The position numbers and the translations under genes were made by a program. From positions 248,001 to 312,000 of the forward strand of contig JAFUWV010000002.1 in the NCBI GenBank assembly GCA_017477325.1: a stretch of DNA of 64,000 nucleotides. Direction: 5' to 3'. The stretch is from Paludibacteraceae bacterium. Its GTDB lineage: Bacteria > Bacteroidota > Bacteroidia > Bacteroidales > Paludibacteraceae. Below are positions 1-64,000 of the stretch, one piece after another. The notes beneath the pieces are model-generated. The model made no database searches, had not been told where the DNA came from, and saw only the letters and a list, made by a program, of their open reading frames with translations. Positions within the stretch are counted from its first letter, which is position 1, and each line of letters opens with the position of its first letter.

Positions 1-2
1 TA

Positions 3-1007
3 TGTCAAGGTTGTGAGCAGGATGAGAGTCGCAAAGGTAATAAGGACTACGACCGCACAAAAGAGGATAGTCATTGGTATGTGGCGGGTGTGCCTGCTTT
101 CCAAAATTGTACAATAAGTGCTCATAGTGCTACTATTAAAAACGACAATGTACTTAATATGAGCGGGGAAAATCCGTTGTACTATTACGAGTGGAATTAT
201 AATAGCGGTTCACCAACATACACCCCTCGTTCTTCAGTTGGAACCGAGTTCAAGTCAACATTTGCATATATGTTCCAATATGCAGGCAATATAACATGGG
301 TAAGTACCACCGGCATTTCTGCCTCTACACCATCAGGCATAGCAGCAAGACGAGTTGCTGATGAAGAGGGCGTAGTTGAAGAGATGACATTGCAATTGAC
401 CAACGGAGAAGATGTGTTTGACCACGCATATATAACTCTCAATGACATTGCGACCTCAGACTATGACTTGAATCTTGATCTAAGCAAGATAATGAATGAT
501 GGCCCGCAAATATACTCACTGGTAGGTTCTTACAATATGGCTGCAAACCAACTTCCTCACTCCGCAACCGAAGTACCTCTTGGTATTGTCTTCCCTGAGA
601 CGGGAGAGTATCAGATCGCATTGGCGAAGGGTATGCCTGCCGGTAAGTCTGTCAGCATCTATGACGCGGCTGAGAGTCGTGAGTATAGTCTGGAGAATCC
701 GGTTACCGTCTATGCTGACAGTGCCCACACTTCAGTCGGGCGCTATTCCGTCAGAATACAGAAGAAGCAGGGACAGATAACGACTGCAGCAGACAATACT
801 CTGTCAGGCACTATCTCTGTCACTCAGGCTGACGGCAGACTCTTCATCAGCGGAATAGAGGGCAGGGCGGAAGCCATGCTGTACGACATGACGGGCAAGT
901 TGCTTTACCGCACACTGGTTGAGTCAGGCGAAGGCATTGCAGCGCCCCAACAGGGTATATACCTGATGCGTGTTGCAGGGCAGACACTGAAAATCAACAT
1001 CCGCTAA
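3..1007 (+). CDS. C-terminal part of a secreted protein with T9SS sorting domain
   Basis: The reading frame is open from the first bases of the window, so the 5' end lies outside; 334 residues are visible. The body is not a family I recognise. The last ~70 residues have the pattern of a type A T9SS C-terminal sorting domain (YDMTGKLLYRT, then QQGIYLMRV and a basic end). This predicts export by the Sec system, then passage through the type IX system and anchoring at the cell surface. A CxxCxxxE pattern occurs near the visible start. A strong hairpin follows the stop codon. Function unknown; surface location is an inference from the C-terminal domain. Confidence 0.75.
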   Translation, partial: CQGCEQDESRKGNKDYDRTKEDSHWYVAGVPAFQNCTISAHSATIKNDNVLNMSGENPLYYYEWNYNSGSPTYTPRSSVGTEFKSTFAYMFQYAGNITWVSTTGISASTPSGIAARRVADEEGVVEEMTLQLTNGEDVFDHAYITLNDIATSDYDLNLDLSKIMNDGPQIYSLVGSYNMAANQLPHSATEVPLGIVFPETGEYQIALAKGMPAGKSVSIYDAAESREYSLENPVTVYADSAHTSVGRYSVRIQKKQGQITTAADNTLSGTISVTQADGRLFISGIEGRAEAMLYDMTGKLLYRTLVESGEGIAAPQQGIYLMRVAGQTLKINIR

Positions 1008-1068
1008 GGCAAGTGGCAACTATATAGCAAATGTGGAGACAAAGAGCTTCTGTTTTTCTCCTGCAATT

Positions 1069-1114
1069 ATCATTATACCCTCCATGCCGTATGTTGGCCT
1101 GAGGGTATAATGAT
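1069..1114. terminator. Bidirectional hairpin terminator
   Basis: A 14-bp inverted repeat (arms 1069-1082 and 1101-1114, core TATACCCTC/GAGGGTATA) with an 18-nt loop separates two convergent genes. It can serve both strands. Confidence 0.7.
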
Positions 1115-1130
1115 GTTATAATAGAGTTTC

Positions 1131-1180
1131 AGTAACCCATAACCAGTAACCCGTAACCAGTAACCAGTAACCAGTAACCA
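1131..1180. repeat. CAGTAAC heptamer tandem array
   Basis: Seven consecutive 7-bp units: CAGTAAC with variants CCATAAC and CCGTAAC. The array fills the space just before the end of the DUF6377 gene. The same heptamer family recurs at 54160-54290. Confidence 0.85.
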
Positions 1181-1181
1181 T

Positions 1182-2744
1182 TTATCCGAGTTGAAACAGT
1201 GCTTGATTGAATTGCTCGGTGCTGAGGTCGCTGCGGTTCTTGACGCGTGTCTTGTAGGTATAGACGGTGTTGATGGAGTAGTCGAGTATCTGTGCTATCT
1301 TCTCGTTGTCGCTCACTCCGAGGCGTATCAGTGCAAAGATACGGAGTTCCGGACTGAGCAGTTCTCCCTGCACAGGCATTATCTGCTCGTCGTGACGCAG
1401 AAGCGAGTTGAACTGCTCCACGAAACCGGGGAAGATACGCAGTATCATCTCGTCCAGTTGCTTGTAGAACACTTTTCTTGTTCGCGTAGCGTTATACTGC
1501 GGCGGTATGGTCAGCAGCTCCTCCGTGCGCCGCTCCTGTGCACGACGCTTCACGTAGCGCTGATACATGGCAAATCTGTTGAGTGTCTCGGTCTGGTTGC
1601 AGAGGAAAGTGGATATATATTCCTCTTTTATGTTGTTTGCCTCTTCCAGTTTCTGGTTGATCTGTGTTATGGTGTTGTGTGCACGCTGAACCGCCCGAAC
1701 ACGGTTGTAAAGCAGTATGAGCACGATGAACAGCACCAGAAGCAGAGCATACGTCACTATGCTTAAGGCGCGTATGCGGGTGTTCTGCTCCTCGAGTTGC
1801 TGCATCTGTGCATGCTCAATGATGGGCAGTATCTGACCAATCTCCAGTTGGCGATGGCGTGCGTTGTAGAACTTGGCATCGTCGAGTGCTACGCGTATGT
1901 ATCTGACTGCACGCTCTGTCTGGCCCTGGTTGAAGAGTGCCATCGCAACATTGCGCAGTGCCACTGCCTCCTTTGTGGAGTTGCGTATGTCGGATATGGC
2001 GGCCAGTATGTTGTAGTGCAGGCTCTGCTCTATGTCGTTCATGGCATAGTAGATGTAGCCTATTGAGGAATAAGTGATGGCTTTCTCATGCTCTGAGATC
2101 AGCGGTGACTTGAGTTGCATGCGGAAGCGCTCAAGGCTACGGGTATAGTTCTGCTGCTTCATGTCGCGCACTGCCATCTCGTACCAATATCTGACAGTGT
2201 CCTGTGGCGAGAGCAGTTGCAGAGCCTTGTCAGAGTAGGTGCTGCCCTGATTGATATATTCATAATAGAGGTCTGAGCGGTTGTAGTCGGCAAGGTCGTA
2301 CAGGAGGCGCGCATAGGTGGTGTAGTATTTTGTCTGCACAGCTGTGTCGGCTCCTGCGATGTCGATGGCTTGAAACAGGTCGGCACTCTCTTTGAACAGT
2401 CCTGCCGAGAGATAGGCGAACCCTTTGTTTATCAGAGCTTCTGTCTGCCGGTTGATGTCGGTGCTTGCAGTGGCGGCATCCAGCAGACGGTCAACATAGA
2501 GGTGCGCAGAGTCGTAGTTGAAAGAGGCATATTCCTCAAACAGCATGTTCAAACGCTCGTATTGCGACAGGCTGTCGCAGCTTTGTATACGGCAGATGCG
2601 CTCTGCCTTCTGTTGGTCGTAGTGTTCACGCTGACTCAGGTAGTAGTCAAGCGAGTCCAGGTCGGCAGTGTTAATACCGACAGCACTGCCGGCGGTACTC
2701 ACCAGCATGATGCATGCAACAATACTTATGATATGCTTTCTCAT
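1182..2744 (-). CDS. TPR / membrane / HTH regulator (DUF6377-type, SusR-like)
   Basis: 520 residues. An N-terminal signal or signal-anchor segment is followed by TPR-like helices (about residues 40-310), one membrane segment near 325-345 (ALLLVLFIVLILLYN), a coiled-coil stretch, and a C-terminal LuxR-type helix-turn-helix (SPELRIFALIRLG... KIAQILDYSINTVYTYKTRVKNR). This layout suits a regulator that senses a sugar in the periplasm and binds DNA in the cytoplasm, as in DUF6377/SusR-like proteins of Bacteroidales. The start overlaps the stop of the upstream GH87-like gene by 4 bp, so the two are translationally coupled. It is the obvious candidate regulator of the diverging susCD arm. Ligand unknown. 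Confidence 0.8.
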   Translation of the reverse strand: MRKHIISIVACIMLVSTAGSAVGINTADLDSLDYYLSQREHYDQQKAERICRIQSCDSLSQYERLNMLFEEYASFNYDSAHLYVDRLLDAATASTDINRQTEALINKGFAYLSAGLFKESADLFQAIDIAGADTAVQTKYYTTYARLLYDLADYNRSDLYYEYINQGSTYSDKALQLLSPQDTVRYWYEMAVRDMKQQNYTRSLERFRMQLKSPLISEHEKAITYSSIGYIYYAMNDIEQSLHYNILAAISDIRNSTKEAVALRNVAMALFNQGQTERAVRYIRVALDDAKFYNARHRQLEIGQILPIIEHAQMQQLEEQNTRIRALSIVTYALLLVLFIVLILLYNRVRAVQRAHNTITQINQKLEEANNIKEEYISTFLCNQTETLNRFAMYQRYVKRRAQERRTEELLTIPPQYNATRTRKVFYKQLDEMILRIFPGFVEQFNSLLRHDEQIMPVQGELLSPELRIFALIRLGVSDNEKIAQILDYSINTVYTYKTRVKNRSDLSTEQFNQALFQLG

Positions 2745-4705
2745 AACCTGATTTTTATTACCTCTTTGTCGGTCTTAACTATTATAATCCCCGATTCCAT
2801 CGGCAGTTTTCTGTAGTCATTACAGACGCCGGAGTATAAGGTTTGGCCCTGCGGTGTGAGCAACTCGACATATTGTCCGTTGAGCAGGGCAAGGCTTTGC
2901 ATGGCGGAAGGTTTTTCGAGACTCTCAACGGCAGTGCCTTCGCATTCGGTTATTACAAATGTTGCCATGTGTTGCGACTGCTCGTCTTTGCTGCAGTTCT
3001 CGAAACTGAGGTTGCAAAAGTCTGCAGTACCTTGTGCTCCACTGTAGTATATGCCGTATCCATCGGCATTTTTGACGCTTATGTCATGCATCTTGAGGTT
3101 GTTCAGTTTCTTCCCGTTCTGTCCTCTCAGGTATATAGCGTTGGTGCGTGAGTCTAAGATATCGAAGTTCTGCAGGGTCACGTTGTTGATGTCGTAGTTG
3201 GCGGTGGCGGCAAGTGTGAGAGCGCCTTGCATGTTTGCCCAGAAGTCACCCGACTCTGCCCATGTGCCGCTCTTGCAGCCGGAGTGTACTATAGTAATGT
3301 CATGCAGAAGTATCTCTCCTTCCGCTTTGAATCCGGTACCTGCGAAGTCGGTCGTGAGTCGCACACCGCACTCCAGTGCATCATACACGGCTATGTGGTG
3401 TGCCGTCTGCTGTTTGCCTCCGAAAAAGGCCAGACTGCTCGCCCGCCAGTTGTCCTCCGCAGTGCAGTAGCGGAAAGTGCAACCGGAACAGAGGTTGCCT
3501 GTTGACCACGATGCCATGTCGTCGTCTCCGTTGTTGCGGAAACTGCAGTATTGCACAGTGTGACCTGTCGAGCCCTTGCACAGATTGATTCCGTCAGCGT
3601 AGTTGTTGCGGAAACGGCAGTATTCAACAAGCAGATTCTTCGAGTTGTTGCCTGAGTAGTCGGCTATCCATGCGCCGCACTCGAAGTGCTCCACCCAGCA
3701 GTTTCTGATAACCGAACCGGTGCCGAATCCTCCTTGAAAGCCTTTGCCTACCTGCTTTGAGTCGTTGTTCAGGTAGTAGCGTTTGTTATTGATGGTGTTG
3801 ATGGAGAAACCCTCTACCGCAAGGTTGTTGGCAGAACCTTCTATACCGCGCTTGGAGTATGTGCTCTCTTCGTCCGACGAAGCGGTGAAATACAGTTCGG
3901 TGTACCACTCGCCAGCACCTACGAGACGTGTGTTCTCTTTGTTCATGTAGATTCTTGAAGGCACTTCTATTCTGCCTGCCGGCACATAGATGGTCTTGCC
4001 CTGATTGTTCCACACAAAGGTGTTGAGTGCACCGTCGATTGCAGGGTTATACTCGATGATATCTGTATATTCAGTATAGTCAGCCGCAGTCTTTGCTTTT
4101 GCTACGGCTTCAAGTTCTACAAAGTCGATAGTGTAGGCAGCGGTGTTCTCATCTGTCTTTTCGATGCGCAGGGTACTGCCTGCCGGCACTTCTTTGTTCA
4201 GGAGAAAATGTTTCTCGTCGAATTTCATGCGCACCATCTTGTTGTCAGCCGGTGTGTTGTCAGGGTAGTTGCCGTTGCGCACTGTGTATTGCCATGCCCA
4301 GTAAGAGTCGAGGGTGAACTGCTGTGTGAACAGCACATCTCCCGCTGTATTGGAGGCAGTTAGCAGAAAGTTGCCTTTTGTGCCCTTTCCATCGGAAGAA
4401 TCAGGCAGAGAAAAGCGTATGTTGAAACCTTGTCCAGCCTTGTCTGTTGTCCATGCTATGTACTCTCCTTTGCCCGTCAGTTGCACAGCCTGCTGATGAG
4501 AGGCTTCGCTCTGAACCGTGCGTTGGTTGTCTGACTTTTCAAGAAATGTACCGTTTGTCTGACAAAGTTCCGGCTCTGCCTCATATCTCTGGTACGGGCG
4601 GTTGTGCCAGCCTCTCTGCATGGCGTCTTCTGCAAAGTCGTACACTTGTGCCTGAGTGTTTGCACACAGTAGTGTAGCAAACAAAAAATATAGACTCTTT
4701 TTCAT
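2741..4705 (-). CDS. GH87-type alpha-1,3-glucanase, secreted
   Basis: 654 residues with a signal peptide ending about residue 20. Residues 40-200 resemble the CBM35-like module of GH87 enzymes (YEAE, PDSSDGKGTKG, SYWAWQY, VPAGSTLRIEK). Residues 225-600 form a right-handed parallel beta-helix. The decisive motif is D371 (ADGINLC) followed exactly 23 and 24 residues later by D394 and D395 (NNGDDDMASWS). The three catalytic aspartates of characterised GH87 alpha-1,3-glucanases have the same spacing. The C-terminus (about 605-654) resembles a T9SS sorting domain, implying surface display. First gene of a two-gene operon with the regulator. Alternatives are another beta-helix family such as GH28 or GH49, but the aspartate spacing and the N-terminal module favour GH87. 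Inferred substrate: alpha-1,3-glucan. Confidence 0.78.
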   Translation of the reverse strand: MKKSLYFLFATLLCANTQAQVYDFAEDAMQRGWHNRPYQRYEAEPELCQTNGTFLEKSDNQRTVQSEASHQQAVQLTGKGEYIAWTTDKAGQGFNIRFSLPDSSDGKGTKGNFLLTASNTAGDVLFTQQFTLDSYWAWQYTVRNGNYPDNTPADNKMVRMKFDEKHFLLNKEVPAGSTLRIEKTDENTAAYTIDFVELEAVAKAKTAADYTEYTDIIEYNPAIDGALNTFVWNNQGKTIYVPAGRIEVPSRIYMNKENTRLVGAGEWYTELYFTASSDEESTYSKRGIEGSANNLAVEGFSINTINNKRYYLNNDSKQVGKGFQGGFGTGSVIRNCWVEHFECGAWIADYSGNNSKNLLVEYCRFRNNYADGINLCKGSTGHTVQYCSFRNNGDDDMASWSTGNLCSGCTFRYCTAEDNWRASSLAFFGGKQQTAHHIAVYDALECGVRLTTDFAGTGFKAEGEILLHDITIVHSGCKSGTWAESGDFWANMQGALTLAATANYDINNVTLQNFDILDSRTNAIYLRGQNGKKLNNLKMHDISVKNADGYGIYYSGAQGTADFCNLSFENCSKDEQSQHMATFVITECEGTAVESLEKPSAMQSLALLNGQYVELLTPQGQTLYSGVCNDYRKLPMESGIIIVKTDKEVIKIRL

Positions 4706-4725
4706 ACTTTAGAAGTTTTGACACG

Positions 4726-4758
4726 ACAAAGTTACTCAAACTTTTTCATAACTGAAAA
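4726..4758 (-). promoter_or_regulatory. Promoter of the GH87-regulator operon
   Basis: On the minus strand a TAACTTTG -7 element (4733-4726) lies about 20 bp after a TTTTC -33-like element (4758-4754). It sits just upstream of the GH87 start codon (4705), giving a very short leader. Confidence 0.55.
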
Positions 4759-4916
4759 TCCTGCTCTTTCATATCGGTCATACTGCCTGTAATATAGGAT
4801 ACTGAATTTGGTATTTTATCTTGATTTACTCAATAGTGATTTTGATTTATTAAGCTTATTTATAAATGTTTAGTATCAGAGTGAGGAAATATTTTTCTAT
4901 ATTCGTAATATATTAA

Positions 4917-4947
4917 TTTTCAAGTGTATTATTGTAGTATAACTTTG
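4917..4947 (+). promoter_or_regulatory. Promoter of the sus-like operon
   Basis: TAACTTTG at 4940-4947 with a TTTTC-like upstream element near 4917-4921. The -7 octamer is identical to that of the diverging promoter at 4726-4733. The 200 bp between the two is AT-rich and is where a regulator would bind; I see no clear operator repeat there. Confidence 0.6.
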
Positions 4948-5017
4948 CAGTGCAAAACAAGCAACACAAGCAACATTAATCAACAATATTTATTAACCCT
5001 CAAAAACTTTATTTATC

Positions 5018-5830
5018 ATGAAGAAGATTACTTTTATTATTGCTGCCGCTCTGGTAGCTCTGAGTGCAAGTGCACACACTCTCAACAACCCTGTAGGTGC
5101 TGATGGTCGCTACATTGTCAAGTACGACTGCGCCGCCGGTCAGTTTGCAACAGCCAACGATATGGAGTTCGACGAGACCTTCACATTTGCTGTTGACATA
5201 AAAGGTACATGGCTTGAGGACTGGCTACGTGAAACTCCTACAGCCGAAGGTGCAAGCCGTGCTATTGCTGTTAACAAATGGACCAGCAAGGGCGACGTAA
5301 GCGGTGATACCAACCGTATGAAACAAATATCCGGAACCATCTGGGGTATGACAGTCAACTATGCTCAGATCTTCTCAAATCCGGATGTTCTCGCAGCAGA
5401 AGTGCTCCAGAAAGACACCGTTATGTATATTTATGGTCAGATTTTCGGTTTTGAGTACACTGCCGATAACCCCGGTGCAGGTTGGTGGATGTGGGGCAGT
5501 GCCACTGTAGGCGAGAATACTCAGGCTGACGGTGCTGACTGCCTTTTCACTTTTGCTCCTTACACAGGAGAAAAGACAAGCGAGGACCTTTATGTAGAGG
5601 ACTATACTGATGCTGCCATCTATGGTTTTGACGTTAAGGGCTATGCAGCTCCTTGTGCAACCGAGGCAACAGCAGTAGAAGACGTTAATGCCAACCTCGA
5701 GGTTGTTGCTACCGAGTACTACAACATTCTCGGTATGCGTCTGGAGGCTGCTCCTGAGAACGGCGTTTATGTACGCACCAATGTTCTCGAAAACGGCAAG
5801 CGCGTAAGCGAGAAAGTTATCGTTAAATAA
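5018..5830 (+). CDS. Secreted protein of unknown function heading the sus operon, T9SS-type end
   Basis: 270 residues. Signal peptide at 1-19 (ALVALSASA). The middle is rich in aromatic residues (GAGWWMWGSATV, WLEDWL). The last ~40 residues (YYNILGMRLEAAPENGVYVRT...KVIVK) match a T9SS type A sorting domain. It is the first gene after the promoter and lies directly before susC, where a surface glycan-binding protein would be expected. I do not recognise the fold, so binding of alpha-glucan is an inference from position and from the exposed tryptophans. A stable hairpin separates it from susC, so its mRNA may be more abundant than the rest of the operon. Confidence 0.75.
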   Translation: MKKITFIIAAALVALSASAHTLNNPVGADGRYIVKYDCAAGQFATANDMEFDETFTFAVDIKGTWLEDWLRETPTAEGASRAIAVNKWTSKGDVSGDTNRMKQISGTIWGMTVNYAQIFSNPDVLAAEVLQKDTVMYIYGQIFGFEYTADNPGAGWWMWGSATVGENTQADGADCLFTFAPYTGEKTSEDLYVEDYTDAAIYGFDVKGYAAPCATEATAVEDVNANLEVVATEYYNILGMRLEAAPENGVYVRTNVLENGKRVSEKVIVK

Positions 5831-5848
5831 TTACCTTATTATTAACAG

Positions 5849-5874
5849 CGCAGGGTGCCAAGCGGCATCCTGCG
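5849..5874 (+). promoter_or_regulatory. Intra-operon hairpin (attenuator or mRNA stabiliser)
   Basis: Arms 5849-5859 and 5864-5874 pair over 11 bp (CGCAGGGTGCC / GGCATCCTGCG, one G-U) with a 4-nt loop. It starts 18 bp after the first gene's stop codon and ends 19 bp before the susC start. The following tract is only weakly T-rich, so partial read-through is likely. Confidence 0.6.
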
Positions 5875-5893
5875 TATTGTATTATTCAGAGTC

Positions 5894-8800
5894 ATGAAAA
5901 GCATCTCACGCATTACTCTCGTTTTGCTGTGTCTTGGTATGGCCACTTTCAGTTATGCCCGTAAGGTGGAAGGAAAAGTAGTTGAGCCGTCGGGTGAACC
6001 GGTCATAGGAGCTACCGTGATGGAGCAAGGCACAACCAACGGCACAGTGACCGATTTCGACGGTCTGTTCCAACTTGAGATAGCCGAAGGCAAAACGCTC
6101 ATTGTTTCGTATGTGGGCTACAAGACCTACACGGCAGTGATCACCGGAAAGACAGGTTTTCTCAATGTAACTCTTGAGGAAGACAGCGAAGTGCTGGAGG
6201 ACGTGGTGGTTATAGGCTACGGCACCCAGCGCCGGTCAGACGTCACCGGTTCCATCTCCTCTGTCAGCACGGAGGACATTCAGGACTTCTCTGCCAAGTC
6301 GCTTGCCGAGAGTCTCTCCGGCCTGGCTTCAGGTGTGACTGTAACCAAGGGTTCGGGTGCTCCGGGCGAGTCGGCAGACATACTTATTCGTGGAGCAGGT
6401 AGCATCAACGGCATGGCACCGCTGTATGTGGTTGACGGTGTGGCACAAGATGCAGGCTTCAACTTCAACATGCGTGACGTGGAGTCTATCGAGATACTCA
6501 AAGATGCAGGCTCTGCCGCCATCTATGGTTCACAGGCTGCAGGTGGCGTGATTCTGATAACCACAAAGAAAGGTAAGTCTGAAAAGACACAGGTAAGCCT
6601 CAATGCACGTGTCGGATGGCGTAACATTACGAGCAACATCCGTCTGCTGGGCACAGAGGACTGGATTCGTGCACGCGACGCATGGGGCACAGGCTCCACG
6701 CTCGATGTGCTGGGCGTAAGCAGCATACAGGAACTGCCCAACACCGACTGGATGAAAGTGATGTTCGGCACCGGTATCGAGCAGGAATACAACATCTCCG
6801 TCTCGCAAGCCGCAGAGAAGACAAAGTTCTTCCTCTCGTTCTCTTATATGGACGAGAAAGGTACATATATGGACACACGTGCACAGCGCTTCTCTCTGCG
6901 TGCCAACCTCGACCATAAGATAGGCAAGCACGTCAGCATAGGTGAGTCCGTCTATGGCAGCATGACAAAAACCAATCCTGCCACCAACTCCAGTATCTAC
7001 AATCACACCATACCTTTCCGCACCGTGCCGGTGGCAGAAGTCTTTGACGAGGACGGCAACTATGCCAAGACACCTATCCTTGCCGGCAGCGGACCCAACT
7101 TTGCAGGTCTGGAAGATGCTTTCCACGTCTTCCACGATGACAACTACAACCTCAATGCCCAGGCATACCTCAATGTAGAGTTCATCAAAGGACTCACATG
7201 GCGCACTACAGGTAGTGCCCACGTCAGTGCCTGGAGTCAGAACCACTTCACCGAGTACAAGGACTTCGGACCTGTGCAGGTAGGCGTACCCGGCGGACAA
7301 CTCAACTCCTATGCAGGCACCACTCTCCGCCTGATGTTCAACTCGGTGCTCACCTACGACGCCAAGTGGGGTGACCACAACTTCAAGGCCATGCTTGGTA
7401 CAGAGTGGTGGAAATACGACGGCTACAACCTGAGCGTGAAATCATACGACTTTGCCATTCCTGTGGCCCAGTCCATAGCCCTTGCCTCTACCGGTCCTAC
7501 CAAAGATGCTTCCGACGGACTGCCTATGGAGCGTCGCGGCTCTGCCTTTGCCCGCATCAACTACGACTACAAGAGCCGCTATCTGCTTGCCGTCAACTTC
7601 CGTGCCGATGCTTCCGACCGCTTCGTAAAGAAAAACCGCTGGGGCTTCTTCCCCTCGGTAAATGCAGGTTGGAGAGTGTCGGAAGAGAGTTTCATGAAAG
7701 ATAATGTAGGCTCATGGTGGGACAACCTGAAGATTCGCGGGTCATGGGGAATACTTGGCAACGACAACATTGCACAATATATGTATATGTCCAGTTACTC
7801 TCTGTCCGGAGTGAGTCACGCTTTCGACAATACCAGCGTTCAGCAGACAGGGGCGTGGATTGCAGTGCTGGGCAACGAGAACCTCAAGTGGGAAGAAGTC
7901 AATCAGTGGGACCTTGGTCTCGACCTCGGTTTCTTTGGCAACCGACTCACTGTAACCTACGACTACTACAACCGTCAGACACGCGACATGCTATACCGCG
8001 GCTCTCTGCCTCTCACTTCCGGCATGAGTTACTATTTCTCTTCCGACGACCCGGGCAACACTGTCACAGTGCAGTTTAATGCAGGTCTGGTGGAGAACAA
8101 AGGTCATGAAGTCACTATAGAGTGGAAAGAGAAACGCGGCGACTTCACCTATGGCATAGGTTGGAATGCAAGTTTCAACCGTAACACCGTAAAACGTATA
8201 GGCGACGAGCCCGGTGCCAGTGCAATAGACCGTGGTGTGGACAACTCATGGACGCTCATTGCACGTACTGAGGACGGCAATCCTATGTCGCTCTTCTATG
8301 GCTACGGAGTGAAGGGCATCTTCCAGAATCAAGAGCAGGTGGACCAGTACAACCAGTATGCTCTTGACAAGTGGAAAGAGCAGAATCCGACTCACCCCTT
8401 CGGGTTTGCTGCCAACGGGCAACCGCTCAATGCTGACGGACAGGAGATAGGCATATATTATCAGCAGCAGAACACAGGCGTAGGTGACCTCATTTACGAC
8501 GACAACGGACGCGGACGCGTCACAGCCGCTTCAAGAAAATATATAGGTAACCCTTGGCCCAAGATGGTGATGGGTCTCAACCTCAGCTTCGGTTGGAAAG
8601 GTATAGACCTGAGTGCTGTCTTCTCAGGTGCATTCGGCTTCGACATCATGAACCTCGTAAAGCCTTACACCAACACCTTCTCGTCAGACAACACCACTGC
8701 CAACATCTTCACTACTTCTTGCTTCGGTAAGGACAACACCACCGTCACCGACAATCCGCGAGTAGGTTATGTGAACGAACTCGGCAGTATGATAGGCGAT

Positions 8801-9091
8801 GGTGCCGCCAACAAAAACTACTCTACCGTCAGCGCTTATCTCGTTGAGCGGGGCGACTATCTGAAACTCAAGAATCTGAGTATCGGTTACACCCTGCCGC
8901 AACAAATCTCACGTAAGGCGCTGATGGAGAAGGCGCGTATATACTTCTCCGCGCAGAACCTGTTCACCATCACCAAGTATTCGGGCATGGACCCCGAGAT
9001 AGGCGGCAACTCGCTGATGTACAATGTGGATAATATCAATCGCTATATTCCTTCACGCCTGTTCTCATTCGGTTTGGATATAACGTTCTAA
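5894..9091 (+). CDS. SusC/RagA-family TonB-dependent outer-membrane transporter
   Basis: 1065 residues from the ATG at 5894. An in-frame GTG at 5855 lies inside the hairpin and gives no signal peptide, so the ATG is preferred. After the signal peptide comes the carboxypeptidase-regulatory-like domain (KVEGKVVEPSGEPVIGATV... GTVTDFDGLF), a TonB-box-like stretch and the plug (EVLEDVVVIGYGTQRRSDVTGSI, IRGAGSINGMAPLYVVDGV, EILKDAGSAAIYGSQAAGGV). The beta-barrel then ends in an aromatic-terminated strand (FSFGLDITF). It imports oligosaccharides released at the surface, working with the SusD-like lipoprotein next to it. Given the GH87 and GH97 enzymes around it, the cargo is probably alpha-linked gluco-oligosaccharide. 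Confidence 0.95.
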   Translation: MKSISRITLVLLCLGMATFSYARKVEGKVVEPSGEPVIGATVMEQGTTNGTVTDFDGLFQLEIAEGKTLIVSYVGYKTYTAVITGKTGFLNVTLEEDSEVLEDVVVIGYGTQRRSDVTGSISSVSTEDIQDFSAKSLAESLSGLASGVTVTKGSGAPGESADILIRGAGSINGMAPLYVVDGVAQDAGFNFNMRDVESIEILKDAGSAAIYGSQAAGGVILITTKKGKSEKTQVSLNARVGWRNITSNIRLLGTEDWIRARDAWGTGSTLDVLGVSSIQELPNTDWMKVMFGTGIEQEYNISVSQAAEKTKFFLSFSYMDEKGTYMDTRAQRFSLRANLDHKIGKHVSIGESVYGSMTKTNPATNSSIYNHTIPFRTVPVAEVFDEDGNYAKTPILAGSGPNFAGLEDAFHVFHDDNYNLNAQAYLNVEFIKGLTWRTTGSAHVSAWSQNHFTEYKDFGPVQVGVPGGQLNSYAGTTLRLMFNSVLTYDAKWGDHNFKAMLGTEWWKYDGYNLSVKSYDFAIPVAQSIALASTGPTKDASDGLPMERRGSAFARINYDYKSRYLLAVNFRADASDRFVKKNRWGFFPSVNAGWRVSEESFMKDNVGSWWDNLKIRGSWGILGNDNIAQYMYMSSYSLSGVSHAFDNTSVQQTGAWIAVLGNENLKWEEVNQWDLGLDLGFFGNRLTVTYDYYNRQTRDMLYRGSLPLTSGMSYYFSSDDPGNTVTVQFNAGLVENKGHEVTIEWKEKRGDFTYGIGWNASFNRNTVKRIGDEPGASAIDRGVDNSWTLIARTEDGNPMSLFYGYGVKGIFQNQEQVDQYNQYALDKWKEQNPTHPFGFAANGQPLNADGQEIGIYYQQQNTGVGDLIYDDNGRGRVTAASRKYIGNPWPKMVMGLNLSFGWKGIDLSAVFSGAFGFDIMNLVKPYTNTFSSDNTTANIFTTSCFGKDNTTVTDNPRVGYVNELGSMIGDGAANKNYSTVSAYLVERGDYLKLKNLSIGYTLPQQISRKALMEKARIYFSAQNLFTITKYSGMDPEIGGNSLMYNVDNINRYIPSRLFSFGLDITF

Positions 9092-9135
9092 AGGGTTTGA
9101 TAAGTTTGTAAAGTTTGACAAGTTTGTAATGTTAG
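9092..9135. repeat. AAGTTTGnn nonamer repeats between susC and susD
   Basis: Four 9-bp units of the type AAGTTTGTA fill the 47-bp gap between the two genes. Same family as at 13110-13182, 33417-33557 and 54016-54057. Confidence 0.75.
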
Positions 9136-9138
9136 ATT

Positions 9139-11001
9139 ATGAAAAGGACTATTATATATACAATGTGTGTCGTGGCACTGATGTTTGCTTCGTGCAAGGA
9201 TTTCTTCAATATAGAGAATCCGCAGACGCTCAATCCTGAAAACTTCCCTGCTACAATGGACCAGGTTGACCTCGTTCTCACCTCGTCCTATGCCCAGAGT
9301 CACAGCATCGGTATGTATGCCTTCTACTGGTTCCCTATGGGAGTATATCTCTACGACCATACTACCGACACCTACGGCAGCTACGACGAACGTGCCACCT
9401 CTATGGACAACTACACCTCTATCGACTCGCGCTATATCACCACCACATATACCGACCTCTGCAAGTGGATAAAACTGTCCACCCAGGCTCTCGAGTCGAT
9501 TGAGCATTACCGCACTGCCTATTCCACCTCTGCCGAGCAGGACCAACTGAACTACATGCGCGGACAGGCTCTTTTCAACCGTGCTCTTGCTTACTGGCAT
9601 GCGCAGATATTCTACGAATTATCTCCCGATGCATGGGGCTTTCCTATTATCAACAAAGTTCATAGCAATGTTGACTCGCTCAAGCAAGAGCGTGCTACCG
9701 TACGTGATACGTGGCAGTTTGTGATAGACGACCTGACAGAGGCATGCACTCTGCTCACCGGTCACAACGAGACTTTCCGTGCCACAGAGTGGGCTGCCAA
9801 AGGTCTGCTCGCCAAAGTGTATATGCAGTCGCTATACATTTTTCCCGACAACCGCGACAAAGCCAGACAGCTGATGGAAGATATCATTAACAACAGCGGC
9901 AAATCTCTTGTTTCGGCAGAAGTATATAAAGATATGTTCTATGGCAATGTGGATAACGAACATAATGCGGAGTCGCTATACGAGATCACCATGACGAGCA
10001 ACTACCAGCAGGACGGACCTTGGGAAGACTATACCACAGGTTCGGGCATGCCGATGGTTTATGCACCTTGGTATGTTGACCTCGACATCCGTTTCCGTAA
10101 GGGACGCGAAGACAAGACAGACCCCTCTACTCTCGAGCATGACATCATGACCACCAAGAAGTCGTCGCAGTGGGGCAACAACTTCATTCACGACCGCAAC
10201 ATCTCCCGCTTTGGCTTCTCCGGTTTCTATGGCGACACCATGCCGCGATGGACGTTCAACCCGGCCTACGACTTTGATGCTCCCCGCTCAAAGGATAACT
10301 TCCCATACACAATCAAGCAGGCCAACTACCGCACTGAGGCGCTTGCATTGAAGAACGACCCCGCAAAGGTTGACCCGCGGCTGATGCTCTCTGCCGGACA
10401 ACCTTATGTTGACACATATATTGACTTTATGGGCCGTGAGACATGGTACGACCGTTCCACAGAGGTCAACAACCGTCCTGACATACTTGGTTGGCAGCAC
10501 CGCAAATATACGAACACGCGCGGTGTAGAGATGGGTGCAGCACCCTACGGCAAAAACGAGTCGTCCGACTGCAACTACTATATCATTCGTCTGGCCGACA
10601 TCTATCTTCTTTATGCCGAACTCCTTCAGGAGTCCGACCCTGCCACCGCACTCGAGTATGTCAACAAGGTTCACCGCCGTGCTTACGGCTATTCGCCTGA
10701 TGCGGCATGTCCCTACGACTACTCGTCTCTCTCTGACCGTACGAAGACTGCCGATGCTCAGGACCATCTCGCTAACGATGTCATACGTTATGAGCGGTGG
10801 GCTGAACTGTTTGCCGAAGGACAATGGTGGTTCGATGTACGCCGTTACCGCATAGGGCAGAAAGAAGCCGACTACTACAAAGAAACACGTCACGGACCTA
10901 TCACGTGGAAAGGCGACTGCAGTTATGTTCAGCCCATACCGCAACTCGAACTTGAGCGCAACAAGAATATTCAACAGTCAGAAGGCTATCCGAGCCTGTA
11001 G
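9139..11001 (+). CDS. SusD/RagB-family surface glycan-binding lipoprotein
   Basis: 620 residues. Lipobox at 16-19 (FASC, lipidated Cys19), followed by a typical SusD start (KDFFNIENPQTLNPENF). Typical TPR-type helical motifs follow, for example GQALFNRALAYWHAQIFYELSPDAWGFP cut short as in the family, and LAKVYMQSLYIF. The C-terminal part carries the usual RYERWAELFAEGQWWFDVRRY motif. It forms the lid of the SusC transporter on the outer face of the outer membrane and captures oligosaccharides. It is 47 bp downstream of susC and in the same operon. Confidence 0.94.
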   Translation: MKRTIIYTMCVVALMFASCKDFFNIENPQTLNPENFPATMDQVDLVLTSSYAQSHSIGMYAFYWFPMGVYLYDHTTDTYGSYDERATSMDNYTSIDSRYITTTYTDLCKWIKLSTQALESIEHYRTAYSTSAEQDQLNYMRGQALFNRALAYWHAQIFYELSPDAWGFPIINKVHSNVDSLKQERATVRDTWQFVIDDLTEACTLLTGHNETFRATEWAAKGLLAKVYMQSLYIFPDNRDKARQLMEDIINNSGKSLVSAEVYKDMFYGNVDNEHNAESLYEITMTSNYQQDGPWEDYTTGSGMPMVYAPWYVDLDIRFRKGREDKTDPSTLEHDIMTTKKSSQWGNNFIHDRNISRFGFSGFYGDTMPRWTFNPAYDFDAPRSKDNFPYTIKQANYRTEALALKNDPAKVDPRLMLSAGQPYVDTYIDFMGRETWYDRSTEVNNRPDILGWQHRKYTNTRGVEMGAAPYGKNESSDCNYYIIRLADIYLLYAELLQESDPATALEYVNKVHRRAYGYSPDAACPYDYSSLSDRTKTADAQDHLANDVIRYERWAELFAEGQWWFDVRRYRIGQKEADYYKETRHGPITWKGDCSYVQPIPQLELERNKNIQQSEGYPSL

Positions 11002-11066
11002 AAAAACGTAAGTGTCGTAATTACTTAAGCCGCTTGTTCAATAAACGATAACCACTCACATCACAA

Positions 11067-13082
11067 ATGAAAAAAGCATATCTCTTTGTATTATTGGTAG
11101 CAGCAATAGCTATGACAGGTTGCCGGCAGAGTACACGTGTCTCGTCTCCCGACAAAACCATCGAACTGAGTTTCTGTTTGCACGACCAAGTGCCATACTA
11201 TAGTGTCATCAAGGACGGCAGGCAAGTGCTCGGCACTTCCCGTATGGGCTTTGATGACCATAAATACACCATGGTATCACTTCGCTCAAGCAGTAAGAAT
11301 GAGTTGTGGGAGACCACTTGGGGTGAGGAAAGAATAATAAAGAACAACTACCGTGAACTGCAAGTGACCCTCAGAGACGAACAGAACGAGTTGATGGTTG
11401 TCCGTTTCCGCGTCTTCAACGATGGCATAGGTTTCCGCTATGAGTTCCCGGGCGAAGGCGGTTCTTTTGAAATCTGCAATGAGAATACCGAGTACTGCTT
11501 CACTGATGACCCCGAGGTGTGGACCATACCTTGGCGCACGCCTTATTACGAGGGTCTGTGGGAAAAATGCCCGATGACAGCGCTGCGCGATACAGTGTGC
11601 TCACCCGTTACGATTGAGTATAGCAACGGCAGCTATGCTTTCCTTCATGAGGCCGCACTTGATGACTGGGCTGCACAGAATTTCTATGTTGCAGACGGCG
11701 CAGAGCCAAGTGTTTTTCCCGTCCTGGGCACTTATCTCACGCCATGGTCCACAGGAGTGTCGGTATATGGAGAACGGGGAAAAACCAAGTCGTCGTGGCG
11801 TATGCTCATTTTGGCAGACAACATTACCGAACTTGCAGCCTCCCGCCTTATGCTTAACCTGAATGAGCCTTGCAAGATAGAGGACACATCGTGGATACAA
11901 CCCATGAAGTTCATAGGTATATGGTGGGCGATACATCTTGACCACTACTCGTGGTGCTACCGCCTGCTTGACGAAAAGGGTAATGTCATCGGTCTTGCGC
12001 CAAAGCATGGCGCTACCACAGAGAACATGAAGCGGTATATCGACTTCGCTGCCGGACATGGCTTCGGTGGTGTGTTGGCAGAAGGCTGGAACGAAGGCTG
12101 GGACGGCGACTGGACAAGCAATCTCGCCAGTTTTACCACTCCCACACCCGACTTCGACATTGAGTATCTGAGCCGCTATGCCAAAGAGCGCGGTGTGCAG
12201 ATCATAGGTCACCACGAGACGGGAGGCAACATTCAGAACTACGAGCAGCAACTCGACTCTGCCCTCAGCTACTATGACAGGCTCGGCATTCACAATGTAA
12301 AGACAGGCTATGTCCACGCCAAACTTGAGGGCAAGGAGTGGCATAAGTCGCAGTATGGTGTGCGCCACATGAACCATGTGATAAGAACGGCAGCCGCAAA
12401 CCATGTCTGCATCGACAACCACGAGTGCGTCATGCCTACCGGACTGTGCCGCACCTATCCCAACCTGATGACAGGTGAGGGTGTGCGCGGACAAGAGTGG
12501 GACGCATGGTCAACCGACGGCGGCTCGCCTGCGCAGCATCTCTGTGTTCTGCCTTTCACACGCTGTATGGCAGGGCCTGTGGACTTCACTCCCGGCACCT
12601 TCGATTTTAGCAATCCTATTCATCCAGAGACGCGTGTACACTCCACTCTGGCACGCCAGTTGGCACTGTTTGTCACCGTTTATTCGCCTCTGCAGATGGC
12701 GTCCGATATGCCTGAGAGCTACATGCAGCACCCTGAGGCTTTCCGCTTCATTGAGCAAGTGCCGTGCGACTGGGAGCAGTCGCATGTGTTGGATGCAAAG
12801 ATAGGTGAGTATGTCGTCACTGCCCGTCAGGACCGACACAGCTCCGACTGGTATCTGGGTGCCATCACCAACGAAGAGGAAAGAGAAGTCTCTGTTGACC
12901 TCTCCTTCCTTGACAAGAACAAAAACTACACTGCTGAAATCTACCGTGATGATAGTCAGACCGACTGGCAGCAGAACCCTTATAAAATTGTTATCGAGAA
13001 GCGCACTCTCACCGCTTCCGACACGCTTACACTCACTCTGAAAGCTGCCGGTGGTGCAGCCGTGAGATTCACGGAGTTGTAA
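11067..13082 (+). CDS. GH97 alpha-glucosidase, lipoprotein (SusB-like)
   Basis: 671 residues. Lipobox MTGC with Cys19. The N-terminal beta-sandwich covers about 25-275 and the barrel about 280-570, with a C-terminal beta domain. GH97 signatures are visible: GGVLAEGWNEGWDGDW, GHHETGGN (Glu384), NHECVMPTGLCRTYPNL (Glu453) and LPFTRCMAGPVDFTPG. The HE..PTG form matches SusB-type inverting alpha-glucosidases rather than the retaining alpha-galactosidase branch, which lacks this Glu. It should release glucose from the non-reducing end of oligosaccharides, in the periplasm or on the inner leaflet. Last gene of the operon, followed by a terminator. Confidence 0.9.
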   Translation: MKKAYLFVLLVAAIAMTGCRQSTRVSSPDKTIELSFCLHDQVPYYSVIKDGRQVLGTSRMGFDDHKYTMVSLRSSSKNELWETTWGEERIIKNNYRELQVTLRDEQNELMVVRFRVFNDGIGFRYEFPGEGGSFEICNENTEYCFTDDPEVWTIPWRTPYYEGLWEKCPMTALRDTVCSPVTIEYSNGSYAFLHEAALDDWAAQNFYVADGAEPSVFPVLGTYLTPWSTGVSVYGERGKTKSSWRMLILADNITELAASRLMLNLNEPCKIEDTSWIQPMKFIGIWWAIHLDHYSWCYRLLDEKGNVIGLAPKHGATTENMKRYIDFAAGHGFGGVLAEGWNEGWDGDWTSNLASFTTPTPDFDIEYLSRYAKERGVQIIGHHETGGNIQNYEQQLDSALSYYDRLGIHNVKTGYVHAKLEGKEWHKSQYGVRHMNHVIRTAAANHVCIDNHECVMPTGLCRTYPNLMTGEGVRGQEWDAWSTDGGSPAQHLCVLPFTRCMAGPVDFTPGTFDFSNPIHPETRVHSTLARQLALFVTVYSPLQMASDMPESYMQHPEAFRFIEQVPCDWEQSHVLDAKIGEYVVTARQDRHSSDWYLGAITNEEEREVSVDLSFLDKNKNYTAEIYRDDSQTDWQQNPYKIVIEKRTLTASDTLTLTLKAAGGAAVRFTEL

Positions 13083-13107
13083 CGGAGCGTACACTCCCGT
13101 TTGTAGA

Positions 13108-13183
13108 GAGTTTGTAAAGTTTTTCACTTGTCGAACTTTCCAAACGTGTCAAACTTATCAAACTTTCCAAACGTGTCAAACAT
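13108..13183. repeat. AAGTTTG-family nonamers in both orientations
   Basis: Forward units (GTTTGTAGA, GTTTGTAAA) are followed by reverse-complement units (CAAACTTTC, CAAACGTGT, CAAACTTAT). A CAAACTT.CCAAACGTGTCAAAC segment occurs twice. The array lies between GH97 and its terminator. Confidence 0.75.
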
Positions 13184-13213
13184 AAGAAAAGATGGCCGCA
13201 ACCATCTTTTCTT
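13184..13213. terminator. Bidirectional terminator between convergent genes
   Basis: Perfect 12-bp stem (AAGAAAAGATGG at 13184-13195, CCATCTTTTCTT at 13202-13213) with a 6-nt loop. Each strand ends in a T-rich arm. It serves the sus-like operon and the opposing lipoprotein gene. Confidence 0.85.
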
Positions 13214-13218
13214 TACTT

Positions 13219-15318
13219 CTACAAGTCTCTTGCCAACCTCACCATACAGCCGTCACCACTAGAAATAATATTGGAATAGAAGTTAGTAGAAGAAGCTTCA
13301 AGTAATGAGAGGCCTTGAAGATATGATGCTGTCCAATAGTAGCCTCTTGTATTGCCAGTTCCAAATATATCTCCTGAGGAATTTCTATATACTCCGAATG
13401 GCAGGAATACGGCTCCTGCATTTTCCCATACTGACCAATTGGTAATGACATTTTCGGCGAATTCATCAGCACCGCCTTTGAAGGCTGTACCGTAAGGTTG
13501 CTCCCAGTGGTCAGGAAGAATAATCAAACCCTGTACTCCCATAACAGTACCAACTCCACTGAGGCTATAAGAATTCTTACGAAACGAAGTGGATACACCA
13601 GAGCCAATGATATATCTCCATTCGTCTCGTGTCAGCGAGCGCCATGTACCGGCTGCATCAGAACCTATAACATTTCCTCCCCAATCATCGTTGCCCGTCA
13701 GCATACCAGCTACTTGTTGTGTCAGATACTGATCTTTTGTATAAGGCATTATGCCGTTAAGTCCTGTAGCACCCCAGTTGAACAAGTCAATCCATCCGCT
13801 GTAGGTAGCAGAAGCATTTTCATTGCTTGTACCTATTGTAGTGTACTGATTCGGTGCAAAGCGCCATTTCTTGGTGCTTGCCTGATACTGCAGGTTGCCC
13901 GGTGCTATTCTGACTTTCTTGCCTTTTGCTATACTGAAGGCGTATGGGTCGTAACCTCGTCTGGTGATAGTGAGGGTCTTGGTGATGTTGCCACCTGTAA
14001 ATGTCACTTTACCGATGGTGGTTGATTGTGTGTCGGCAGCATCAACATATATTGTGATATAGTTGTTGCCTAAACCGGAAGAGGAGGAAAGGCTTAGCCA
14101 GGTAACATCGGTAGAAGCAGTCCATGGAACATTGGTTGTTATAATCACAGTTTGATAACCGCCATCGTCAGAGATTTCCAGACTCTCTATGTCAATTGTC
14201 AGATAAGGTGCTTCTTGCTTGATAACAAGTGTGGTCTGAGCCTCACCGTTTGAGAATACGAGTTCTGCCTGAGTCTCACTGCCGCGTGAAGCCGAATATT
14301 CGGCGACAACCACATCTATCTTGCCTGCAGTCTTGTTCTCTGTATTTACCCACGAACTGCTGTTTTGTACAGTCCAATCCAGTTCTGAAGTTACGGTTAT
14401 TGTGTATTTGTCTCCTGTTGCGGGAGCCTCGATAGATGCAGGGTTGATGCTGATGGGTTTCGGGGCCCTGCCGAGTCGGCGCACTGTCAGCTGCTCTGTC
14501 TTCTGCCCGTTGCTGAACTCTATTTTCTGCTCAAGAGTCTCCACTGAGTTGTTCTCACCAACAGTTATCTCCACTTCGGTGTCTCCTTCGCCTTCTGCCG
14601 GGTTGATGGTAGCCCACTCGACAGTTGTAGCACTCCAGGCAACTGAACAAAGCACTTTTGTTTTGACAGTGCCTCCTGTGGCGGGTATCTCTATTACAGA
14701 GGGATTCAGTGTAAGCGACTCAGGTGTTCTGCCTGCACGTTTCACTGTTACAGTTCCAGATGCACTGCCCGCTTTTATTTCTATCTTGCCTTCGGTTTGT
14801 TCAAAAGTCTCGTTGGCAGCAATGGTGGCAGTGATTTCCGTGTTGCCTATTCCCTCTTTTGTATCAAGACTTATCCATGAAGCGTCGGTTGTGGCAGTCC
14901 ATGCATAGGAAGTGGTGATGTTGAGTTTGTATTCACCTCCTGCCTCAGTGGTGTTGATAGTGGCGGGGATTACTGTCAGTGTCGGTTCCACAGCCTTAAC
15001 TACCGTCACTTCGCACTCGGCATACAGCTTGCCGCAATAGGCGGTAATGGTGGTAGTGCCCGTGTTTTGGGCTGTAATCTTACCATTATTATCCACAGTG
15101 GCAATGCGTGTCTTGCTCGACTCCCATATTACCTCAGGGGCGTATTGTTCTGCCTCCTCCGGAGAGTAGATTACCGACAGACGGGCTGTACCGCCTATCT
15201 CTATTTCCAACTTGCTCTTGTTGAGTGAGATACTCTGGAGCGATACCTGCGGCTCCTCCGATTTGCAACCTGCCAGCAATAGCAATGCAGGTAATAGTAA
15301 TAATAAGAATTTTCTCAT
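13219..15318 (-). CDS. Ig-like (BIG2) and BACON-repeat surface lipoprotein
   Basis: 699 residues. Lipobox LLAGC with Cys18. Order of domains: BIG2-type Ig domain at about 25-107; four BACON-like repeats at about 114-458, each with a W(T/S)ATT...W core and an R.GR.P linker; then a ~240-residue C-terminal domain. The last begins KVRIAPGNLQYQASTKKWRFAPNQ and carries WIDLFNWGATG, a common Bacteroidales surface module. BACON domains are thought to bind glycans or mucin, or to act as spacers. It is the downstream member of a tandem pair with 15364-17529 and shares the same layout. Role (adhesin or glycan binding) is inferred. Confidence 0.82.
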   Translation of the reverse strand: MRKFLLLLLPALLLLAGCKSEEPQVSLQSISLNKSKLEIEIGGTARLSVIYSPEEAEQYAPEVIWESSKTRIATVDNNGKITAQNTGTTTITAYCGKLYAECEVTVVKAVEPTLTVIPATINTTEAGGEYKLNITTSYAWTATTDASWISLDTKEGIGNTEITATIAANETFEQTEGKIEIKAGSASGTVTVKRAGRTPESLTLNPSVIEIPATGGTVKTKVLCSVAWSATTVEWATINPAEGEGDTEVEITVGENNSVETLEQKIEFSNGQKTEQLTVRRLGRAPKPISINPASIEAPATGDKYTITVTSELDWTVQNSSSWVNTENKTAGKIDVVVAEYSASRGSETQAELVFSNGEAQTTLVIKQEAPYLTIDIESLEISDDGGYQTVIITTNVPWTASTDVTWLSLSSSSGLGNNYITIYVDAADTQSTTIGKVTFTGGNITKTLTITRRGYDPYAFSIAKGKKVRIAPGNLQYQASTKKWRFAPNQYTTIGTSNENASATYSGWIDLFNWGATGLNGIMPYTKDQYLTQQVAGMLTGNDDWGGNVIGSDAAGTWRSLTRDEWRYIIGSGVSTSFRKNSYSLSGVGTVMGVQGLIILPDHWEQPYGTAFKGGADEFAENVITNWSVWENAGAVFLPFGVYRNSSGDIFGTGNTRGYYWTASYLQGLSLLEASSTNFYSNIISSGDGCMVRLARDL

Positions 15319-15363
15319 AAGACTATATGTTTTATGATTCTTGAATACTTTGAATATAGGTTT

Positions 15364-17529
15364 TTAGCCTTGAGCACCGACATCTTTTACAAGTCTGACA
15401 GAGCAACCTGTTGAAATAGGCACTTCTCCATCTTCATCAGTTTCTGACACTGTTATGCTGTTTTTCTTAAAGTGCAATACATATCCCAAGTGTCTTCCGT
15501 AGCCTGATCCGGTTGAGATATAAGTGGCTTTGTCTGTCCAATAATAACCTTCGGAACCGGCACCGGTTACTTCTTTCTCGTCTCTTCTGCCTGCTGCGGG
15601 GAGAAATATGGCTCCCACATTTTCCATCTTTTGCCATGCAGATGCGTCATATACACAACTCGTGTAGTCAGTTGATGCGCTTGAAAACTTTGTTACCCCT
15701 GAAGGCCATTGGAAATGGTCGGGAAGGATAATTAGTCCGCATTTTCCGGCAACAGTGGCCAAGGTATGCAGAGCATTGCAGTTTTTTCTCTTCTTCAGTA
15801 TGTATTCCCACTCTGAGAACGACGGAACACGCCAGTTGCCTGCCGTCTCGCTTCCGATAGCGTTATATGTTCCCCAGTCGTGTTGTGTTCCTGACAAATA
15901 CTGTTCTGTGTTCTTGCTGCAATAGTTTGTAGCTACACTGGTATTGACGTAAGTGTACGGTTTGTATTTATATCCGCTTGTGCCACGACCGAACAAATCG
16001 ATAGGAGAACCGTAGTTGGCTCCTATATTAGCATTGAGAGCACCAATGTAACTATATTGGGAAGCAGCAAAACTGAATTTATTGGTGGTTGCCGTATAAT
16101 ACAGATTGGCAGGAGCAAAGTAGATTTTCGTTCCGAACGCTGTGGAAGTAAAACATACAGCATCGAATCCTGAGCGGATAACTTGAATAGATTTGGTCAG
16201 ATTGGCACATTTGACGGTAATATACGAATTGGTCGTTTCCGATGATGTCGCCTCTGACACGGTTACTGATATTGTCTTGTCTCCCGAACCGCTGTTGTAG
16301 TCTGTTGTAACCCAAGAGGTAGAGGTGGTGATGGTCCACGAGTAGTTGCTTGTTATCTTAAACGACAACTCTGCCCCTTCCTCCGGCGAATACAGATAGT
16401 CAGTCGAAAGCGAGAGAGTAGGCGCTTTCTGTGTGATGGTCAGTGTGGTAGAGTTTTCTTCTGTTTTGAACACCACTTGTGCTGCATTATGTGTTCCCGT
16501 GTTGTTGGCTTCTACTACCACCTTTGCTGTCTTTCCGCTTATCGAAACCGATACCCAATCGGCATTCTGTGTGGCGGTGAAAGGCAACTCGCTATTTACG
16601 GTTATATTGTAAGTGCCTCCTCCTGCAGGGGCATCTATTGTGCTTTGGCTGAGTGTAATGGGCAGCGGGTCACGCCCTGTCCTGTTGATGATGAGCTTTT
16701 CTTTTTTCTCACCATTGTCAAACAATATCTCTTGCTTTGTATCTTTGGTGGTGTTGGAAGCAGCTACGCTTATTGTCACTTCCCCGTCTCCGCTTCCTGA
16801 GTTTGGACTCACTGTTGCCCACGACTCTGCCGCTTTGGCAGTCCAACTGATAGCGGAAAGCACTTTCACGCTGAATGTGCCTCCTGCTGCAGGAGCATTT
16901 ATAGTGTTTGGTGTCAGTATGAGCGCCTCAGGAGTTCTGCCTGCGCGTGTTACTTTCACTGTCTCACCGCCAAAGGCGGTCTTTATAATAATAGTGCCTT
17001 CTGTCGCCTCGAAAGTCTCATTGGCAGCTATGGTGACTGTCAGTTTCTTGTTGCCGAAACCTTTAGTGTCACTAAGAGTCAGCCATGCGGCAGACGCTGT
17101 GGCTGTCCACTCTGTTGTAGTGGTGATATTCAGACTCCATTCGCCGCCTTTCTCTGTCGAGCTGATGGTTGCAGGTGAGACTGACAATGCAGGCACTGTG
17201 GCTTTCACTACGGTCACTTCGCAAGTTGCACTTAGTTTGCCGCAGTAGGCGGTAATGGTGGCTGTGCCCACATTTTTGGCTGTCACCTTGCCGTTGTCGT
17301 CCACACTGGCTACCCTTGTACGGCTCGACTCCCACATAACTTCCGGAGCAGTTGCTTCCGCTTCTTCGGGAGAATAGATGACCGTAAGGTGGGCAGTATT
17401 ACCATTCTCAATCTCCAGTTGGCTCTTGTTGAGCGAGATACTCTGTAGCGCAAGTTGTGGCTCTTCTGACTTGCAGCCTGCAAGAAATAGCAAGGCTACT
17501 ACTGCTGAAAAGAAAAATAAGTGTTTCAT
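15364..17529 (-). CDS. Ig-like (BIG2) and BACON-repeat surface lipoprotein, paralogue
   Basis: 721 residues. Lipobox FLAGC with Cys19. The N-terminal ~110 residues are nearly the same as in the next gene (KSEEPQ..LQSISLNKS), as is the four-BACON layout. The C-terminal domain (GTKIYFAPANLYYTATTNKFSF, SPIDLFGRGTSG, HDWGTYNAIG) is of the same family but strongly diverged. Such pairs usually arise by tandem duplication, with the tip domain changing fastest, which suggests different ligands. The 45-bp gap to the downstream gene suggests one transcript. Confidence 0.82.
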   Translation of the reverse strand: MKHLFFFSAVVALLFLAGCKSEEPQLALQSISLNKSQLEIENGNTAHLTVIYSPEEAEATAPEVMWESSRTRVASVDDNGKVTAKNVGTATITAYCGKLSATCEVTVVKATVPALSVSPATISSTEKGGEWSLNITTTTEWTATASAAWLTLSDTKGFGNKKLTVTIAANETFEATEGTIIIKTAFGGETVKVTRAGRTPEALILTPNTINAPAAGGTFSVKVLSAISWTAKAAESWATVSPNSGSGDGEVTISVAASNTTKDTKQEILFDNGEKKEKLIINRTGRDPLPITLSQSTIDAPAGGGTYNITVNSELPFTATQNADWVSVSISGKTAKVVVEANNTGTHNAAQVVFKTEENSTTLTITQKAPTLSLSTDYLYSPEEGAELSFKITSNYSWTITTSTSWVTTDYNSGSGDKTISVTVSEATSSETTNSYITVKCANLTKSIQVIRSGFDAVCFTSTAFGTKIYFAPANLYYTATTNKFSFAASQYSYIGALNANIGANYGSPIDLFGRGTSGYKYKPYTYVNTSVATNYCSKNTEQYLSGTQHDWGTYNAIGSETAGNWRVPSFSEWEYILKKRKNCNALHTLATVAGKCGLIILPDHFQWPSGVTKFSSASTDYTSCVYDASAWQKMENVGAIFLPAAGRRDEKEVTGAGSEGYYWTDKATYISTGSGYGRHLGYVLHFKKNSITVSETDEDGEVPISTGCSVRLVKDVGAQG

Positions 17530-17594
17530 AAGGATTAAGTTTCAGAGGTTTATTGAGCGTTGCTCCTGTTTGAAGAGGTTTGCAGGGTAAAATA

Positions 17595-17629
17595 TTATGG
17601 GGCTTAGAATATATTTCCAAGCCCCATAA
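17595..17629 (-). terminator. Terminator of tig
   Basis: An 11-bp stem (TTATGGGGCTT / AAGCCCCATAA, arms 17595-17605 and 17619-17629) starts 9 bp past the tig stop codon. A T-rich tract follows on the minus strand. Confidence 0.8.
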
Positions 17630-17637
17630 CTCTCATT

Positions 17638-18978
17638 TTATTTCTCGAACAACTTGCCGAAATCCTCGTAACTGATTTCTTTGGTCTCAAGTTTAACTAC
17701 ACCCTTCAGGGCTTCGTAAATCTTGTTTTCCTGCACTCGGTCTATTATGCCGCGCACTTGGTCTTCTTTCTTCAGAGTCTCTTGTGCGTATTGTGTCAGC
17801 AGTGCGTCATCCACTCCTGCCAGACCGTATTGCAGGAACTGCATGCGGGTCATCTCCTTGGCGTATGCCTGCACCTCTTCGGGTTCAACTTTTATCTCGA
17901 ATTGGGTAGCCAGTTGGTCTTTTGCCAGGTGCCACTTCAGTTCTTCTATCATCTTTGGGAACTCCTTGTCTATTTGTTCCTCTGTCATCTTCTGCTCGTT
18001 GGTCTGCAGCAGCCAGCGTTTGAGGAAGGCCTCGGGGAACACCAGTTTCTCCATCTTCTTCATCACTGCCTCTTTCGCGTCAAGTCCGAACTTGTAGTTG
18101 CTGTCCTGAGTGAAGTTCGACTTTATCTCTTGGCGTATCTTCTCACGGAACTGTGCCTCGTCGGTCACACTGCCGTCTGCATATACCTTGGCAAACAGTT
18201 CTGCATTCACTTCTGCCTTCTCGTGGCGGGTGATGCTTTCTATCTCGAAGGTGAAGGTGTCGGCAATATTGGCAACCTCCTCTTTCTTGATGTCAAGCAT
18301 TGAGCTTACCTCAACCTCGTTGTTGTAGGCTTGCTTGGGGTTGAAGGTGATAATGTCGCCTTTCTTTGCTCCTTCAAAGAGTTTCTTCTGGTCGTCCGAC
18401 TGCATATATTCGGGCGAGAGAACGGCATTCTCTTTTACTATGCCGCCTTCTTTCTGCTCCAGCATCTTGCCTTTCAGCATGTCGCCCGCCTGATAGTCTT
18501 CCACCTGCACGTAGTTGCCGAAGCGCTGTGCGTATGCGTCCACTTGGTTCTGCACCTCTGCGTCGGTCACCTGTATGTCGTAGTATGTAAGTTTGTTCTT
18601 GCCGTTCAGTTTGGCGTCAAACTCGGGTGCGAGTGCAATGTCGAAAGTAAAGGTGAAAGTGGTATCTACGTCCCAGTTGATAGCCGGTGTCTCTTCGTCA
18701 TTGGGTAGCGGATCGCCAAGCACGTTGAGTTTCTCGTCGCGGATATAGTTGTATATACCCTCATTGATAGCTTTGTTTACTTCTTCTCCCAGTACGGCCT
18801 TGCCATACATCTTCTTTACCAATCCTGCAGGCACCATACCCGGACGGAAACCCGGAATATTGGCTTTGCGACGGATGTCTTTCAGTTGTTTCTGGACTTT
18901 CTTTTCGTAGTCCTGAGGCTCAACCACCACTGTCAGGCGGGCGTTGAGCTGGTCAATGTCTGTCTTTGTTACGTTCAT
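17638..18978 (-). CDS. tig: Trigger factor (ribosome-associated chaperone)
   Basis: 446 residues, the usual size. The ribosome-binding N-terminal domain holds the signature region (RKANIPGFRPGMVPAGLVKKMYG; the GFRxGxxP loop docks at the exit tunnel). A divergent FKBP-like PPIase domain follows, then the helical C-terminal chaperone domain (FPEAFLKRWL, VQENKIYEALK). It binds nascent chains at the ribosome. The start has an N-terminus typical of Bacteroidetes (MNVTKTDIDQLNARLTVVVE). It lies 50 bp downstream of typA on the same strand with a short AGTTTG-repeat spacer; no terminator is visible between them. Confidence 0.95.
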   Translation of the reverse strand: MNVTKTDIDQLNARLTVVVEPQDYEKKVQKQLKDIRRKANIPGFRPGMVPAGLVKKMYGKAVLGEEVNKAINEGIYNYIRDEKLNVLGDPLPNDEETPAINWDVDTTFTFTFDIALAPEFDAKLNGKNKLTYYDIQVTDAEVQNQVDAYAQRFGNYVQVEDYQAGDMLKGKMLEQKEGGIVKENAVLSPEYMQSDDQKKLFEGAKKGDIITFNPKQAYNNEVEVSSMLDIKKEEVANIADTFTFEIESITRHEKAEVNAELFAKVYADGSVTDEAQFREKIRQEIKSNFTQDSNYKFGLDAKEAVMKKMEKLVFPEAFLKRWLLQTNEQKMTEEQIDKEFPKMIEELKWHLAKDQLATQFEIKVEPEEVQAYAKEMTRMQFLQYGLAGVDDALLTQYAQETLKKEDQVRGIIDRVQENKIYEALKGVVKLETKEISYEDFGKLFEK

Positions 18979-19020
18979 ATTATATAGTTTGTATAGTTTG
19001 CTGAGTTTCTTGTCGAACTT
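18979..19020. repeat. Short AGTTTG repeat spacer
   Basis: Three degenerate units (TATAGTTTG, TATAGTTTG, CTGAGTTTC) followed by an inverted GAACTT make up the whole gap between typA and tig. Confidence 0.5.
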
Positions 19021-19028
19021 CTCGACCT

Positions 19029-20828
19029 TTATACCCTGTTCTGGCGTTTGCGCTCCAGTTCGTCAAGTATAATCTTACGGATGCGCATGTGTGTCGGTGT
19101 CACCTCCACATACTCGTCTTCCTTGATATACTCCAGTGCCTCTTCCAGCGAGAAGATAACGGGTGGCGGCAGTGTCACCTTGTCGTCAGCCGACTTCGAG
19201 CGCATGTTGGTCAGCTTCTTCGATTTGGTTACGTTTATCACTATGTCGCCTTCCTTTGCGTTTTCTCCTACCACCTGTCCGGCATAAACCTCTTCTTGCG
19301 GATAGATGAAGAATCGTCCGCGGTCTTGCAGTTTGTCCAGTGCGTAGGCGTAGGCAGTGCCTGTCTCCATCGCTATCAGCGAGCCGTTGTTGCGTTTCTC
19401 TATCTCACCCTTGTATGGTTGGAACTCGAGGAAACGGTGAGCCATAATAGCCTCGCCTGCACTCACGTTCATCACGTATGTGCGCATGCCTATGATGCCG
19501 CGCGAAGGTATCTGGAACTCCAGTTGCACACGGTCGTTGACCATCTCCATCTTGGTCATCTCGCCCTTGTGTGTCGACACGTACTCTATTATCTTGCCCG
19601 AGCAGTCTTCGGGTGTGTTGACTGTCAGTTGCTCTATAGGCTCGCATTTCACTCCGTCTATCTCTTTGATGATGACTTGAGGCTGACCTACCTGCAACTC
19701 GTAGCCCTCGCGGCGCATGGTCTCTATCAGCACTGACAGGTGAAGCACACCGCGGCCGTACACGTGCCAGATGTCTTCGTTTGGATTCTTCTGTACCCGC
19801 AGGGCAAGATTCTTGTCCAGCTCTTTCATCAGACGCTCATGTATGTGGCGCGAAGTAACGAACTTGCCCTCTTGGCCGAAGAATGGCGAGTCGTTGATGG
19901 TGAACACCATCGACATCGTAGGTTCGTCTATTGCAATGGGCTTCAGAGGCTCCGGTGCGTTGATGTCGCATATAGTATCGCCTATCTCGAAGCCGTCGAT
20001 GCCAATCAGCGCACAGATATCACCGCTGCTTACTGCATCTGTCTTCTGACGACCCAGACCCGTAAAGGTGTGGAGCTCTTTTATCTTCGTCTTCTGCATC
20101 GTGCCGTCACGCTTTGCCAGTGTCACAGCCATGCCCTCACGCAGTGTGCCGCGGTGTACACGGCCTATGGCTATTCGGCCTACGTAGGGGTTATAGTCGA
20201 GCGAAGTGATGAGCATCTGGGGGGTGCCTTCAAGCACTTCAGGTGCAGGTATATGCTCTATGATGGCATCCAGCAGAGCTGTGATGTCGGTTGTAGGTTT
20301 CTTCCAGTCACGGCTCATCCAGCCGTTTTTGGCAGAGCCGTAGATAGTCTCAAAGTCAAGCTGGTCGTCTGTGGCGTCAAGGTTCACCATCAGGTCGAAC
20401 ACTGCCTCTTGAACCTCGTCCGGACGGCAGTTCAGTTTGTCCACCTTGTTGATGACCACTATCGGCTTCAGGTTCATCTGCAGCGCTTTCTGCAGCACGA
20501 ATCTTGTCTGAGGCATAGGCCCTTCGAAGGCGTCAACCAGCAGCAGCACACCGTCTGCCATGTTCAGCACACGCTCCACCTCACCGCCGAAGTCGGCGTG
20601 ACCCGGAGTGTCTATGATGTTGATCTTGTAACCTTTGTACTCTATTGATACGTTCTTTGCGAGAATGGTTATACCGCGCTCCCGCTCCAACTCGTTGTTG
20701 TCAAGTATCAACTCGCCCTTAGTCTCATTGTCACGAAACAAGTGTGCAGTATAAAGCATTTTGTCAACCAGTGTGGTCTTGCCATGGTCAACGTGAGCAA
20801 TAATTGCTATATTCCTGATCTTTTGCAT
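19029..20828 (-). CDS. typA: Ribosome-associated GTPase TypA/BipA
   Basis: 599 residues from the ATG at 20828. A longer in-frame start at 20885 would add 19 residues with no counterpart in the family and would overlap the promoter. Translation-GTPase motifs are clear: HVDHGKTTLVD (G1), ERERGITI, DTPGHADFGGEV (G3), NKVD (G4). EF-G-like domains follow, then the TypA-specific end (RSKSADDKVTLPPPVIFSLEEALEYI). It acts on the 50S subunit in ribosome assembly and stress adaptation. Confidence 0.96.
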   Translation of the reverse strand: MQKIRNIAIIAHVDHGKTTLVDKMLYTAHLFRDNETKGELILDNNELERERGITILAKNVSIEYKGYKINIIDTPGHADFGGEVERVLNMADGVLLLVDAFEGPMPQTRFVLQKALQMNLKPIVVINKVDKLNCRPDEVQEAVFDLMVNLDATDDQLDFETIYGSAKNGWMSRDWKKPTTDITALLDAIIEHIPAPEVLEGTPQMLITSLDYNPYVGRIAIGRVHRGTLREGMAVTLAKRDGTMQKTKIKELHTFTGLGRQKTDAVSSGDICALIGIDGFEIGDTICDINAPEPLKPIAIDEPTMSMVFTINDSPFFGQEGKFVTSRHIHERLMKELDKNLALRVQKNPNEDIWHVYGRGVLHLSVLIETMRREGYELQVGQPQVIIKEIDGVKCEPIEQLTVNTPEDCSGKIIEYVSTHKGEMTKMEMVNDRVQLEFQIPSRGIIGMRTYVMNVSAGEAIMAHRFLEFQPYKGEIEKRNNGSLIAMETGTAYAYALDKLQDRGRFFIYPQEEVYAGQVVGENAKEGDIVINVTKSKKLTNMRSKSADDKVTLPPPVIFSLEEALEYIKEDEYVEVTPTHMRIRKIILDELERKRQNRV

Positions 20829-20882
20829 ATATTTGTAAATCAAAACAGCCTTTCTGATAGTTATACCTACCGAATCAGCCTG

Positions 20883-20914
20883 CAAAGGTACGGAAAATTC
20901 TCTATATATGAAAA
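20883..20914 (-). promoter_or_regulatory. typA promoter
   Basis: Minus-strand TACCTTTG (20890-20883) with a TTTTC-like -33 element at 20914-20910, spacing 19 bp. Predicted leader about 50 nt. Confidence 0.6.
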
Positions 20915-22060
20915 TTATTGTTGGTTTTCTGTTGTTTCTTGAGTCCCGACAGCAGCATTCGGCGTCGGTTCCTCTACCGGTTCCGCTTCTTCTCCGCTCT
21001 TCAGAACGTAGCGTTTGTAGTATGAGATGATGACCGTTGTCAGCGGCAGGGCGATTATCATTCCCGCTACTCCCAACAGCGAACCCCAGATAGAGAGTGC
21101 AAGCAGCATCACCGCAGGTTTCATACCTATCGTCTTACCCATAATAAGCGGTGTAAGTAGCATGTCCTGAATCGATTGCACCACTATGAACACTGCTGCT
21201 ATCTCCAGCAGTATTATCCAGTAGGCTGTGCCTGTGTCTGCCGATTGCAGCACTCCCAGAAACAGACACAGCGGTATGCCTGCCGCCTGAAGGTAGGGCA
21301 CCATGTTCAGCAGACCTATGAACAGACCCACCACTATCGCCAGCGGCAGACCCATTATCAGAAAACCTATCGAGAAAAGTATTCCCACTGTCGTCGCTAT
21401 CAGCGCCTGTCCGCGGAAATATTTGTTCATGCCTGTCTCAAGGTCTGTCAGTATGCCGGTGACGGTGGTTTTGAACTTTGGTGGTATCATCTCCACCATT
21501 CCGTTGCTGATATTGTCATAGTCTATCAGTATGAATATGATATACAGGAAACTGACAAATACCACAAACAGACCCGACACAAAACTTATGCTGCCTCCCA
21601 CTATGCCGCCTACATACGGGGCAATCTTCTCGAAGGCGGTCTCTATGTTACCCAGCGTGAGCAGGCTCTGCCAGTCGTACTGAGCCATCCATTCGCGCAG
21701 CGACTCCTGCCATGCTGCCGGCAGAATAGTGTCGGCACTGAGTCCGCTTACGTACGAACTGACCAGCGTCACCATCTTGCTCACTTCTGCAGAGACGGGT
21801 TGCACCAAGGCTGCTATCAGGCCTGCTACCACCGCCACCACCAGCACCAGTGTCACTATCACCGACAGCGTGCGGTTCTTGAGCCTGCACTTGTACTGGA
21901 GGAAGTTGACTATAGGGTGTATCAGATATGCCACAAACCATGAGACTACAAAAGGCAGCAGCACACCGCTCAACTGGCGGGTGATAAAAAAGAGAACTAC
22001 TATGGTGGCTATGCTGATGCAGAGGCGCACTGTTCTGTCAAGGTCGAATTTCTGTTCCAT
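20915..22060 (-). CDS. AI-2E family transporter (PerM-like)
   Basis: 381 residues from the ATG at 22060 (MEQKFDLDRTVRL). An upstream in-frame start at 22081 overlaps the -7 element, so it is unlikely. About eight membrane segments are visible, with the family features LPFVVSWFVAYLIHPIVNFL near the start and the MVPYLQ...IP, PLIMGKTIGMKP and LSIWGSLLGVAGMIIALPLTTVI segments. The acidic Glu/Pro tail is cytoplasmic. Substrates of the family are poorly defined (exporters, Na+/H+ antiport); no specific cargo can be assigned. It has its own promoter, and the typA promoter overlaps its 3' end. Confidence 0.88.
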   Translation of the reverse strand: MEQKFDLDRTVRLCISIATIVVLFFITRQLSGVLLPFVVSWFVAYLIHPIVNFLQYKCRLKNRTLSVIVTLVLVVAVVAGLIAALVQPVSAEVSKMVTLVSSYVSGLSADTILPAAWQESLREWMAQYDWQSLLTLGNIETAFEKIAPYVGGIVGGSISFVSGLFVVFVSFLYIIFILIDYDNISNGMVEMIPPKFKTTVTGILTDLETGMNKYFRGQALIATTVGILFSIGFLIMGLPLAIVVGLFIGLLNMVPYLQAAGIPLCLFLGVLQSADTGTAYWIILLEIAAVFIVVQSIQDMLLTPLIMGKTIGMKPAVMLLALSIWGSLLGVAGMIIALPLTTVIISYYKRYVLKSGEEAEPVEEPTPNAAVGTQETTENQQ

Positions 22061-22078
22061 ATATTGTAAACTTTGTTG

Positions 22079-22086
22079 CAAAGGTA
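22079..22086 (-). promoter_or_regulatory. -7 element of the AI-2E transporter gene
   Basis: Minus-strand TACCTTTG 19 bp upstream of the ATG at 22060, implying a nearly leaderless mRNA. The -33 region is not clear. Confidence 0.5.
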
Positions 22087-22127
22087 ATGCATTTCCGTGG
22101 ATTGTACAAGTACTATTTTTTCAGATG

Positions 22128-22159
22128 TTTGCATATACGAAAAAAAAGTCGTATCTTTG
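22128..22159 (+). promoter_or_regulatory. Promoter of the LytTR regulator
   Basis: TTTG (22128-22131), 20-bp spacer, TATCTTTG (22152-22159): a complete Bacteroidetes consensus. Predicted start about 22166, leaving a ~26-nt leader before the TTG start codon. Confidence 0.75.
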
Positions 22160-22191
22160 CAGGCAATTAGTAATTATAAAAAAACTGACCC

Positions 22192-23052
22192 TTGAAAAGT
22201 TCAATCCCCTCTTACCTGACTGAGAAGAAGAATGTAATCTGGACAGTCTGTGGCACGGCTCTGTTTGCAGAGTTGTTTATTTTGATTTATCAGCCGTTTG
22301 GTTCGTCTGAATGGACAGATAATCCGTTTGTTTATATGGGCGTCGCGACTGCAGTTGTTCTGATAGCAATGGGAATAATAGCAGTCAGCAGGACCATTAT
22401 GTACCAATATGCCAAAAAGCATGAGATTGCTGTTTGGGAATATGTCATTTGGATAATAGTCGAGCTGCTGGCGATGTCAGTCATCTACTCCCTTGCCGCT
22501 TCTATCACTACGGGACATTATGAGTTGTATTTCAAATACTTCAACGAAGCGATACTTGACACGTTCTTCATTCTCTTTATCCCCTATGCTGCCTTCCACA
22601 TGTCGTTCGCACTGGTTGATAAAGAGAAACAGATCAAGCAGCTGAAGCATGAGCTGTCAAAGTATGTCACCCATGTTGCCGAGAAGAAAGAAGTGGTTAT
22701 GCCTGCTCCTGACACCTACAACTTCCGTGACGAACGCGGCGAACTAAAGCTGTCTGTCAAGTCGGATGCCATATACTATATCGAGTCGGCGGACAACTAT
22801 GTGATAATATATTATCAGAACGGAGGAAAGATACCTCACTATGTGCTCCGTTCGTCAATGAAGCGGATTGAAGAAGAGTTTATGAACACCGCCCTTGTGC
22901 GTTGCAGCCGCTCATATATGGTCAACTTCAACGCAATAAAGGTGATAAGCAAAACTGAGGACGGACTGATGATTGACTTCGGAGTGGAGAAACTGCCGAG
23001 AATACCTATCTCCAAGACCTTCAGCGCACGCTTCATGGAGAAGTTTACGTGA
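22192..23052 (+). CDS. Membrane-bound LytTR-family transcriptional regulator
   Basis: 286 residues. Four membrane segments lie within residues 14-150 (for example WTVCGTALFAELFILIYQPF and FFILFIPYAAFHMSFAL). A coiled linker follows (EKQIKQLKHELSKYV), then a C-terminal LytTR DNA-binding domain (about 185-285: IYYIESADNYVIIYY, LRSSMKRIEEEF, LVRCSRSYMVNFNAIKVI). The start is a TTG at 22192: a stop codon lies immediately upstream in frame and no ATG is found before the first membrane segment. Such one-component membrane LytTR proteins are common in Bacteroidetes; the signal is unknown. The coiled-coil protein gene follows 61 bp downstream. Confidence 0.88.
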   Translation: MKSSIPSYLTEKKNVIWTVCGTALFAELFILIYQPFGSSEWTDNPFVYMGVATAVVLIAMGIIAVSRTIMYQYAKKHEIAVWEYVIWIIVELLAMSVIYSLAASITTGHYELYFKYFNEAILDTFFILFIPYAAFHMSFALVDKEKQIKQLKHELSKYVTHVAEKKEVVMPAPDTYNFRDERGELKLSVKSDAIYYIESADNYVIIYYQNGGKIPHYVLRSSMKRIEEEFMNTALVRCSRSYMVNFNAIKVISKTEDGLMIDFGVEKLPRIPISKTFSARFMEKFT

Positions 23053-23113
23053 CACCGTGAATAGTAGCCAACTGAAACCGACATAACAAAAATAACAAAA
23101 CAATAATACAATA

Positions 23114-23791
23114 ATGAAAAAGACATTTCTTTTTGCTGCAGCTGCAATCTTTTCTCTTGCACTCAGCGCTCAGAACGTTACTCCACTGAATGTGGAATTA
23201 GTGGAATTCAACCTTGACACAATCCGCCAGATCGCCGGCACAGACGACCAGTATGTACTTGACCTCGAGGGAGTGGTTAAACAGGTGAAAGCTGACAAGG
23301 AGTCGCTTGCTCTCGCTCAGAAGACTGCCAAGAGCGAACGCCAGTACTACAAGTCGCAACAGAAGATACACAAACAGCGCAAAAAACAACTCTCTTCTCA
23401 GGAAAAACTCTATAAGAGCCAGGAGAAAGCCGACAAGAAAGAGCAGAAAGAGATCAACAAGCAGCGTGATGCTCTCATCAAAGAAGGTGCTCTTGACCAG
23501 CAGACACTGGCAAGCAACAATGCAGCTCTGGAGCAGCGCGAGGCACGACTCAGAGAGAACGAGCGTGAGCGCGAGCACAACCTCAGAGGCGTAAAGCGCG
23601 ACCGCGAAGTGCTGAAGGACGACATGATTGCCCTCTCTTCGTACGAGCTCGACCTCAAAGACAAAGAAGCTAAACTGAAAAAACTGCAGGAGACCAACAA
23701 GCTGCAGGAGCAAATGCTCAAGAACGAAATCAAAGCCACCAAGGCAAAGATTAAGAATAACAAGAAGATGGCTGAGTTGCAAGCCAAATAG
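23114..23791 (+). CDS. Secreted, highly charged coiled-coil protein
   Basis: 225 residues. Signal peptide 1-19 (LALSAQ), then a short globular part (20-55) and a long, Lys/Glu/Gln-rich coiled coil from about 60 to the end (KSERQYYKSQQKIHKQRKKQ, EKADKKEQKEINKQRD, and so on). No family recognised. It should be periplasmic. It may be co-transcribed with the LytTR gene upstream. Comparable proteins in Bacteroidales are annotated only as hypothetical. Confidence 0.8.
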   Translation: MKKTFLFAAAAIFSLALSAQNVTPLNVELVEFNLDTIRQIAGTDDQYVLDLEGVVKQVKADKESLALAQKTAKSERQYYKSQQKIHKQRKKQLSSQEKLYKSQEKADKKEQKEINKQRDALIKEGALDQQTLASNNAALEQREARLRENEREREHNLRGVKRDREVLKDDMIALSSYELDLKDKEAKLKKLQETNKLQEQMLKNEIKATKAKIKNNKKMAELQAK

Positions 23792-23843
23792 TTTGTTTTG
23801 ACTCGACAGCCCTTATCACAAATAGCCTTTTTATCAACCAGCC

Positions 23844-24494
23844 ATGAAAGTAATCAATCTTTCTGAACATAACTCGCTGCTTAATTCTTTCATGAAAGAG
23901 TTGCGCAGCAAGCATATACAGCAAGACCCCTTGCGCTTTCGCCGGAACATAGAGCGGGTGGGGGAGATATGCGCCTACGAGATGTCGAAATCGTTTTCCT
24001 ACCACGCGGAGTCAGTGGTTACTCCGCTGGCGGAAACCGAAGTCAGCACTCCCGATGAACAGATAGTCCTCGCTACCATTCTGCGTGCAGGTCTGCCCTT
24101 TCATCAGGGTTTTCTCAGTTATCTGGACCATGCAGAGAATGCTTTCATCAGTGCCTATCGCCAATACACTTCAGAGACGGAGTTTACCATACATACCGAG
24201 TATATCGCTTCGCCGTCTATCGAGGGCAAGACCTTGATAATATGCGACCCTATGCTTGCCACGGGCAGCTCCATGGAGGTGGCTTACCGCGCACTGCTGG
24301 AGAAAGGCACTCCGGGTAAGGTTTATCTGGCATCCGTGCTTGCCACACCCGGGGCTATCCGGTTCCTTGAGAGCAATATGCCGCAAGACGTCTGTCTCTA
24401 CACCGCTGCCATCGACCCTGTGCTCAACCAGCATAAGTATATCGTACCCGGACTCGGTGATGCAGGCGACCTCGCCTACGGGGTCAAACTATAA
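23844..24494 (+). CDS. upp: Uracil phosphoribosyltransferase
   Basis: 216 residues, normal length. The PRPP-binding loop (LIICDPMLATGSSM) is present, together with the family N-terminus and the C-terminal GLGDAGDLAYG uracil-binding region. It converts uracil and PRPP to UMP in pyrimidine salvage (cytosol). No partner gene is adjacent. Confidence 0.95.
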   Translation: MKVINLSEHNSLLNSFMKELRSKHIQQDPLRFRRNIERVGEICAYEMSKSFSYHAESVVTPLAETEVSTPDEQIVLATILRAGLPFHQGFLSYLDHAENAFISAYRQYTSETEFTIHTEYIASPSIEGKTLIICDPMLATGSSMEVAYRALLEKGTPGKVYLASVLATPGAIRFLESNMPQDVCLYTAAIDPVLNQHKYIVPGLGDAGDLAYGVKL

Positions 24495-24537
24495 TCAACT
24501 TACCAACCTACAAACTTCGAACTTAAAACAAACAAAT

Positions 24538-24705
24538 ATGAAAACACTACTTAAATATTGCGGAGCCATACTCGTTCTCTGCGGTGTGCTCTGCCTCGTG
24601 ATCTACTATTTCTGGGTTCCTTCCAACGCATTGCTCGCTACCAGTCTCGTACTCGAGCTGGTGGGCATACTCGGATATATTCTTGTGAATCGCTTCATTG
24701 AATAA
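24538..24705 (+). CDS. Small two-helix membrane protein
   Basis: 55 residues from the ATG at 24538 (MKTLLKYCGAILVLCG...). Two hydrophobic helices (residues 6-26 and 30-50) are separated by VPSN and end in RFIE. No known function. It sits 43 bp after upp and 28 bp before the topoisomerase gene, so it is probably in their operon. An upstream in-frame extension through the end of upp is unlikely to be used. Confidence 0.65.
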   Translation: MKTLLKYCGAILVLCGVLCLVIYYFWVPSNALLATSLVLELVGILGYILVNRFIE

Positions 24706-24733
24706 TATTTCCGGCAAGTGAGGAGAATAGACA

Positions 24734-27523
24734 ATGAGTGAGGAAGACAAAATACCCGAAACAGAACAGACCTCTGCCGAAAGCACGGAGCTGCCCGCTG
24801 AAGCGGAGCAGATTGCGGCTGACACTGACGACCAGCCCCGGCACAAGGCTTCTTTCAACGACTCCATCAAGTATCACCTTACAGGCATGTATCAAGACTG
24901 GTTTCTTGACTATGCCTCCTATGTGATACTCGAGCGTGCCGTGCCTGACATCTACGACGGTCTGAAGCCAGTGCAGCGTCGTATCCTCCATGCGATGAAG
25001 ATGGTGGACGACGGGCGCTACAACAAGGTGGCCAACATCGTGGGTCAGACCATGCAGTATCACCCTCATGGCGATGCCTCTATCGGTGATGCGCTGGTGC
25101 AACTGGGTCAGAAAGACCTGCTTATCGACTGTCAGGGTAACTGGGGTAACATCCTCACGGGCGACGGCGCAGCCGCACCCCGTTATATTGAGGCAAGGCT
25201 GAGCAAGTTCGCTCTGGAGACCGTCTTCAATCCGAAGACCACTCACTGGATGCTCTCCTACGACGGCAGAAAGAAAGAGCCCGTCAACCTGCCCGTCAAG
25301 TTCCCTCTGCTGCTCGCTCAGGGCGTGGAGGGTATTGCTGTCGGACTCAACTCGAAGATTCTCCCGCACAACTTCTGCGAGTTGTGCGACGCTTCGCTGG
25401 CTTATCTCCGCGGCGAAGAGTTTCAGCTGTACCCCGACTTCCCCACAGGCGGAAGTATCGACGTGAGCCGCTACAACGACGGTGAGCGCGGCGGAGTGGT
25501 CAAAATCCGAAGCAAGATAACCAAGTCGGCCGACAACAAGACTCTCATCATCACCGAGATTCCGTTCGGCACCACGTCTGCCTCTATCATCGAGACCATA
25601 CTCCGTGCCAACCAGAAGGGCAAGATCAAGATCCGCAAGGTTGACGACAACACAGCCGCAGAAGCCGAGATAGTGGTACAGCTGCAGCCGGGCTCGTCGT
25701 CCGACAAGACCATCGATGCACTGTATGCTTGCACCGACTGCGAGGTGAGCATCTCGCCCAACTGCTGCGTCATTCAGGACAAGAAGCCCGTCTTCACCAA
25801 TGTCAGCAGTCTGCTGCGTCTGTCAACCGACCATACGCGCGACCTGCTGCGCTGGGAACTCGAGATACAGAAAGGGGAACTCGAAGAGCAGTATTTCTTC
25901 GTCTCGCTGGAGAAGATATTCATCGAAAACCGTATCTACAAAGAGAAAGGTTTCGAAGACTCCACCTCTCCGGAGGCAGCCTGCAAGTTCATACGCAAAG
26001 CCATAGAGCCCTTTATCGGGAAACTCATCCGGCCTGTCACCGACGATGACCTGCGCCGTCTGCTCGAGATAAAGATGATGCGTATCACCAAGTTCGACTC
26101 CAAGAAGGCCGACGAGCTGCTGCGTGCCCTCGACGGCAAGCTGAAGGAGACGCGCTACAACCTCTCGCATCTGACCGAATACACCATCTCGTGGTTCGAG
26201 AACCTCAAAGCCAAGTACGGCGACAGGTATCCTCGCCGCACCGAAGTGCGCAACTTCGCTTCTATCAACGTGAAGACCGTGGTCGAGGCTAACCAGAAGA
26301 TGTACATCAATTCCGACGAGGGCTTCATCGGCACTTCGCTACGCAAAGACACGTATCTGTTCGACTGCTCCGACCTCGACGACATCATCATCTTCTACCG
26401 CGACGGCAAATACAAGATCATACGCGTGCAGGAGAAGGTGTTCGTCGGCACCAATATTCTGCATATAGCCGTCTTTAAGAAGAACGACGAGCGCACCATC
26501 TACAACGTGGTCTATCGCGAAGGTAAGTCGGGTCCTTACTACATGAAGCGCTTCGCAGCCACGGGGTTAGCACGCGACAAGGAGTATGACCTGACTACGG
26601 GCAAGCCCGGCAGCAAAGTCATGTACTTCACCGCCAACCCCAACGGCGAGGCGGAAGTGATACGTGTGCAGCTCGACCCGGGTCTCAAGCTCAAGCACAT
26701 GGAGGTGCTCAAGGACTTGTCGGAGCTTGCAGTCAAAGGTCGCGGCAGCCGTGGCAATCTGCTGACCAAATACAAGGTCAAGCAGATCACGCTCAAGCAG
26801 AAAGGCGTGTCCACGCTGGGAGGACGCAAAGTGTGGTTCGACCCCGATGTGCTGCGTATCAACTACGACGGCATGGGCAACTATCTGGGCGAGTTCCAGA
26901 GCGAAGACAGGATACTCGTCATCACCAAGACGGGCGACTACTACACCACCTCGTTTGAGCTCACGGCCCATTTCGAGGACAACATCTATCTTATCGAGAA
27001 ATACAATGCTGAGAAGACGTGGTCGCTTGTCCTCTGGGATGCCGACCAGCAATACTGGTATGCCAAGCGTTTCCAGCTCAATGCCTCTGTCAAGCCTCAG
27101 AATTTCCTCGGCAACCCGCAGTCGCGTCTGCATCTGCTCTCCGACCGCGACGAGGCAGTCTTTCTTGTGCGCTTCGAGGACGAGAACCGCGAAGACCTCA
27201 CGGTCAGCATGCAGGACTTTATTGCCGTGAAAGGTGCTACTGCGCGTGGCAAGCGCCTGACCACCTACCCCGTCCGCGAGATTGTTGACATCACGCCTGC
27301 TCCTCCTGAGCCGGAACTGCCGGAGGACAGCGCAGAGGAAGATACGGCTCCGGAAACGGAGCCTGAGAGCGACGGGCAGCCTCAGGCAGAGACGTCTGAA
27401 CCCGCAACCGACATCGACGATATTCCGATGACTATCAATGCCGATGTGCCGGACGACTCACTCCCTGTCGCTGACGACACTGAGCCGTGCACTCCTCACG
27501 ACGACCAGCTCTCGCTTTTCTGA
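24734..27523 (+). CDS. parC: DNA topoisomerase IV subunit A (type IIA, GyrA/ParC family)
   Basis: 929 residues. Residues 36-500 are the breakage-reunion domain with the active-site Tyr151 (GDGAAAPRYIEARLSKFA) and the helix region YHPHGDASIGDALVQLG. The C-terminal half is the beta-pinwheel (about 530-840). Residues 1-40 and the last ~95 are acidic, low-complexity tails. The Bacteroidetes-type sequence and the absence of a GyrA box favour ParC over GyrA. The partner subunit gene is not in the window. It decatenates daughter chromosomes. Confidence 0.85.
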   Translation: MSEEDKIPETEQTSAESTELPAEAEQIAADTDDQPRHKASFNDSIKYHLTGMYQDWFLDYASYVILERAVPDIYDGLKPVQRRILHAMKMVDDGRYNKVANIVGQTMQYHPHGDASIGDALVQLGQKDLLIDCQGNWGNILTGDGAAAPRYIEARLSKFALETVFNPKTTHWMLSYDGRKKEPVNLPVKFPLLLAQGVEGIAVGLNSKILPHNFCELCDASLAYLRGEEFQLYPDFPTGGSIDVSRYNDGERGGVVKIRSKITKSADNKTLIITEIPFGTTSASIIETILRANQKGKIKIRKVDDNTAAEAEIVVQLQPGSSSDKTIDALYACTDCEVSISPNCCVIQDKKPVFTNVSSLLRLSTDHTRDLLRWELEIQKGELEEQYFFVSLEKIFIENRIYKEKGFEDSTSPEAACKFIRKAIEPFIGKLIRPVTDDDLRRLLEIKMMRITKFDSKKADELLRALDGKLKETRYNLSHLTEYTISWFENLKAKYGDRYPRRTEVRNFASINVKTVVEANQKMYINSDEGFIGTSLRKDTYLFDCSDLDDIIIFYRDGKYKIIRVQEKVFVGTNILHIAVFKKNDERTIYNVVYREGKSGPYYMKRFAATGLARDKEYDLTTGKPGSKVMYFTANPNGEAEVIRVQLDPGLKLKHMEVLKDLSELAVKGRGSRGNLLTKYKVKQITLKQKGVSTLGGRKVWFDPDVLRINYDGMGNYLGEFQSEDRILVITKTGDYYTTSFELTAHFEDNIYLIEKYNAEKTWSLVLWDADQQYWYAKRFQLNASVKPQNFLGNPQSRLHLLSDRDEAVFLVRFEDENREDLTVSMQDFIAVKGATARGKRLTTYPVREIVDITPAPPEPELPEDSAEEDTAPETEPESDGQPQAETSEPATDIDDIPMTINADVPDDSLPVADDTEPCTPHDDQLSLF

Positions 27524-27537
27524 GGGCGTCACCCTGT

Positions 27538-27561
27538 AGAGACACAGCGTGCCGTGTCTCT
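27538..27561 (+). terminator. Hairpin after parC
   Basis: Stem AGAGACAC / GTGTCTCT (27538-27545, 27554-27561) 15 bp past the stop codon. The GTAGAGACAC...GTGTCTCT form also resembles a dispersed palindromic repeat seen in many bacteria. Confidence 0.55.
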
Positions 27562-27603
27562 CACCAAATGAGAGCGATATCTCCGTCAACAAAAACCAAT
27601 GAA

Positions 27604-27634
27604 AAAGCGGAAGTCACACAGTGGCCTCCGCTTC
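27604..27634. terminator. Bidirectional terminator
   Basis: Imperfect stem (AAGCGGAAGTCAC / GTGGCCTCCGCTT) flanked by A-rich sequence upstream and TTGTTTTT downstream, between two convergent genes. Confidence 0.7.
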
Positions 27635-27657
27635 TGTTGTTTTTAATAATTAGCAGA

Positions 27658-27855
27658 TTATTTCAGACCTACAACAGTCTCTTTGTCGGTAACCTCAAAG
27701 CAAAGTTTGCCTTCGCGTGCAAGCCAGCCCAGGGCGAGGTTAAGATCTGCTACTTTAAGTTTGGTTGCTTTCTTGAGAGCTTCTGTGGTGAGCGCACCGC
27801 CTTGCAGCGCATTCCATACCAATCCGGCATTCTCACCGATTTTTGCTGTTAACAT
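27658..27855 (-). CDS. Small winged helix-turn-helix protein (DUF2582-like)
   Basis: 65 residues: MLTAKIGENAGLVWNAL, then a helix-turn-helix and wing (LKVADLNLALGWLAREGKLCF). Length and motif fit the DUF2582 winged-helix family, common in Bacteroidetes. It is probably a DNA- or nucleic-acid-binding protein; target unknown. Its promoter at 27971-28002 gives a ~108-nt leader. Confidence 0.75.
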   Translation of the reverse strand: MLTAKIGENAGLVWNALQGGALTTEALKKATKLKVADLNLALGWLAREGKLCFEVTDKETVVGLK

Positions 27856-27970
27856 AATACCTTATTTAAATGTTTTTTTTGTGTTTCAGTTTTTGTTTTC
27901 CTGCCGGCGGTCAGCCTGTTTTTGGCAGTCATCGGGCTGTGAAAAACAAAACTGTTATCGTAATCGGCTG

Positions 27971-28002
27971 CAAAATTACAAAAAGTTTCTCAATCCACCA
28001 AA
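27971..28002 (-). promoter_or_regulatory. Promoter of the winged-helix gene
   Basis: Minus strand: TTTG (28002-27999), 20 bp, TAATTTTG (27978-27971). Matches the Bacteroidetes consensus exactly in spacing. Confidence 0.7.
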
Positions 28003-28142
28003 AAACAGCACATTTTGTAATTATTTATCGTCATCTAATGACACCTGCCTGCGCCGGCGGCGGCATGTCTGTCAGCGAGACCGGACCGTGGGTGCCGCTT
28101 GTGCGGAATTTAACAAAAAGTCGCTTTTTGGACTATAGGCCG

Positions 28143-28186
28143 AAGCATGCGTCAAGCATACTCCAAGCAAAGTGTAAGCAATCTCC
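28143..28186. repeat. Four 11-bp AAGCA iteron-like repeats
   Basis: Four adjacent 11-mers, each starting AAGCA: AAGCATGCGTC, AAGCATACTCC, AAGCAAAGTGT, AAGCAATCTCC. The last three recur, inverted, at 33913-33945 with one mismatch in 33 bp. The repeat starts 5 bp past the rnc stop codon. Confidence 0.8.
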
Positions 28187-28190
28187 GTTT

Positions 28191-28982
28191 TTAACAATTT
28201 GTCGGATTTAGGTTGTTTGTGTTTGTTTTCGGTTTATTGTTTTGGAGTTTGTTGTTTTGGAGTGTTTTATTGTTTTGGAGTTTGTTGAGAGCTATTTGTG
28301 CGGCTGTTTGTTGTGCCCGGTGTTTGCTGTATCCGTCGGCTTGTGCGATGTTTTGTCCGTTGATGAGTACTTGGTAAGTGAAGCGGTGGCGGTCTTCTTG
28401 CGGCAGATATTTTTCTTCTGCGAGCAGGAACTGCACTTTAGTATGTTTGGCCTGAGCGTATTGGAGGAGTGCGGACTTGAAGTCAGTTTCTTCCTGTGCG
28501 AGTGTGAGCAGACGGGAGTTATTTTCTCCTGCGATGTTACGTATGACGAAGTCAGCGGCTTTTTGGTATCCTGCATCGAGGTATAGTGCCCCGACGAGTG
28601 CTTCGAGTGCATTACCGAAAATGTTTTCCGTATTATTTTTGAGTGGCAGAGCGGTGTTGAGGTGTTGGTCTATATGTAGCCGGTGTGCGATCAGGTTGAG
28701 GTTGTCCCGGCATACAGCTTTAGCTCTTGCTTTAGTAAGGAATCCTTCTCCTGCATCGGGGTAAAGTCTGAAGAGCTGTTCAGCGACGACGAATCCGATG
28801 AGAGCGTCACCGAGGTATTCGAGTCTCTCATTGCTTTGTGTGCTGACGGATCGGTGTGTGAGAGCCTGCTCATAGAGGTGAATGTTCTTGGGTCTTACGC
28901 CGGCGAGGCTGTGTATATAAGAATAAAGTTCTCCGTTCAGAGCGGAGAACTTTGTGGAGAATATTCTTTGCAAGATGTTCAT
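28191..28982 (-). CDS. rnc: Ribonuclease III
   Basis: 263 residues. Catalytic domain with THRS, NERLEYLGDALIGFVVAE (signature) and ENIFGNALEALVGALYLDAGY carrying the second acidic pair. A double-stranded RNA-binding domain covers about 170-240. The last ~25 residues are a low-complexity Asn/Lys/Gln tail built from LQNNK units, encoded by a DNA repeat. It cleaves double-stranded RNA in rRNA and mRNA processing. Third gene of an acpP-fabF-rnc operon. Confidence 0.94.
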   Translation of the reverse strand: MNILQRIFSTKFSALNGELYSYIHSLAGVRPKNIHLYEQALTHRSVSTQSNERLEYLGDALIGFVVAEQLFRLYPDAGEGFLTKARAKAVCRDNLNLIAHRLHIDQHLNTALPLKNNTENIFGNALEALVGALYLDAGYQKAADFVIRNIAGENNSRLLTLAQEETDFKSALLQYAQAKHTKVQFLLAEEKYLPQEDRHRFTYQVLINGQNIAQADGYSKHRAQQTAAQIALNKLQNNKTLQNNKLQNNKPKTNTNNLNPTNC

Positions 28983-29008
28983 CAGGTGTTGTATCGCGTT
29001 GTTTATGT

Positions 29009-30262
29009 TCAGATTTTTCTGAAGAGCAGTGATGCGTTGTGTCCTCCGAATCCGAAAGTGTTGCTGAGAGCGCAGTTGACGTGTCCGGATTGTGCCTTGT
29101 TGAATGTGAGGTTGAGGAAGTCTGGTATCTGCTCGTCGATATCGTCGTCAGCGTGGTTGATGGTAGGCGGAATGATATCGTTGTATACGGTGAGTACTGT
29201 GGCGAGAGCTTCGAGTGCTCCTGTAGCTCCGAGCAGATGACCAGTCATAGACTTGGTAGAGCTTATGTTGAGTTGTCTTGCATGTTCTCCGAAGAGAGCC
29301 ACGATACCTTTTATCTCAGCCAGATCTCCGAGCGGCGTGGATGTGCCGTGTGCATTGATATAGTCAATATCGTGAATAGTGAGTCCTGCATCTTCTATAG
29401 CGAGTCTCATGACGTTTTTAGCACCGTTGCCGTCAGGGTCGGGTGCAGTGATGTGATAAGCGTCGGCATTGATAGCGGCTCCTGCGAGTTCGGCATATAT
29501 TTTTGCTCCTCTTTGTACAGCATGCTCATACTCTTCGAGTACGAGAGCAGCAGCTCCTTCTCCGAGAACGAATCCGTCTCTGCTCTTTGAGAACGGTCGT
29601 GATGCAGTCTCGGGTGAGTCGTTTCGTGTGGAGAGTGCGTGCATAGCATTGAATCCTCCGACGCCGGTATATTCGACAGCAGCCTCGCTACCTCCTGTAA
29701 TGATGACGTCAGCTTTTCCGAGCCGTATGAGGTTGTATGCGTCTGCAATAGCATGTGACGAGCTTGCGCAAGCTGATGTGGTAGCATAGTTGGGTCCGCG
29801 CAGTCCGAATCGTATAGATATGTGTCCTGCGGCAATGTCAGTTATCAGTTTTGGTATGATGAAGGGGTTGAACCTGGGTGTGCCGTCTCCTGTGACGAAC
29901 TCTTCGACGCACTCCTGGAATGAGCGCAGTCCTCCCATACCGCTTGCCCAGATGCATCCCATGCGCTCTTTGTCTTCTGTCTGTAGTGAGAAGCGGGCGT
30001 CGTCCATAGCTTCTTGTGCGGCAAAGAGGGCATATTGCACGAAGGGGTCGAGTTTTCGTGCCTCTTTTTTCTCGAGGAGAGTTTCGGGATTGAAGTCTTT
30101 AACTTCGCATGCGAACTGTGTTTTGAACAGTGTGGCATCGAAATGAGTAATAGGTGCAGCACCGCTTTTGCCGGCGACGAGCGCCTGCCAAGTGGTTTCG
30201 ACATTGTTTCCCAGCGGAGTGACAGCTCCCAACCCTGTTATTACTACGCGATGTAGATTCAT
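29009..30262 (-). CDS. fabF: 3-oxoacyl-[acyl-carrier-protein] synthase II
   Basis: 417 residues from the ATG at 30262 (MNLHRVVITGLGAVTPLG), the standard N-terminus. A longer in-frame start at 30328 would read through the hairpin upstream. Catalytic triad: Cys165 in TTSACASSSH, His in INAHGTSTPLGD and His in SMTGHLLGATG. It elongates acyl-ACP with malonyl-ACP in fatty acid synthesis. It follows acpP directly and precedes rnc by 26 bp. Confidence 0.96.
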   Translation of the reverse strand: MNLHRVVITGLGAVTPLGNNVETTWQALVAGKSGAAPITHFDATLFKTQFACEVKDFNPETLLEKKEARKLDPFVQYALFAAQEAMDDARFSLQTEDKERMGCIWASGMGGLRSFQECVEEFVTGDGTPRFNPFIIPKLITDIAAGHISIRFGLRGPNYATTSACASSSHAIADAYNLIRLGKADVIITGGSEAAVEYTGVGGFNAMHALSTRNDSPETASRPFSKSRDGFVLGEGAAALVLEEYEHAVQRGAKIYAELAGAAINADAYHITAPDPDGNGAKNVMRLAIEDAGLTIHDIDYINAHGTSTPLGDLAEIKGIVALFGEHARQLNISSTKSMTGHLLGATGALEALATVLTVYNDIIPPTINHADDDIDEQIPDFLNLTFNKAQSGHVNCALSNTFGFGGHNASLLFRKI

Positions 30263-30288
30263 ATATGTTACAGCTGAAAAGAAAAACA

Positions 30289-30332
30289 AAGGTTGCAGTC
30301 GCACTCCGAGTCGGAATACTTGCTGCAACCTT
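30289..30332 (-). promoter_or_regulatory. Hairpin between acpP and fabF
   Basis: Arms AAGGTTGCAG (30289-30298) and CTGCAACCTT (30323-30332) form a 10-bp stem with a smaller inner stem-loop. No T-run follows on the minus strand beyond TTGTTTTT, so it may be a partial terminator or an mRNA 3'-end protector that raises acpP over fabF levels. Confidence 0.6.
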
Positions 30333-30352
30333 AAGAAAAGAAATTCGGAGTA

Positions 30353-30592
30353 TTATGCTTGGGTTGCTTTTTCAACGTAAGCAACAGCATCACCAACAGT
30401 AGAGATCTTTTCGGTATCTTCATCAGGGATACTGATATTGAAGGCTTTTTCGAACTCCATGATGAGTTCAACTGTATCCAAAGAATCTGCATTGAGGTCG
30501 TTTTGGAAATTAGCATCCATAGTAACTTGTGATTCTTCCACGCCGAGTTTCTCTACGATAATGGCTTTTACTTTGTTTTCGATTTCAGACAT
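30353..30592 (-). CDS. acpP: Acyl carrier protein
   Basis: 79 residues, acidic. The phosphopantetheine attachment serine lies in [10 protein letters not shown]. It carries acyl chains in fatty acid synthesis; the 4'-phosphopantetheinyl transferase at 51463-52047 is a candidate to modify it. First gene of the acpP-fabF-rnc operon, with a consensus promoter 100 bp upstream. Confidence 0.97.
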
Positions 30593-30697
30593 AATGTTTG
30601 TTGTTTATAATGTTAAACTTTATTTCTTGTTATATATGTTTGTGCCAAGCGTGCCGGTGTGCTATTAACATAAGAGGCACACTCCGCAAAAACGTGG

Positions 30698-30729
30698 CAA
30701 AATTACTACAATTAATTTAATTGTGCAAA
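30698..30729 (-). promoter_or_regulatory. acpP operon promoter
   Basis: Minus strand TTTG (30729-30726), 20 bp, TAATTTTG (30705-30698). Predicted start about 30691, leader ~100 nt. Confidence 0.75.
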
Positions 30730-30738
30730 TTTTTTATA

Positions 30739-31566
30739 TCATTTGACTTTAAGAGTTACCTTGCCGATGTTTGTTCCGCTTTTTCCGGCCTGTGTGAGGA
30801 GCACCGGTTTGCCCTGTTTGTTGGAGACAGTGAGGTTTTCTATACGGTGCGAGTGTCCTCCTATGATAAGGTCGATTCCGGATGTTTGTTTAGCAAGATT
30901 GATGTCGCATATACTGTTCGGGTTAGCCTCGGAGGGCTGTGTGCCCAAGTGCGAGAGTAGTATGACGACGTCGCAATGTTTTTTCTCTCTGAGTTCGTGT
31001 GCCAGGCTGTCAGCCACCGCGTAGGGGTGTACCCACTGCAGAGGGTAGAAGTTGTCGCTTGCGATAAGCGAGTGCGGCTTAACTCCTATTCCGATGATGC
31101 CGATGTTGAGTCCTTTTCTTTTGATGACAGTGTATGGTTTGACTATCTGCTGCAGTGGTGAGTCTTCGGTATTGTAGTTGGCACAGAGCACGGAGAACTG
31201 TGCTTTTTCGAGTTGCTCAGCGAGCTGTCTGACACCGTTGTCGAACTCATGATTGCCGAGCGTGACAGCGTCGTATTGCATTCTGTTCATTGCTTCGATC
31301 TCGACTTCTCCCTTGTAGTAGTTGAAATATGGTGTGCCCTGCCAGAAGTCTCCTGCATCAAGCAGAATGAGGTCTTTGTCCGCCTCGCGTTCTTTGCTGA
31401 TGATTCCCATCCGCCTTGCGTATCCACCTCTGTTGTCGGTTTGGCGCGGTTCGACCTGCGAGTGAGTGTCGTTGGTGTGGAGTATGGTGAGAGTGACCGG
31501 TTCGTGCTTAAAGTTGCAAGCAGTGAGGATGGCTGTTAGCAGTATGGAGAATACGAGTCTGTTCAT
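30739..31566 (-). CDS. Metallophosphatase lipoprotein (5'-nucleotidase N-terminal domain only)
   Basis: 275 residues. Lipobox LTAC with Cys17. All metal-site motifs of the UshA/5'-nucleotidase family are visible: HTNDTHSQ, DAGDFWQGTP, LGNHEFDNG and IGGHSHR. The C-terminal substrate-binding domain of full-length 5'-nucleotidases is absent; in Bacteroidales it is often encoded by a separate gene, but I do not see one here. Likely substrate: a nucleotide or other phosphate ester in the periplasm. The start is 2 bp past the mutL stop, so the two are coupled. Confidence 0.88.
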   Translation of the reverse strand: MNRLVFSILLTAILTACNFKHEPVTLTILHTNDTHSQVEPRQTDNRGGYARRMGIISKEREADKDLILLDAGDFWQGTPYFNYYKGEVEIEAMNRMQYDAVTLGNHEFDNGVRQLAEQLEKAQFSVLCANYNTEDSPLQQIVKPYTVIKRKGLNIGIIGIGVKPHSLIASDNFYPLQWVHPYAVADSLAHELREKKHCDVVILLSHLGTQPSEANPNSICDINLAKQTSGIDLIIGGHSHRIENLTVSNKQGKPVLLTQAGKSGTNIGKVTLKVK

Positions 31567-31568
31567 GT

Positions 31569-33404
31569 TCAGTTAAGGAGTTTGAGTATGCTTTCGTCAG
31601 TGAGCAGTGCGAAAATGCGCTTACCTGCGGGAGTGAAAGTCTTGTCTTTGAGCTGTGCCCACCTCTGAATAAGGTCATTCATCTCCCGGTCTTGCAGCTG
31701 TTTGCCGGTCTGTATGGCAGCAGCTTCAGCGAGAGAGAGTGCTATGCGGTGTTGCCACTGCTCCTGAGTGCTGAGTCCTGTTTCTGCTACGGAGTGTAGA
31801 ATCTCCATCAGTACAGCGAGAGCGTTGGTATTGCCTAACTCTGCGGGTACGGCATCGACGGAGAAGGAGTTGCGTGCAATCTGCGTGATCTCGAATCCGG
31901 CATTGTGCAGCTCGGGAGTCATCTGCAGTAGCAGTTGGGAGTCGTCGGCGCTGAGGTCGAGTACTTCGGGGAAGAGCACCTGCTGTATGACAGGTTTATG
32001 GTTTTGCATCTGCTCTCTCAGTTGGCTGTAGAGGACAGTCATGTGTGCGCGGTGGCGGTCGATAATGAGGAGTCCCTGCGTTGCAGGCAGGAGAATATAT
32101 TTGTCTTTGTACTGCGAAGGTGCGGCCTGCGTGAGAGTATCGTCGAAGAGCAGTGCTTCGTCGTTTGCCTCTGCGGCAGTGTCCGCCAGAGGGTCTGCCA
32201 GGTCTGATGCGGCGCTTACGATGCTTTTCGGCTCAGTGTAGAGTGCCTGCCAGTTGTTTGCAGACCGTGTTCGGTTGATGTGTTCAGTGAACGGGTTATA
32301 CTGCGGGTTGACTCTGACTTGCGGCGCCGAGAAGGTCTGCCCGGGCGTATTGGCGGATGAGGGTATGTCGAGGTCACCCTCTCTGTCGAAATCGAGTGAG
32401 GGTACGATATTGAATTTACCGAGTGACTCTTTGATTGCGGCAAGCAGAATCTGCCATATCATCTGTTCGTCCTGGAACTTTATCTCAGTCTTGGTAGGGT
32501 GGATGTTGACGTCAATCATCTCCGGCGAGAGAGAGAAATAGATGAAATAGTGTGGTTGCTGGTCGGCTGTGAGCATGCCCTGGTACGCCGTCATCACTGC
32601 CTTGTGGAAGTAAGGGTGCCGCATGTATCTGCCATTGACGAAGAAATACTGCTGTGCCTGCCTGGATGCGGACTCGGGTTTGCCAATATAGCCATAGACA
32701 GACACGACAGAAGTGTCCGCCTTGAGGTCAACGAGCTGAGAGGTAAAGCCCTTTCGCGCAGTTTTTCCGAAGATGTTTTCAATACGCTGCTTGAGGCTTG
32801 AGGCGGGTAGATCGAACATCAATTCATCATCGTTGACGAGCATGAAGCTCACATTGGGATTGACGAGTGCGATGCGATAGAACTCGTTGACAATGTTTCG
32901 GAGTTCGGTAGAGTTGGTCTTAAGGAATCTTCTGCGAGCGGGTACATTGAAGAACAGATTTTTGACCTTGAAGTTAGTGCCGGCGGGGCATTGCACAGGC
33001 TCTTGGCGAAGGACCTGTGAGCCAGCTATCTCGAGTATTGTACCTGTCTCATCGGCAGGTTTTCTGGTGGTGACTTCAAGTTGTGCAACAGCAGCTATAG
33101 AGGCGAGAGCTTCCCCCCGGAATCCCATTGTGTGTAGTTCGAAGAGGTCTGCCGCCTCACGTATTTTGGAGGTAGCGTGCCGTTCGAATGCCATTCGCGC
33201 ATCAGTAGGACTCATTCCAGAGCCGTCATCAATGACCTGAAGCAGGGTGCGTCCAGCGTCAAGAATGATGATTTGAATATGTTGTGCTCCGGCGTCAAGC
33301 GAGTTCTCGACCAGCTCTTTGAGACAAGAGGCGGGTCGCTGTATGACTTCGCCTGCCGCTATCTGGTTGGCAACGCTATCCGGAAGGAGATGAATGATGT
33401 CCAT
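31569..33404 (-). CDS. mutL: DNA mismatch repair protein MutL
   Basis: 611 residues. GHKL ATPase motifs: ENSLDAGA, DDGSGM, RHATSKI, GFRGEALASIAAV. The C-terminal dimerisation domain starts about residue 420. The endonuclease signature DQHAxxExxxxE is not kept: the matching stretch reads DRHRAHMTVLYS, with both glutamates replaced, so this MutL probably lacks its own nicking activity. It links MutS mismatch recognition to downstream repair. Same strand as the 102-residue gene upstream; the gap between them is a repeat array. Confidence 0.96.
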   Translation of the reverse strand: MDIIHLLPDSVANQIAAGEVIQRPASCLKELVENSLDAGAQHIQIIILDAGRTLLQVIDDGSGMSPTDARMAFERHATSKIREAADLFELHTMGFRGEALASIAAVAQLEVTTRKPADETGTILEIAGSQVLRQEPVQCPAGTNFKVKNLFFNVPARRRFLKTNSTELRNIVNEFYRIALVNPNVSFMLVNDDELMFDLPASSLKQRIENIFGKTARKGFTSQLVDLKADTSVVSVYGYIGKPESASRQAQQYFFVNGRYMRHPYFHKAVMTAYQGMLTADQQPHYFIYFSLSPEMIDVNIHPTKTEIKFQDEQMIWQILLAAIKESLGKFNIVPSLDFDREGDLDIPSSANTPGQTFSAPQVRVNPQYNPFTEHINRTRSANNWQALYTEPKSIVSAASDLADPLADTAAEANDEALLFDDTLTQAAPSQYKDKYILLPATQGLLIIDRHRAHMTVLYSQLREQMQNHKPVIQQVLFPEVLDLSADDSQLLLQMTPELHNAGFEITQIARNSFSVDAVPAELGNTNALAVLMEILHSVAETGLSTQEQWQHRIALSLAEAAAIQTGKQLQDREMNDLIQRWAQLKDKTFTPAGKRIFALLTDESILKLLN

Positions 33405-33416
33405 GAGGATTGAGTG

Positions 33417-33557
33417 AAGTTGAGAGTTGAAAGAAGTTTGAGAAGTTTGTTAAGTTTGAGAAGTTTGTTAAGTTTGAAGAGTTTGTTAAGTTTGAAGAGT
33501 TTGTTAAGTTTGAAGAGTTTGATAAGTTTGAAGAGTTTGATATGTTTGAGGAGTTTG
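33417..33557. repeat. AAGTTTGnn nonamer array between two co-directional genes
   Basis: About fifteen 9-bp units in tandem (GAAGTTTGT, TAAGTTTGA, AGAGTTTGT), often alternating to give an 18-bp period. It fills nearly the whole gap between mutL and the small membrane protein gene. It keeps open frames on both strands because the unit is 9 bp; these are not genes. Confidence 0.9.
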
Positions 33558-33866
33558 TCAGAAGAGATAGTAGAAGCAGAAGAGGAGCATGACGAGGAGA
33601 GCAATCCAGAAAGCTATGCGTGAGGTGTTCTGAGCAGTGTTTTTGCGGGGAAACTTCTCGTCGCGTGCTTCACGGAAAGAGCCACGATGCAGGGTGGTAT
33701 GGTGCTCGCCGTCAGCATTGTCGAGGGAGGTTTGCGGGTCGCTGCCTGCTCTTTCGCTCTGCAGGCGTTGGAGCCGTTCACGGCGTTTCTCCTTCTCAGG
33801 GTCGTAGAAGCGCGGGCGGAAATTCCACTCGGGCATCTTGTTTACTTTAGGGAAGAGGATTGACAT
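33558..33866 (-). CDS. Small membrane protein upstream of mutL
   Basis: 102 residues. N-terminal ~75 residues are charged (PEWNFRPRFYDPEKEKRRERLQ) and probably cytoplasmic. One C-terminal membrane segment follows (IAFWIALLVMLLFCFYYLF). Proteins of this form precede mutL in other Bacteroidales genomes as I recall them; function unknown. Promoter at 34027-34058 with a long leader. Confidence 0.72.
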   Translation of the reverse strand: MSILFPKVNKMPEWNFRPRFYDPEKEKRRERLQRLQSERAGSDPQTSLDNADGEHHTTLHRGSFREARDEKFPRKNTAQNTSRIAFWIALLVMLLFCFYYLF

Positions 33867-33912
33867 ATAGTGTTGAGATAAATTGTTCTATTTTTCACAT
33901 CGGGCTCATGGA

Positions 33913-33945
33913 GGAGATTGCTTACACTTTGCTTGGGGTATGCTT
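33913..33945. repeat. Second, inverted copy of the 11-bp AAGCA repeat
   Basis: The reverse complement reads AAGCATACCCC, AAGCAAAGTGT, AAGCAATCTCC. It matches 28154-28186 at 32 of 33 positions. It lies in the leader of the small membrane protein gene. Confidence 0.8.
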
Positions 33946-34026
33946 ACCGAGAGCATGGAAAAATTGTTCTATTTGGCAGATTCAGGGTTTGTAGGTTTGT
34001 AGGTTGGTAGGTTATGTTTTAGGTTG

Positions 34027-34058
34027 CAAAGATAGGATATTTTGGAGACATGTGCAAA
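34027..34058 (-). promoter_or_regulatory. Promoter of the 102-residue protein / mutL transcript
   Basis: Minus strand TTTG (34058-34055), 20 bp, TATCTTTG (34034-34027). Predicted leader ~155 nt, containing the 11-bp repeat. Confidence 0.72.
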
Positions 34059-34085
34059 TAAATAAGCGGTGGAGATTATAATAAA

Positions 34086-34119
34086 AAGAAACGAGACTGC
34101 CGCAGCAATCCCGTTTCTT
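34086..34119 (-). terminator. Terminator of the TPR/OmpA-like lipoprotein gene
   Basis: AAGAAACG (34086-34093) pairs with CGTTTCTT (34112-34119), 19 bp past the stop codon; the arm ends run into an A/T tract. Confidence 0.7.
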
Positions 34120-34137
34120 AAGTAGACGGGTTGTTAA

Positions 34138-35844
34138 TTACTTAACGATAGCAAGGAATTGCTCGTCTTCTTTGTAGTTAGCGAACTCGATATCTTTTTG
34201 AGCTTTAGCTTTCATGGAAGCATCTTTCTCGACAGCTGTTTTGAGGTTGCTGTAGACAGCCTCGCGGTCGTTGGTGCGAGCACCTACGATAGCAGCCAGG
34301 TAAGAAGTGGTAGCGTTAGGATTCTGCACGTTAGCGAGTGTCTGGCGTGCTCCGGCATAGTCCTCATCGAGGATTTGCTGAACAGCAGCGTTGTTGGTAG
34401 CGGATGTACCATAAGCTTTCTTAGCATTCTGGTAGTCACCCTTCATGGTGTAGTATGTACCCATAGCGGCGTTGAGGTCAGCGCTTGTGCCTGCAGCCTT
34501 GCCGAGGTACTCTTCAGCCTTAGCCATGTCGCCGTCAGCCATAGCAGCTACAGCAGCATTGTAGTTAACATCGGGGTTGTTAGGTTCGATTTCGAGAGCC
34601 TTGCTGTAGCAGCGGCGAGCCTCAGCGATGTTGCCTTGCTCGAAGTAGATCATACCGAGGTTGTTGTAAGCGCGGTAGTCATCGGGATAGAGGTCGATAG
34701 CTTTCTTGTAGATTTTAGCTTTCTCGTTAGCGTCGTCTTCGAGAGTAGCGGCGTAGAGGAGTTCTTCGAGGCTGAGCTGAGCAGCGTCTTCTGCGGCAAG
34801 TTTCTTGATTTCGTCATCGCTCTTACCGATGAGGTCGGTAGTGAGGATGAGTCGGCTACGACGGAGAGCTGGGAGGATGTCGTCAGCAATGTTTTTGTAA
34901 ACGGCGCTGAGGTTTTTGATTTGTGTCTCACGCTCTTCGGGGTCGCTGTACATATTGAGGACGCGGAGCACGAGGTCTTTGTCCTGAATGTTGCTGTTCT
35001 CCATGAGGGTCTTGAAACCTTCCCAGTCCTCAGCAGTGATTTCGCTTTCGATAGAAGCGTCAACTTTGTCTTTCTTCATCTGCTTCTGGAGGAACTTCTG
35101 GGTAGCAGCCTGACGCTGTTTAGCAAGTCCTTCGTTCATTTTCTGGGTACCATCGGGAGAAGCGTAACCAGAAACTTCGATTTTGTTGATAGCTTTGTGC
35201 TCGTTATCGTTAGCCTCTTTGATAGCAGCCTGGAGGTTCTTGACTGCATCGGTCTTTGTCTCAGAGTTGCGGAGGTTAGCCTGTTGGATGAGGAACTTGA
35301 TGTCAGCCTCCTGCATCTCCTGGATAACGCGTTGGAACTTGTCGGGAGTAACAGCGCCCTTGTTGTCCTTAGCGTCAGCGAGCTGTGAGGTAGCATTCAT
35401 ACCGGGTCCAACATAGATGTCATCGATTTCCTCGTCATAGACTTTCTTTCCGACCTTACCGTTAACGCGGAGATAGAGTTTTGAAGAAGCCATTTCGGGA
35501 ACATACTTGCATGAGAATTTCTGTGTAACGGTAGCGCCTTCAGCTTTGTTGATAACGATACCATTTTCTTTTACTTTCTCACCTACGTAGGTAGTGGTTT
35601 CACCAACGACCTCAAGTTCTTCGTTCTCACCATATTTGAGGACGGGAGTAACGTTAACGAGTGCGTTCTTGAGGAATTTCTTCTCAGGGAAAGTACCGGT
35701 AACTTCAACATTTACTTGTCCGCCAACCACAGTCATAGGATTGGGGTTCATTTTCAAATCAAGTTCTTCGGGCAGACTTTTGTTGCACGATGCTGTCAGC
35801 AAAGCGATTGCTACTGCGGACAAAAAGAATAGACTTTTTTTCAT
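34138..35844 (-). CDS. TPR and OmpA-like lipoprotein
   Basis: 568 residues. Lipobox LTASC with Cys20. The N-terminal ~150 residues are beta-rich (EVTGTFPEKKFLKNALVNVTPVL). Residues ~200-250 resemble an OmpA-C-like peptidoglycan-binding core (INKIEVSGYASPDGTQKMNEGLAKQRQAATQKFL). Residues ~360-500 are TPRs (YRAYNNLGMIYFEQGNIAEARRCYSKALEIEPNNPDVNYN). The layout is known from Bacteroidales surface and envelope proteins. It probably ties outer-membrane complexes to peptidoglycan. Its start lies 2 bp from the stop of the AT-rich peptidase gene, so its own promoter must be inside that gene or it must be read from it. Confidence 0.82.
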   Translation of the reverse strand: MKKSLFFLSAVAIALLTASCNKSLPEELDLKMNPNPMTVVGGQVNVEVTGTFPEKKFLKNALVNVTPVLKYGENEELEVVGETTTYVGEKVKENGIVINKAEGATVTQKFSCKYVPEMASSKLYLRVNGKVGKKVYDEEIDDIYVGPGMNATSQLADAKDNKGAVTPDKFQRVIQEMQEADIKFLIQQANLRNSETKTDAVKNLQAAIKEANDNEHKAINKIEVSGYASPDGTQKMNEGLAKQRQAATQKFLQKQMKKDKVDASIESEITAEDWEGFKTLMENSNIQDKDLVLRVLNMYSDPEERETQIKNLSAVYKNIADDILPALRRSRLILTTDLIGKSDDEIKKLAAEDAAQLSLEELLYAATLEDDANEKAKIYKKAIDLYPDDYRAYNNLGMIYFEQGNIAEARRCYSKALEIEPNNPDVNYNAAVAAMADGDMAKAEEYLGKAAGTSADLNAAMGTYYTMKGDYQNAKKAYGTSATNNAAVQQILDEDYAGARQTLANVQNPNATTSYLAAIVGARTNDREAVYSNLKTAVEKDASMKAKAQKDIEFANYKEDEQFLAIVK

Positions 35845-35846
35845 GA

Positions 35847-37904
35847 TTATAATGTTTTATTGTTTATTTTGATAGTTTTTGTGTCAATAATTTCTTCATC
35901 TATAATATACTGAATATAGTATATTCCTTGATTAAGTTTGTTAAGTGGAATATTTATATGTGGTTCATTATAATAAGATTTTGATGTTATAGTGAAACCT
36001 TTATTATCAAGTATATTTATTGTGTATTCTCCATAATAGTATGAACTATCATTTGAAGAATTGTTAAGAGATTCGCTTTCATCATGAATAAGAGATTCAA
36101 TATTGCCATTTGAATTTGAAGGAATCAAATCAACCTTAGGTCTCATTACAACATTTTTAGTGTACAAAATATTATTAGGTGTTCCACAACTTGCATTGTT
36201 AGTAACTCTCAATCTTAGCATACCAAGAAAATTTGGTGTATATGTAAAATGTTTGCCAGTTCCTGAGGCAACGGTAGTTAAAGATGAATTTTTGACAGTC
36301 CAAACTATGTCAGAATCTGAAGCATGTTCGCAGTTTCCTACATCAAAAGTGCGAGTAGACCCCCTTTGCCATTGTAAACTATTTGGATCAGGAGAAACAG
36401 TTAAAGTTGGAGTAATTTCTGTTAATGAAACACTATAAGATAACTGATACGATGCTCCAGCCCTATTTATAGTGGCAAATATTGTTCCAGATCCTTCGAC
36501 ATTATTACGCACGATAGTAGCATTATCCCCTGAAGAAGATACCACTGACAAATTTGATGATGACGTCCATGTAACATAAGAACCATCGGGTAAATAATCT
36601 ACATAATATACTGCAGAATCACATATTAAAGATGGACCTGTAATAATGGGAACAGTACCATATAGCGTGGTTTTTCTATATTCTATTGATGGAGAATTAT
36701 AGTATTGTGGATGCTCCCATCCTAAACCTACATACGTATCGTTATTAGTTGCATAATTATATGCTTCTTTCATTGTTATAAACCCATCATTATTATCATC
36801 TGCATCAACTTCACTATCATATGGATTATATCCATTCATCGCTGATATCCAATAATACAAATATTCATCATAATCATTCAATACTCTTGAGTATGAACTT
36901 TCATCTTTTCTACATGCAGATGATATCGTAATACGTGACGAGTATCGTTGTGAAATATAATCAACAAATCCACCGCTATTACATTGCCCCATTACTATAT
37001 TAACGTTGACCCCTATAGAATTTGCCAAATATCCTATTCTTGAATAAAATGTGCTATCAACAAGTAAATTGGTATTCCATAAACAAATATTCGAATGGTC
37101 ACCTATTAAATTACCATGATCAGCCACAAAAATAAATAGATTATCATTTCTGTGAAGTAAAGTGTCATATTCACAAAATGCAGATATGACATTTGAAAAT
37201 GTTGCTGCAGATGTGATGTCATTATAGCCATCCCCATCCATATCTAAAGGAGACGAACAATATCCTCCTAATCTTAAATGCATATCTTCTGCAGGATCTA
37301 ATCCATCAGAACAGAGTACTTTTATATTTGTCTTTTTATATTTATAATTGTTTACTAATGTATTATAAATAAATGAACAATTATTCCAATAGCGTTGATG
37401 ATTAGATTCCAAATTCCATCCGCCATTTATTATTAAGGCATAATTATTATCGCTATAATCCCAAATCGTGGTACTACGATTAACCAATATATTGGAGTTA
37501 TTATTCTTTATGAATTTTTCATTGAAGTTTTCCTCTTGATAATAAGTATAATGAGAATGTATTTTATTTAAAGTCAAAGAAGGTAAGAATTGAACCACTA
37601 AATCTTCTATTTCTCCTGTTTGAATATTGACAAAAAGATATGTTAAATCATGCCCAAAATTTGCTAAGGGTTGTTTATCTGTAATTATCAACCATGAATC
37701 GTATGGAGGAGAAATGATGGTATCTTCAAATTCGAGTAAAATAGAATGGCTAGGAAGTAAGTTTTCCGTAATGTAAACATCTGAACCTGTGGTATCAACC
37801 TTACTAATTGCAATTTGTAGTGCTAAATCCCTATTAATATGTGCAAAAAGTTTATTCTCACATATTAACCCCAATAACAATATAAATATTATTCTAATCT
37901 TCAT
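35847..37904 (-). CDS. Secreted caspase-like (clan CD) cysteine peptidase with T9SS end
   Basis: 685 residues. Signal peptide 1-21. Residues 22-110 look like an inhibitory propeptide (YDSWLIITDKQPLANFGHDLTYLFVNIQTGE). The catalytic domain starts at YALIINGGWN (155); the dyad is His263 (FVADHGN) and Cys308 (VMGQCNSGG), the order seen in C13-like and caspase-like enzymes. Asp-rich loops (DMDGDGYND 221-229, DADDNNDG) look like calcium sites. Then come Ig/PKD-like domains (~420-610) and a T9SS sorting domain (~635-685). Base composition is much more AT-rich than its neighbours, which suggests transfer. Probable role: extracellular proteolysis. A small Cys-rich lipoprotein lies just upstream. Confidence 0.78.
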   Translation of the reverse strand: MKIRIIFILLLGLICENKLFAHINRDLALQIAISKVDTTGSDVYITENLLPSHSILLEFEDTIISPPYDSWLIITDKQPLANFGHDLTYLFVNIQTGEIEDLVVQFLPSLTLNKIHSHYTYYQEENFNEKFIKNNNSNILVNRSTTIWDYSDNNYALIINGGWNLESNHQRYWNNCSFIYNTLVNNYKYKKTNIKVLCSDGLDPAEDMHLRLGGYCSSPLDMDGDGYNDITSAATFSNVISAFCEYDTLLHRNDNLFIFVADHGNLIGDHSNICLWNTNLLVDSTFYSRIGYLANSIGVNVNIVMGQCNSGGFVDYISQRYSSRITISSACRKDESSYSRVLNDYDEYLYYWISAMNGYNPYDSEVDADDNNDGFITMKEAYNYATNNDTYVGLGWEHPQYYNSPSIEYRKTTLYGTVPIITGPSLICDSAVYYVDYLPDGSYVTWTSSSNLSVVSSSGDNATIVRNNVEGSGTIFATINRAGASYQLSYSVSLTEITPTLTVSPDPNSLQWQRGSTRTFDVGNCEHASDSDIVWTVKNSSLTTVASGTGKHFTYTPNFLGMLRLRVTNNASCGTPNNILYTKNVVMRPKVDLIPSNSNGNIESLIHDESESLNNSSNDSSYYYGEYTINILDNKGFTITSKSYYNEPHINIPLNKLNQGIYYIQYIIDEEIIDTKTIKINNKTL

Positions 37905-37927
37905 GGCTGTAATTAAAAGGTCTCAAT

Positions 37928-38392
37928 TCATATATTATCATTCCTATCATAGATGAATGTTTGTTCTAAGTTATCGAACGATACAGGTATAAATACTTTA
38001 GGGTAACTATTATACAATGCAATTACAAATGATTTCTTTGTAACCGGAGTCACTTCACAACTCCAATCGCACATATCAATGCAATTACAACGACTATTAC
38101 CACCATGCTCAGTAGTAGTAAAATAAAGAGTATCATTAATGGCTTTGCATTTTACTGATAATGCGTATGTTCCACCGGCTACTCCATAGCCTTTAACGTC
38201 CACGAATAGTCTGTCTTCTATAAGTTGTGCATTAACGTGTAAATTTGCTGTTTCACTCGGTGAATGAAATGTAGTATTTTTTACACGTAATGTGCCTTGT
38301 TTTTGCCCATCAACATATTCGTCATCGCACGAAGTAATAGTGAAGGATAAAGAGAAAAACAAAAATACTATAATTAATTCAATTCTTTTCAT
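37928..38392 (-). CDS. Cysteine-rich lipoprotein
   Basis: 154 residues. Lipobox ITSC with Cys22, followed by an Asp/Glu-rich linker. The rest is predicted beta; a Cys cluster (SRCNCIDMCDWSCEV) sits about residue 105-115 and suggests disulfides. No family recognised. It has a consensus promoter and is 23 bp upstream of the caspase-like peptidase, sharing its AT-rich composition, so the two are probably one operon. It could be a partner or an inhibitor of the peptidase; this is only inferred from position. Confidence 0.72.
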   Translation of the reverse strand: MKRIELIIVFLFFSLSFTITSCDDEYVDGQKQGTLRVKNTTFHSPSETANLHVNAQLIEDRLFVDVKGYGVAGGTYALSVKCKAINDTLYFTTTEHGGNSRCNCIDMCDWSCEVTPVTKKSFVIALYNSYPKVFIPVSFDNLEQTFIYDRNDNI

Positions 38393-38454
38393 TTTCTTAT
38401 ATATCTAACCAATGGTTAATGAGGGCATAACTACTCGGTAGTACAATTTGCGTG

Positions 38455-38485
38455 CAAAGATACAAATAATTTTGCATACTACAAA
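38455..38485 (-). promoter_or_regulatory. Promoter of the lipoprotein-peptidase pair
   Basis: Minus strand TTTG (38485-38482), 19 bp, TATCTTTG (38462-38455). Leader about 55-60 nt. Confidence 0.7.
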
Positions 38486-38643
38486 TATTAAGTGCAATTT
38501 TTAGTGAATAGGTGCTTGTTTTGGGAGAATAGAATATATAGAGAGTGTGACCTCGCGGATATTGCGAAGGAAAAGAAGAGCGTCAAATAATTTGCCTGTA
38601 AAAGAAGAAAGGGCAAGAAGTTAGTTTAGCTGAACTTGAATGT

Positions 38644-39756
38644 TTATATGCTTCGGAACTTTGACGAGATACGAGATAGCCAGTGCTCAATATAGCGATT
38701 GTAAATAAACCAAACGGGTTTAGTGAGAAGGATTCTGATTTGATCTACACCAACGGCCATTATAAAGAATGCAACAGTAACGGCAAGCAATAGAGATAGT
38801 TGAACTATTGGAGAGAATTGATGCGCAAACGGGACAAGAAGACCATACCTGATAACTTTTTCTTGGAACATGTAAACTCCGAGCATAGACGCTGCAATAT
38901 AGTTAATGAACCGGCTCTTGAAGTGCCACGACATCATGAATAAGAAGAATGAAACAGAAGTTAGCAGTATTATGGGATTGTTGTAAGCGAAAGCGTGCCA
39001 GTGTTGAACAAGAATAGCCCCTATTCCATTATTAAAATATGCTGAAAGCATGGTGCAGATTCCCCAAAGGACGGCAAATATGCAATATGCCATGAACCAG
39101 CGCCACCTGTTCCGATTGATAGTATCCAAGGAGATATATCTATGCAAGTAACTCCCGATTAAGTACAGGTACACAAAGTTCGCTAAAGAGTATCCTTCGG
39201 AAGCATTTATAAGATTCATACTCCAAAAATCTCCGAAATACACATTAGCAACGGTAAGGAGAATGAGCACAAGCAAATGTTGCTGCCGGTTCATATAGTT
39301 GACAGCAGCATTCAGTAGTGGTGCCATTAAGAACAATCCCAGATAGCAATCCATAAACCATAAATGTCCGTGGCTGAAAGGTAGAAGTGTGCGGGCAATA
39401 ATATTCTGCACAGGATACGGCAAAACAAATCCTTCGCCTTGCATTAAAGCTTTTGCTACATGTCTGAAGGGATGAAGCAGATTGTAGAATGCATATATGA
39501 GATAGAGATTGAAAAAACTCCTCCATTTAGGTTTGATGCTGAACCACCCTGAAATCAAGATAAAGCAATTGACGCCTATGAAAAAAAACGCATGGAAGAA
39601 GAGAAGCAGGTGGCTGTCCCAACTTTGTCCATTCATATCAGTTTGCAGCACTTCAGGGTAAAAAGCATGTACGCAGAAGTGATGCAGCAGTATAAAAAGA
39701 ATGCAAATGATACGCAGAAGTTCAGCGTTGGATTCTCTATTTGACCGGTCATTCAT
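38644..39756 (-). CDS. Membrane acyltransferase (acyltransferase 3 family)
   Basis: 370 residues from the ATG at 39756 (MNDRSNRESNAELLRIICILFILLHHF). The longer frame to 39948 runs through the structured element and has no membrane or family sequence. About ten membrane segments; family hallmarks are RIICILFILLHHF near the start (catalytic-type His) and the HLWFMDCYLGLFLMAPLL region. Such enzymes O-acetylate surface polysaccharides. No glycan cluster is adjacent. It is preceded by a ~330-nt leader or non-coding RNA. Confidence 0.85.
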   Translation of the reverse strand: MNDRSNRESNAELLRIICILFILLHHFCVHAFYPEVLQTDMNGQSWDSHLLLFFHAFFFIGVNCFILISGWFSIKPKWRSFFNLYLIYAFYNLLHPFRHVAKALMQGEGFVLPYPVQNIIARTLLPFSHGHLWFMDCYLGLFLMAPLLNAAVNYMNRQQHLLVLILLTVANVYFGDFWSMNLINASEGYSLANFVYLYLIGSYLHRYISLDTINRNRWRWFMAYCIFAVLWGICTMLSAYFNNGIGAILVQHWHAFAYNNPIILLTSVSFFLFMMSWHFKSRFINYIAASMLGVYMFQEKVIRYGLLVPFAHQFSPIVQLSLLLAVTVAFFIMAVGVDQIRILLTKPVWFIYNRYIEHWLSRISSKFRSI

Positions 39757-39784
39757 AAAGGGTATATATTGATAATAAACGCAA

Positions 39785-40088
39785 CAAAAAAGCGCAGACG
39801 ATTCTAATCTACGCTCCGAGGTCCTAGGATAACCGCTTCCAACAGATAAGTACCGTCCACGCATAACGCGGACGTTTACTTTTATTCGTTTATTGGAAGC
39901 AACAATGAAATTTCCTAGGTTTCGGAGTTGCATTAGAATAAATAGCAAACGCTAATTGTTAAATATGTTGTTGCGCAACGCTTTGCGCTTGATGTTCTAA
40001 TTCGGCGGATGGCGTCTGCCGAATAGCAAATGGTAAGGCTAATTGAATATTCTAAATATCGAGGTTAATATGGTTATTTTCAATAATT
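39785..40088 (-). ncRNA. Candidate structured RNA or long structured leader
   Basis: The minus strand from a consensus promoter (40124-40094) gives a ~300-nt RNA ending in a T6 run (39790-39785). It contains a long rod of nested stems: ATTCTAAT/ATTAGAAT (39932-39939 with 39801-39808), CTCCGA/TCGGAG (39922-39927 with 39814-39819), a 7-bp CCTAGGA helix (39913-39919 with 39823-39829), GCTTCCAA (39893-39900 with 39835-39842) and an apical CGTCC hairpin (39854-39874). Further 5' are hairpins at 40001-40023 and 39972-39988. A 7-nt segment (40013-40019) can pair either inside its local hairpin or with 39794-39800 just before the T-run, a switch-like arrangement. It may be a free small RNA, for comparison with 6S-type rods, or a riboswitch/attenuator for the acyltransferase. 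Confidence 0.5.
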
Positions 40089-40093
40089 GACCG

Positions 40094-40124
40094 CAAAGAT
40101 ACTGCTTTTTTTGACATATACAAA
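40094..40124 (-). promoter_or_regulatory. Promoter of the structured RNA / acyltransferase leader
   Basis: Minus strand TTTG (40124-40121), 19 bp, TATCTTTG (40101-40094). Complete consensus, and the only strong promoter upstream of the acyltransferase. Confidence 0.72.
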
Positions 40125-40149
40125 GGTTACAAGAAAATAATATCTATAT

Positions 40150-40413
40150 TAATGAGATATTGTCGAATCATAACTTTTTGAATATTTGAGGCATGGCATC
40201 GGGAGCGAGGGGTGTGGTGTCCACCAAGCGGAGCGACTTGACCATGTGGAGAGTGGACTGTTTGTACTTGAGGAAATGGGGTGTGAGAAGATGCTACCGG
40301 TATGCCTCTTGGTCGCGGTAGGAGTCAGTGATGGCGTGGGCATGGTAGTCGGTCAGTTGTGCGGATAGTGCGATGGAGGAGACCAACATAAGGGATAAAA
40401 CGAATTTTCTCAT
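40150..40413 (-). pseudogene. Truncated secreted protein: signal peptide followed by early stop
   Basis: The ATG at 40413 encodes a good signal peptide (MRKFVLSLMLVSSIALSAQ) and LTDYHAHAITDSYRDQEAYR, then a stop at 40296-40294. The TDYHAHAI opening resembles the metal-binding start of secreted amidohydrolases. Reading on past the stop gives HLLTPHFLKYKQSTLHMVK in the same frame to about 40150, which may be the leftover end of the gene. It starts 1 bp past the flavodoxin-like gene stop, so it was the last gene of that operon. A real 39-residue secreted peptide cannot be excluded. Confidence 0.5.
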
Positions 40414-40414
40414 G

Positions 40415-41473
40415 TTATTGCTTTGCGGCACCGGTTAATGTATAGGTCTGTCCGTTGTGAGTGACAAAGATCTGTCCGTCGTGGAAGACGAGTTGCCCTT
40501 GTTGCTGTGCCTGCAGCGGTGAAGACAGGAGTTCGGTGGCGGTAGAGACAGCTTCGAAACGGACGCTCACGTTGCCGGAGCCGAGAGCCTGCGCGAGTGA
40601 TGAGGGGTTGTTGACGGCACCTATGCGGGTGTAGGAATAGGTGCTGCTGAAGGTCTTGTAGAAGAGGACGATACAGTCGGAGCCATAGAGCATCAGGTCG
40701 CCTGCCTGGATGGTGCCGGGGCGGTAGGTGCCGGTAGGCAAAGAGGAGTCGAGATAGTGGTATTTCTCATTGCCGTTGAGTTCGGTCATCTGCAGCGTGA
40801 GCGGCAGGAGTCGGGCAAAAGCGCGAGCTGTCTCATTGTCAGCGAGTGTGGCGGGGAAAGTGGTGCCGCCTACGATAACATTGATTTGCATGGAGGTAGT
40901 CTGAGTTTGATTAAGTTGGTTGGCTGTTATCCAGCCGGCGATGAGCGCGGAGGTGCTTGAACGGTTGGAGTTGTGAATCCAGAGGTTCTCAGGGCAGTAG
41001 TCAGCATCTGGTACAAGACGTTTGCAGTCAGCCACGACGCCGCTGATGCCTGAAGAGGCGGAGGAGACGATGAGTCCGAGTTTCTTGCCAGCCAGTTCGG
41101 AACCGACTTGGAAGAGATAGCTCTGCATGATGGCTGCCATCTGACTCCACCAGAGCGGTGTGACGATGATGACGGTGGAGTAGTCAGCCGGATACAGATT
41201 GACAGGGTCGATAGCGGGATAGGAAGAGGCCTTGTCGGGGTTGGCTTTGATAGTATTGAGGAGTTGTGTGCCGAGGGCGTAGTTGTTTGCCTCGTATTTG
41301 AGGCCCTTTTCGGCAGGCTCAATACGGACCACATCGGCTGTGATTTGCTTGCAGAGTTCGTTGACTATAGCCTCGCAGTCGCCGGTGTAGGAGTAGTATG
41401 CGACGAGTGTCTTGGCGGACGCTGCGGTAGTGATAGCGCACAGGGCGCAGAAAAAAAGAGATATACGTTTCAT
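40415..41473 (-). CDS. Secreted flavodoxin fused to a cyclophilin-like domain
   Basis: 352 residues. Signal peptide 1-20. Residues 22-195 are a flavodoxin domain (TLVAYYSYTGDCEAIVNEL phosphate loop, STVIIVTPLWWSQMAAIMQSYL, LGLIVSSASSGISGVV). Residues 200-310 form a cyclophilin-like fold of the small bacterial type (INVIVGGTTFPATLADNETARAFARLLPLTLQM, GDLMLYGSDCIVLFY). A short tail (LVFHDGQIFVTHNGQTYTL) resembles the end of exported Bacteroidales proteins. An exported flavin protein suggests redox chemistry in the periplasm or at the surface. The fusion of the two domains is known between separate neighbouring genes; here they are in one chain. Confidence 0.82.
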   Translation of the reverse strand: MKRISLFFCALCAITTAASAKTLVAYYSYTGDCEAIVNELCKQITADVVRIEPAEKGLKYEANNYALGTQLLNTIKANPDKASSYPAIDPVNLYPADYSTVIIVTPLWWSQMAAIMQSYLFQVGSELAGKKLGLIVSSASSGISGVVADCKRLVPDADYCPENLWIHNSNRSSTSALIAGWITANQLNQTQTTSMQINVIVGGTTFPATLADNETARAFARLLPLTLQMTELNGNEKYHYLDSSLPTGTYRPGTIQAGDLMLYGSDCIVLFYKTFSSTYSYTRIGAVNNPSSLAQALGSGNVSVRFEAVSTATELLSSPLQAQQQGQLVFHDGQIFVTHNGQTYTLTGAAKQ

Positions 41474-41497
41474 AACAAATGTTTGTGCTTGGTGTTA

Positions 41498-41614
41498 TCA
41501 TGCTTTGCCTTCCCAGCCTCCGCGTGTGTTGATGCCTGCGGCATCGGCGAGGCGTTCCAGGTCTGCCACTTCGAAGAGCTGTGCCGGTTGAAGTGTGGAG
41601 CTTAAGATGAGCAT
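41498..41614 (-). CDS. Possible small protein of 38 residues
   Basis: ATG at 41614, stop at 41498: MLILSSTLQPAQLFEVADLE..., ending RGGWEGKA. It lies 24 bp before the flavodoxin-fusion gene and 17 bp after the YqaE gene, in the same direction. No family recognised and no clear ribosome-binding site. It may be a real small operon member or the remnant of a longer gene. Confidence 0.3.
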   Translation of the reverse strand: MLILSSTLQPAQLFEVADLERLADAAGINTRGGWEGKA

Positions 41615-41631
41615 GTTTTTTTAGGGCGGTC

Positions 41632-41787
41632 TCAGTTGTTGTTATTGAGTATTATCAGGGCGCCGATGACTCCAGGTACCCAGCCGAGACAGGTGAGGAG
41701 CAAGACAATCAGCACGGACCCGCATCCGCGGTCAATCACCGCCAGGGGCGGAAAGATAATGGCTAGTATCACTTGGAAACAGGACAT
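41632..41787 (-). CDS. YqaE/Pmp3-family small membrane protein
   Basis: 51 residues from the ATG at 41787. Two membrane helices with the family pattern: VILAIIFPPLAV, then DRGCG, then VLIVLLLTCLGWVPGVIGALII. These proteolipids are linked to membrane potential and salt or stress response in yeast (Pmp3) and bacteria; the exact role is unclear. It sits 21 bp after the DUF4476 gene, probably in the same operon. Confidence 0.85.
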   Translation of the reverse strand: MSCFQVILAIIFPPLAVIDRGCGSVLIVLLLTCLGWVPGVIGALIILNNNN

Positions 41788-41808
41788 TTGTACAGGTGAT
41801 TTACAGGT

Positions 41809-42231
41809 TTATTTTCGCAAATTAGGGTAGATATAGTCCAGCAGGTCGTCGAAGTTGGACTTGAAGGTGAAACTGTCGCGCAGCATCGGGTAGTTCTCTT
41901 TGTCGATGCAATACGTGTAGGCGTATTTGAAGAACTCCAGCCGTTTGTCGTCGAACGAGAATACCGTTGCCATCTGCGCCATGTCGGCCGTGCAGAAATA
42001 GCCGATGGTGACGCAAAGTTTGGCTATCTCCAGCCGTTTGTCATCGAACGATTGTCCGCTGAGCGCGTCCATGACTGCTTGCATCTGTTCGGGCGATGCG
42101 CAGTCCTGATACCGCTGTTCCATGGGCGGGCGGCGGTGCGAATCGCCATGCCCACGCGGTCCCTGAAGTCCCTGTGCCATTGCTCCTGCCGCCACAATCA
42201 CGACGGCAAAAAGAAAAAATAGTCGTTTCAT
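41809..42231 (-). CDS. Secreted DUF4476-type protein
   Basis: 140 residues. Signal peptide 1-19 (GAMAQ). A Pro/Arg/His-rich linker is followed by a DUF4476-like helical domain with its two repeated segments (SFDDKRLEIAKLCV and SFDDKRLEFFKYAYTY) and the NYPMLRDSFTFKSNFDDLLDYI end. Common in Bacteroidetes; function unknown. It follows the flavin reductase gene by 20 bp. Confidence 0.82.
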   Translation of the reverse strand: MKRLFFLFAVVIVAAGAMAQGLQGPRGHGDSHRRPPMEQRYQDCASPEQMQAVMDALSGQSFDDKRLEIAKLCVTIGYFCTADMAQMATVFSFDDKRLEFFKYAYTYCIDKENYPMLRDSFTFKSNFDDLLDYIYPNLRK

Positions 42232-42251
42232 TGTATCGGGTATTGTAGTTA

Positions 42252-42767
42252 TTAGTCCTCTATCACGTAAGCATCCACAATCTCGGCATAAAAAGCAGTG
42301 TGGTCTGCTGTTTCCATGGTGTAGAAACGGCGTTTGATGTCCTCGTTCAACTCATGGTCGTTTTGCTGCTGCTGATACAGCACGCGGCACTCCAACGTCA
42401 GCGGAAACTCTTTCAGTCCCGGCACGCTGATTATGTTCGGTTCAACGAGTGTCAAGCCCGCTTCGGCAATCTTATCCATGTCTCTGCCGGACTTGCTGCC
42501 GAGGAACCCTATTGCTTTGCGAGGGAAGTCACCCACCGGCACATTGATAGTGAACTCGCCGTTGCTTTGTAACATCTCATGCGTGAAGCGGCAGGTGCGG
42601 ACAAAAGCAATGAAGATGGGCTTTTCCCACTCAATGCCAATGGTTCCCCACCCGATAGCCATGGAGTTGACTTTTTCTCCTGATTTGGTTGTTAGCAGAA
42701 TACCCGGGCGCATGGCTCGGATGATATCCCCCGCACACTCGCGGATGTCAATAGGTCGTTTGGTCAT
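42252..42767 (-). CDS. Flavin reductase-like FMN-binding protein
   Basis: 171 residues from the ATG at 42767 (MTKRPIDIRECAGDIIRAMRPG). The longer frame to 42902 overlaps the RhuM gene and lacks family sequence. The fold pattern of the flavin reductase split-barrel family is visible: GILLTTKSGEKVNSMAIGW, FIAFVRTCRFTHEML, FTINVPVG. It probably uses FMN for a redox reaction or as a reductase component; substrate unknown. Operon with DUF4476, YqaE and the secreted flavodoxin, which together suggests a redox or stress theme. Confidence 0.82.
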   Translation of the reverse strand: MTKRPIDIRECAGDIIRAMRPGILLTTKSGEKVNSMAIGWGTIGIEWEKPIFIAFVRTCRFTHEMLQSNGEFTINVPVGDFPRKAIGFLGSKSGRDMDKIAEAGLTLVEPNIISVPGLKEFPLTLECRVLYQQQQNDHELNEDIKRRFYTMETADHTAFYAEIVDAYVIED

Positions 42768-42807
42768 ATTGTATTCGTTTTTGTTCAAATTATGTGGGCA
42801 TGACAGG

Positions 42808-43866
42808 TTAATCTTCTGACCCGTCAAAAGGTAATGTCGGCAAAGTGAATTTATCAAAGTCGGATTGGTAAAGTTGGTCTTGCACAACGCGGTATTTCTC
42901 AAACTCCGTTTCGGCTTTAATCTGTGCCAATTCAGCGGAGATCTTTCCGTTATCCTGCAATATGTCTCTGTCCCATAATTTGAGGAAACGGTTTAATCTG
43001 TCTTCCCAATCCGCCATCGTCATTGGGATATGCCGGATTGCCTGCATTTCGGCAAAGTCAAGATAGGCAGACACGATACGCGCCAATTGCTGCAATTCGT
43101 CTTCCGTGAGATAGTTTTTCGCGACAACCACGTCATAACGATGTATTTTCCCGTTCGGTGCACCTTCCCATGATGTCAGCCCCATGTGCTCTTTCTCGGC
43201 ATCGGCACGCTCATAAATCAGTTCTGCCGCAGTGTGCTGATGAACCGAATAGTGCATCTTGTTCTGTACGGCAGCAAAGAAGCGCTGGGTGGCAGCAGCC
43301 GTCGGGTCGTAGTCAATACTGGTGGCGTATATGTCAGTTATTTTCTGATAGAAACGACGTTCGGAGAGGCGTATCTCACGCACTTTCTCCAATTGTTTCT
43401 CAAAGTAATCTTTGGTGAGAATAGTACCGCCATTTTTCAATCGCTCGGAATCCATCACCCATCCTTGAATCGTATAGTCTTTCACTATGGCATTGGCCCA
43501 TTTGCGGAACTGTACAGCGCGCTCGTTATTTACCTTAAACCCCACGGCTATAATCATTTGCAGGCTATAGTGTTTTACTTCGCGCGTCACTTGTCGGGTG
43601 CCTTCAGTTTGAACTATCCGAAAATTACGGATAGTTGCCCCCTCTTCCAATTCGTGGTCGTTATATACCTTTTGAATATGGTCATTTATTGTGCGCACAT
43701 CCACACCATATAATTCCGCCATCAGGCGTTGGGTTAGCCAGATGTTTTCGTCTTCATAGCGCAATTCTACGCTTTGCGGTTGGTCGCCGATGGCACTAAC
43801 AAATGTCAGATATTCAGCAGCCGAACTGCGAATGGTTATTTCTTTTGATGATTTTTTATTAGCCAT
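42808..43866 (-). CDS. RhuM-family protein
   Basis: 352 residues. Typical RhuM sequence: SVELRYEDENIWLTQRLMAELYGVDVRTINDHIQ (helix-turn-helix-like KilA-N/RhuM start), IIAVGFKVNNERAVQFRKWAN, and the C-terminal RRFYQKITDIYATSIDY, MTMADWEDRLNRFL. First described in a Salmonella pathogenicity island, RhuM proteins are found mainly in genomic islands and next to restriction systems; biochemical role unknown. Here it stands beside a nuclease-helicase and a DUF1016 nuclease. Confidence 0.85.
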   Translation of the reverse strand: MANKKSSKEITIRSSAAEYLTFVSAIGDQPQSVELRYEDENIWLTQRLMAELYGVDVRTINDHIQKVYNDHELEEGATIRNFRIVQTEGTRQVTREVKHYSLQMIIAVGFKVNNERAVQFRKWANAIVKDYTIQGWVMDSERLKNGGTILTKDYFEKQLEKVREIRLSERRFYQKITDIYATSIDYDPTAAATQRFFAAVQNKMHYSVHQHTAAELIYERADAEKEHMGLTSWEGAPNGKIHRYDVVVAKNYLTEDELQQLARIVSAYLDFAEMQAIRHIPMTMADWEDRLNRFLKLWDRDILQDNGKISAELAQIKAETEFEKYRVVQDQLYQSDFDKFTLPTLPFDGSED

Positions 43867-43929
43867 GTGTTATCCTTTGTGTTTAGTGTTAATAGATTTG
43901 TGTTTTATATACCCCTCCATATATAAGTC

Positions 43930-43970
43930 AAAAAAGTGCCCGAATCTATCATATCAAAAGCAACTTTTTT
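43930..43970 (-). terminator. Terminator of the DUF2075 gene
   Basis: Arms AAAAAAGT (43930-43937) and ACTTTTTT (43963-43970), plus a GC pair below a bulge, start 7 bp past the stop codon. The minus strand ends in a T6 run. Confidence 0.65.
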
Positions 43971-43976
43971 CATTTC

Positions 43977-46073
43977 TTAAATTTCTTCTATACCTAAACT
44001 TTTGAGGTAGTTGTAGGTGGCGTCGTAGTATTCAGGCAATCGGGTGTGGTCGTCAGGTGAGCCTTCGGGGACACAGATTATCATGCCTTGGCGAGCCCGT
44101 GTGAGAAGGACGCGGTAAGCGTTAATAAGATATGCTTGGCGGTCGGCTTTCTTGATATTATTCCATTTGTTACCGCCGTTGAACTCAAAGAAATTCCATC
44201 CTTTGGGCGTATATCGCAAATCACCGTCCCAGACGACACATGTCCAGTCCAATTCCAAACCTTGGATGTCAAACTCGGTAGCAGTATCTTCTAAGAAATA
44301 GGAAGAACTTACTAACTCTTTATCCCCTAAGAACCAATTGACAACATTAATTTTACGTTTCACGTCAATAGCTAATGGGCGTAGGCGTGCAGCCTTGGAA
44401 GATACAATTAGACCATATCGTTCAGAACCTCTTGCTTGCTGTTTGAGCCATCTTTTGGCAGTATTAAGATCACGAGTAATTTTGATTGGGAATTTAGATA
44501 TTAGTTGCTTATATTCCTTCCTTGCTTCTTCTACTTGGAAGTGTAATGCGTGTTCTACCCAATTAGCCAAACGCTCGGCACGGAAAGAACGCATAGATAC
44601 AGATAGATGTAATTCGGAGTAGATATCTCGATTTTGAATTTTAGCGATTTCTTCGCGTGTGTTCCCCTTTTCGTACGCATCTCCTTGTAATTGATCCGAG
44701 ATACAAACCCTCCACTCGGGGAAACGTTCATTAATTGCTCTTATCCATTCACCAATTCCGGCTTCGCCATCGTGTATTTCTTGACCTCCTCCTACAAGAC
44801 AAATAATGACAGCCCAATCGGGGCGCAGGTTAAGAGACCAAATAAGGAATTCTGCTTCCGACATAGGGAAGTTGTCAATCTTCATTTTGTTGCCATAACT
44901 ACCGCCACGATGCAACCAATCAGCTATTTTGGGATTATTCCAACAACGTTGTGCCTCATCGAAGATAGCGATATGCTCAGGTTCAGCATGTCCATTACGT
45001 TCTGTCCATTTAGATTGAGCAGGATTTATTTCTATAATACGTTGTTGCTCTACACGATCCCTATCTAATTTATGGAGCATGCGTTCACGATAGTCTGAAA
45101 TACCTTGTACTTTGGTACTTGCTTCACGCTCTGCATCTTCTTTCTTGGGTTTCTTGCCAGTTTTTTCTTCTTCTCGCTTTATTTTATCTAATGTAAGCGC
45201 TTCTCTAAGGACTTTAACAAGGGGACCATTACCGGACATATAAACGGCTTCTGCATTATTTTCCCCATCTTGGCTACGGTATTCGTCGTCCAATAAGAAA
45301 GCAATATTTAAACCGACTAATGTTTTGCCAGCTCCAGGAACGCCTGTGACGAAACATATCGTTTTTCCATTACTTTCCTTGGTTTCTCGAACAACGCGTT
45401 TGACAAATTCTGTAGTACGGCGAATCGTTTTGCCAGAAGCCTCAGTCCGTGTAATATCTTCAACTGTATTGCCGGCATATAAGGATCGAGCAGCTTCAAT
45501 AATGGTGGGAGTAGGTTGATAATTACTCCGTTCCCAATCGGAAAGATTAATGACACTTCCTTTAACCTCATCTGCTATCTTTATGATGGTAGGTGCGAGT
45601 GATTGAGAGTTACTTAATATAGGTGTGTACACATGATCGCTATATGCTGATGTTTGAATAATCATCTCTGATTCCTTAGCTTTTGTTGCAACCAAAATAG
45701 GGACGATATGTGCATTGGCACTTTCTTCGTGAAAATATTTTAGGTCTAATGCATAATCGATAACCTGTTCCGCATCACCTCGCAAGAACTCCTTTGCGCC
45801 ACATTTAAACTCAAGCACAAATACTATACCTCGTAACAGAAGAACTACATCAATACGTTTTCCCATTCGCGGGATGGAGTATTCAAAGATGATGCGCCCT
45901 TCTTCTTGCGCAAAAGGTAGCAAAGCTGATTGAAGAATGTCGATTTCCTCAATCCATGCCATCTTTTGTTCCGGCTCATTTCCTCCATTGTCCACGAGAC
46001 GCAACCGGACTTGCTCAGGATCTTCCTGAACAAAAGCTGAGATAGTGTTACTATAGTACGAATTTAAAGGCAT
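43977..46073 (-). CDS. PD-(D/E)xK nuclease - DUF2075 helicase fusion
   Basis: 698 residues. N-terminal ~150 residues carry a PD-(D/E)xK nuclease core: KRIDVVLL (Asp75) and VLEFKCG (Glu88, Lys90). Residues 235-690 are a DUF2075-type superfamily 1 ATPase: Walker A GVPGAGKT at 244-251, Walker B IAIFDEAQ at 368-375, and C-terminal helicase motifs DIQGLELDWTCVVWDGDL and AYRVLLTRARQGM. A lysine-rich linker (KREEEKTGKKPKKEDAE) is inserted. Related proteins lie in defence islands and sometimes resemble Schlafen group 3 helicases. It likely acts on foreign DNA or RNA, but no phage specificity is known. Confidence 0.82.
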   Translation of the reverse strand: MPLNSYYSNTISAFVQEDPEQVRLRLVDNGGNEPEQKMAWIEEIDILQSALLPFAQEEGRIIFEYSIPRMGKRIDVVLLLRGIVFVLEFKCGAKEFLRGDAEQVIDYALDLKYFHEESANAHIVPILVATKAKESEMIIQTSAYSDHVYTPILSNSQSLAPTIIKIADEVKGSVINLSDWERSNYQPTPTIIEAARSLYAGNTVEDITRTEASGKTIRRTTEFVKRVVRETKESNGKTICFVTGVPGAGKTLVGLNIAFLLDDEYRSQDGENNAEAVYMSGNGPLVKVLREALTLDKIKREEEKTGKKPKKEDAEREASTKVQGISDYRERMLHKLDRDRVEQQRIIEINPAQSKWTERNGHAEPEHIAIFDEAQRCWNNPKIADWLHRGGSYGNKMKIDNFPMSEAEFLIWSLNLRPDWAVIICLVGGGQEIHDGEAGIGEWIRAINERFPEWRVCISDQLQGDAYEKGNTREEIAKIQNRDIYSELHLSVSMRSFRAERLANWVEHALHFQVEEARKEYKQLISKFPIKITRDLNTAKRWLKQQARGSERYGLIVSSKAARLRPLAIDVKRKINVVNWFLGDKELVSSSYFLEDTATEFDIQGLELDWTCVVWDGDLRYTPKGWNFFEFNGGNKWNNIKKADRQAYLINAYRVLLTRARQGMIICVPEGSPDDHTRLPEYYDATYNYLKSLGIEEI

Positions 46074-46165
46074 TAAGTTTTGCCGACTCGTTGTTAAAGG
46101 TATATGCCTGTTGCGCTATGCGCTGTATTTATGTTAGTTTTTTCTTTATATTGGTGTTTCGTCGG

Positions 46166-46450
46166 TTATTTGTTCAATTCGTTTTGTATCTCTTCCACTG
46201 TCGGTAGTGCCGTTTGCATCTCTTTCGGCAGTTGCTGCTTTGCCAACACAACATTTTTCTCTTTACAGAAAAGCAAACCGATGGCGGGGTTATCTTGTGG
46301 TGTCTTCACTTTTTACAACAGGCTGTTGTAATTTTGTAAACTCCTGATTATATGTCAGGAACCACATCTTGCAATAATACAAATTAGTAGGCAACAGTCC
46401 GCTGATACCCGATAATGCATCTCTTGTATTCGCTGTTGATATGAATTAAA
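46166..46450 (-). pseudogene. Decayed DUF1016 (YhcG-like) nuclease gene
   Basis: The last 47 codons read AIGLLFCKEKNVVLAKQQ, then KEMQTALPTVEEIQNELNK and a stop at 46166: the usual end of a DUF1016 protein, missing the segment that normally separates the two parts. Upstream pieces resembling its helical N-terminal half (MWFLTYNQEFTKLQQPVV, YEQFNSYQQRIQEM) lie in other frames. Frameshifts and deletions make it non-functional. The intact DUF1016 gene lies just upstream. Confidence 0.6.
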
Positions 46451-46668
46451 TTGCTCATATTCTAAATATGTTGATTTTGTCAATTTTCCACCAAGTTGGT
46501 GGAATCTTATAAGTTCTTGACCATAAGGTAATGCTTTTACTCATATTATCAAGTGTCTTTTCTTGTTGATGTATATGTGTGTCCTTAATCGAGGAATATC
46601 CAACTATTGGCGATGTGGCTTGCGCGGTCAATGATTTGTGTGACATGTCACACATTTTCAATTTTCCA
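46451..46668. other. Non-coding interval with duplicated segments
   Basis: It contains a 37-bp copy (46584-46620) of the sequence upstream of the intact DUF1016 gene, and two versions of a TCAATTTTCCA motif followed by GTTGGT (near 46478 and 46657). A 68-codon open frame on the minus strand spans it, but has no recognisable product. Confidence 0.5.
46584..46620. repeat. 37-bp direct repeat, copy 1
   Basis: Matches 47841-47877 at 36 of 37 positions, same orientation. The two copies flank the intact DUF1016 gene. Confidence 0.9.
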
Positions 46669-47820
46669 TCAGTTGGTTCTATAATTGTTCCTGTAATTTT
46701 GCTTTTTCAGTTTGTTTTCGAGGATGGTGCGTTGGACGATTTGCTCGATTTGATAGGTAGCTACGCCCAACGGACGGTCAAGACCGCGGAATGCCCATTC
46801 AACAGTGGTCTTATCCGCTTCGCGGCAAATGAGCAGACCGATGGTCGGTTTGTCATCGTCTGCTTTGAGTAGTTCATCTGCTGCAGAGACATAAAAATTG
46901 AGTTTACCCATGAACTCAGGTATAAACTTAACCGATTTGAGTTCGACCACAATATAGCACTTGAGACGCGTATGGTAGAAAATCAAGTCCGGAACAAAGG
47001 TACTTCCGTCGGGCATTACCAGCTCCATTTGCCGACCGACATAGGCGAAACCCTGACCGAGTTCGAGTAAGAATTGTGTGATGTTCTTCACTAAAGCTTC
47101 CTCTAAATCGTCCTCGTTATGATCTTGCTTGAGATTAAGGAATCCAAGTTGATACGGGCTCTTCATTACCTCTTGTGCCAATTTCTGTTGCGGCAAGGTC
47201 ATTGTATCGGAGAAGTTCGTGAGCGCACTATTATGCCGAGCATATAGGTCGCCCTTCATCTCATACTCCAAATCGCTACGACTCCAGTTATTAGCAATAG
47301 TCTGTTTGATATAAAAAAGTGCCTCATCAACCGTTTTGCTCTTGCTTGCAATTTGTATATGGTGGAACCATGGAATAAGAGCGAATGCTTCGGGCATTTC
47401 CAATTCGTCGCTAAGTTGGTGACTAAATTTGGCAGCAGGTTGCTGCCATTTTGTCTCTCCTAAATTGGCAGCAAGTTGTTGCCAATTTGCAACCTGCTGA
47501 GAATAAAACGAATACCACTGTCTCATATAACGGATGTTCCTATAAGAAAAGCCCTTTTCATTTGGGAACATCTTCTTGAGATCGAGGCTCAATTGTTGCA
47601 GCACACCGCTGCCCCATTGACTTTCTGCTTTGAGGGCAACGATGTCACGACCGAGCGACCAATAGAACTCCAGCATAGAGTGGTTCACTTGCACGGCGGC
47701 CTTGATTCGGCTCCTTTGGTAACGCTGTTTGAGTTCACCAAGCCATTCCACGTACTTGCCATCGGCGATAATGCCATCGCGGGTTACAAATTCCGGTTTG
47801 TTCTTTTCTATATCTGCCAT
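46669..47820 (-). CDS. DUF1016 / YhcG-like PD-(D/E)xK nuclease
   Basis: 383 residues. The N-terminal helical DUF1016_N domain (residues ~25-160: LGELKQRYQRSRIKAAVQVN, KGFSYRNIRYMRQWY) binds partners or DNA. The C-terminal nuclease domain has FVPDLIFYHTRLKCYIVVELK (Asp278, Glu293, Lys295) and YVSAADELLKADDDKPTIGLLIC. Related to Holliday-junction resolvase folds; usually found beside restriction-modification or other defence genes. The protein has an unusual insert with WQQLAANL/WQQPAAKF (residues 113-131). Own consensus promoter upstream. Confidence 0.85.
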   Translation of the reverse strand: MADIEKNKPEFVTRDGIIADGKYVEWLGELKQRYQRSRIKAAVQVNHSMLEFYWSLGRDIVALKAESQWGSGVLQQLSLDLKKMFPNEKGFSYRNIRYMRQWYSFYSQQVANWQQLAANLGETKWQQPAAKFSHQLSDELEMPEAFALIPWFHHIQIASKSKTVDEALFYIKQTIANNWSRSDLEYEMKGDLYARHNSALTNFSDTMTLPQQKLAQEVMKSPYQLGFLNLKQDHNEDDLEEALVKNITQFLLELGQGFAYVGRQMELVMPDGSTFVPDLIFYHTRLKCYIVVELKSVKFIPEFMGKLNFYVSAADELLKADDDKPTIGLLICREADKTTVEWAFRGLDRPLGVATYQIEQIVQRTILENKLKKQNYRNNYRTN

Positions 47821-47840
47821 AACTTTTCTATTTACTTTTT

Positions 47841-47877
47841 CTTAATCGAGGAAGATCCAACTATTGGCGATGTGGCT
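47841..47877. repeat. 37-bp direct repeat, copy 2
   Basis: Partner of 46584-46620. It lies in the leader of the DUF1016 mRNA, 20 bp before its start codon. Confidence 0.9.
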
Positions 47878-47903
47878 AATTCTATGTACATAGGAAAAAC
47901 GTG

Positions 47904-47935
47904 CAAAGATACTAAAAATTAAGGGAATATGCAAA
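47904..47935 (-). promoter_or_regulatory. Promoter of the DUF1016 gene
   Basis: Minus strand TTTG (47935-47932), 20 bp, TATCTTTG (47911-47904). Leader ~77 nt. Confidence 0.72.
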
Positions 47936-48202
47936 TAAAAATAACCTTATTTGGGAAGTTGGCTGATTTTTATTTGGGAAGTTGGATTGTCTGCTCTTAG
48001 ATGGCGATTTGCTCACGAGTGTATGAAATAGCTTTCTGTAGCATGGCGCAGGAGGGCAAAGCAGGCTGCAATACACATCAGAGAACGGCGGAACGGCAGA
48101 AAGAAGCATCCCTGCAATGCACATCAGATAGCAGCGAGAAAGCCGGAAGAGGTTCCCGGTTACGCAGCTTAGTGAACGGCGGAGAAGGGGGCGGGAGAGG
48201 GG

Positions 48203-48257
48203 TTGCGGTTACTTCTTCAGTTCGGGAGAGGCATTGCGGTTACTTCTTCAGTTCGGG
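48203..48257. repeat. Duplicated pgpH 3' end
   Basis: A 24-bp segment covering the last codons and stop of pgpH (48234-48257) is repeated exactly 31 bp further out (48203-48226), including a second copy of the stop codon. Confidence 0.85.
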
Positions 48258-50264
48258 GTAGGCGATGCGGTGGTGATACATGGAGCAGAGGCTCTCGGTG
48301 AAGACGCGTTTGATGTCCTCTACGTCTTTGAGGCTGAGTGGTGTCTCACTCAGTTCGCCGTCGGCAATCTGCTGGCTGACCATCGTCTCCACCATGTCGG
48401 CGATACTCTGTTCGGTGATCTGCGAAAGGCTGCGTGAGCGTGCCTCTACGGCGTCAGCCATCATGAGTATGCCCGCCTCTCTGGTCTGAGGCTTGGGACC
48501 CGGATAGCGGAAGAGTGTCTCGTCAACCTCGACGCCCGGGTGCGCGTTGACATACTTGTTGTAGAAATAGCGCACCTTGCTTGTGCCGTGATGCGAGGCG
48601 ATGAAGGAAGTGATGAGCGAAGGCAGATGTTTCTTCTTGGCCATACGCAGGCCTTCGCCGACATGAGCGATGATGATGGCTGCTGCCTGCTGCTCGTCCA
48701 TAGTGATGAGCGGATTGGCGCCGTCCGCCTGGTTCTCGATGAACATCTCGGGATTGGTCATCTTGCCGATGTCGTGATAGAGTGCTCCTACTCTGACGAG
48801 CAGTGCGTTGGCATTGATTTTCTTGGCCGCCTCGGTGGCGAGATTGCTGACCTGCAGTGAGTGCTGGAAGGTGCCCGGTGCACGCTGGGCGAACTCGAGG
48901 AGCAGTCCGCTGTTGACATTGGTAAGCTCGACCAGAGTGAGTGCCGAGGTGAAGCCGAAGCCGCGCTCAGCGAGATAGATGAGTCCGTAGACGGGCAGCA
49001 GCAACAAGGCGCTGGCAAGGAAATAGATATAGATCTCCCAGCCGAGTCCTGCGACACCGCCTTCGAAAGCCAGGTGGAAGGCGGTGAAGACCAGTGCCTG
49101 TGTAAGGAAGGCATAGGCGGCAGTGGCAATCAGCTGCGCCCTGACAGACACATCTTTGAGGCTGACGACAGTGACCAGGCCAACAGCCACCTCGACAAGT
49201 ACGAAGACATACGCCGAGGGCAGCATGAGTGAGACGAGCATGACGGTTACCAAGTGGCAGAAGAAAGCCGTACGTGAGTCGTAGAACACGCGAAGCATGA
49301 TAGGCACCAGGGCGAACGGGACGGCATAGACAGGGATGTCGGTGAGCTTGAGGATGAGTGCCGCCAGGAGTATCACTATAGCCATCAGCACGGAGATGAA
49401 GATGCTGTTGCGGATGTCGTTGAGCAGGTGCGGACGGAACATGAACAGGTAGAGAACCAGCATGCCGAGCATGATGCACACGAGAAAAATCATGCCGAGG
49501 AAAGAGAGTGTCGATTGCCGCTGGTCCACCTCTTCCTCATCGGCGGCAGCACGGAGCGACACCAGAATCTGATAGGTGGACTCGCTGACTATCTCTCCGC
49601 GGTCGATAATCTTCTCACCCTGCTGCACCATGCCCCGGGTAAGACTAACCGACGAGACGAGGTCGGCGTAGAGCTGTTCGGAGCGGAGCGTGTCGTAGCG
49701 GAGGTTGGGGATGATATAGATATTCATGTCGAGGGGCTTCTTGTAGCCTGCATCCTGCATCTGCTGCATGAGAGCGGCATACGCCGACTTGGGAGTGAAG
49801 ACAGTGCTGAGCGACTGCTTTTCAGCCACATGCTTCTCGTTGACTATCTTGATATCTTTCCAGCCTTCTTTGGTCTGAGAGATGTTGTCGTCGACCGACA
49901 TCACGCCCTTCTGATAGATGCTCCTCAGCGACGCTTCGAGCTGGTGCGTCTCCGCCTGACTGAGGTCGCGGAAGCCGTCTTCAGCCTGCAGGCCGGAGAT
50001 AAGCGAGTCCGCCATTCCCGGCTCGATAGTGAAGAAAGGCGTATAATTGCGGAGCACCTCTTCCTGCTCGGTCTGCAGTTCGGCTTCGGTCTTGTAGATA
50101 GGGAAAGCCTGCTGCGCTGTCAGGAGGTCGTAGTTCCAGGGTTTGCCCTGCTCGAAATAGTAGGAGAAATTGCTCTGTTTGCGAGGCATGATGAACGACA
50201 GGAGTGTTGCCAGCAAGGCGAACACCAGTACGCAAAGTATCCGGGTGAGTGTAGTTTTATTCAT
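48240..50264 (-). CDS. pgpH: 7TM-HD cyclic-di-AMP phosphodiesterase (PgpH/YqfF type)
   Basis: 674 residues. One N-terminal membrane segment, an extracytoplasmic 7TM-7TMR-HD domain (residues ~35-255), then about seven membrane segments (260-450). The cytoplasmic HD domain has the metal-binding residues: HSLQVSNLATEAAKK, GALYHDIGKM, AAAIIIAHVGEGLRMAKKKHLP, SFIASHHGTSKVRYFY. The family breaks down c-di-AMP and is linked to osmotic and cell-wall control. The stop overlaps a small tandem duplication. The tadA-like gene upstream overlaps the start by 4 bp. Confidence 0.9.
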   Translation of the reverse strand: MNKTTLTRILCVLVFALLATLLSFIMPRKQSNFSYYFEQGKPWNYDLLTAQQAFPIYKTEAELQTEQEEVLRNYTPFFTIEPGMADSLISGLQAEDGFRDLSQAETHQLEASLRSIYQKGVMSVDDNISQTKEGWKDIKIVNEKHVAEKQSLSTVFTPKSAYAALMQQMQDAGYKKPLDMNIYIIPNLRYDTLRSEQLYADLVSSVSLTRGMVQQGEKIIDRGEIVSESTYQILVSLRAAADEEEVDQRQSTLSFLGMIFLVCIMLGMLVLYLFMFRPHLLNDIRNSIFISVLMAIVILLAALILKLTDIPVYAVPFALVPIMLRVFYDSRTAFFCHLVTVMLVSLMLPSAYVFVLVEVAVGLVTVVSLKDVSVRAQLIATAAYAFLTQALVFTAFHLAFEGGVAGLGWEIYIYFLASALLLLPVYGLIYLAERGFGFTSALTLVELTNVNSGLLLEFAQRAPGTFQHSLQVSNLATEAAKKINANALLVRVGALYHDIGKMTNPEMFIENQADGANPLITMDEQQAAAIIIAHVGEGLRMAKKKHLPSLITSFIASHHGTSKVRYFYNKYVNAHPGVEVDETLFRYPGPKPQTREAGILMMADAVEARSRSLSQITEQSIADMVETMVSQQIADGELSETPLSLKDVEDIKRVFTESLCSMYHHRIAYPELKK

Positions 50265-50701
50265 GGTTTTCTCTTATTTTGGAAGAACTCCTGCAGAAGC
50301 AGTCTGCACCGGTCCTCTAATATTCCTTTTTCTACTTTACATTTGGGGTGGAGCGCTTTGGGAGCGAACCCGGTGTAGCCGCGTTTCTCGTCGGTTGCGC
50401 CATAGACGAGCCGGCTCACTTGCGCCCAGCCGATAGCTCCGGCGCACATGACACAAGGCTCGAGCGTGACATAGAGAGTGCAGCCCTGCAGGTATTTCCC
50501 TCCGAGGGTCTGCGCTGCCGCGGTGATGGCCTGTATCTCGGCATGTGCGGTCACGTCCTGCAGGGTCTCCGTCAGGTTGTAGCCCCTGCCGACCACACGC
50601 CCTTCCGCCACAATGATGCAGCCTACGGGTATCTCGTCTTTGGAGAGCGCTTTTCTCGCCTCTTCAAGAGCCATGGTCATATATTTTTCGTCGTCGGACA
50701 T
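50261..50701 (-). CDS. tadA: tRNA-specific adenosine deaminase (or related nucleoside deaminase)
   Basis: 146 residues. Zinc-deaminase motifs: TAHAEIQAI (His53, Glu55) and TLEPCVMCAGAI (Cys83, Cys86). The first residues (YMTMALEEARKALSKDEIPVGCIIV) and the LVYGATDEKRG segment fit TadA, which converts adenosine-34 to inosine in tRNA-Arg. Translation is coupled to pgpH through a 4-bp overlap. Confidence 0.88.
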   Translation of the reverse strand: MSDDEKYMTMALEEARKALSKDEIPVGCIIVAEGRVVGRGYNLTETLQDVTAHAEIQAITAAAQTLGGKYLQGCTLYVTLEPCVMCAGAIGWAQVSRLVYGATDEKRGYTGFAPKALHPKCKVEKGILEDRCRLLLQEFFQNKRKP

Positions 50702-50749
50702 GAGATATAGAGGTTTAAGGTTTAACGCCTCCTTGAGGCTGTTTAAAGT

Positions 50750-51487
50750 TTAAAGTTTAAGGTTGCAGTTTAAGGTGAGTGAAAACTTGACAATATCTTC
50801 GGGATGGGTTTCGAAATGGTTTCCGATGACAACGATGTCGGCACCTGCGCTGAAGGCGGTCTGCATCTGCTGAACGGAGCGTATGCCTCCTCCGACTATC
50901 AGTGGCACGCCAACGCATTGCCTGACAGAGCGTATGACCTGTTCGCTGACAGGGTGAAGGGCGCCGCTGCCGGCTTCGAGATAGATGAGGCGTTTGCCCA
51001 GCATCTCGCCTGCCAGGGCAGTGGCGACGATCTCTGCTTCGTCGCTGAGCGGACGGGTGTGAGTGACGCGTTGCACTGTGGTCTCGGAGCCTCCGTCAAT
51101 GAGGATATAGCCCATAGGGATGACCTCAATGCCGGACTCGCGTATAGCCTTTGCGGCACGTATGTGTCTGCCCACCAGCAGCTCGCCGTCACGGCATGAC
51201 AGCAAGGAGAGGAAGAGCAGGGCGTCCGCCTCGGGTGAGAACTGGCACACGTCGCCGGGGAAAAGCACAATAGGCAGGTTGGGGCGGATACGCCTTCGCA
51301 GACCCTCGACAAAGTCATCCACAGGCTTGGCGTAGCCGCTTCCGCCCACAAACAGGAGGTCGGTCCGGCTCTCGTTGATGAACGCAGCCAGAGAGTCCAA
51401 GTCGGGCGTCTTTTCGGGGTCGAGCAGCACGGCAAGCATCTTGCGGCCCTGACGGATATTGCTCAATATTTGTTCGTACACTTGCAT
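50750..51487 (-). CDS. Geranylgeranylglyceryl phosphate synthase-like (PcrB family)
   Basis: 245 residues, TIM barrel. Signatures: MLAVLLDPEK, LLFVGGSGY, LPIVLFPG, YLEAGSGALHPV, PLIVGGGIRS and IVVIGNHFE. The family joins a polyprenyl diphosphate to glycerol-1-phosphate. Bacteroidetes carry a GGGP-synthase branch whose final product is not well known. The start overlaps the PPTase gene by 25 bp, so the two are one unit. Confidence 0.9.
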   Translation of the reverse strand: MQVYEQILSNIRQGRKMLAVLLDPEKTPDLDSLAAFINESRTDLLFVGGSGYAKPVDDFVEGLRRRIRPNLPIVLFPGDVCQFSPEADALLFLSLLSCRDGELLVGRHIRAAKAIRESGIEVIPMGYILIDGGSETTVQRVTHTRPLSDEAEIVATALAGEMLGKRLIYLEAGSGALHPVSEQVIRSVRQCVGVPLIVGGGIRSVQQMQTAFSAGADIVVIGNHFETHPEDIVKFSLTLNCNLKL

Positions 51488-52047
51488 GCAAGCACTATCT
51501 CATATTCATCGTTTTGTTCAATGGCGACTAACCGGCATGTCTCGTCACCTACCTGTGCCTGAAACACGGCTGTCTCGTCACGGAGCACGCTGTTGACACT
51601 GCCGATATCGAGTTTCACATGCTCTCCCATGGCTCCCGCCTTGGCTCCGAACAGTTTGTAGGCAGCCTCTTTTGCCGACCAGCACAGTGCGAGTGCGAGG
51701 AGCGGTTTGCCGGTGTGAAGAGCGGACAGCTCGTCGTCGGAAAGGAACATGTGCTTTACGCGCTCCAGTCTGGGTTGCAGCTCTTCGATGTCGATGCCTA
51801 TGTCTTCCGTTTCACTGAGAGCAACAGCGAGCCATCGGTTGCTATGGGAGATGGAGATATGCTGCTCCGAGGCGGAAAGGAAAGGTTTTCCGTGTTCATC
51901 ATGACAAAGACCTGTGTCGCCGCCCGGCATACGTGACAGCAGCTGCTGTTCCGCCCTGTTTTCACGCTCACGTTTTCCGACCCCGTCGTCAGCAGGAATA
52001 TCTGCAACACAGATTCTTATATCATTGTATGTATGCACTTTCATCAT
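51463..52047 (-). CDS. 4'-phosphopantetheinyl transferase superfamily protein
   Basis: 194 residues. Magnesium and CoA motifs: DIGIDIEEL and WSAKEAAYKLFG, with ISISHS before them. It attaches the pantetheine arm to carrier proteins such as AcpP. Size and sequence fit the Sfp-like single-domain form common in Bacteroidetes, next to gldD and gldE as in related genomes. The first residues (MMKVHTYNDIRICVADIP) could start at either Met. Confidence 0.9.
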   Translation of the reverse strand: MMKVHTYNDIRICVADIPADDGVGKRERENRAEQQLLSRMPGGDTGLCHDEHGKPFLSASEQHISISHSNRWLAVALSETEDIGIDIEELQPRLERVKHMFLSDDELSALHTGKPLLALALCWSAKEAAYKLFGAKAGAMGEHVKLDIGSVNSVLRDETAVFQAQVGDETCRLVAIEQNDEYEIVLACKCTNKY

Positions 52048-52099
52048 TATGCAATCATCATCGTGATGTCCGGGTGCGGCGGCGCAGCGCTGTGCGCGG

Positions 52100-52696
52100 C
52101 TACCGGTTTCTCCACTTCATTGTCTCCACCATGTGCCTGATGTCGTCAATCAGGTAGTCTCTGACGGGAGCGAGCGAGTCCTGGTTGGGGATGCAGTTGA
52201 AATAGACCGCCGCCCGGAAGAAGTGGTGCAGGGAGTCGGTCATATAGAACTGGCAGGGTGAGGCGGTGTTTCCGACCAGTTCGTACATCACCCCGTGCAC
52301 ATGCTCTTCGGCGTTGTCGAAGCCTTGTTCGGGAATGGCGCTGGCTTTTCCTGCATGGTTATATACGAATCGCTGTGCGTCGTCGCTCAGTTCGCGCAGG
52401 TTATGCTGTACGGGTTTGTAGGAGCAATGGACGTTGACATTGAAGTCAGGGTAGCGTATGTCTATCCAGTGCCGCTCGCCGTCGGGATGCTCGGTGATGG
52501 TGACGGACCGGTTGACATCGAAGGTGTAGGGGAGTGAGCCGGTGACACGTGAGAAGGCGTCGGACTGGAGACTGACATATTCGTGCTGCGGGAGGTCGAT
52601 GCGATAGTATCCGCGCGGCTTGGGTTGCGACGTTGACTCACAACCGGCCAGCATGAGCATGGCAAACACGAACAATATGGTTTTTATATAATTCAT
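52100..52696 (-). CDS. gldD: Gliding motility / T9SS-associated lipoprotein GldD
   Basis: 198 residues from the ATG at 52696. An upstream in-frame start at 52762 would precede the signal peptide by 22 residues and overlap gldE. Lipobox LMLAGC with Cys19. Family markers PKPRGYYRIDLPQHEY and YPDFNVNVHCSYKPV. In Flavobacterium johnsoniae GldD is needed for gliding and type IX secretion. Its gene order with gldE is conserved. This agrees with the T9SS sorting domains found in this window. Confidence 0.9.
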   Translation of the reverse strand: MNYIKTILFVFAMLMLAGCESTSQPKPRGYYRIDLPQHEYVSLQSDAFSRVTGSLPYTFDVNRSVTITEHPDGERHWIDIRYPDFNVNVHCSYKPVQHNLRELSDDAQRFVYNHAGKASAIPEQGFDNAEEHVHGVMYELVGNTASPCQFYMTDSLHHFFRAAVYFNCIPNQDSLAPVRDYLIDDIRHMVETMKWRNR

Positions 52697-52748
52697 AATG
52701 CATAATTCATAATGCACAATTTTGGAGACATTCTGATGCGTCTCTACG

Positions 52749-54011
52749 TCAGCTTTTGACAATCAGTTTGATGGTTTTTATGCGTCTCTTGTCGAGCGCC
52801 ACCACTTCAAACTCGTATTTGCCGTACTTGACTGTCTCGCCCCGCTTTGGGAAGTCGCCTTTGAGCTCGAGCACCAGTCCGGCGAGTGTCTCGGCTTCGC
52901 CTGCCACCCGCTCGAACTCGGTCTCAGGTATGTCGAGCACCTTGTAGAAGTCGTTCAGGAGTATCTTGCCCTCAAAGAGGTAGGTGTTTTCGTTGAGGCG
53001 TGTGTATTGCTTCTCTTCGTCGTCGTACTCGTCGCTTATCTCACCCACTATCTCTTCCAGTATATCTTCCAGGGTGATAAGTCCGGACGTGCCGCCGTAC
53101 TCGTCCACCACGATGGCGAGGTGAATCTTGTTCTGCTGGAACTCCTGTAGCAGGTCGTCAAGATGTTTGCTCTCGGGCACGAAATAAGCGGGCCGGATGA
53201 GTGTCTGCCAGCGGAAGTTCTGCGGTTTGTCGAGGTGTGGGAGCAGGTCTTTGGAATAGACGACACCCTTGATAGTGTCGGAGGTGCCTGCTATGACGGG
53301 TATACGTGAGTAGCCGGAGGAGATGATGACGCTGAGCAGTTGCTTGAAGTTGGCTTTGATGTCCACATCCACTATGTCGAGACGTGAATGCATGACGTCG
53401 GAGACGCAGCGGTTGCCGAACTTGGTGATACCCTCAAGTATGCCTTTCTCTTCTTCGGTGGCGATATCGGTCAGCTCGACGGCTTGCGAGAGTTCGTCCA
53501 TGGAGAGGTTGGAGTGGGAATATTTCTCCATGCGTCGCTCCACGATGGATGTGGACTTGACCAGCAAAAAGGACAGCGGTGCAAACACTTTGCTGAGTAT
53601 GCGTATGCCTCCTGCCGTCAGTTTGGCCATCTTCACCGGCTCGACCGAGGCGTACACTTTAGGCGTTATCTCGCCAAAGAGGAGTAGCAGGAAGGTGATG
53701 AGCACCGTCTCGATGAGGAAGACCCAGACAGGGGCTATATGGTCGGGTATGGCGGCGGCGGTGGCGTATGCGAAGAGGAGGGTGATGATGATATTGACGA
53801 AGTTGTTGCCGATGAGGATGGTAGCCAGCAGTCGTTGCGGTTTCTTCAGCAGGTCGAGCACCATGCGGTCGCGCTTGGTGTCGCTCTTCTGGAGTTCGTC
53901 AATCTGTGTGGGTGTAAGGGAGAAAAAAGCGGTCTCCGACATACTCATGTATGCCGAGACAAAAAGTAAAAGTATTCCTGCCGCGAGGGCAATCCATGCT
54001 GCTATAGTCAC
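52749..54011 (-). CDS. gldE: GldE-like CNNM/CBS-domain transporter
   Basis: 420 residues. N-terminal membrane domain (DUF21/CNNM, residues 1-200; MSMSETAFFSLTPTQIDEL, GNNFVNIIITLLFAY, FGEITPKVYA). Then two CBS domains (~215-340; MHSRLDIVDVDIK, GGTSGLITLEDILEEIVGEI) and a C-terminal CorC/HlyC transporter-associated domain (~350-418). Homologues are linked to Mg2+ transport; in gliding Bacteroidetes GldE partners GldD. The two genes are 52 bp apart and co-directional. Confidence 0.9.
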   Translation of the reverse strand: MTIAAWIALAAGILLLFVSAYMSMSETAFFSLTPTQIDELQKSDTKRDRMVLDLLKKPQRLLATILIGNNFVNIIITLLFAYATAAAIPDHIAPVWVFLIETVLITFLLLLFGEITPKVYASVEPVKMAKLTAGGIRILSKVFAPLSFLLVKSTSIVERRMEKYSHSNLSMDELSQAVELTDIATEEEKGILEGITKFGNRCVSDVMHSRLDIVDVDIKANFKQLLSVIISSGYSRIPVIAGTSDTIKGVVYSKDLLPHLDKPQNFRWQTLIRPAYFVPESKHLDDLLQEFQQNKIHLAIVVDEYGGTSGLITLEDILEEIVGEISDEYDDEEKQYTRLNENTYLFEGKILLNDFYKVLDIPETEFERVAGEAETLAGLVLELKGDFPKRGETVKYGKYEFEVVALDKRRIKTIKLIVKS

Positions 54012-54012
54012 G

Positions 54013-54060
54013 ATGGTATATTTGTGAAGTTTGTTTAGTTTGTGAAGTTTGTTTAGTTTC
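54013..54060. repeat. AAGTTTG nonamers upstream of gldE
   Basis: Alternating GTGAAGTTT and GTTTAGTTT units, five in a row, immediately before the gldE start. Same family as near susD and mutL. Confidence 0.7.
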
Positions 54061-54159
54061 TTTGTTCTTATCTCGCTTTTGCTCGAACGATCTATTTATT
54101 GAGCGCTACGCTCTCACGATCGGCGGAGCCGTGGTAAAGTTTGTAGGTTTGTAGGTTGT

Positions 54160-54290
54160 CACCAGTAACCAGTCCCCAGTAACCAGTAACCATTACCCCG
54201 TCACCAGTAACCAGTCCCCAGTAACCAGTAACCAATATCCGCGGCACTATTGCGAGGCTCCCCGTCACCAGTAACCCGTAACCAGTAACC
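54160..54290. repeat. CAGTAAC heptamer array with higher-order repeat
   Basis: Heptamers (CACCAGT, AACCAGT, CCCCAGT) run from 54160 to 54235 and again from 54265 to 54290, split by a 30-bp unique stretch. A ~33-bp block is itself repeated 42 bp apart (54160 and 54202). Lies in the leader of gldE. Confidence 0.88.
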
Positions 54291-54304
54291 TATAATTACG
54301 CCTG

Positions 54305-54312
54305 CAAAGATA
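54305..54312 (-). promoter_or_regulatory. -7 element of the gldE transcript
   Basis: Minus-strand TATCTTTG. The -33 is weak (TTTC near 54328). It implies a ~285-nt leader made mostly of repeats. Confidence 0.5.
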
Positions 54313-54318
54313 CAACTT

Positions 54319-54350
54319 TTTGTTGAAACGGAAAAATTATACTACCTTTG
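54319..54350 (+). promoter_or_regulatory. dusB promoter
   Basis: TTTG (54319-54322), 20 bp, TACCTTTG (54343-54350). Leader ~90 nt, filled by CAAAC-type repeats. Confidence 0.72.
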
Positions 54351-54375
54351 CAGCATAAACTAATGCATAGTGCAT

Positions 54376-54448
54376 ACTTGTCAAACTTTACAAACTCTTC
54401 GAACATTACAAACTCTTCGAACTTTACAAACCTGTCAAACTTTCCAAC
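54376..54448. repeat. CAAACTTTA-type nonamers in the dusB leader
   Basis: About seven units on the plus strand (CAAACTTTA, CAAACTCTT, CGAACATTA, CGAACTTTA, CAAACCTGT). Reverse complement of the AAGTTTG family. Confidence 0.8.
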
Positions 54449-55405
54449 ATGTACCCTCTTTACCTGGCTCCGATGGAGGACGTTACCGACCCCGCTTTCC
54501 GTCTGTTGTGCAAGCAGTTCGGGGCAGACCGCGTCTATACCGAGTTCGTGAATGCGGACGCGCTGGTTCGCAGTGTGAACTCGACGATGCGCAAACTGAC
54601 CATCTCCGACGAAGAGCGTCCGGTGGCGATACAGATATACGGCCGTGAGCCGGATTCGATGGCTGAGGCGGCAAAGATAGTGGCAGAGGCACGACCCGAC
54701 TTTATCGACATCAACTTCGGCTGTCCGGTAAAGAAAGTGGCGGGCAAGGGTGCAGGTGCCGGTCTGCTCAGGGACGTGCCCAAGATGCTGAGTATCACGC
54801 GTGCCGTGGTGGATGCGGTGACTATACCGGTGACGGTGAAGACACGTCTCGGATGGAACGACGAGGAGAAGATAATCACAACCCTTGCCGAGCAGCTGCA
54901 AGACTGCGGTATTCAGGCGCTGACTATCCACGGCCGCACACGTGCGCAGATGTATTCGGGCGAGGCGGACTGGAGTCTGATAGGCGAAGTGAAGAATAAT
55001 CCGCGCATACATATACCCATTATAGGCAACGGCGATGTCACTACGCCTGAGCGGGCTAAGGAGTGCTTCGAGCGGTACGGTGTGGATGCGGTGATGATAG
55101 GCCGTGGCAGCTTCGGTCGTCCGTGGATCTTCCGTGAGATAAAGACATATCTGGAGACGGGTGAACGGTGGACGCCGCCGTCGATGAAGTGGCAGGTGGA
55201 GATACTGAAACAGCACGTGCTGCGCAGCATAGAGTGGATAGGCGACGAGAGGAAGGGGATAGTACATTCGAGGCGTCATTTCGCGGCTTCGCCGGTGTTC
55301 AAGTCGCTTCCCGACTTCCGTCCGACACGCATAGAGATGCTCCGTGCCGACACCCTCGCTGAGCTGTTCCGGATAATGGACGAGGCAGTGGAGAGGTACT
55401 CGTGA
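54449..55405 (+). CDS. dusB: tRNA-dihydrouridine synthase
   Basis: 318 residues. Dus family motifs: LAPMEDVTDPAFR, IQIYGREPDSMAEAA, DINFGCPVKKVAGKGAGAGLL (catalytic Cys in GCPVKK), VKTRLGW, TIHGRTRAQMYSGEADW, IIGNGDVTTPE and MIGRGSFGRPW. FMN-dependent reduction of uridine in tRNA. DusB is chosen over DusA/C from overall similarity. It has its own promoter. Confidence 0.93.
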   Translation: MYPLYLAPMEDVTDPAFRLLCKQFGADRVYTEFVNADALVRSVNSTMRKLTISDEERPVAIQIYGREPDSMAEAAKIVAEARPDFIDINFGCPVKKVAGKGAGAGLLRDVPKMLSITRAVVDAVTIPVTVKTRLGWNDEEKIITTLAEQLQDCGIQALTIHGRTRAQMYSGEADWSLIGEVKNNPRIHIPIIGNGDVTTPERAKECFERYGVDAVMIGRGSFGRPWIFREIKTYLETGERWTPPSMKWQVEILKQHVLRSIEWIGDERKGIVHSRRHFAASPVFKSLPDFRPTRIEMLRADTLAELFRIMDEAVERYS

Positions 55406-55407
55406 CG

Positions 55408-55566
55408 CTACTCTATCTTTCTCAAAATAAACGGCTTGCAGTATTCGTGAAAGGAGTTGACTATTCCTATTGCTAAGAACAAGAAAATTAAAAATCGTAA
55501 ATGTTGGAATAGGGGTTCCGTTTAACTCAACATCTTTGAATTTGAGATGTTCGCCGGCAAAAAGGA
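55408..55566 (-). pseudogene. Possible decayed C-terminus of a membrane protein
   Basis: The minus strand reads FAGEHLKFKDVELNGTPIP then TFTIFNFLVL; after one frameshift it continues LAIGIVNSFHEYCKPFILRKIE and a stop at 55408. The fluent sequence on both sides of the shift suggests a gene that has lost its frame. No family recognised; may be chance. Confidence 0.25.
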
Positions 55567-55758
55567 TTATTCATTACTATCACCGATGAATAATAGTATG
55601 ATAATGACCCAAAGCGGCGAAATGAAAAAGCACAATATTACCCATATAAGAGGATCTCTGTGTCTTTCTTCTGCCATTTGTGCAGGTATCTTTATATAGA
55701 AAAGGTAACTTATATAAAGTCCTATTATACCAAGTACTATCAGTAGTGCGGTATTCAT
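55567..55758 (-). CDS. Small membrane protein
   Basis: 63 residues. Two membrane helices (3-22 and 37-58) with a charged loop between (AQMAEERHRDPLI) and a PLWVIIILLFIGD end. It resembles short two-helix proteins of the superinfection-immunity/PLDc_N type in shape only; identity uncertain. Confidence 0.6.
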   Translation of the reverse strand: MNTALLIVLGIIGLYISYLFYIKIPAQMAEERHRDPLIWVILCFFISPLWVIIILLFIGDSNE

Positions 55759-55877
55759 TATGTGGCAAGTAGGTCAGTCATAGGTTTGATGACTTATAAA
55801 TAGCTTATTTTTGATAGAGCGTTCAGTAGGATATTAAAGAGTTGTTAGTCACAATATCACCTTCCGTGGTATTGCGT

Positions 55878-56270
55878 TTATTTGCTGTATATACTTACAA
55901 TCGGGACTGTTTTCTCTACTCCCATTCCCGATGTGTATTTATAAATACCTACTTGTCTGACAACGCAATCTTTAGGGACGTTTAGAATCTGATCATCATA
56001 ATAGTAGTCGTTAAGATTATTATGCAGTAAATACAATGTTCCTGAGTAATAACCCAGATTATCTTTGCCATGAGCAAGTGCTGAAGTGTTTTCTATTACT
56101 TGCATGACTTTAAATGATTTCTCATGGATGACAACTCCTGGTTTATCAAAGAAAGTTGCGCCCCATATACCTCCGTTATTTTCGGAATTGAGTCCTATGA
56201 CAAACAGTATTCCGAAGATCACAACCACTCCGGTTGCAACACCTATAAAGAAGACTAACCACTTAGGCAT
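55878..56270 (-). CDS. Membrane-anchored protein of unknown function
   Basis: 130 residues. One N-terminal membrane segment (WLVFFIGVATGVVVIFGILFVIGL), then a ~100-residue soluble domain facing outwards (GVVIHEKSFKVMQVIENTSALAH, YYSGTLYLLHN). No family recognised. AT-rich; 20 bp downstream of the 188-residue secreted protein gene and probably co-expressed. Confidence 0.65.
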   Translation of the reverse strand: MPKWLVFFIGVATGVVVIFGILFVIGLNSENNGGIWGATFFDKPGVVIHEKSFKVMQVIENTSALAHGKDNLGYYSGTLYLLHNNLNDYYYDDQILNVPKDCVVRQVGIYKYTSGMGVEKTVPIVSIYSK

Positions 56271-56290
56271 AATTGTAAAAGTTTAAGTTA

Positions 56291-56857
56291 TTATAATTCG
56301 TCAATTAATTCTTTATCGTTGATTTTAGAGCCTTCTTTGTCTTTATAACATAGAAGAACCATATTTCCCAACAAATTCATGTATGCCATTCTCAGCAATA
56401 CTTCTCCCTTATCTGTAGTGAATGATGTAGCATAAGTGAGTCTTTCCATCATTAATTCGTGAAGATAATGATCCTCCGTTGCATACTTGTTTGTTGTCTC
56501 TTCAACTACTGTTGTTGGTTCTCCATATTTCTGGGTTAACATCTCCTTAAGGGAAGTATATTGGTTTTTTATGATTTGCCATTGATCTCCACCATCATAT
56601 ATTACACATACACTATGGACAGTATGCGATATAGGTGTAGAATAAACTGCGACTTTCACGTCTTTACCGGTAAAAGTGCCGGAGAGCATGGCAGTGCTGC
56701 CATCATTACTAACGACTGTTAATCCTTTTGCTTTCAGTTGATTTACAAAATCTCTGATGTTTCCATTGATTTCGACACCTTTAAAGGTCATGTGTCCTTC
56801 GGCGAAAGCGCCTACTGTCAGCATCGCAATAGCGATGATGGATAAGAATCGTTTCAT
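56291..56857 (-). CDS. Secreted protein of unknown function
   Basis: 188 residues. Signal peptide 1-20 (GAFAEGH). The domain begins MTFKGVEINGNIRDFVNQLKAKG and contains LKEMLTQKYGEPTTVVEE, a pattern seen in a group of Bacteroides exported proteins. Function unknown. It lies 23 bp from the HNH gene upstream, so it is probably in the same unit. Confidence 0.7.
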   Translation of the reverse strand: MKRFLSIIAIAMLTVGAFAEGHMTFKGVEINGNIRDFVNQLKAKGLTVVSNDGSTAMLSGTFTGKDVKVAVYSTPISHTVHSVCVIYDGGDQWQIIKNQYTSLKEMLTQKYGEPTTVVEETTNKYATEDHYLHELMMERLTYATSFTTDKGEVLLRMAYMNLLGNMVLLCYKDKEGSKINDKELIDEL

Positions 56858-56879
56858 ATAATTAATTTTGGCTAAATGT

Positions 56880-58025
56880 TTAGCAATAATCGTCTATACA
56901 ATCTTCTCCAGTCCATTCTTTTCCTTGTTCTAGAGTAAAATATTTTCTGCCTCCTATCTCATCAAAATAAGTTCTACGACTTAAGTGTAAAAAGTGGTTG
57001 TTATAAATAACAATTTCTGATATTGCCCAAGGTTTCACTTGGTATTCTTGTGCATGAGTTAATACCCACAAATGTTTCTTGTCGTCTGACATGGCAAAAT
57101 CTATAACCGCAGACTCTCCATATCTATTACGACAAAATATTTTATCTATCTGGAGGTTGTTGAAATAGTCTTCAATGGGTGTGTCTGTGATCTCAGTTGG
57201 ACAACATAAAAACTCTGTTGGAGTATTCCAATTTCCCTGACTCGCTGTCGGAGTTGATGATTCTCTTAAAAAGAAATATTCTTGTTCTCCTTTAATATTT
57301 GTAATGAAATCTTTTGGTTTTCCTATATCTTCCGATATCACTCCAAACATCTCCATCTCTTTTTCTCTTCTGAACTTCTGAAACTCCTCTAACGTCATAT
57401 CATCTCTATAATTCGGATTAGGTTGAGTATTCCTCAAAACCACATTTCCGAAATTACTTTCAGGAGTAGTATTCGTGTCTCTATTGATAGGTTGCTCTGC
57501 CCATTTCTTTACATTCTCATATGCAGCACGCGCCTCTTCGCTACTTACCGTTCTCATCCAGTCGATATTAGGTCCAGGCTCGTAATCATGCAAGATTGAT
57601 GGATTCTCAAGAAATTTCTCGATACTTCCACACAAAAACACTATCTTTTTAAGAGTAGCAGGATTATTCAGAGTATTCTCAAGTTTTGTACACCAACGCA
57701 GATTAGAAGGTCTGTTGTTACATCTATTAGTATCAATGTGATCCACCACCATCTCCTCACCTGCTTTATCAGGAAAAAATGCGGTAGCTACTATTCGATG
57801 GACTCTTTCTCCGCAGAAATCCATATATCCAGTGTGATTGTTCTTCTTTCCAAAAGTCCATTTATTATCGCCAGGTCTCTTCCTTCCTCCTGGAATTGCA
57901 TGTCTCAATATAGCTCCATTATCCCTGGCAGAATAATGCTCCCCCTTGTAATCACACTCCATTATTTCCACGAAATCATCATCCGGAGTTATAGTTTGAG
58001 GTTGTGAATAAGTAAAATATTTCAT
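56880..58025 (-). CDS. HNH endonuclease-domain protein
   Basis: 381 residues. The HNH motif lies at about 80-117: RIVATAFFPDK, VVDHIDTNRCNNRPSNLRWCTKLEN (Asp95-His96, Asn104, Asn108). This is the phage- and intron-type HNH pattern. Residues 120-381 have no recognised domain (WAISEIVIYNNHFLHLSRR), so it is not a plain homing endonuclease, and it shares a 54-bp upstream element with the next gene. Possible role: nuclease in a defence or mobile unit. Confidence 0.78.
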   Translation of the reverse strand: MKYFTYSQPQTITPDDDFVEIMECDYKGEHYSARDNGAILRHAIPGGRKRPGDNKWTFGKKNNHTGYMDFCGERVHRIVATAFFPDKAGEEMVVDHIDTNRCNNRPSNLRWCTKLENTLNNPATLKKIVFLCGSIEKFLENPSILHDYEPGPNIDWMRTVSSEEARAAYENVKKWAEQPINRDTNTTPESNFGNVVLRNTQPNPNYRDDMTLEEFQKFRREKEMEMFGVISEDIGKPKDFITNIKGEQEYFFLRESSTPTASQGNWNTPTEFLCCPTEITDTPIEDYFNNLQIDKIFCRNRYGESAVIDFAMSDDKKHLWVLTHAQEYQVKPWAISEIVIYNNHFLHLSRRTYFDEIGGRKYFTLEQGKEWTGEDCIDDYC

Positions 58026-58039
58026 ATGGTTTTAGTTTA

Positions 58040-58093
58040 TTTAGTTTATATTTCAATCACCAGTTTCGTACCTATTCGGCACTCAAATGGTAC
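58040..58093. repeat. 54-bp upstream element, copy A
   Basis: Matches 58536-58589 at 47 of 54 positions. It begins 15 bp upstream of the HNH start codon and ends in a GGTAC half-palindrome. Confidence 0.85.
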
Positions 58094-58121
58094 TAAAATG
58101 GTACCGATCTGGGAATTAAAT

Positions 58122-58520
58122 CTATTTACATATTTCCCAATAGTTGACTTCGGGTGTTGCATGAAGTAACCATGTTTTACCAGTGTGAATATTAAGGAGG
58201 AATATTTTAAACACATTCTCACCCATATAGATTTGATAGTTGATCGTGTCGGGGATAGGATTTTCGTCTGACGAAGGACCATCAAATCTATTCATTAGTC
58301 TCCAGTGGTCTTGTTTGTATACATCAATGAACTCATATACCTTCCCTTCGTATTTATCCAATTTGAAAGTATACTTATAATCTATACCTTTTATATCTTG
58401 GTAATCATATTGAATTATCTCATATCGCCCTGACGATGTATTGGTAGCCAATGGGCTATTATCAGCATACACTGAAAACACAATCATCGCCACAATGAGG
58501 AGTGAAAATATTCGTTTCAT
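58122..58520 (-). CDS. Secreted protein of unknown function
   Basis: 132 residues from the ATG at 58520 (MKRIFSLLIVAMIVFSVYADN), which gives a signal peptide directly. A start 12 codons upstream is less likely. The mature part is beta-rich (YKYTFKLDKYEGKVYEFIDVYKQDHW). No family recognised. Preceded by copy B of a 54-bp element at the same distance as copy A from the HNH gene. Confidence 0.65.
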   Translation of the reverse strand: MKRIFSLLIVAMIVFSVYADNSPLATNTSSGRYEIIQYDYQDIKGIDYKYTFKLDKYEGKVYEFIDVYKQDHWRLMNRFDGPSSDENPIPDTINYQIYMGENVFKIFLLNIHTGKTWLLHATPEVNYWEICK

Positions 58521-58535
58521 AACGGTTTGAGTTGA

Positions 58536-58589
58536 TTTAGTTAATATTTCAATCACCTATTTTGTACATATTCGGTACTCAGATGGTAC
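58536..58589. repeat. 54-bp upstream element, copy B
   Basis: Partner of 58040-58093. It starts 16 bp upstream of the start codon at 58520, so its placement relative to the gene is kept. Confidence 0.85.
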
Positions 58590-58642
58590 CAATTGTTTTA
58601 AAAGATATGATGGCGTTCATTTCGTGGGGTAATATTTATTTC

Positions 58643-60610
58643 TTATAATTCACTCCAATGCTTACTGAATGCAATTTCAGAGGCATCATCAAGATATTCT
58701 TGTAAGAACTTGAACGGGAAAGGATATGTCATCATTTCATTCCATCTACCAAATCCACATCTTAACATATCCATAATCTCATAAATGTCCTTTTCTATAG
58801 CAGATTCATCCTCTTTGTGAAGAACGAAGATTCTTCGAGCTCTTGGCATCCTATCCATTTTTGTACTCTTCATAATCTGCATATTCTCACTGTTTGTACC
58901 TGATATATAAGAATAACCATCACTAGCATTGCCATCCAAGCCTTCTGTCTTCCATAGATGCAAACCTATATATCCTCTTAAATACTTATGCGATTCATTT
59001 TTTCTCTTAAACAACGATAATGGAGCACCTTCGTTTACAATATCATTATACGCATCATCTATAAGATTCACATCCAGCAAGGGTATTTCATCGGTATCAA
59101 TAATCAGATATACATTTCCATTTTTCCCAAGTGCCATATAATCTCTGGTTCCCTTGATCTTTTCAGGTTCATTGTAATTTAGGTACTTATCTGCAAATTG
59201 ATCAAAAGTCAATGGTATTTGTTCGCTATAAAAACCGAAATCTTTTATTTTGATATCACCTTTTGTGTCGGTTTTTAGTGAAGCACCTATAACACATCCA
59301 TCCTGAATCTTATATCTAAAAAACTCCCAATTGTTAATAATATTGGACAATTGCAAAGGCATCTTTCTATTAATCAAGCAGTCCTTTACTAATAATTCCA
59401 TTAATATTCTACGAGCTTCAGACACTGAAAAACTATCCTCTTTCTCATTGTCATGAAATATCTTATGTTGTAACGCGATGCTCGAATGCGCTAATCTATA
59501 TAATGATTTTGTATAATGTGTTTCTGGAATAACCTCTTCCTTAGGTTCACACAATTTGATCAACAAATCATCTGCATTTTGCTTCTTATGAAAGACAAGA
59601 GAACCTTGCATTATCTCCTGGAACTGCTTTTCCATTTGAGTAGTCAAGTCTTTGGCCTGTTTACCAAACGGATTCTCAATGAAGATAGATTTGCCCTTAA
59701 GATATTCCACTATAAAACTGAGCATGTCTTTGCTGGGTTTATACTCATCATAATAGAGCACATCAAAATCAACGAATCGTATAGTCAATAAATCTTTATA
59801 CTTTTTATTCACAGACTCTACAACCTGTGAAATAGCGAATAAACGTCCATGGGAATAATCTTCAGGGTTATATGGCCAATAAGGAACTATATTATGTTTG
59901 TCTGCAAATCTTTTCTTTTGAACAAAGAGTGTCTCAAGATTCAATTCTCGATCTCTCAGATTCTTCAATACTATAGGTTTTACTGCCAACCCAGACCACC
60001 ATTGGCCATCAATATCTTTGCTCACTTGAAATACGCATGTCTTATTCCTTCTTAGTTCTTCGATGCTTTTAGGGTTCGAAAATGAAGTAGTTTTCGCAGT
60101 AAGGTTCATGAATTCGTTTACTTCTATTTTCAAACACACCAACTCTTTTCGACTAGGAGGAACTAAGAAATTCTTATCATCACATAATAAGAGGACCCCA
60201 TTATTATACATCATCTTATCAGCCTTCAATTTCCCGAGAGAATTAATTACTAATGAGGCAATGATACGTTGTTGCAACTTATTTGTATAATCTGACAGAT
60301 CATCTATCCGAGAGCGCAGTTGATCATAACTTCTAAGACTCTTTATTACTTCATTTACTCCCTCACTTTTAACCATAATAAAGAATCTAATACAAGGGTG
60401 TTGTATATCAACCCATTTTGCTCTTATACCGCAAACAGATACAAAAGGGACATCAGATAGCTGCTCGTATGCCAAATTCTTATATTCCTTATCAAAGCTA
60501 TAATATGAGACAATAGCATATTCAGAGAAGAACTTCTCCTTGTCGTAAGTTACCTCTATTTTATTCGTCGTTAGAGGCCAAGTCTTAATATCTTCAATAC
60601 TCAATTTCAC
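58643..60610 (-). CDS. Large protein of unknown function, partner of the helicase
   Basis: 655 residues, no signal peptide or membrane segment. No domain recognised. N-terminus MKLSIEDIKTWPLTTNKIEVTY; middle DLLTIRFVDFDVLYYDEYKP and KSIFIENPFGKQAKDLTTQ; C-terminus PRARRIFVLHKEDE, then a Phe-rich end (TYPFPFKFLQEYLDD). It starts 9 bp past the helicase stop, so the two form an operon. The size, lack of export signal, AT-rich composition and helicase partner suggest a defence effector or sensor. A distant relation to the MID/PIWI part of pPIWI-RE systems, which also pair with a helicase and nuclease, is possible but I cannot show it. Confidence 0.8.
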   Translation of the reverse strand: MKLSIEDIKTWPLTTNKIEVTYDKEKFFSEYAIVSYYSFDKEYKNLAYEQLSDVPFVSVCGIRAKWVDIQHPCIRFFIMVKSEGVNEVIKSLRSYDQLRSRIDDLSDYTNKLQQRIIASLVINSLGKLKADKMMYNNGVLLLCDDKNFLVPPSRKELVCLKIEVNEFMNLTAKTTSFSNPKSIEELRRNKTCVFQVSKDIDGQWWSGLAVKPIVLKNLRDRELNLETLFVQKKRFADKHNIVPYWPYNPEDYSHGRLFAISQVVESVNKKYKDLLTIRFVDFDVLYYDEYKPSKDMLSFIVEYLKGKSIFIENPFGKQAKDLTTQMEKQFQEIMQGSLVFHKKQNADDLLIKLCEPKEEVIPETHYTKSLYRLAHSSIALQHKIFHDNEKEDSFSVSEARRILMELLVKDCLINRKMPLQLSNIINNWEFFRYKIQDGCVIGASLKTDTKGDIKIKDFGFYSEQIPLTFDQFADKYLNYNEPEKIKGTRDYMALGKNGNVYLIIDTDEIPLLDVNLIDDAYNDIVNEGAPLSLFKRKNESHKYLRGYIGLHLWKTEGLDGNASDGYSYISGTNSENMQIMKSTKMDRMPRARRIFVLHKEDESAIEKDIYEIMDMLRCGFGRWNEMMTYPFPFKFLQEYLDDASEIAFSKHWSEL

Positions 60611-60619
60611 TATTAAAAA

Positions 60620-63600
60620 TTATCCATTTATAAGCTTCTTTAATGTTTCGATGCCCTTCAGTACTATATTGCCATCTTCATTTATTAGACCTCCTATTTC
60701 ATTAATTTCATCCATAAGGGGTTTGTCTATTTGAAGTATATTTACCGTGATTAACCTGCAATTAAGCCTCTCTTCCTTTCTTTGTTGTTTCTCTGATGTC
60801 GGCATATCGCCAGGTCTATCAACATGATCTAGTTTAGGGTTCATATTTTTAACATCAAATGCAAGTTTGTAACTGCCATCCGGGTTACAAATAACGAAAT
60901 CTGCCAATTCATAATCTTTCCCTTCTAAATGTTTCAGTTCCTCATCTTTACAGTTTGTATAATAGAGAACCAACGCTCGGAAGGCCTCCTCGCCTATTTC
61001 TCCAATATAGTCTGAGAAAAGTATCAGCGGATGCAGTATTAACCCCGCTTTATTCCAATTTGTAGCGAAACCATGTTTTTCGAAATGCCTACGTATAACC
61101 TCATTTTTCATCAGAATGCTTAAACGTGCTTTCTCTGGTGAAATGTCGTAAGTGGCACCTTTGCCTTTAACGCAAACTTTGCCTCGTTGTTTATCAAAAT
61201 TAAAAGTATATCCTCCATTATCACCTCTTTCCCAATCTCCATAACATTTTGTTATAAAAGTTAGATATCTATCTTCTTCGTTTAATTCATCCCAACTGGA
61301 AATAACTGGCTTTGAAATAATTGTATGTTTATAACTTTGATTCATTATTTGACTAGCCAAGATATGATAAGGTATGTCATCATTATCTCCAACATCAGTG
61401 AAGTCATCTATATCGTCATTCAAATGGGGAGTATAGTGTAGAGCTCTTTTTCTCATTCCATCCAATAGACTCTGAGCGTTATTCGCTTCATTACAGCGCT
61501 TTATTTCTTCTGCAGATACTAAAGCGTCCGTATTAACATTACGATTCAGAATATATAAGGCCAACTCTCTAAACTCTTTTGTCAATGATTTATTCAAGTT
61601 TTCCGGGTTAAAGAATGAGCTCATCGTTTCATCATATAATAGATATGTTGTATGAGGTTTATTTCTCGTACGACATAATCTTCCGACTGCTTGTTCTACT
61701 ATTGTCTGCGCCCATGCAGCTTTATCTTTTGCTATGCCAGGATCTGTTTTTTCGCTAAAGTAGAATGCATTCGAGAGAGCTTGATATAACCATCTTGCCA
61801 CATCAGATTTTGATAGACATCCTCTCTCTAATAGCATCATCAAAACTAGCATCGCATTATATAAACTCTTTTCATAGGTTAATTCATAGCCATCTTCATT
61901 CATCATGAGATAGCCTGTTGGTGATTGCAGATAAACTGCATCCCAGTCCTTTTTTAACCGTTCATTTTCTTCTTCCCAATTATCGCCAGAGATATAATCA
62001 AGGTCCTCAGGTATTTCATATTGCATATTGGTTCCCGCCTTGAAACTCCCATATGCAGAAACTAGCATAATTTTAGCATCTTTATTCTTGCTTAGATCTG
62101 TGAGAATTTCAGTTTCTACCTCCTCCCAATCTTTTGAAATACGAATATGATCATTAGTCCAATCTTCTGGAAGTGCTCCTTCTAATTTTGAAGGCATATT
62201 TTTATATGTGCCATCAATAAGACAACTTAAAGTATAGATTTGAATCTTATCTTTATCGCCTGTGCGATTTTGGAAATAAATCATACTACGTAAATCATCG
62301 TGAGAGATAAACCAGTGATACGATTCAACAAATTGGAAAAGGCGATATAATTGGAAAAATACATTCTCTAAGGTACTGTCATATTTCTTCAATTGTCGTA
62401 TTGTAATCTTAAACCACTCTTCATCCAGACCTTCTTCTCGAGCCTCTTTTGAAAACATTTCTTTATACTTAAACGGTAGCTCCAGATGATTTTCTCTTTT
62501 ATCTGTATATTCAAAATGTTCAATTGGAACGACTTCTATTCTATGTTCTTGAGGATATGTTTTTTCAACCAACTCATCAAATGTTTCTCTATCCTCTTTT
62601 GATAATTCATGAACTTTATTGTTCATTATTTGCTTAAGATAAACAATGTCAAAATTGCTGACTATAGATTTGTTTGATGCTGTGGCAGAACATAAAACTA
62701 TAGCAGTATTGTCGAAATGAGTGAGATTAAGTAATACTTTTTCGGGTGTGTTTGTAATCTCACGGCTAGACAATCTCACGCGATGTTGATTGTCTTTCTC
62801 ATCAATTTCTTCTTGAAAGAATTGCACTCCTTGAGAATAAACAGAATAGTCAGGGAGTTTTATTGGCTTTTCATCTTTTGTTTCAATAAAGTTTTTCCTG
62901 TTTGTCATGAACTCCAACTGTTGTTGCTCAAAATGATATTCTGAAGCGGACTCAAATCTGGAGAAGCATGTGTGAATTTCTCTTTCTAAAGTTGGATATC
63001 CAATATAACTTTGACCACCACCATTATTTCTTATATTTGCAATTTCGTCATCAAATTTTGCGCGGCTTGTCTCAAGAGCCTTTGTTATTACATTCCTAAA
63101 TTGTGATTTTACAGAAGTAATATTTCTAGTTATAAGAGTCAAAAATTCATCTAGAGAAATAACAACAGAATAAATGTTAAATAATGAATCTTTATTTTTG
63201 CTATGTACTAAAGTGAAATGTCTATTACCATTTTTATAACATACATACGAATTTGTATTATCACCACTCTGTGATATATTCAATTTTGTGGCTCCAGAGA
63301 AAAATACGCCTCTTCTGAAGTTTTCAATCTCTTCCGGGTTATCAATAAAAATACTTTTATAAGGTTTGATTTCGCCAAATAGTTTCTTCCAGTTGTTATT
63401 TATTGCTGTTTGTGCTTTATTTATGCCATCTTCTAACAGCGTTCCATAATACGAATTTGATGTATGATCTGGGCTCTCAAGAAGTGTCTTATATTGCAAG
63501 AACCCATTATATCCTTTTGCAAATCGTTTATTGCCATAAGCACTTTCAATTGATTGATCTATGATTGCATTTCTCATCGCAATTGCAGCCTGATCTGATT

Positions 63601-64000
63601 CATCAAATAAAATTAGTGTTCTCTCCTTTTTCTTTATATTGTTAAAATCAGTGATGTTAATTCTATCGTCAATGATAGGATCTATACCATACATTGCCTT
63701 ATGAACGGTCATAAGGAGAACCTTTTTACTTTTGTAGTTAACTTGCGGATAGACTTCTTGAAGATGAGGAAAGAGATTGTTTATTTTCCCTATGGAAACT
63801 TTCTTACATTGTTTTGTTTTTTCTAAATGATTTTTGAAGTTGTCAAAAAATGTTCGAACAGCATTACGAAGAGATGCCTCGTTTTCTTCTATCTGTTGAC
63901 GAATAAAATCATTATTGTTTGATTCGTAGGTTTTTATCAACCCTGCCAATCCTTCATAGATCTTCTTAACCCGACCATAACTATATTTCAAATCAGTAAT
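60620..64000 (-). CDS. Large superfamily 2-type helicase with C-terminal nuclease, 5' end missing
   Basis: The frame runs off the window edge (ITD precedes the first possible start, a TTG at 63991), so the N-terminus with Walker A is outside. Visible, numbered from that TTG: motif II-like LILFDESD (127-133); motif III SAT (435-437); SAYGSFKAGTNMQY (645-658), a motif V-like segment; QAVGRLCRTRN (767-777), a clear motif VI; and near the end ADFVICN...LAFDVKN (Asp1031, Asp1046, Lys1048), a PD-(D/E)xK-like nuclease site. 1123+ residues in all. This mixture (helicase plus nuclease) is typical of anti-phage systems, but I do not recognise a named one. Confidence 0.82.
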   Translation of the reverse strand: MTDLKYSYGRVKKIYEGLAGLIKTYESNNNDFIRQQIEENEASLRNAVRTFFDNFKNHLEKTKQCKKVSIGKINNLFPHLQEVYPQVNYKSKKVLLMTVHKAMYGIDPIIDDRINITDFNNIKKKERTLILFDESDQAAIAMRNAIIDQSIESAYGNKRFAKGYNGFLQYKTLLESPDHTSNSYYGTLLEDGINKAQTAINNNWKKLFGEIKPYKSIFIDNPEEIENFRRGVFFSGATKLNISQSGDNTNSYVCYKNGNRHFTLVHSKNKDSLFNIYSVVISLDEFLTLITRNITSVKSQFRNVITKALETSRAKFDDEIANIRNNGGGQSYIGYPTLEREIHTCFSRFESASEYHFEQQQLEFMTNRKNFIETKDEKPIKLPDYSVYSQGVQFFQEEIDEKDNQHRVRLSSREITNTPEKVLLNLTHFDNTAIVLCSATASNKSIVSNFDIVYLKQIMNNKVHELSKEDRETFDELVEKTYPQEHRIEVVPIEHFEYTDKRENHLELPFKYKEMFSKEAREEGLDEEWFKITIRQLKKYDSTLENVFFQLYRLFQFVESYHWFISHDDLRSMIYFQNRTGDKDKIQIYTLSCLIDGTYKNMPSKLEGALPEDWTNDHIRISKDWEEVETEILTDLSKNKDAKIMLVSAYGSFKAGTNMQYEIPEDLDYISGDNWEEENERLKKDWDAVYLQSPTGYLMMNEDGYELTYEKSLYNAMLVLMMLLERGCLSKSDVARWLYQALSNAFYFSEKTDPGIAKDKAAWAQTIVEQAVGRLCRTRNKPHTTYLLYDETMSSFFNPENLNKSLTKEFRELALYILNRNVNTDALVSAEEIKRCNEANNAQSLLDGMRKRALHYTPHLNDDIDDFTDVGDNDDIPYHILASQIMNQSYKHTIISKPVISSWDELNEEDRYLTFITKCYGDWERGDNGGYTFNFDKQRGKVCVKGKGATYDISPEKARLSILMKNEVIRRHFEKHGFATNWNKAGLILHPLILFSDYIGEIGEEAFRALVLYYTNCKDEELKHLEGKDYELADFVICNPDGSYKLAFDVKNMNPKLDHVDRPGDMPTSEKQQRKEERLNCRLITVNILQIDKPLMDEINEIGGLINEDGNIVLKGIETLKKLING

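Follow-up and report, generated by a model that had tools for sequence, protein, structure and literature searches.

DdmDE is a plasmid-defence system of two proteins. As set out in parts of PMC12409362, known DdmE is an inactive Argonaute that finds plasmids by means of DNA guides and then recruits DdmD. Known DdmD is described there as an autoinhibited dimer; after loading on the non-target strand it translocates and cuts. The same parts name small plasmids as the primary target of characterised DdmDE and place a WYL gene ahead of V. cholerae ddmDE. Sections of PMC12904381 give the same mechanism, with the names DdmD and DdmE swapped in the text. Structures are available for the systems of V. 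cholerae (PDB 8u0u, 8u0j, 8u3k, 9ezy) and L. casei (PDB 9iw3, 9ix4, 9ixm). ApsAB from E. coli ST38, according to portions of PMC11096173, is likewise antiplasmid and joins a helicase-nuclease to an Argonaute-like partner.

We describe here a gene pair that is very probably a plasmid-defence operon of the DdmDE kind, from a divergent clade within the Bacteroidales. The identity is read from sequence, profiles, and predicted fold, and motifs and linkage add to it. The pair shares with V. cholerae DdmDE the D-then-E order, an SF2 helicase with a C-terminal PD-(D/E)XK nuclease, and a partner with a predicted Argonaute fold.

Locus and gene layout

The window, meaning the whole stretch of DNA analysed, is 64,000 nucleotides long (C2:248001-312000) and comes from a 1.89-Mb assembly rated 71% complete. 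At its end lies a minus-strand operon of two genes, ORF A and ORF B. The GC content was 31-36% across 58-64 kb versus 53-58% across 48-54 kb, which confirms the earlier note's description of two AT-rich genes 9 bp apart. The features are as follows.

58643..60610, minus strand: ddmE-like gene (ORF A), 655 aa, predicted Argonaute fold (AlphaFold2 model, DdmE as top PDB folds, profile-profile P=4.5e-10)
60611..60619, minus strand: ddmD/ddmE junction, 9 bp
60620..64000, minus strand: ddmD-like gene (ORF B), the part inside the window, 1126 of 1252 residues, putative SF2 helicase with C-terminal PD-(D/E)XK nuclease
60848..60991, minus strand: ddmD-like nuclease core, E1130 to K1177 (E1130...D1160...D1175-V-K1177), kept in 20 of 20 rows and aligned in four DdmD-like plasmid proteins

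The 5' end of ORF B, missing from the window, was recovered by reading the adjoining stretch (C2:302000-321900). The gene starts 378 bp past the window edge (L002:6621-10379; window coordinate 64378). Complete ORF B has 1252 codons counted from TTG; its relatives favour the ATG at codon 3 as the start over TTG. The 126 residues beyond the window carry Walker A (GGGKS, 34-38).

Two ORFs upstream of ddmD, of 170 and 121 aa, were weighed as possible additional members of the system and set aside. Neither had matches in the other loci compared (blastp E≤1e-3). Neither had a convincing family match (QhpR at 0.017 for the shorter). No WYL gene was found upstream of the pair in the window's genome, where the upstream ORFs match no family convincingly; in this it differs from V. 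cholerae DdmDE.

ORF B

ORF B matches the PADLOC model for DdmD with E=1.4e-25. DdmD is the only PADLOC family that matches either window protein at E≤1. The models for DISARM, Hachiman, Druantia, BREX, and Zorya, all considered in the earlier note, were unmatched. Against the V. cholerae DdmD chains in the PDB, ORF B gave E=1.1e-21, with residues 399-1011 of the window part aligned onto 508-1069. The helicase similarity between the two proteins lies mostly in residues 541-1139.

A profile of 20 relatives (A3) was built from 20 distinct rows; L038, L039, and L040 repeat L021, L030, and L024 and were left out. The profile gave E=6.8e-29 with V. cholerae DdmD and 5.3e-18 with the L. casei protein. 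The PADLOC DdmD model was matched by all 20 DdmD-like rows (best 6.8e-26). A CARF model was matched weakly by one of the 20.

ORF B carries motif I (GGGKS, 34-38), motif II (DESD, 259-262), motif III (SAT, 564-566), a V-like stretch (774-784) with FKAG.N, and motif VI (QAVGR, 896-900). The nuclease residues are E1130, D1160, and D1175-V-K1177. Conservation was checked in selected motif columns across 20 rows. These columns were the same in 20/20 except V898 (I in four), S774 (T in one), and V1176 (I in one). Motifs II, III, V-like, and VI and the C-terminal D...DxK site had been read from this protein alone; their retention across relatives, with few substitutions, indicates that they are not chance. 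On sequence evidence, ORF B is DdmD: an SF2 helicase with a C-terminal PD-(D/E)XK nuclease, homologous to the known DdmD proteins.

A pPIWI-RE/DinG pair, or another module of Argonaute and helicase, is an alternative reading. The PADLOC typeIV_DinG model was matched weakly by two of the 20 DdmD-like rows (best E=4.6e-4). DdmD, however, matches all 20 rows, the best folds for the partner are DdmE, and no pPIWI-RE model appears among the Pfam matches of ORF A at E≤1. We give this alternative almost no credence and keep to DdmDE.

ORF A by sequence

Searched on its own, ORF A matched nothing convincingly in Pfam, PADLOC, or PDB sequences. A profile of its family (A2, 22 rows, 19 of them distinct, since L004, L005, and L006 repeat L026, L013, and L014) found nothing convincing in the PDB. 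The PADLOC DdmE model (PDLC04131, 687 positions, version of 2023) matched none of the 22 ORF A rows. It was silent in the window's own genome (0/1) and in 14 control genomes too. ORF A was not found in the phage collection, and it shows no pairwise sequence similarity detectable with V. cholerae DdmE.

Several weak matches were taken as chance. They were RecO_N_2 (E=0.056), MrpR_N_CB (0.27), NSF-N (0.49), AbiEi (2/22 rows, best 0.0079), and JetC3 (1/22, 0.005).

Predicted fold of ORF A

The AlphaFold2 model of ORF A had a pLDDT of 73.7 and a pTM of 0.76, with pLDDT below 50 at 120 of 655 residues. At E≤1e-3 it matched 31 PDB folds. The top six were all DdmE, from L. casei and V. cholerae, with E=5.5e-23 to 2.4e-11, TM (by query) of 0.46-0.62, rmsd of 7.8-9.5 A, and identity of 12-13%. 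The best was L. casei DdmE (E=5.5e-23, 12% identity over that alignment), whose deposited chain has 715 residues versus 655 in ORF A. The others, ranks 7-31, carry Argonaute or PIWI in their titles, and among them is a complex holding AGO2.

ORF A had been described as without a recognisable domain. This stands for the sequence libraries but not for the predicted fold. The model gives ORF A an Argonaute fold and the identity DdmE, and a profile bridge, described below, agrees.

Sequence bridge to known DdmE

ORF B matched two records in the plasmid collection (E 1e-11 and 2e-7). DdmD-like genes lie on plasmids of Nostoc, L. intestinalis, Persicobacter (Bacteroidota), and Cetobacterium. Immediately downstream of each is a gene annotated as 'hypothetical protein'. 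These four partners served as a bridge. The Nostoc partner matched L. casei DdmE at 7.6e-13 and the L. intestinalis partner matched it at 3.4e-4.

The 22-row ORF A family aligned to the four partners in hhalign with P=4.5e-10, a probability of 96.7, and 475 columns. The one control made, the DdmD family against the same four partners, gave P=0.61. Single-sequence hhalign with the individual bridge proteins gave weak results (P 0.0039 to 0.017), and identity within the bridge alignment is as low as 18-22%, a strong divergence.

A profile of the four partners alone matched both known DdmE proteins, that of V. cholerae with E=0.0026 and that of L. casei with E=1.1e-15. Adding six of the 22 ORF A rows gave 1.3e-9 and 2.2e-20, and this mixed profile aligned nearly the whole of L. 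casei DdmE (10-643 of 646). A disulfide reductase match of the mixed profile (0.044) was taken as chance. ORF A is thus a partner with a predicted Argonaute fold, homologous to known DdmE by that fold and by the profile bridge.

The DdmD-like proteins of the four plasmids were compared as well. PADLOC DdmD, scanned on two of them, matched that of Nostoc and not that of L. intestinalis. Profile A3 with default filters matched both. It matched the Persicobacter protein at 3e-12 with filters off only, and the Cetobacterium protein at 4.9e-4 with bias above score, which is doubtful; these E-values were computed for 7 sequences. Motifs II, III, V (G.N), and VI (Q..GR) and the nuclease residues align in all four. 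Motif I aligns in three, the exception being L. intestinalis.

Comparison with ApsAB

The pair could be of the ApsAB type, a related family, instead of DdmDE proper. ORF B carries its helicase and nuclease motifs in the same order as ApsA, with a same-type helicase and D...DVK, as described in portions of PMC11096173. Those portions also give ApsA as the longer protein (nuclease Lys at 1435 versus K1177 in ORF B) and ApsB as lacking typical PIWI and PAZ domains. The MID motif given there for ApsB, Y-x3-K...QG...K, is not found in ORF A: the residue four after Y366 is L, M, or H, and H follows Q381 (22 rows). The DdmD profile recognises ORF B. For ORF A, DdmE is the best structural match among the listed folds, which include no ApsB structure, so that this is an indirect comparison. 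An ApsAB-type pair is very improbable. By fold and profile, the pair falls on the DdmDE side, with ApsA and ApsB compared through their published descriptions.

The earlier note had called the system unassigned, and undescribed or poorly described. That view no longer holds, given that the pair matches DdmDE, a system absent from those first considered. Its broader placement of a two-gene helicase-nuclease and partner module with the defence systems is borne out by homology to DdmDE, and structure prediction of the partner, which it had proposed, returned DdmE as the six best folds.

Linkage across loci

Genome contigs (one genome per species, 84,980 species) were scanned by pattern for two conserved ORF A peptides, an approach that favours close relatives. 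The 95 candidate stretches resolved to 23 loci, or 24 with the window. The titles of 22 of the 23 name Bacteroidales or a family or genus that we take to lie within it; L026 is titled Bacteroidia only. Ruminant stomach or horse faeces is named in 12 of the 23. Xylanibacter brevis ATCC 19188, a cultured strain from a type collection, supplies one locus.

The earlier note took homologues with the genes apart as grounds for refutation, and the loci were examined for this. In each of the 20 loci containing the ddmE 5' end, ddmD is directly upstream on the same strand. The spacing is 9 bp in the window and -4 to +15 bp in the 19 others. Both genes are whole in 19 of the 20; the L027 contig ends inside ddmE. 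L012 and L025 begin inside ddmE at a contig edge; L025 and L027 are contigs of one MAG and may carry the two halves of a single gene. In L028 and L029 only a 3' piece of ddmE is present (residues 433-655 and 554-655), and tblastn at E≤10 found no ddmD. We read these two as decayed copies; L029 shares one MAG with L022.

The 24 loci contain 282 non-overlapping ORFs of at least 100 aa. Only the ddmD and ddmE families exceed 3 loci, and seven other families sit in exactly 3; flank length varies among loci, so rarer gene links could be missed. Distances between DdmD proteins and between DdmE proteins correlate (r=0.85, Mantel p=1e-4, n=19), for which common descent of linked genes suffices as an explanation. 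L008 encodes a WYL protein 112 bp upstream of ddmD, an arrangement also seen in V. cholerae, and L017 has a WYL gene farther off. Genes of defence type, namely RloB, Mrr, a YhcG nuclease, and Vsr, lie near some loci.

Distribution

The occurrence of the pair is patchy. Within the family, 4 of 358 genomes had it, and within the order 4 of 393; both counts include the window's own genome. That genome was the only one found by PADLOC DdmD across 395 genomes of the class, by profile A3 across 395 genomes of the phylum, and by ORF B across 21 relatives. The patchiness, the low GC content, and the ddmE scraps would fit horizontal spread.

Conserved residues of DdmE

Y366, R372, Q381, H382, and K409 are kept in 22/22 ORF A rows. 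Once the four bridge proteins are included, Q381 and K409 are near-invariant (at least 9/10), and P630, K634, and E638 are also invariant or nearly so. The ORF A family shares with V. cholerae DdmE stretches of the types R-x8-Q, ELLIK, and PYPFK..RE. The first two align with the family, and the C-terminal piece does so only at i-E 25. L. casei DdmE has QH but differs at the R372 column, where it has E (V. cholerae DdmE has R). It also has ELCIK versus ELLVK, and PYPVK versus PFPFK, in the ORF A family. The C-terminus of ORF A, PFPFKFL.E, is similar to the stretches PYPVKYLRE in L. casei DdmE and PYPFKHLRE in V. cholerae DdmE.

We take Q...K of ORF A to be the 5'-end pocket of a MID domain, following the Argonaute pattern. 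ORF A may accordingly have a MID-like pocket formed by Q381, K409, and their neighbours. Portions of the ApsAB paper describe DdmE as without a MID-like motif, which runs counter to this reading (PMC11096173).

Asp is found at position 444 of ORF A, after an invariant G-A, in 0/22 rows. We place this position at the first catalytic RNase H Asp by way of the human AGO2 motif IGADV; on this assumption, slicing by ORF A would be unlikely. The PIWI part also has an acidic run, with D505, T506, D507, and E508 in 21, 22, 21, and 22 of 22 rows. Among the bridge proteins, a DTE-like run is found in Cetobacterium only.

The acidic run bears on a further reading, in which these pairs would form a DdmDE subtype with a function of its own. 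The run could then hold a metal or license DdmD otherwise, and the system may be directed at integrative and conjugative elements in gut Bacteroidales. We regard such a subtype as quite doubtful.

Proposed mechanism and target

For DdmDE as characterised elsewhere, guide use, recruitment, autoinhibition, and plasmid loss are described, and by analogy we infer them for this pair. DdmE (655 aa) would load a short nucleic-acid guide. Through this guide it would pair with the DNA of an invading plasmid, leaving that DNA uncut, and recruit DdmD. DdmD would leave an autoinhibited state and load onto the displaced strand. It would move by its SF2 motor, and its C-terminal PD-(D/E)XK nuclease would cut the plasmid.

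The earlier note linked pairs of this type to anti-phage defence. The match to DdmDE makes plasmids the expected target, and not chiefly phage. A sub-case compatible with DdmDE is a system directed in nature mainly at phage or integrative-conjugative DNA, not small plasmids. The RloB, Mrr, YhcG nuclease, and Vsr genes near some loci speak for it. Against it, characterised DdmDE acts primarily on small plasmids, as stated in parts of PMC12409362, and ApsAB was inactive against eight phages, as stated in portions of PMC11096173. We consider this sub-case unlikely, and plasmids remain the expected target of this DdmDE.

Significance

The kind of system is known. What is new is a divergent clade whose DdmE escapes the 2023 PADLOC model. 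No report of Bacteroidales DdmDE was found in the literature searched, whose scope lay outside the primary DdmDE papers and their supplements, where an earlier mention is possible. 'Bacteroid' is absent from the main text of the ApsAB paper (PMC11096173), and Bacteroides in the available part of PMC11411939 concerns TgvAB.

The loci add a coherent clade of gut and rumen Bacteroidales to DdmDE. The DdmE of this clade is unmatched by the 2023 PADLOC model, so surveys with that model that require both genes would undercount DdmDE. The diverged set of DdmE proteins also helps to narrow down the residues that stay constant (Q381, K409, P630, K634, and E638).

Genes near the pair and isolated 3' pieces of ddmE

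Window 56880-58025, same strand as ddmE and downstream of it: HNH_3 protein.
L002:16928-18623 (the window's own genome, outside the window): AbiE-like toxin-antitoxin pair, lying upstream of ddmD at a distance of about 6.5-8 kb.
L028:8001-8669: isolated 3' ddmE piece, without ddmD.
L029:8001-8306: isolated 3' ddmE piece, without ddmD.

The DNA surrounding the HNH_3 gene is low in GC, with small ORFs on its flanks. One member of the AbiE-like pair is a DUF6088 protein; the other, an AbiEii-like gene, is divided between two overlapping frames. The MAG containing the L029 piece also contains a complete pair, at L022.

Other neighboring genes are present in some loci. An SLFN-type helicase lies near the pair in L009 (scanned), and the same family occurs in L011 and L021. 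L013 (scanned) encodes an HNH_4 protein and a methyltransferase-HIT protein near the pair, both families also occurring in L024 and L026. Also near the pair are RloB (L013), Mrr (L014), a YhcG nuclease (L011), and Vsr (L021).

DdmD- and DdmE-like genes on plasmids

On the Lactobacillus delbrueckii plasmid pLD01, a C-terminal DdmD-like piece (L041:1992-4732) matches at E=1e-6 and covers 12% of the query; it is located at the record end amid several short hypothetical genes. Plasmids of Nostoc (L032), L. intestinalis (L033), Persicobacter (L035), and Cetobacterium (L036) encode a DdmD-like gene with an unannotated DdmE-like partner. That these pairs are themselves carried by plasmids suggests competition of plasmid against plasmid.
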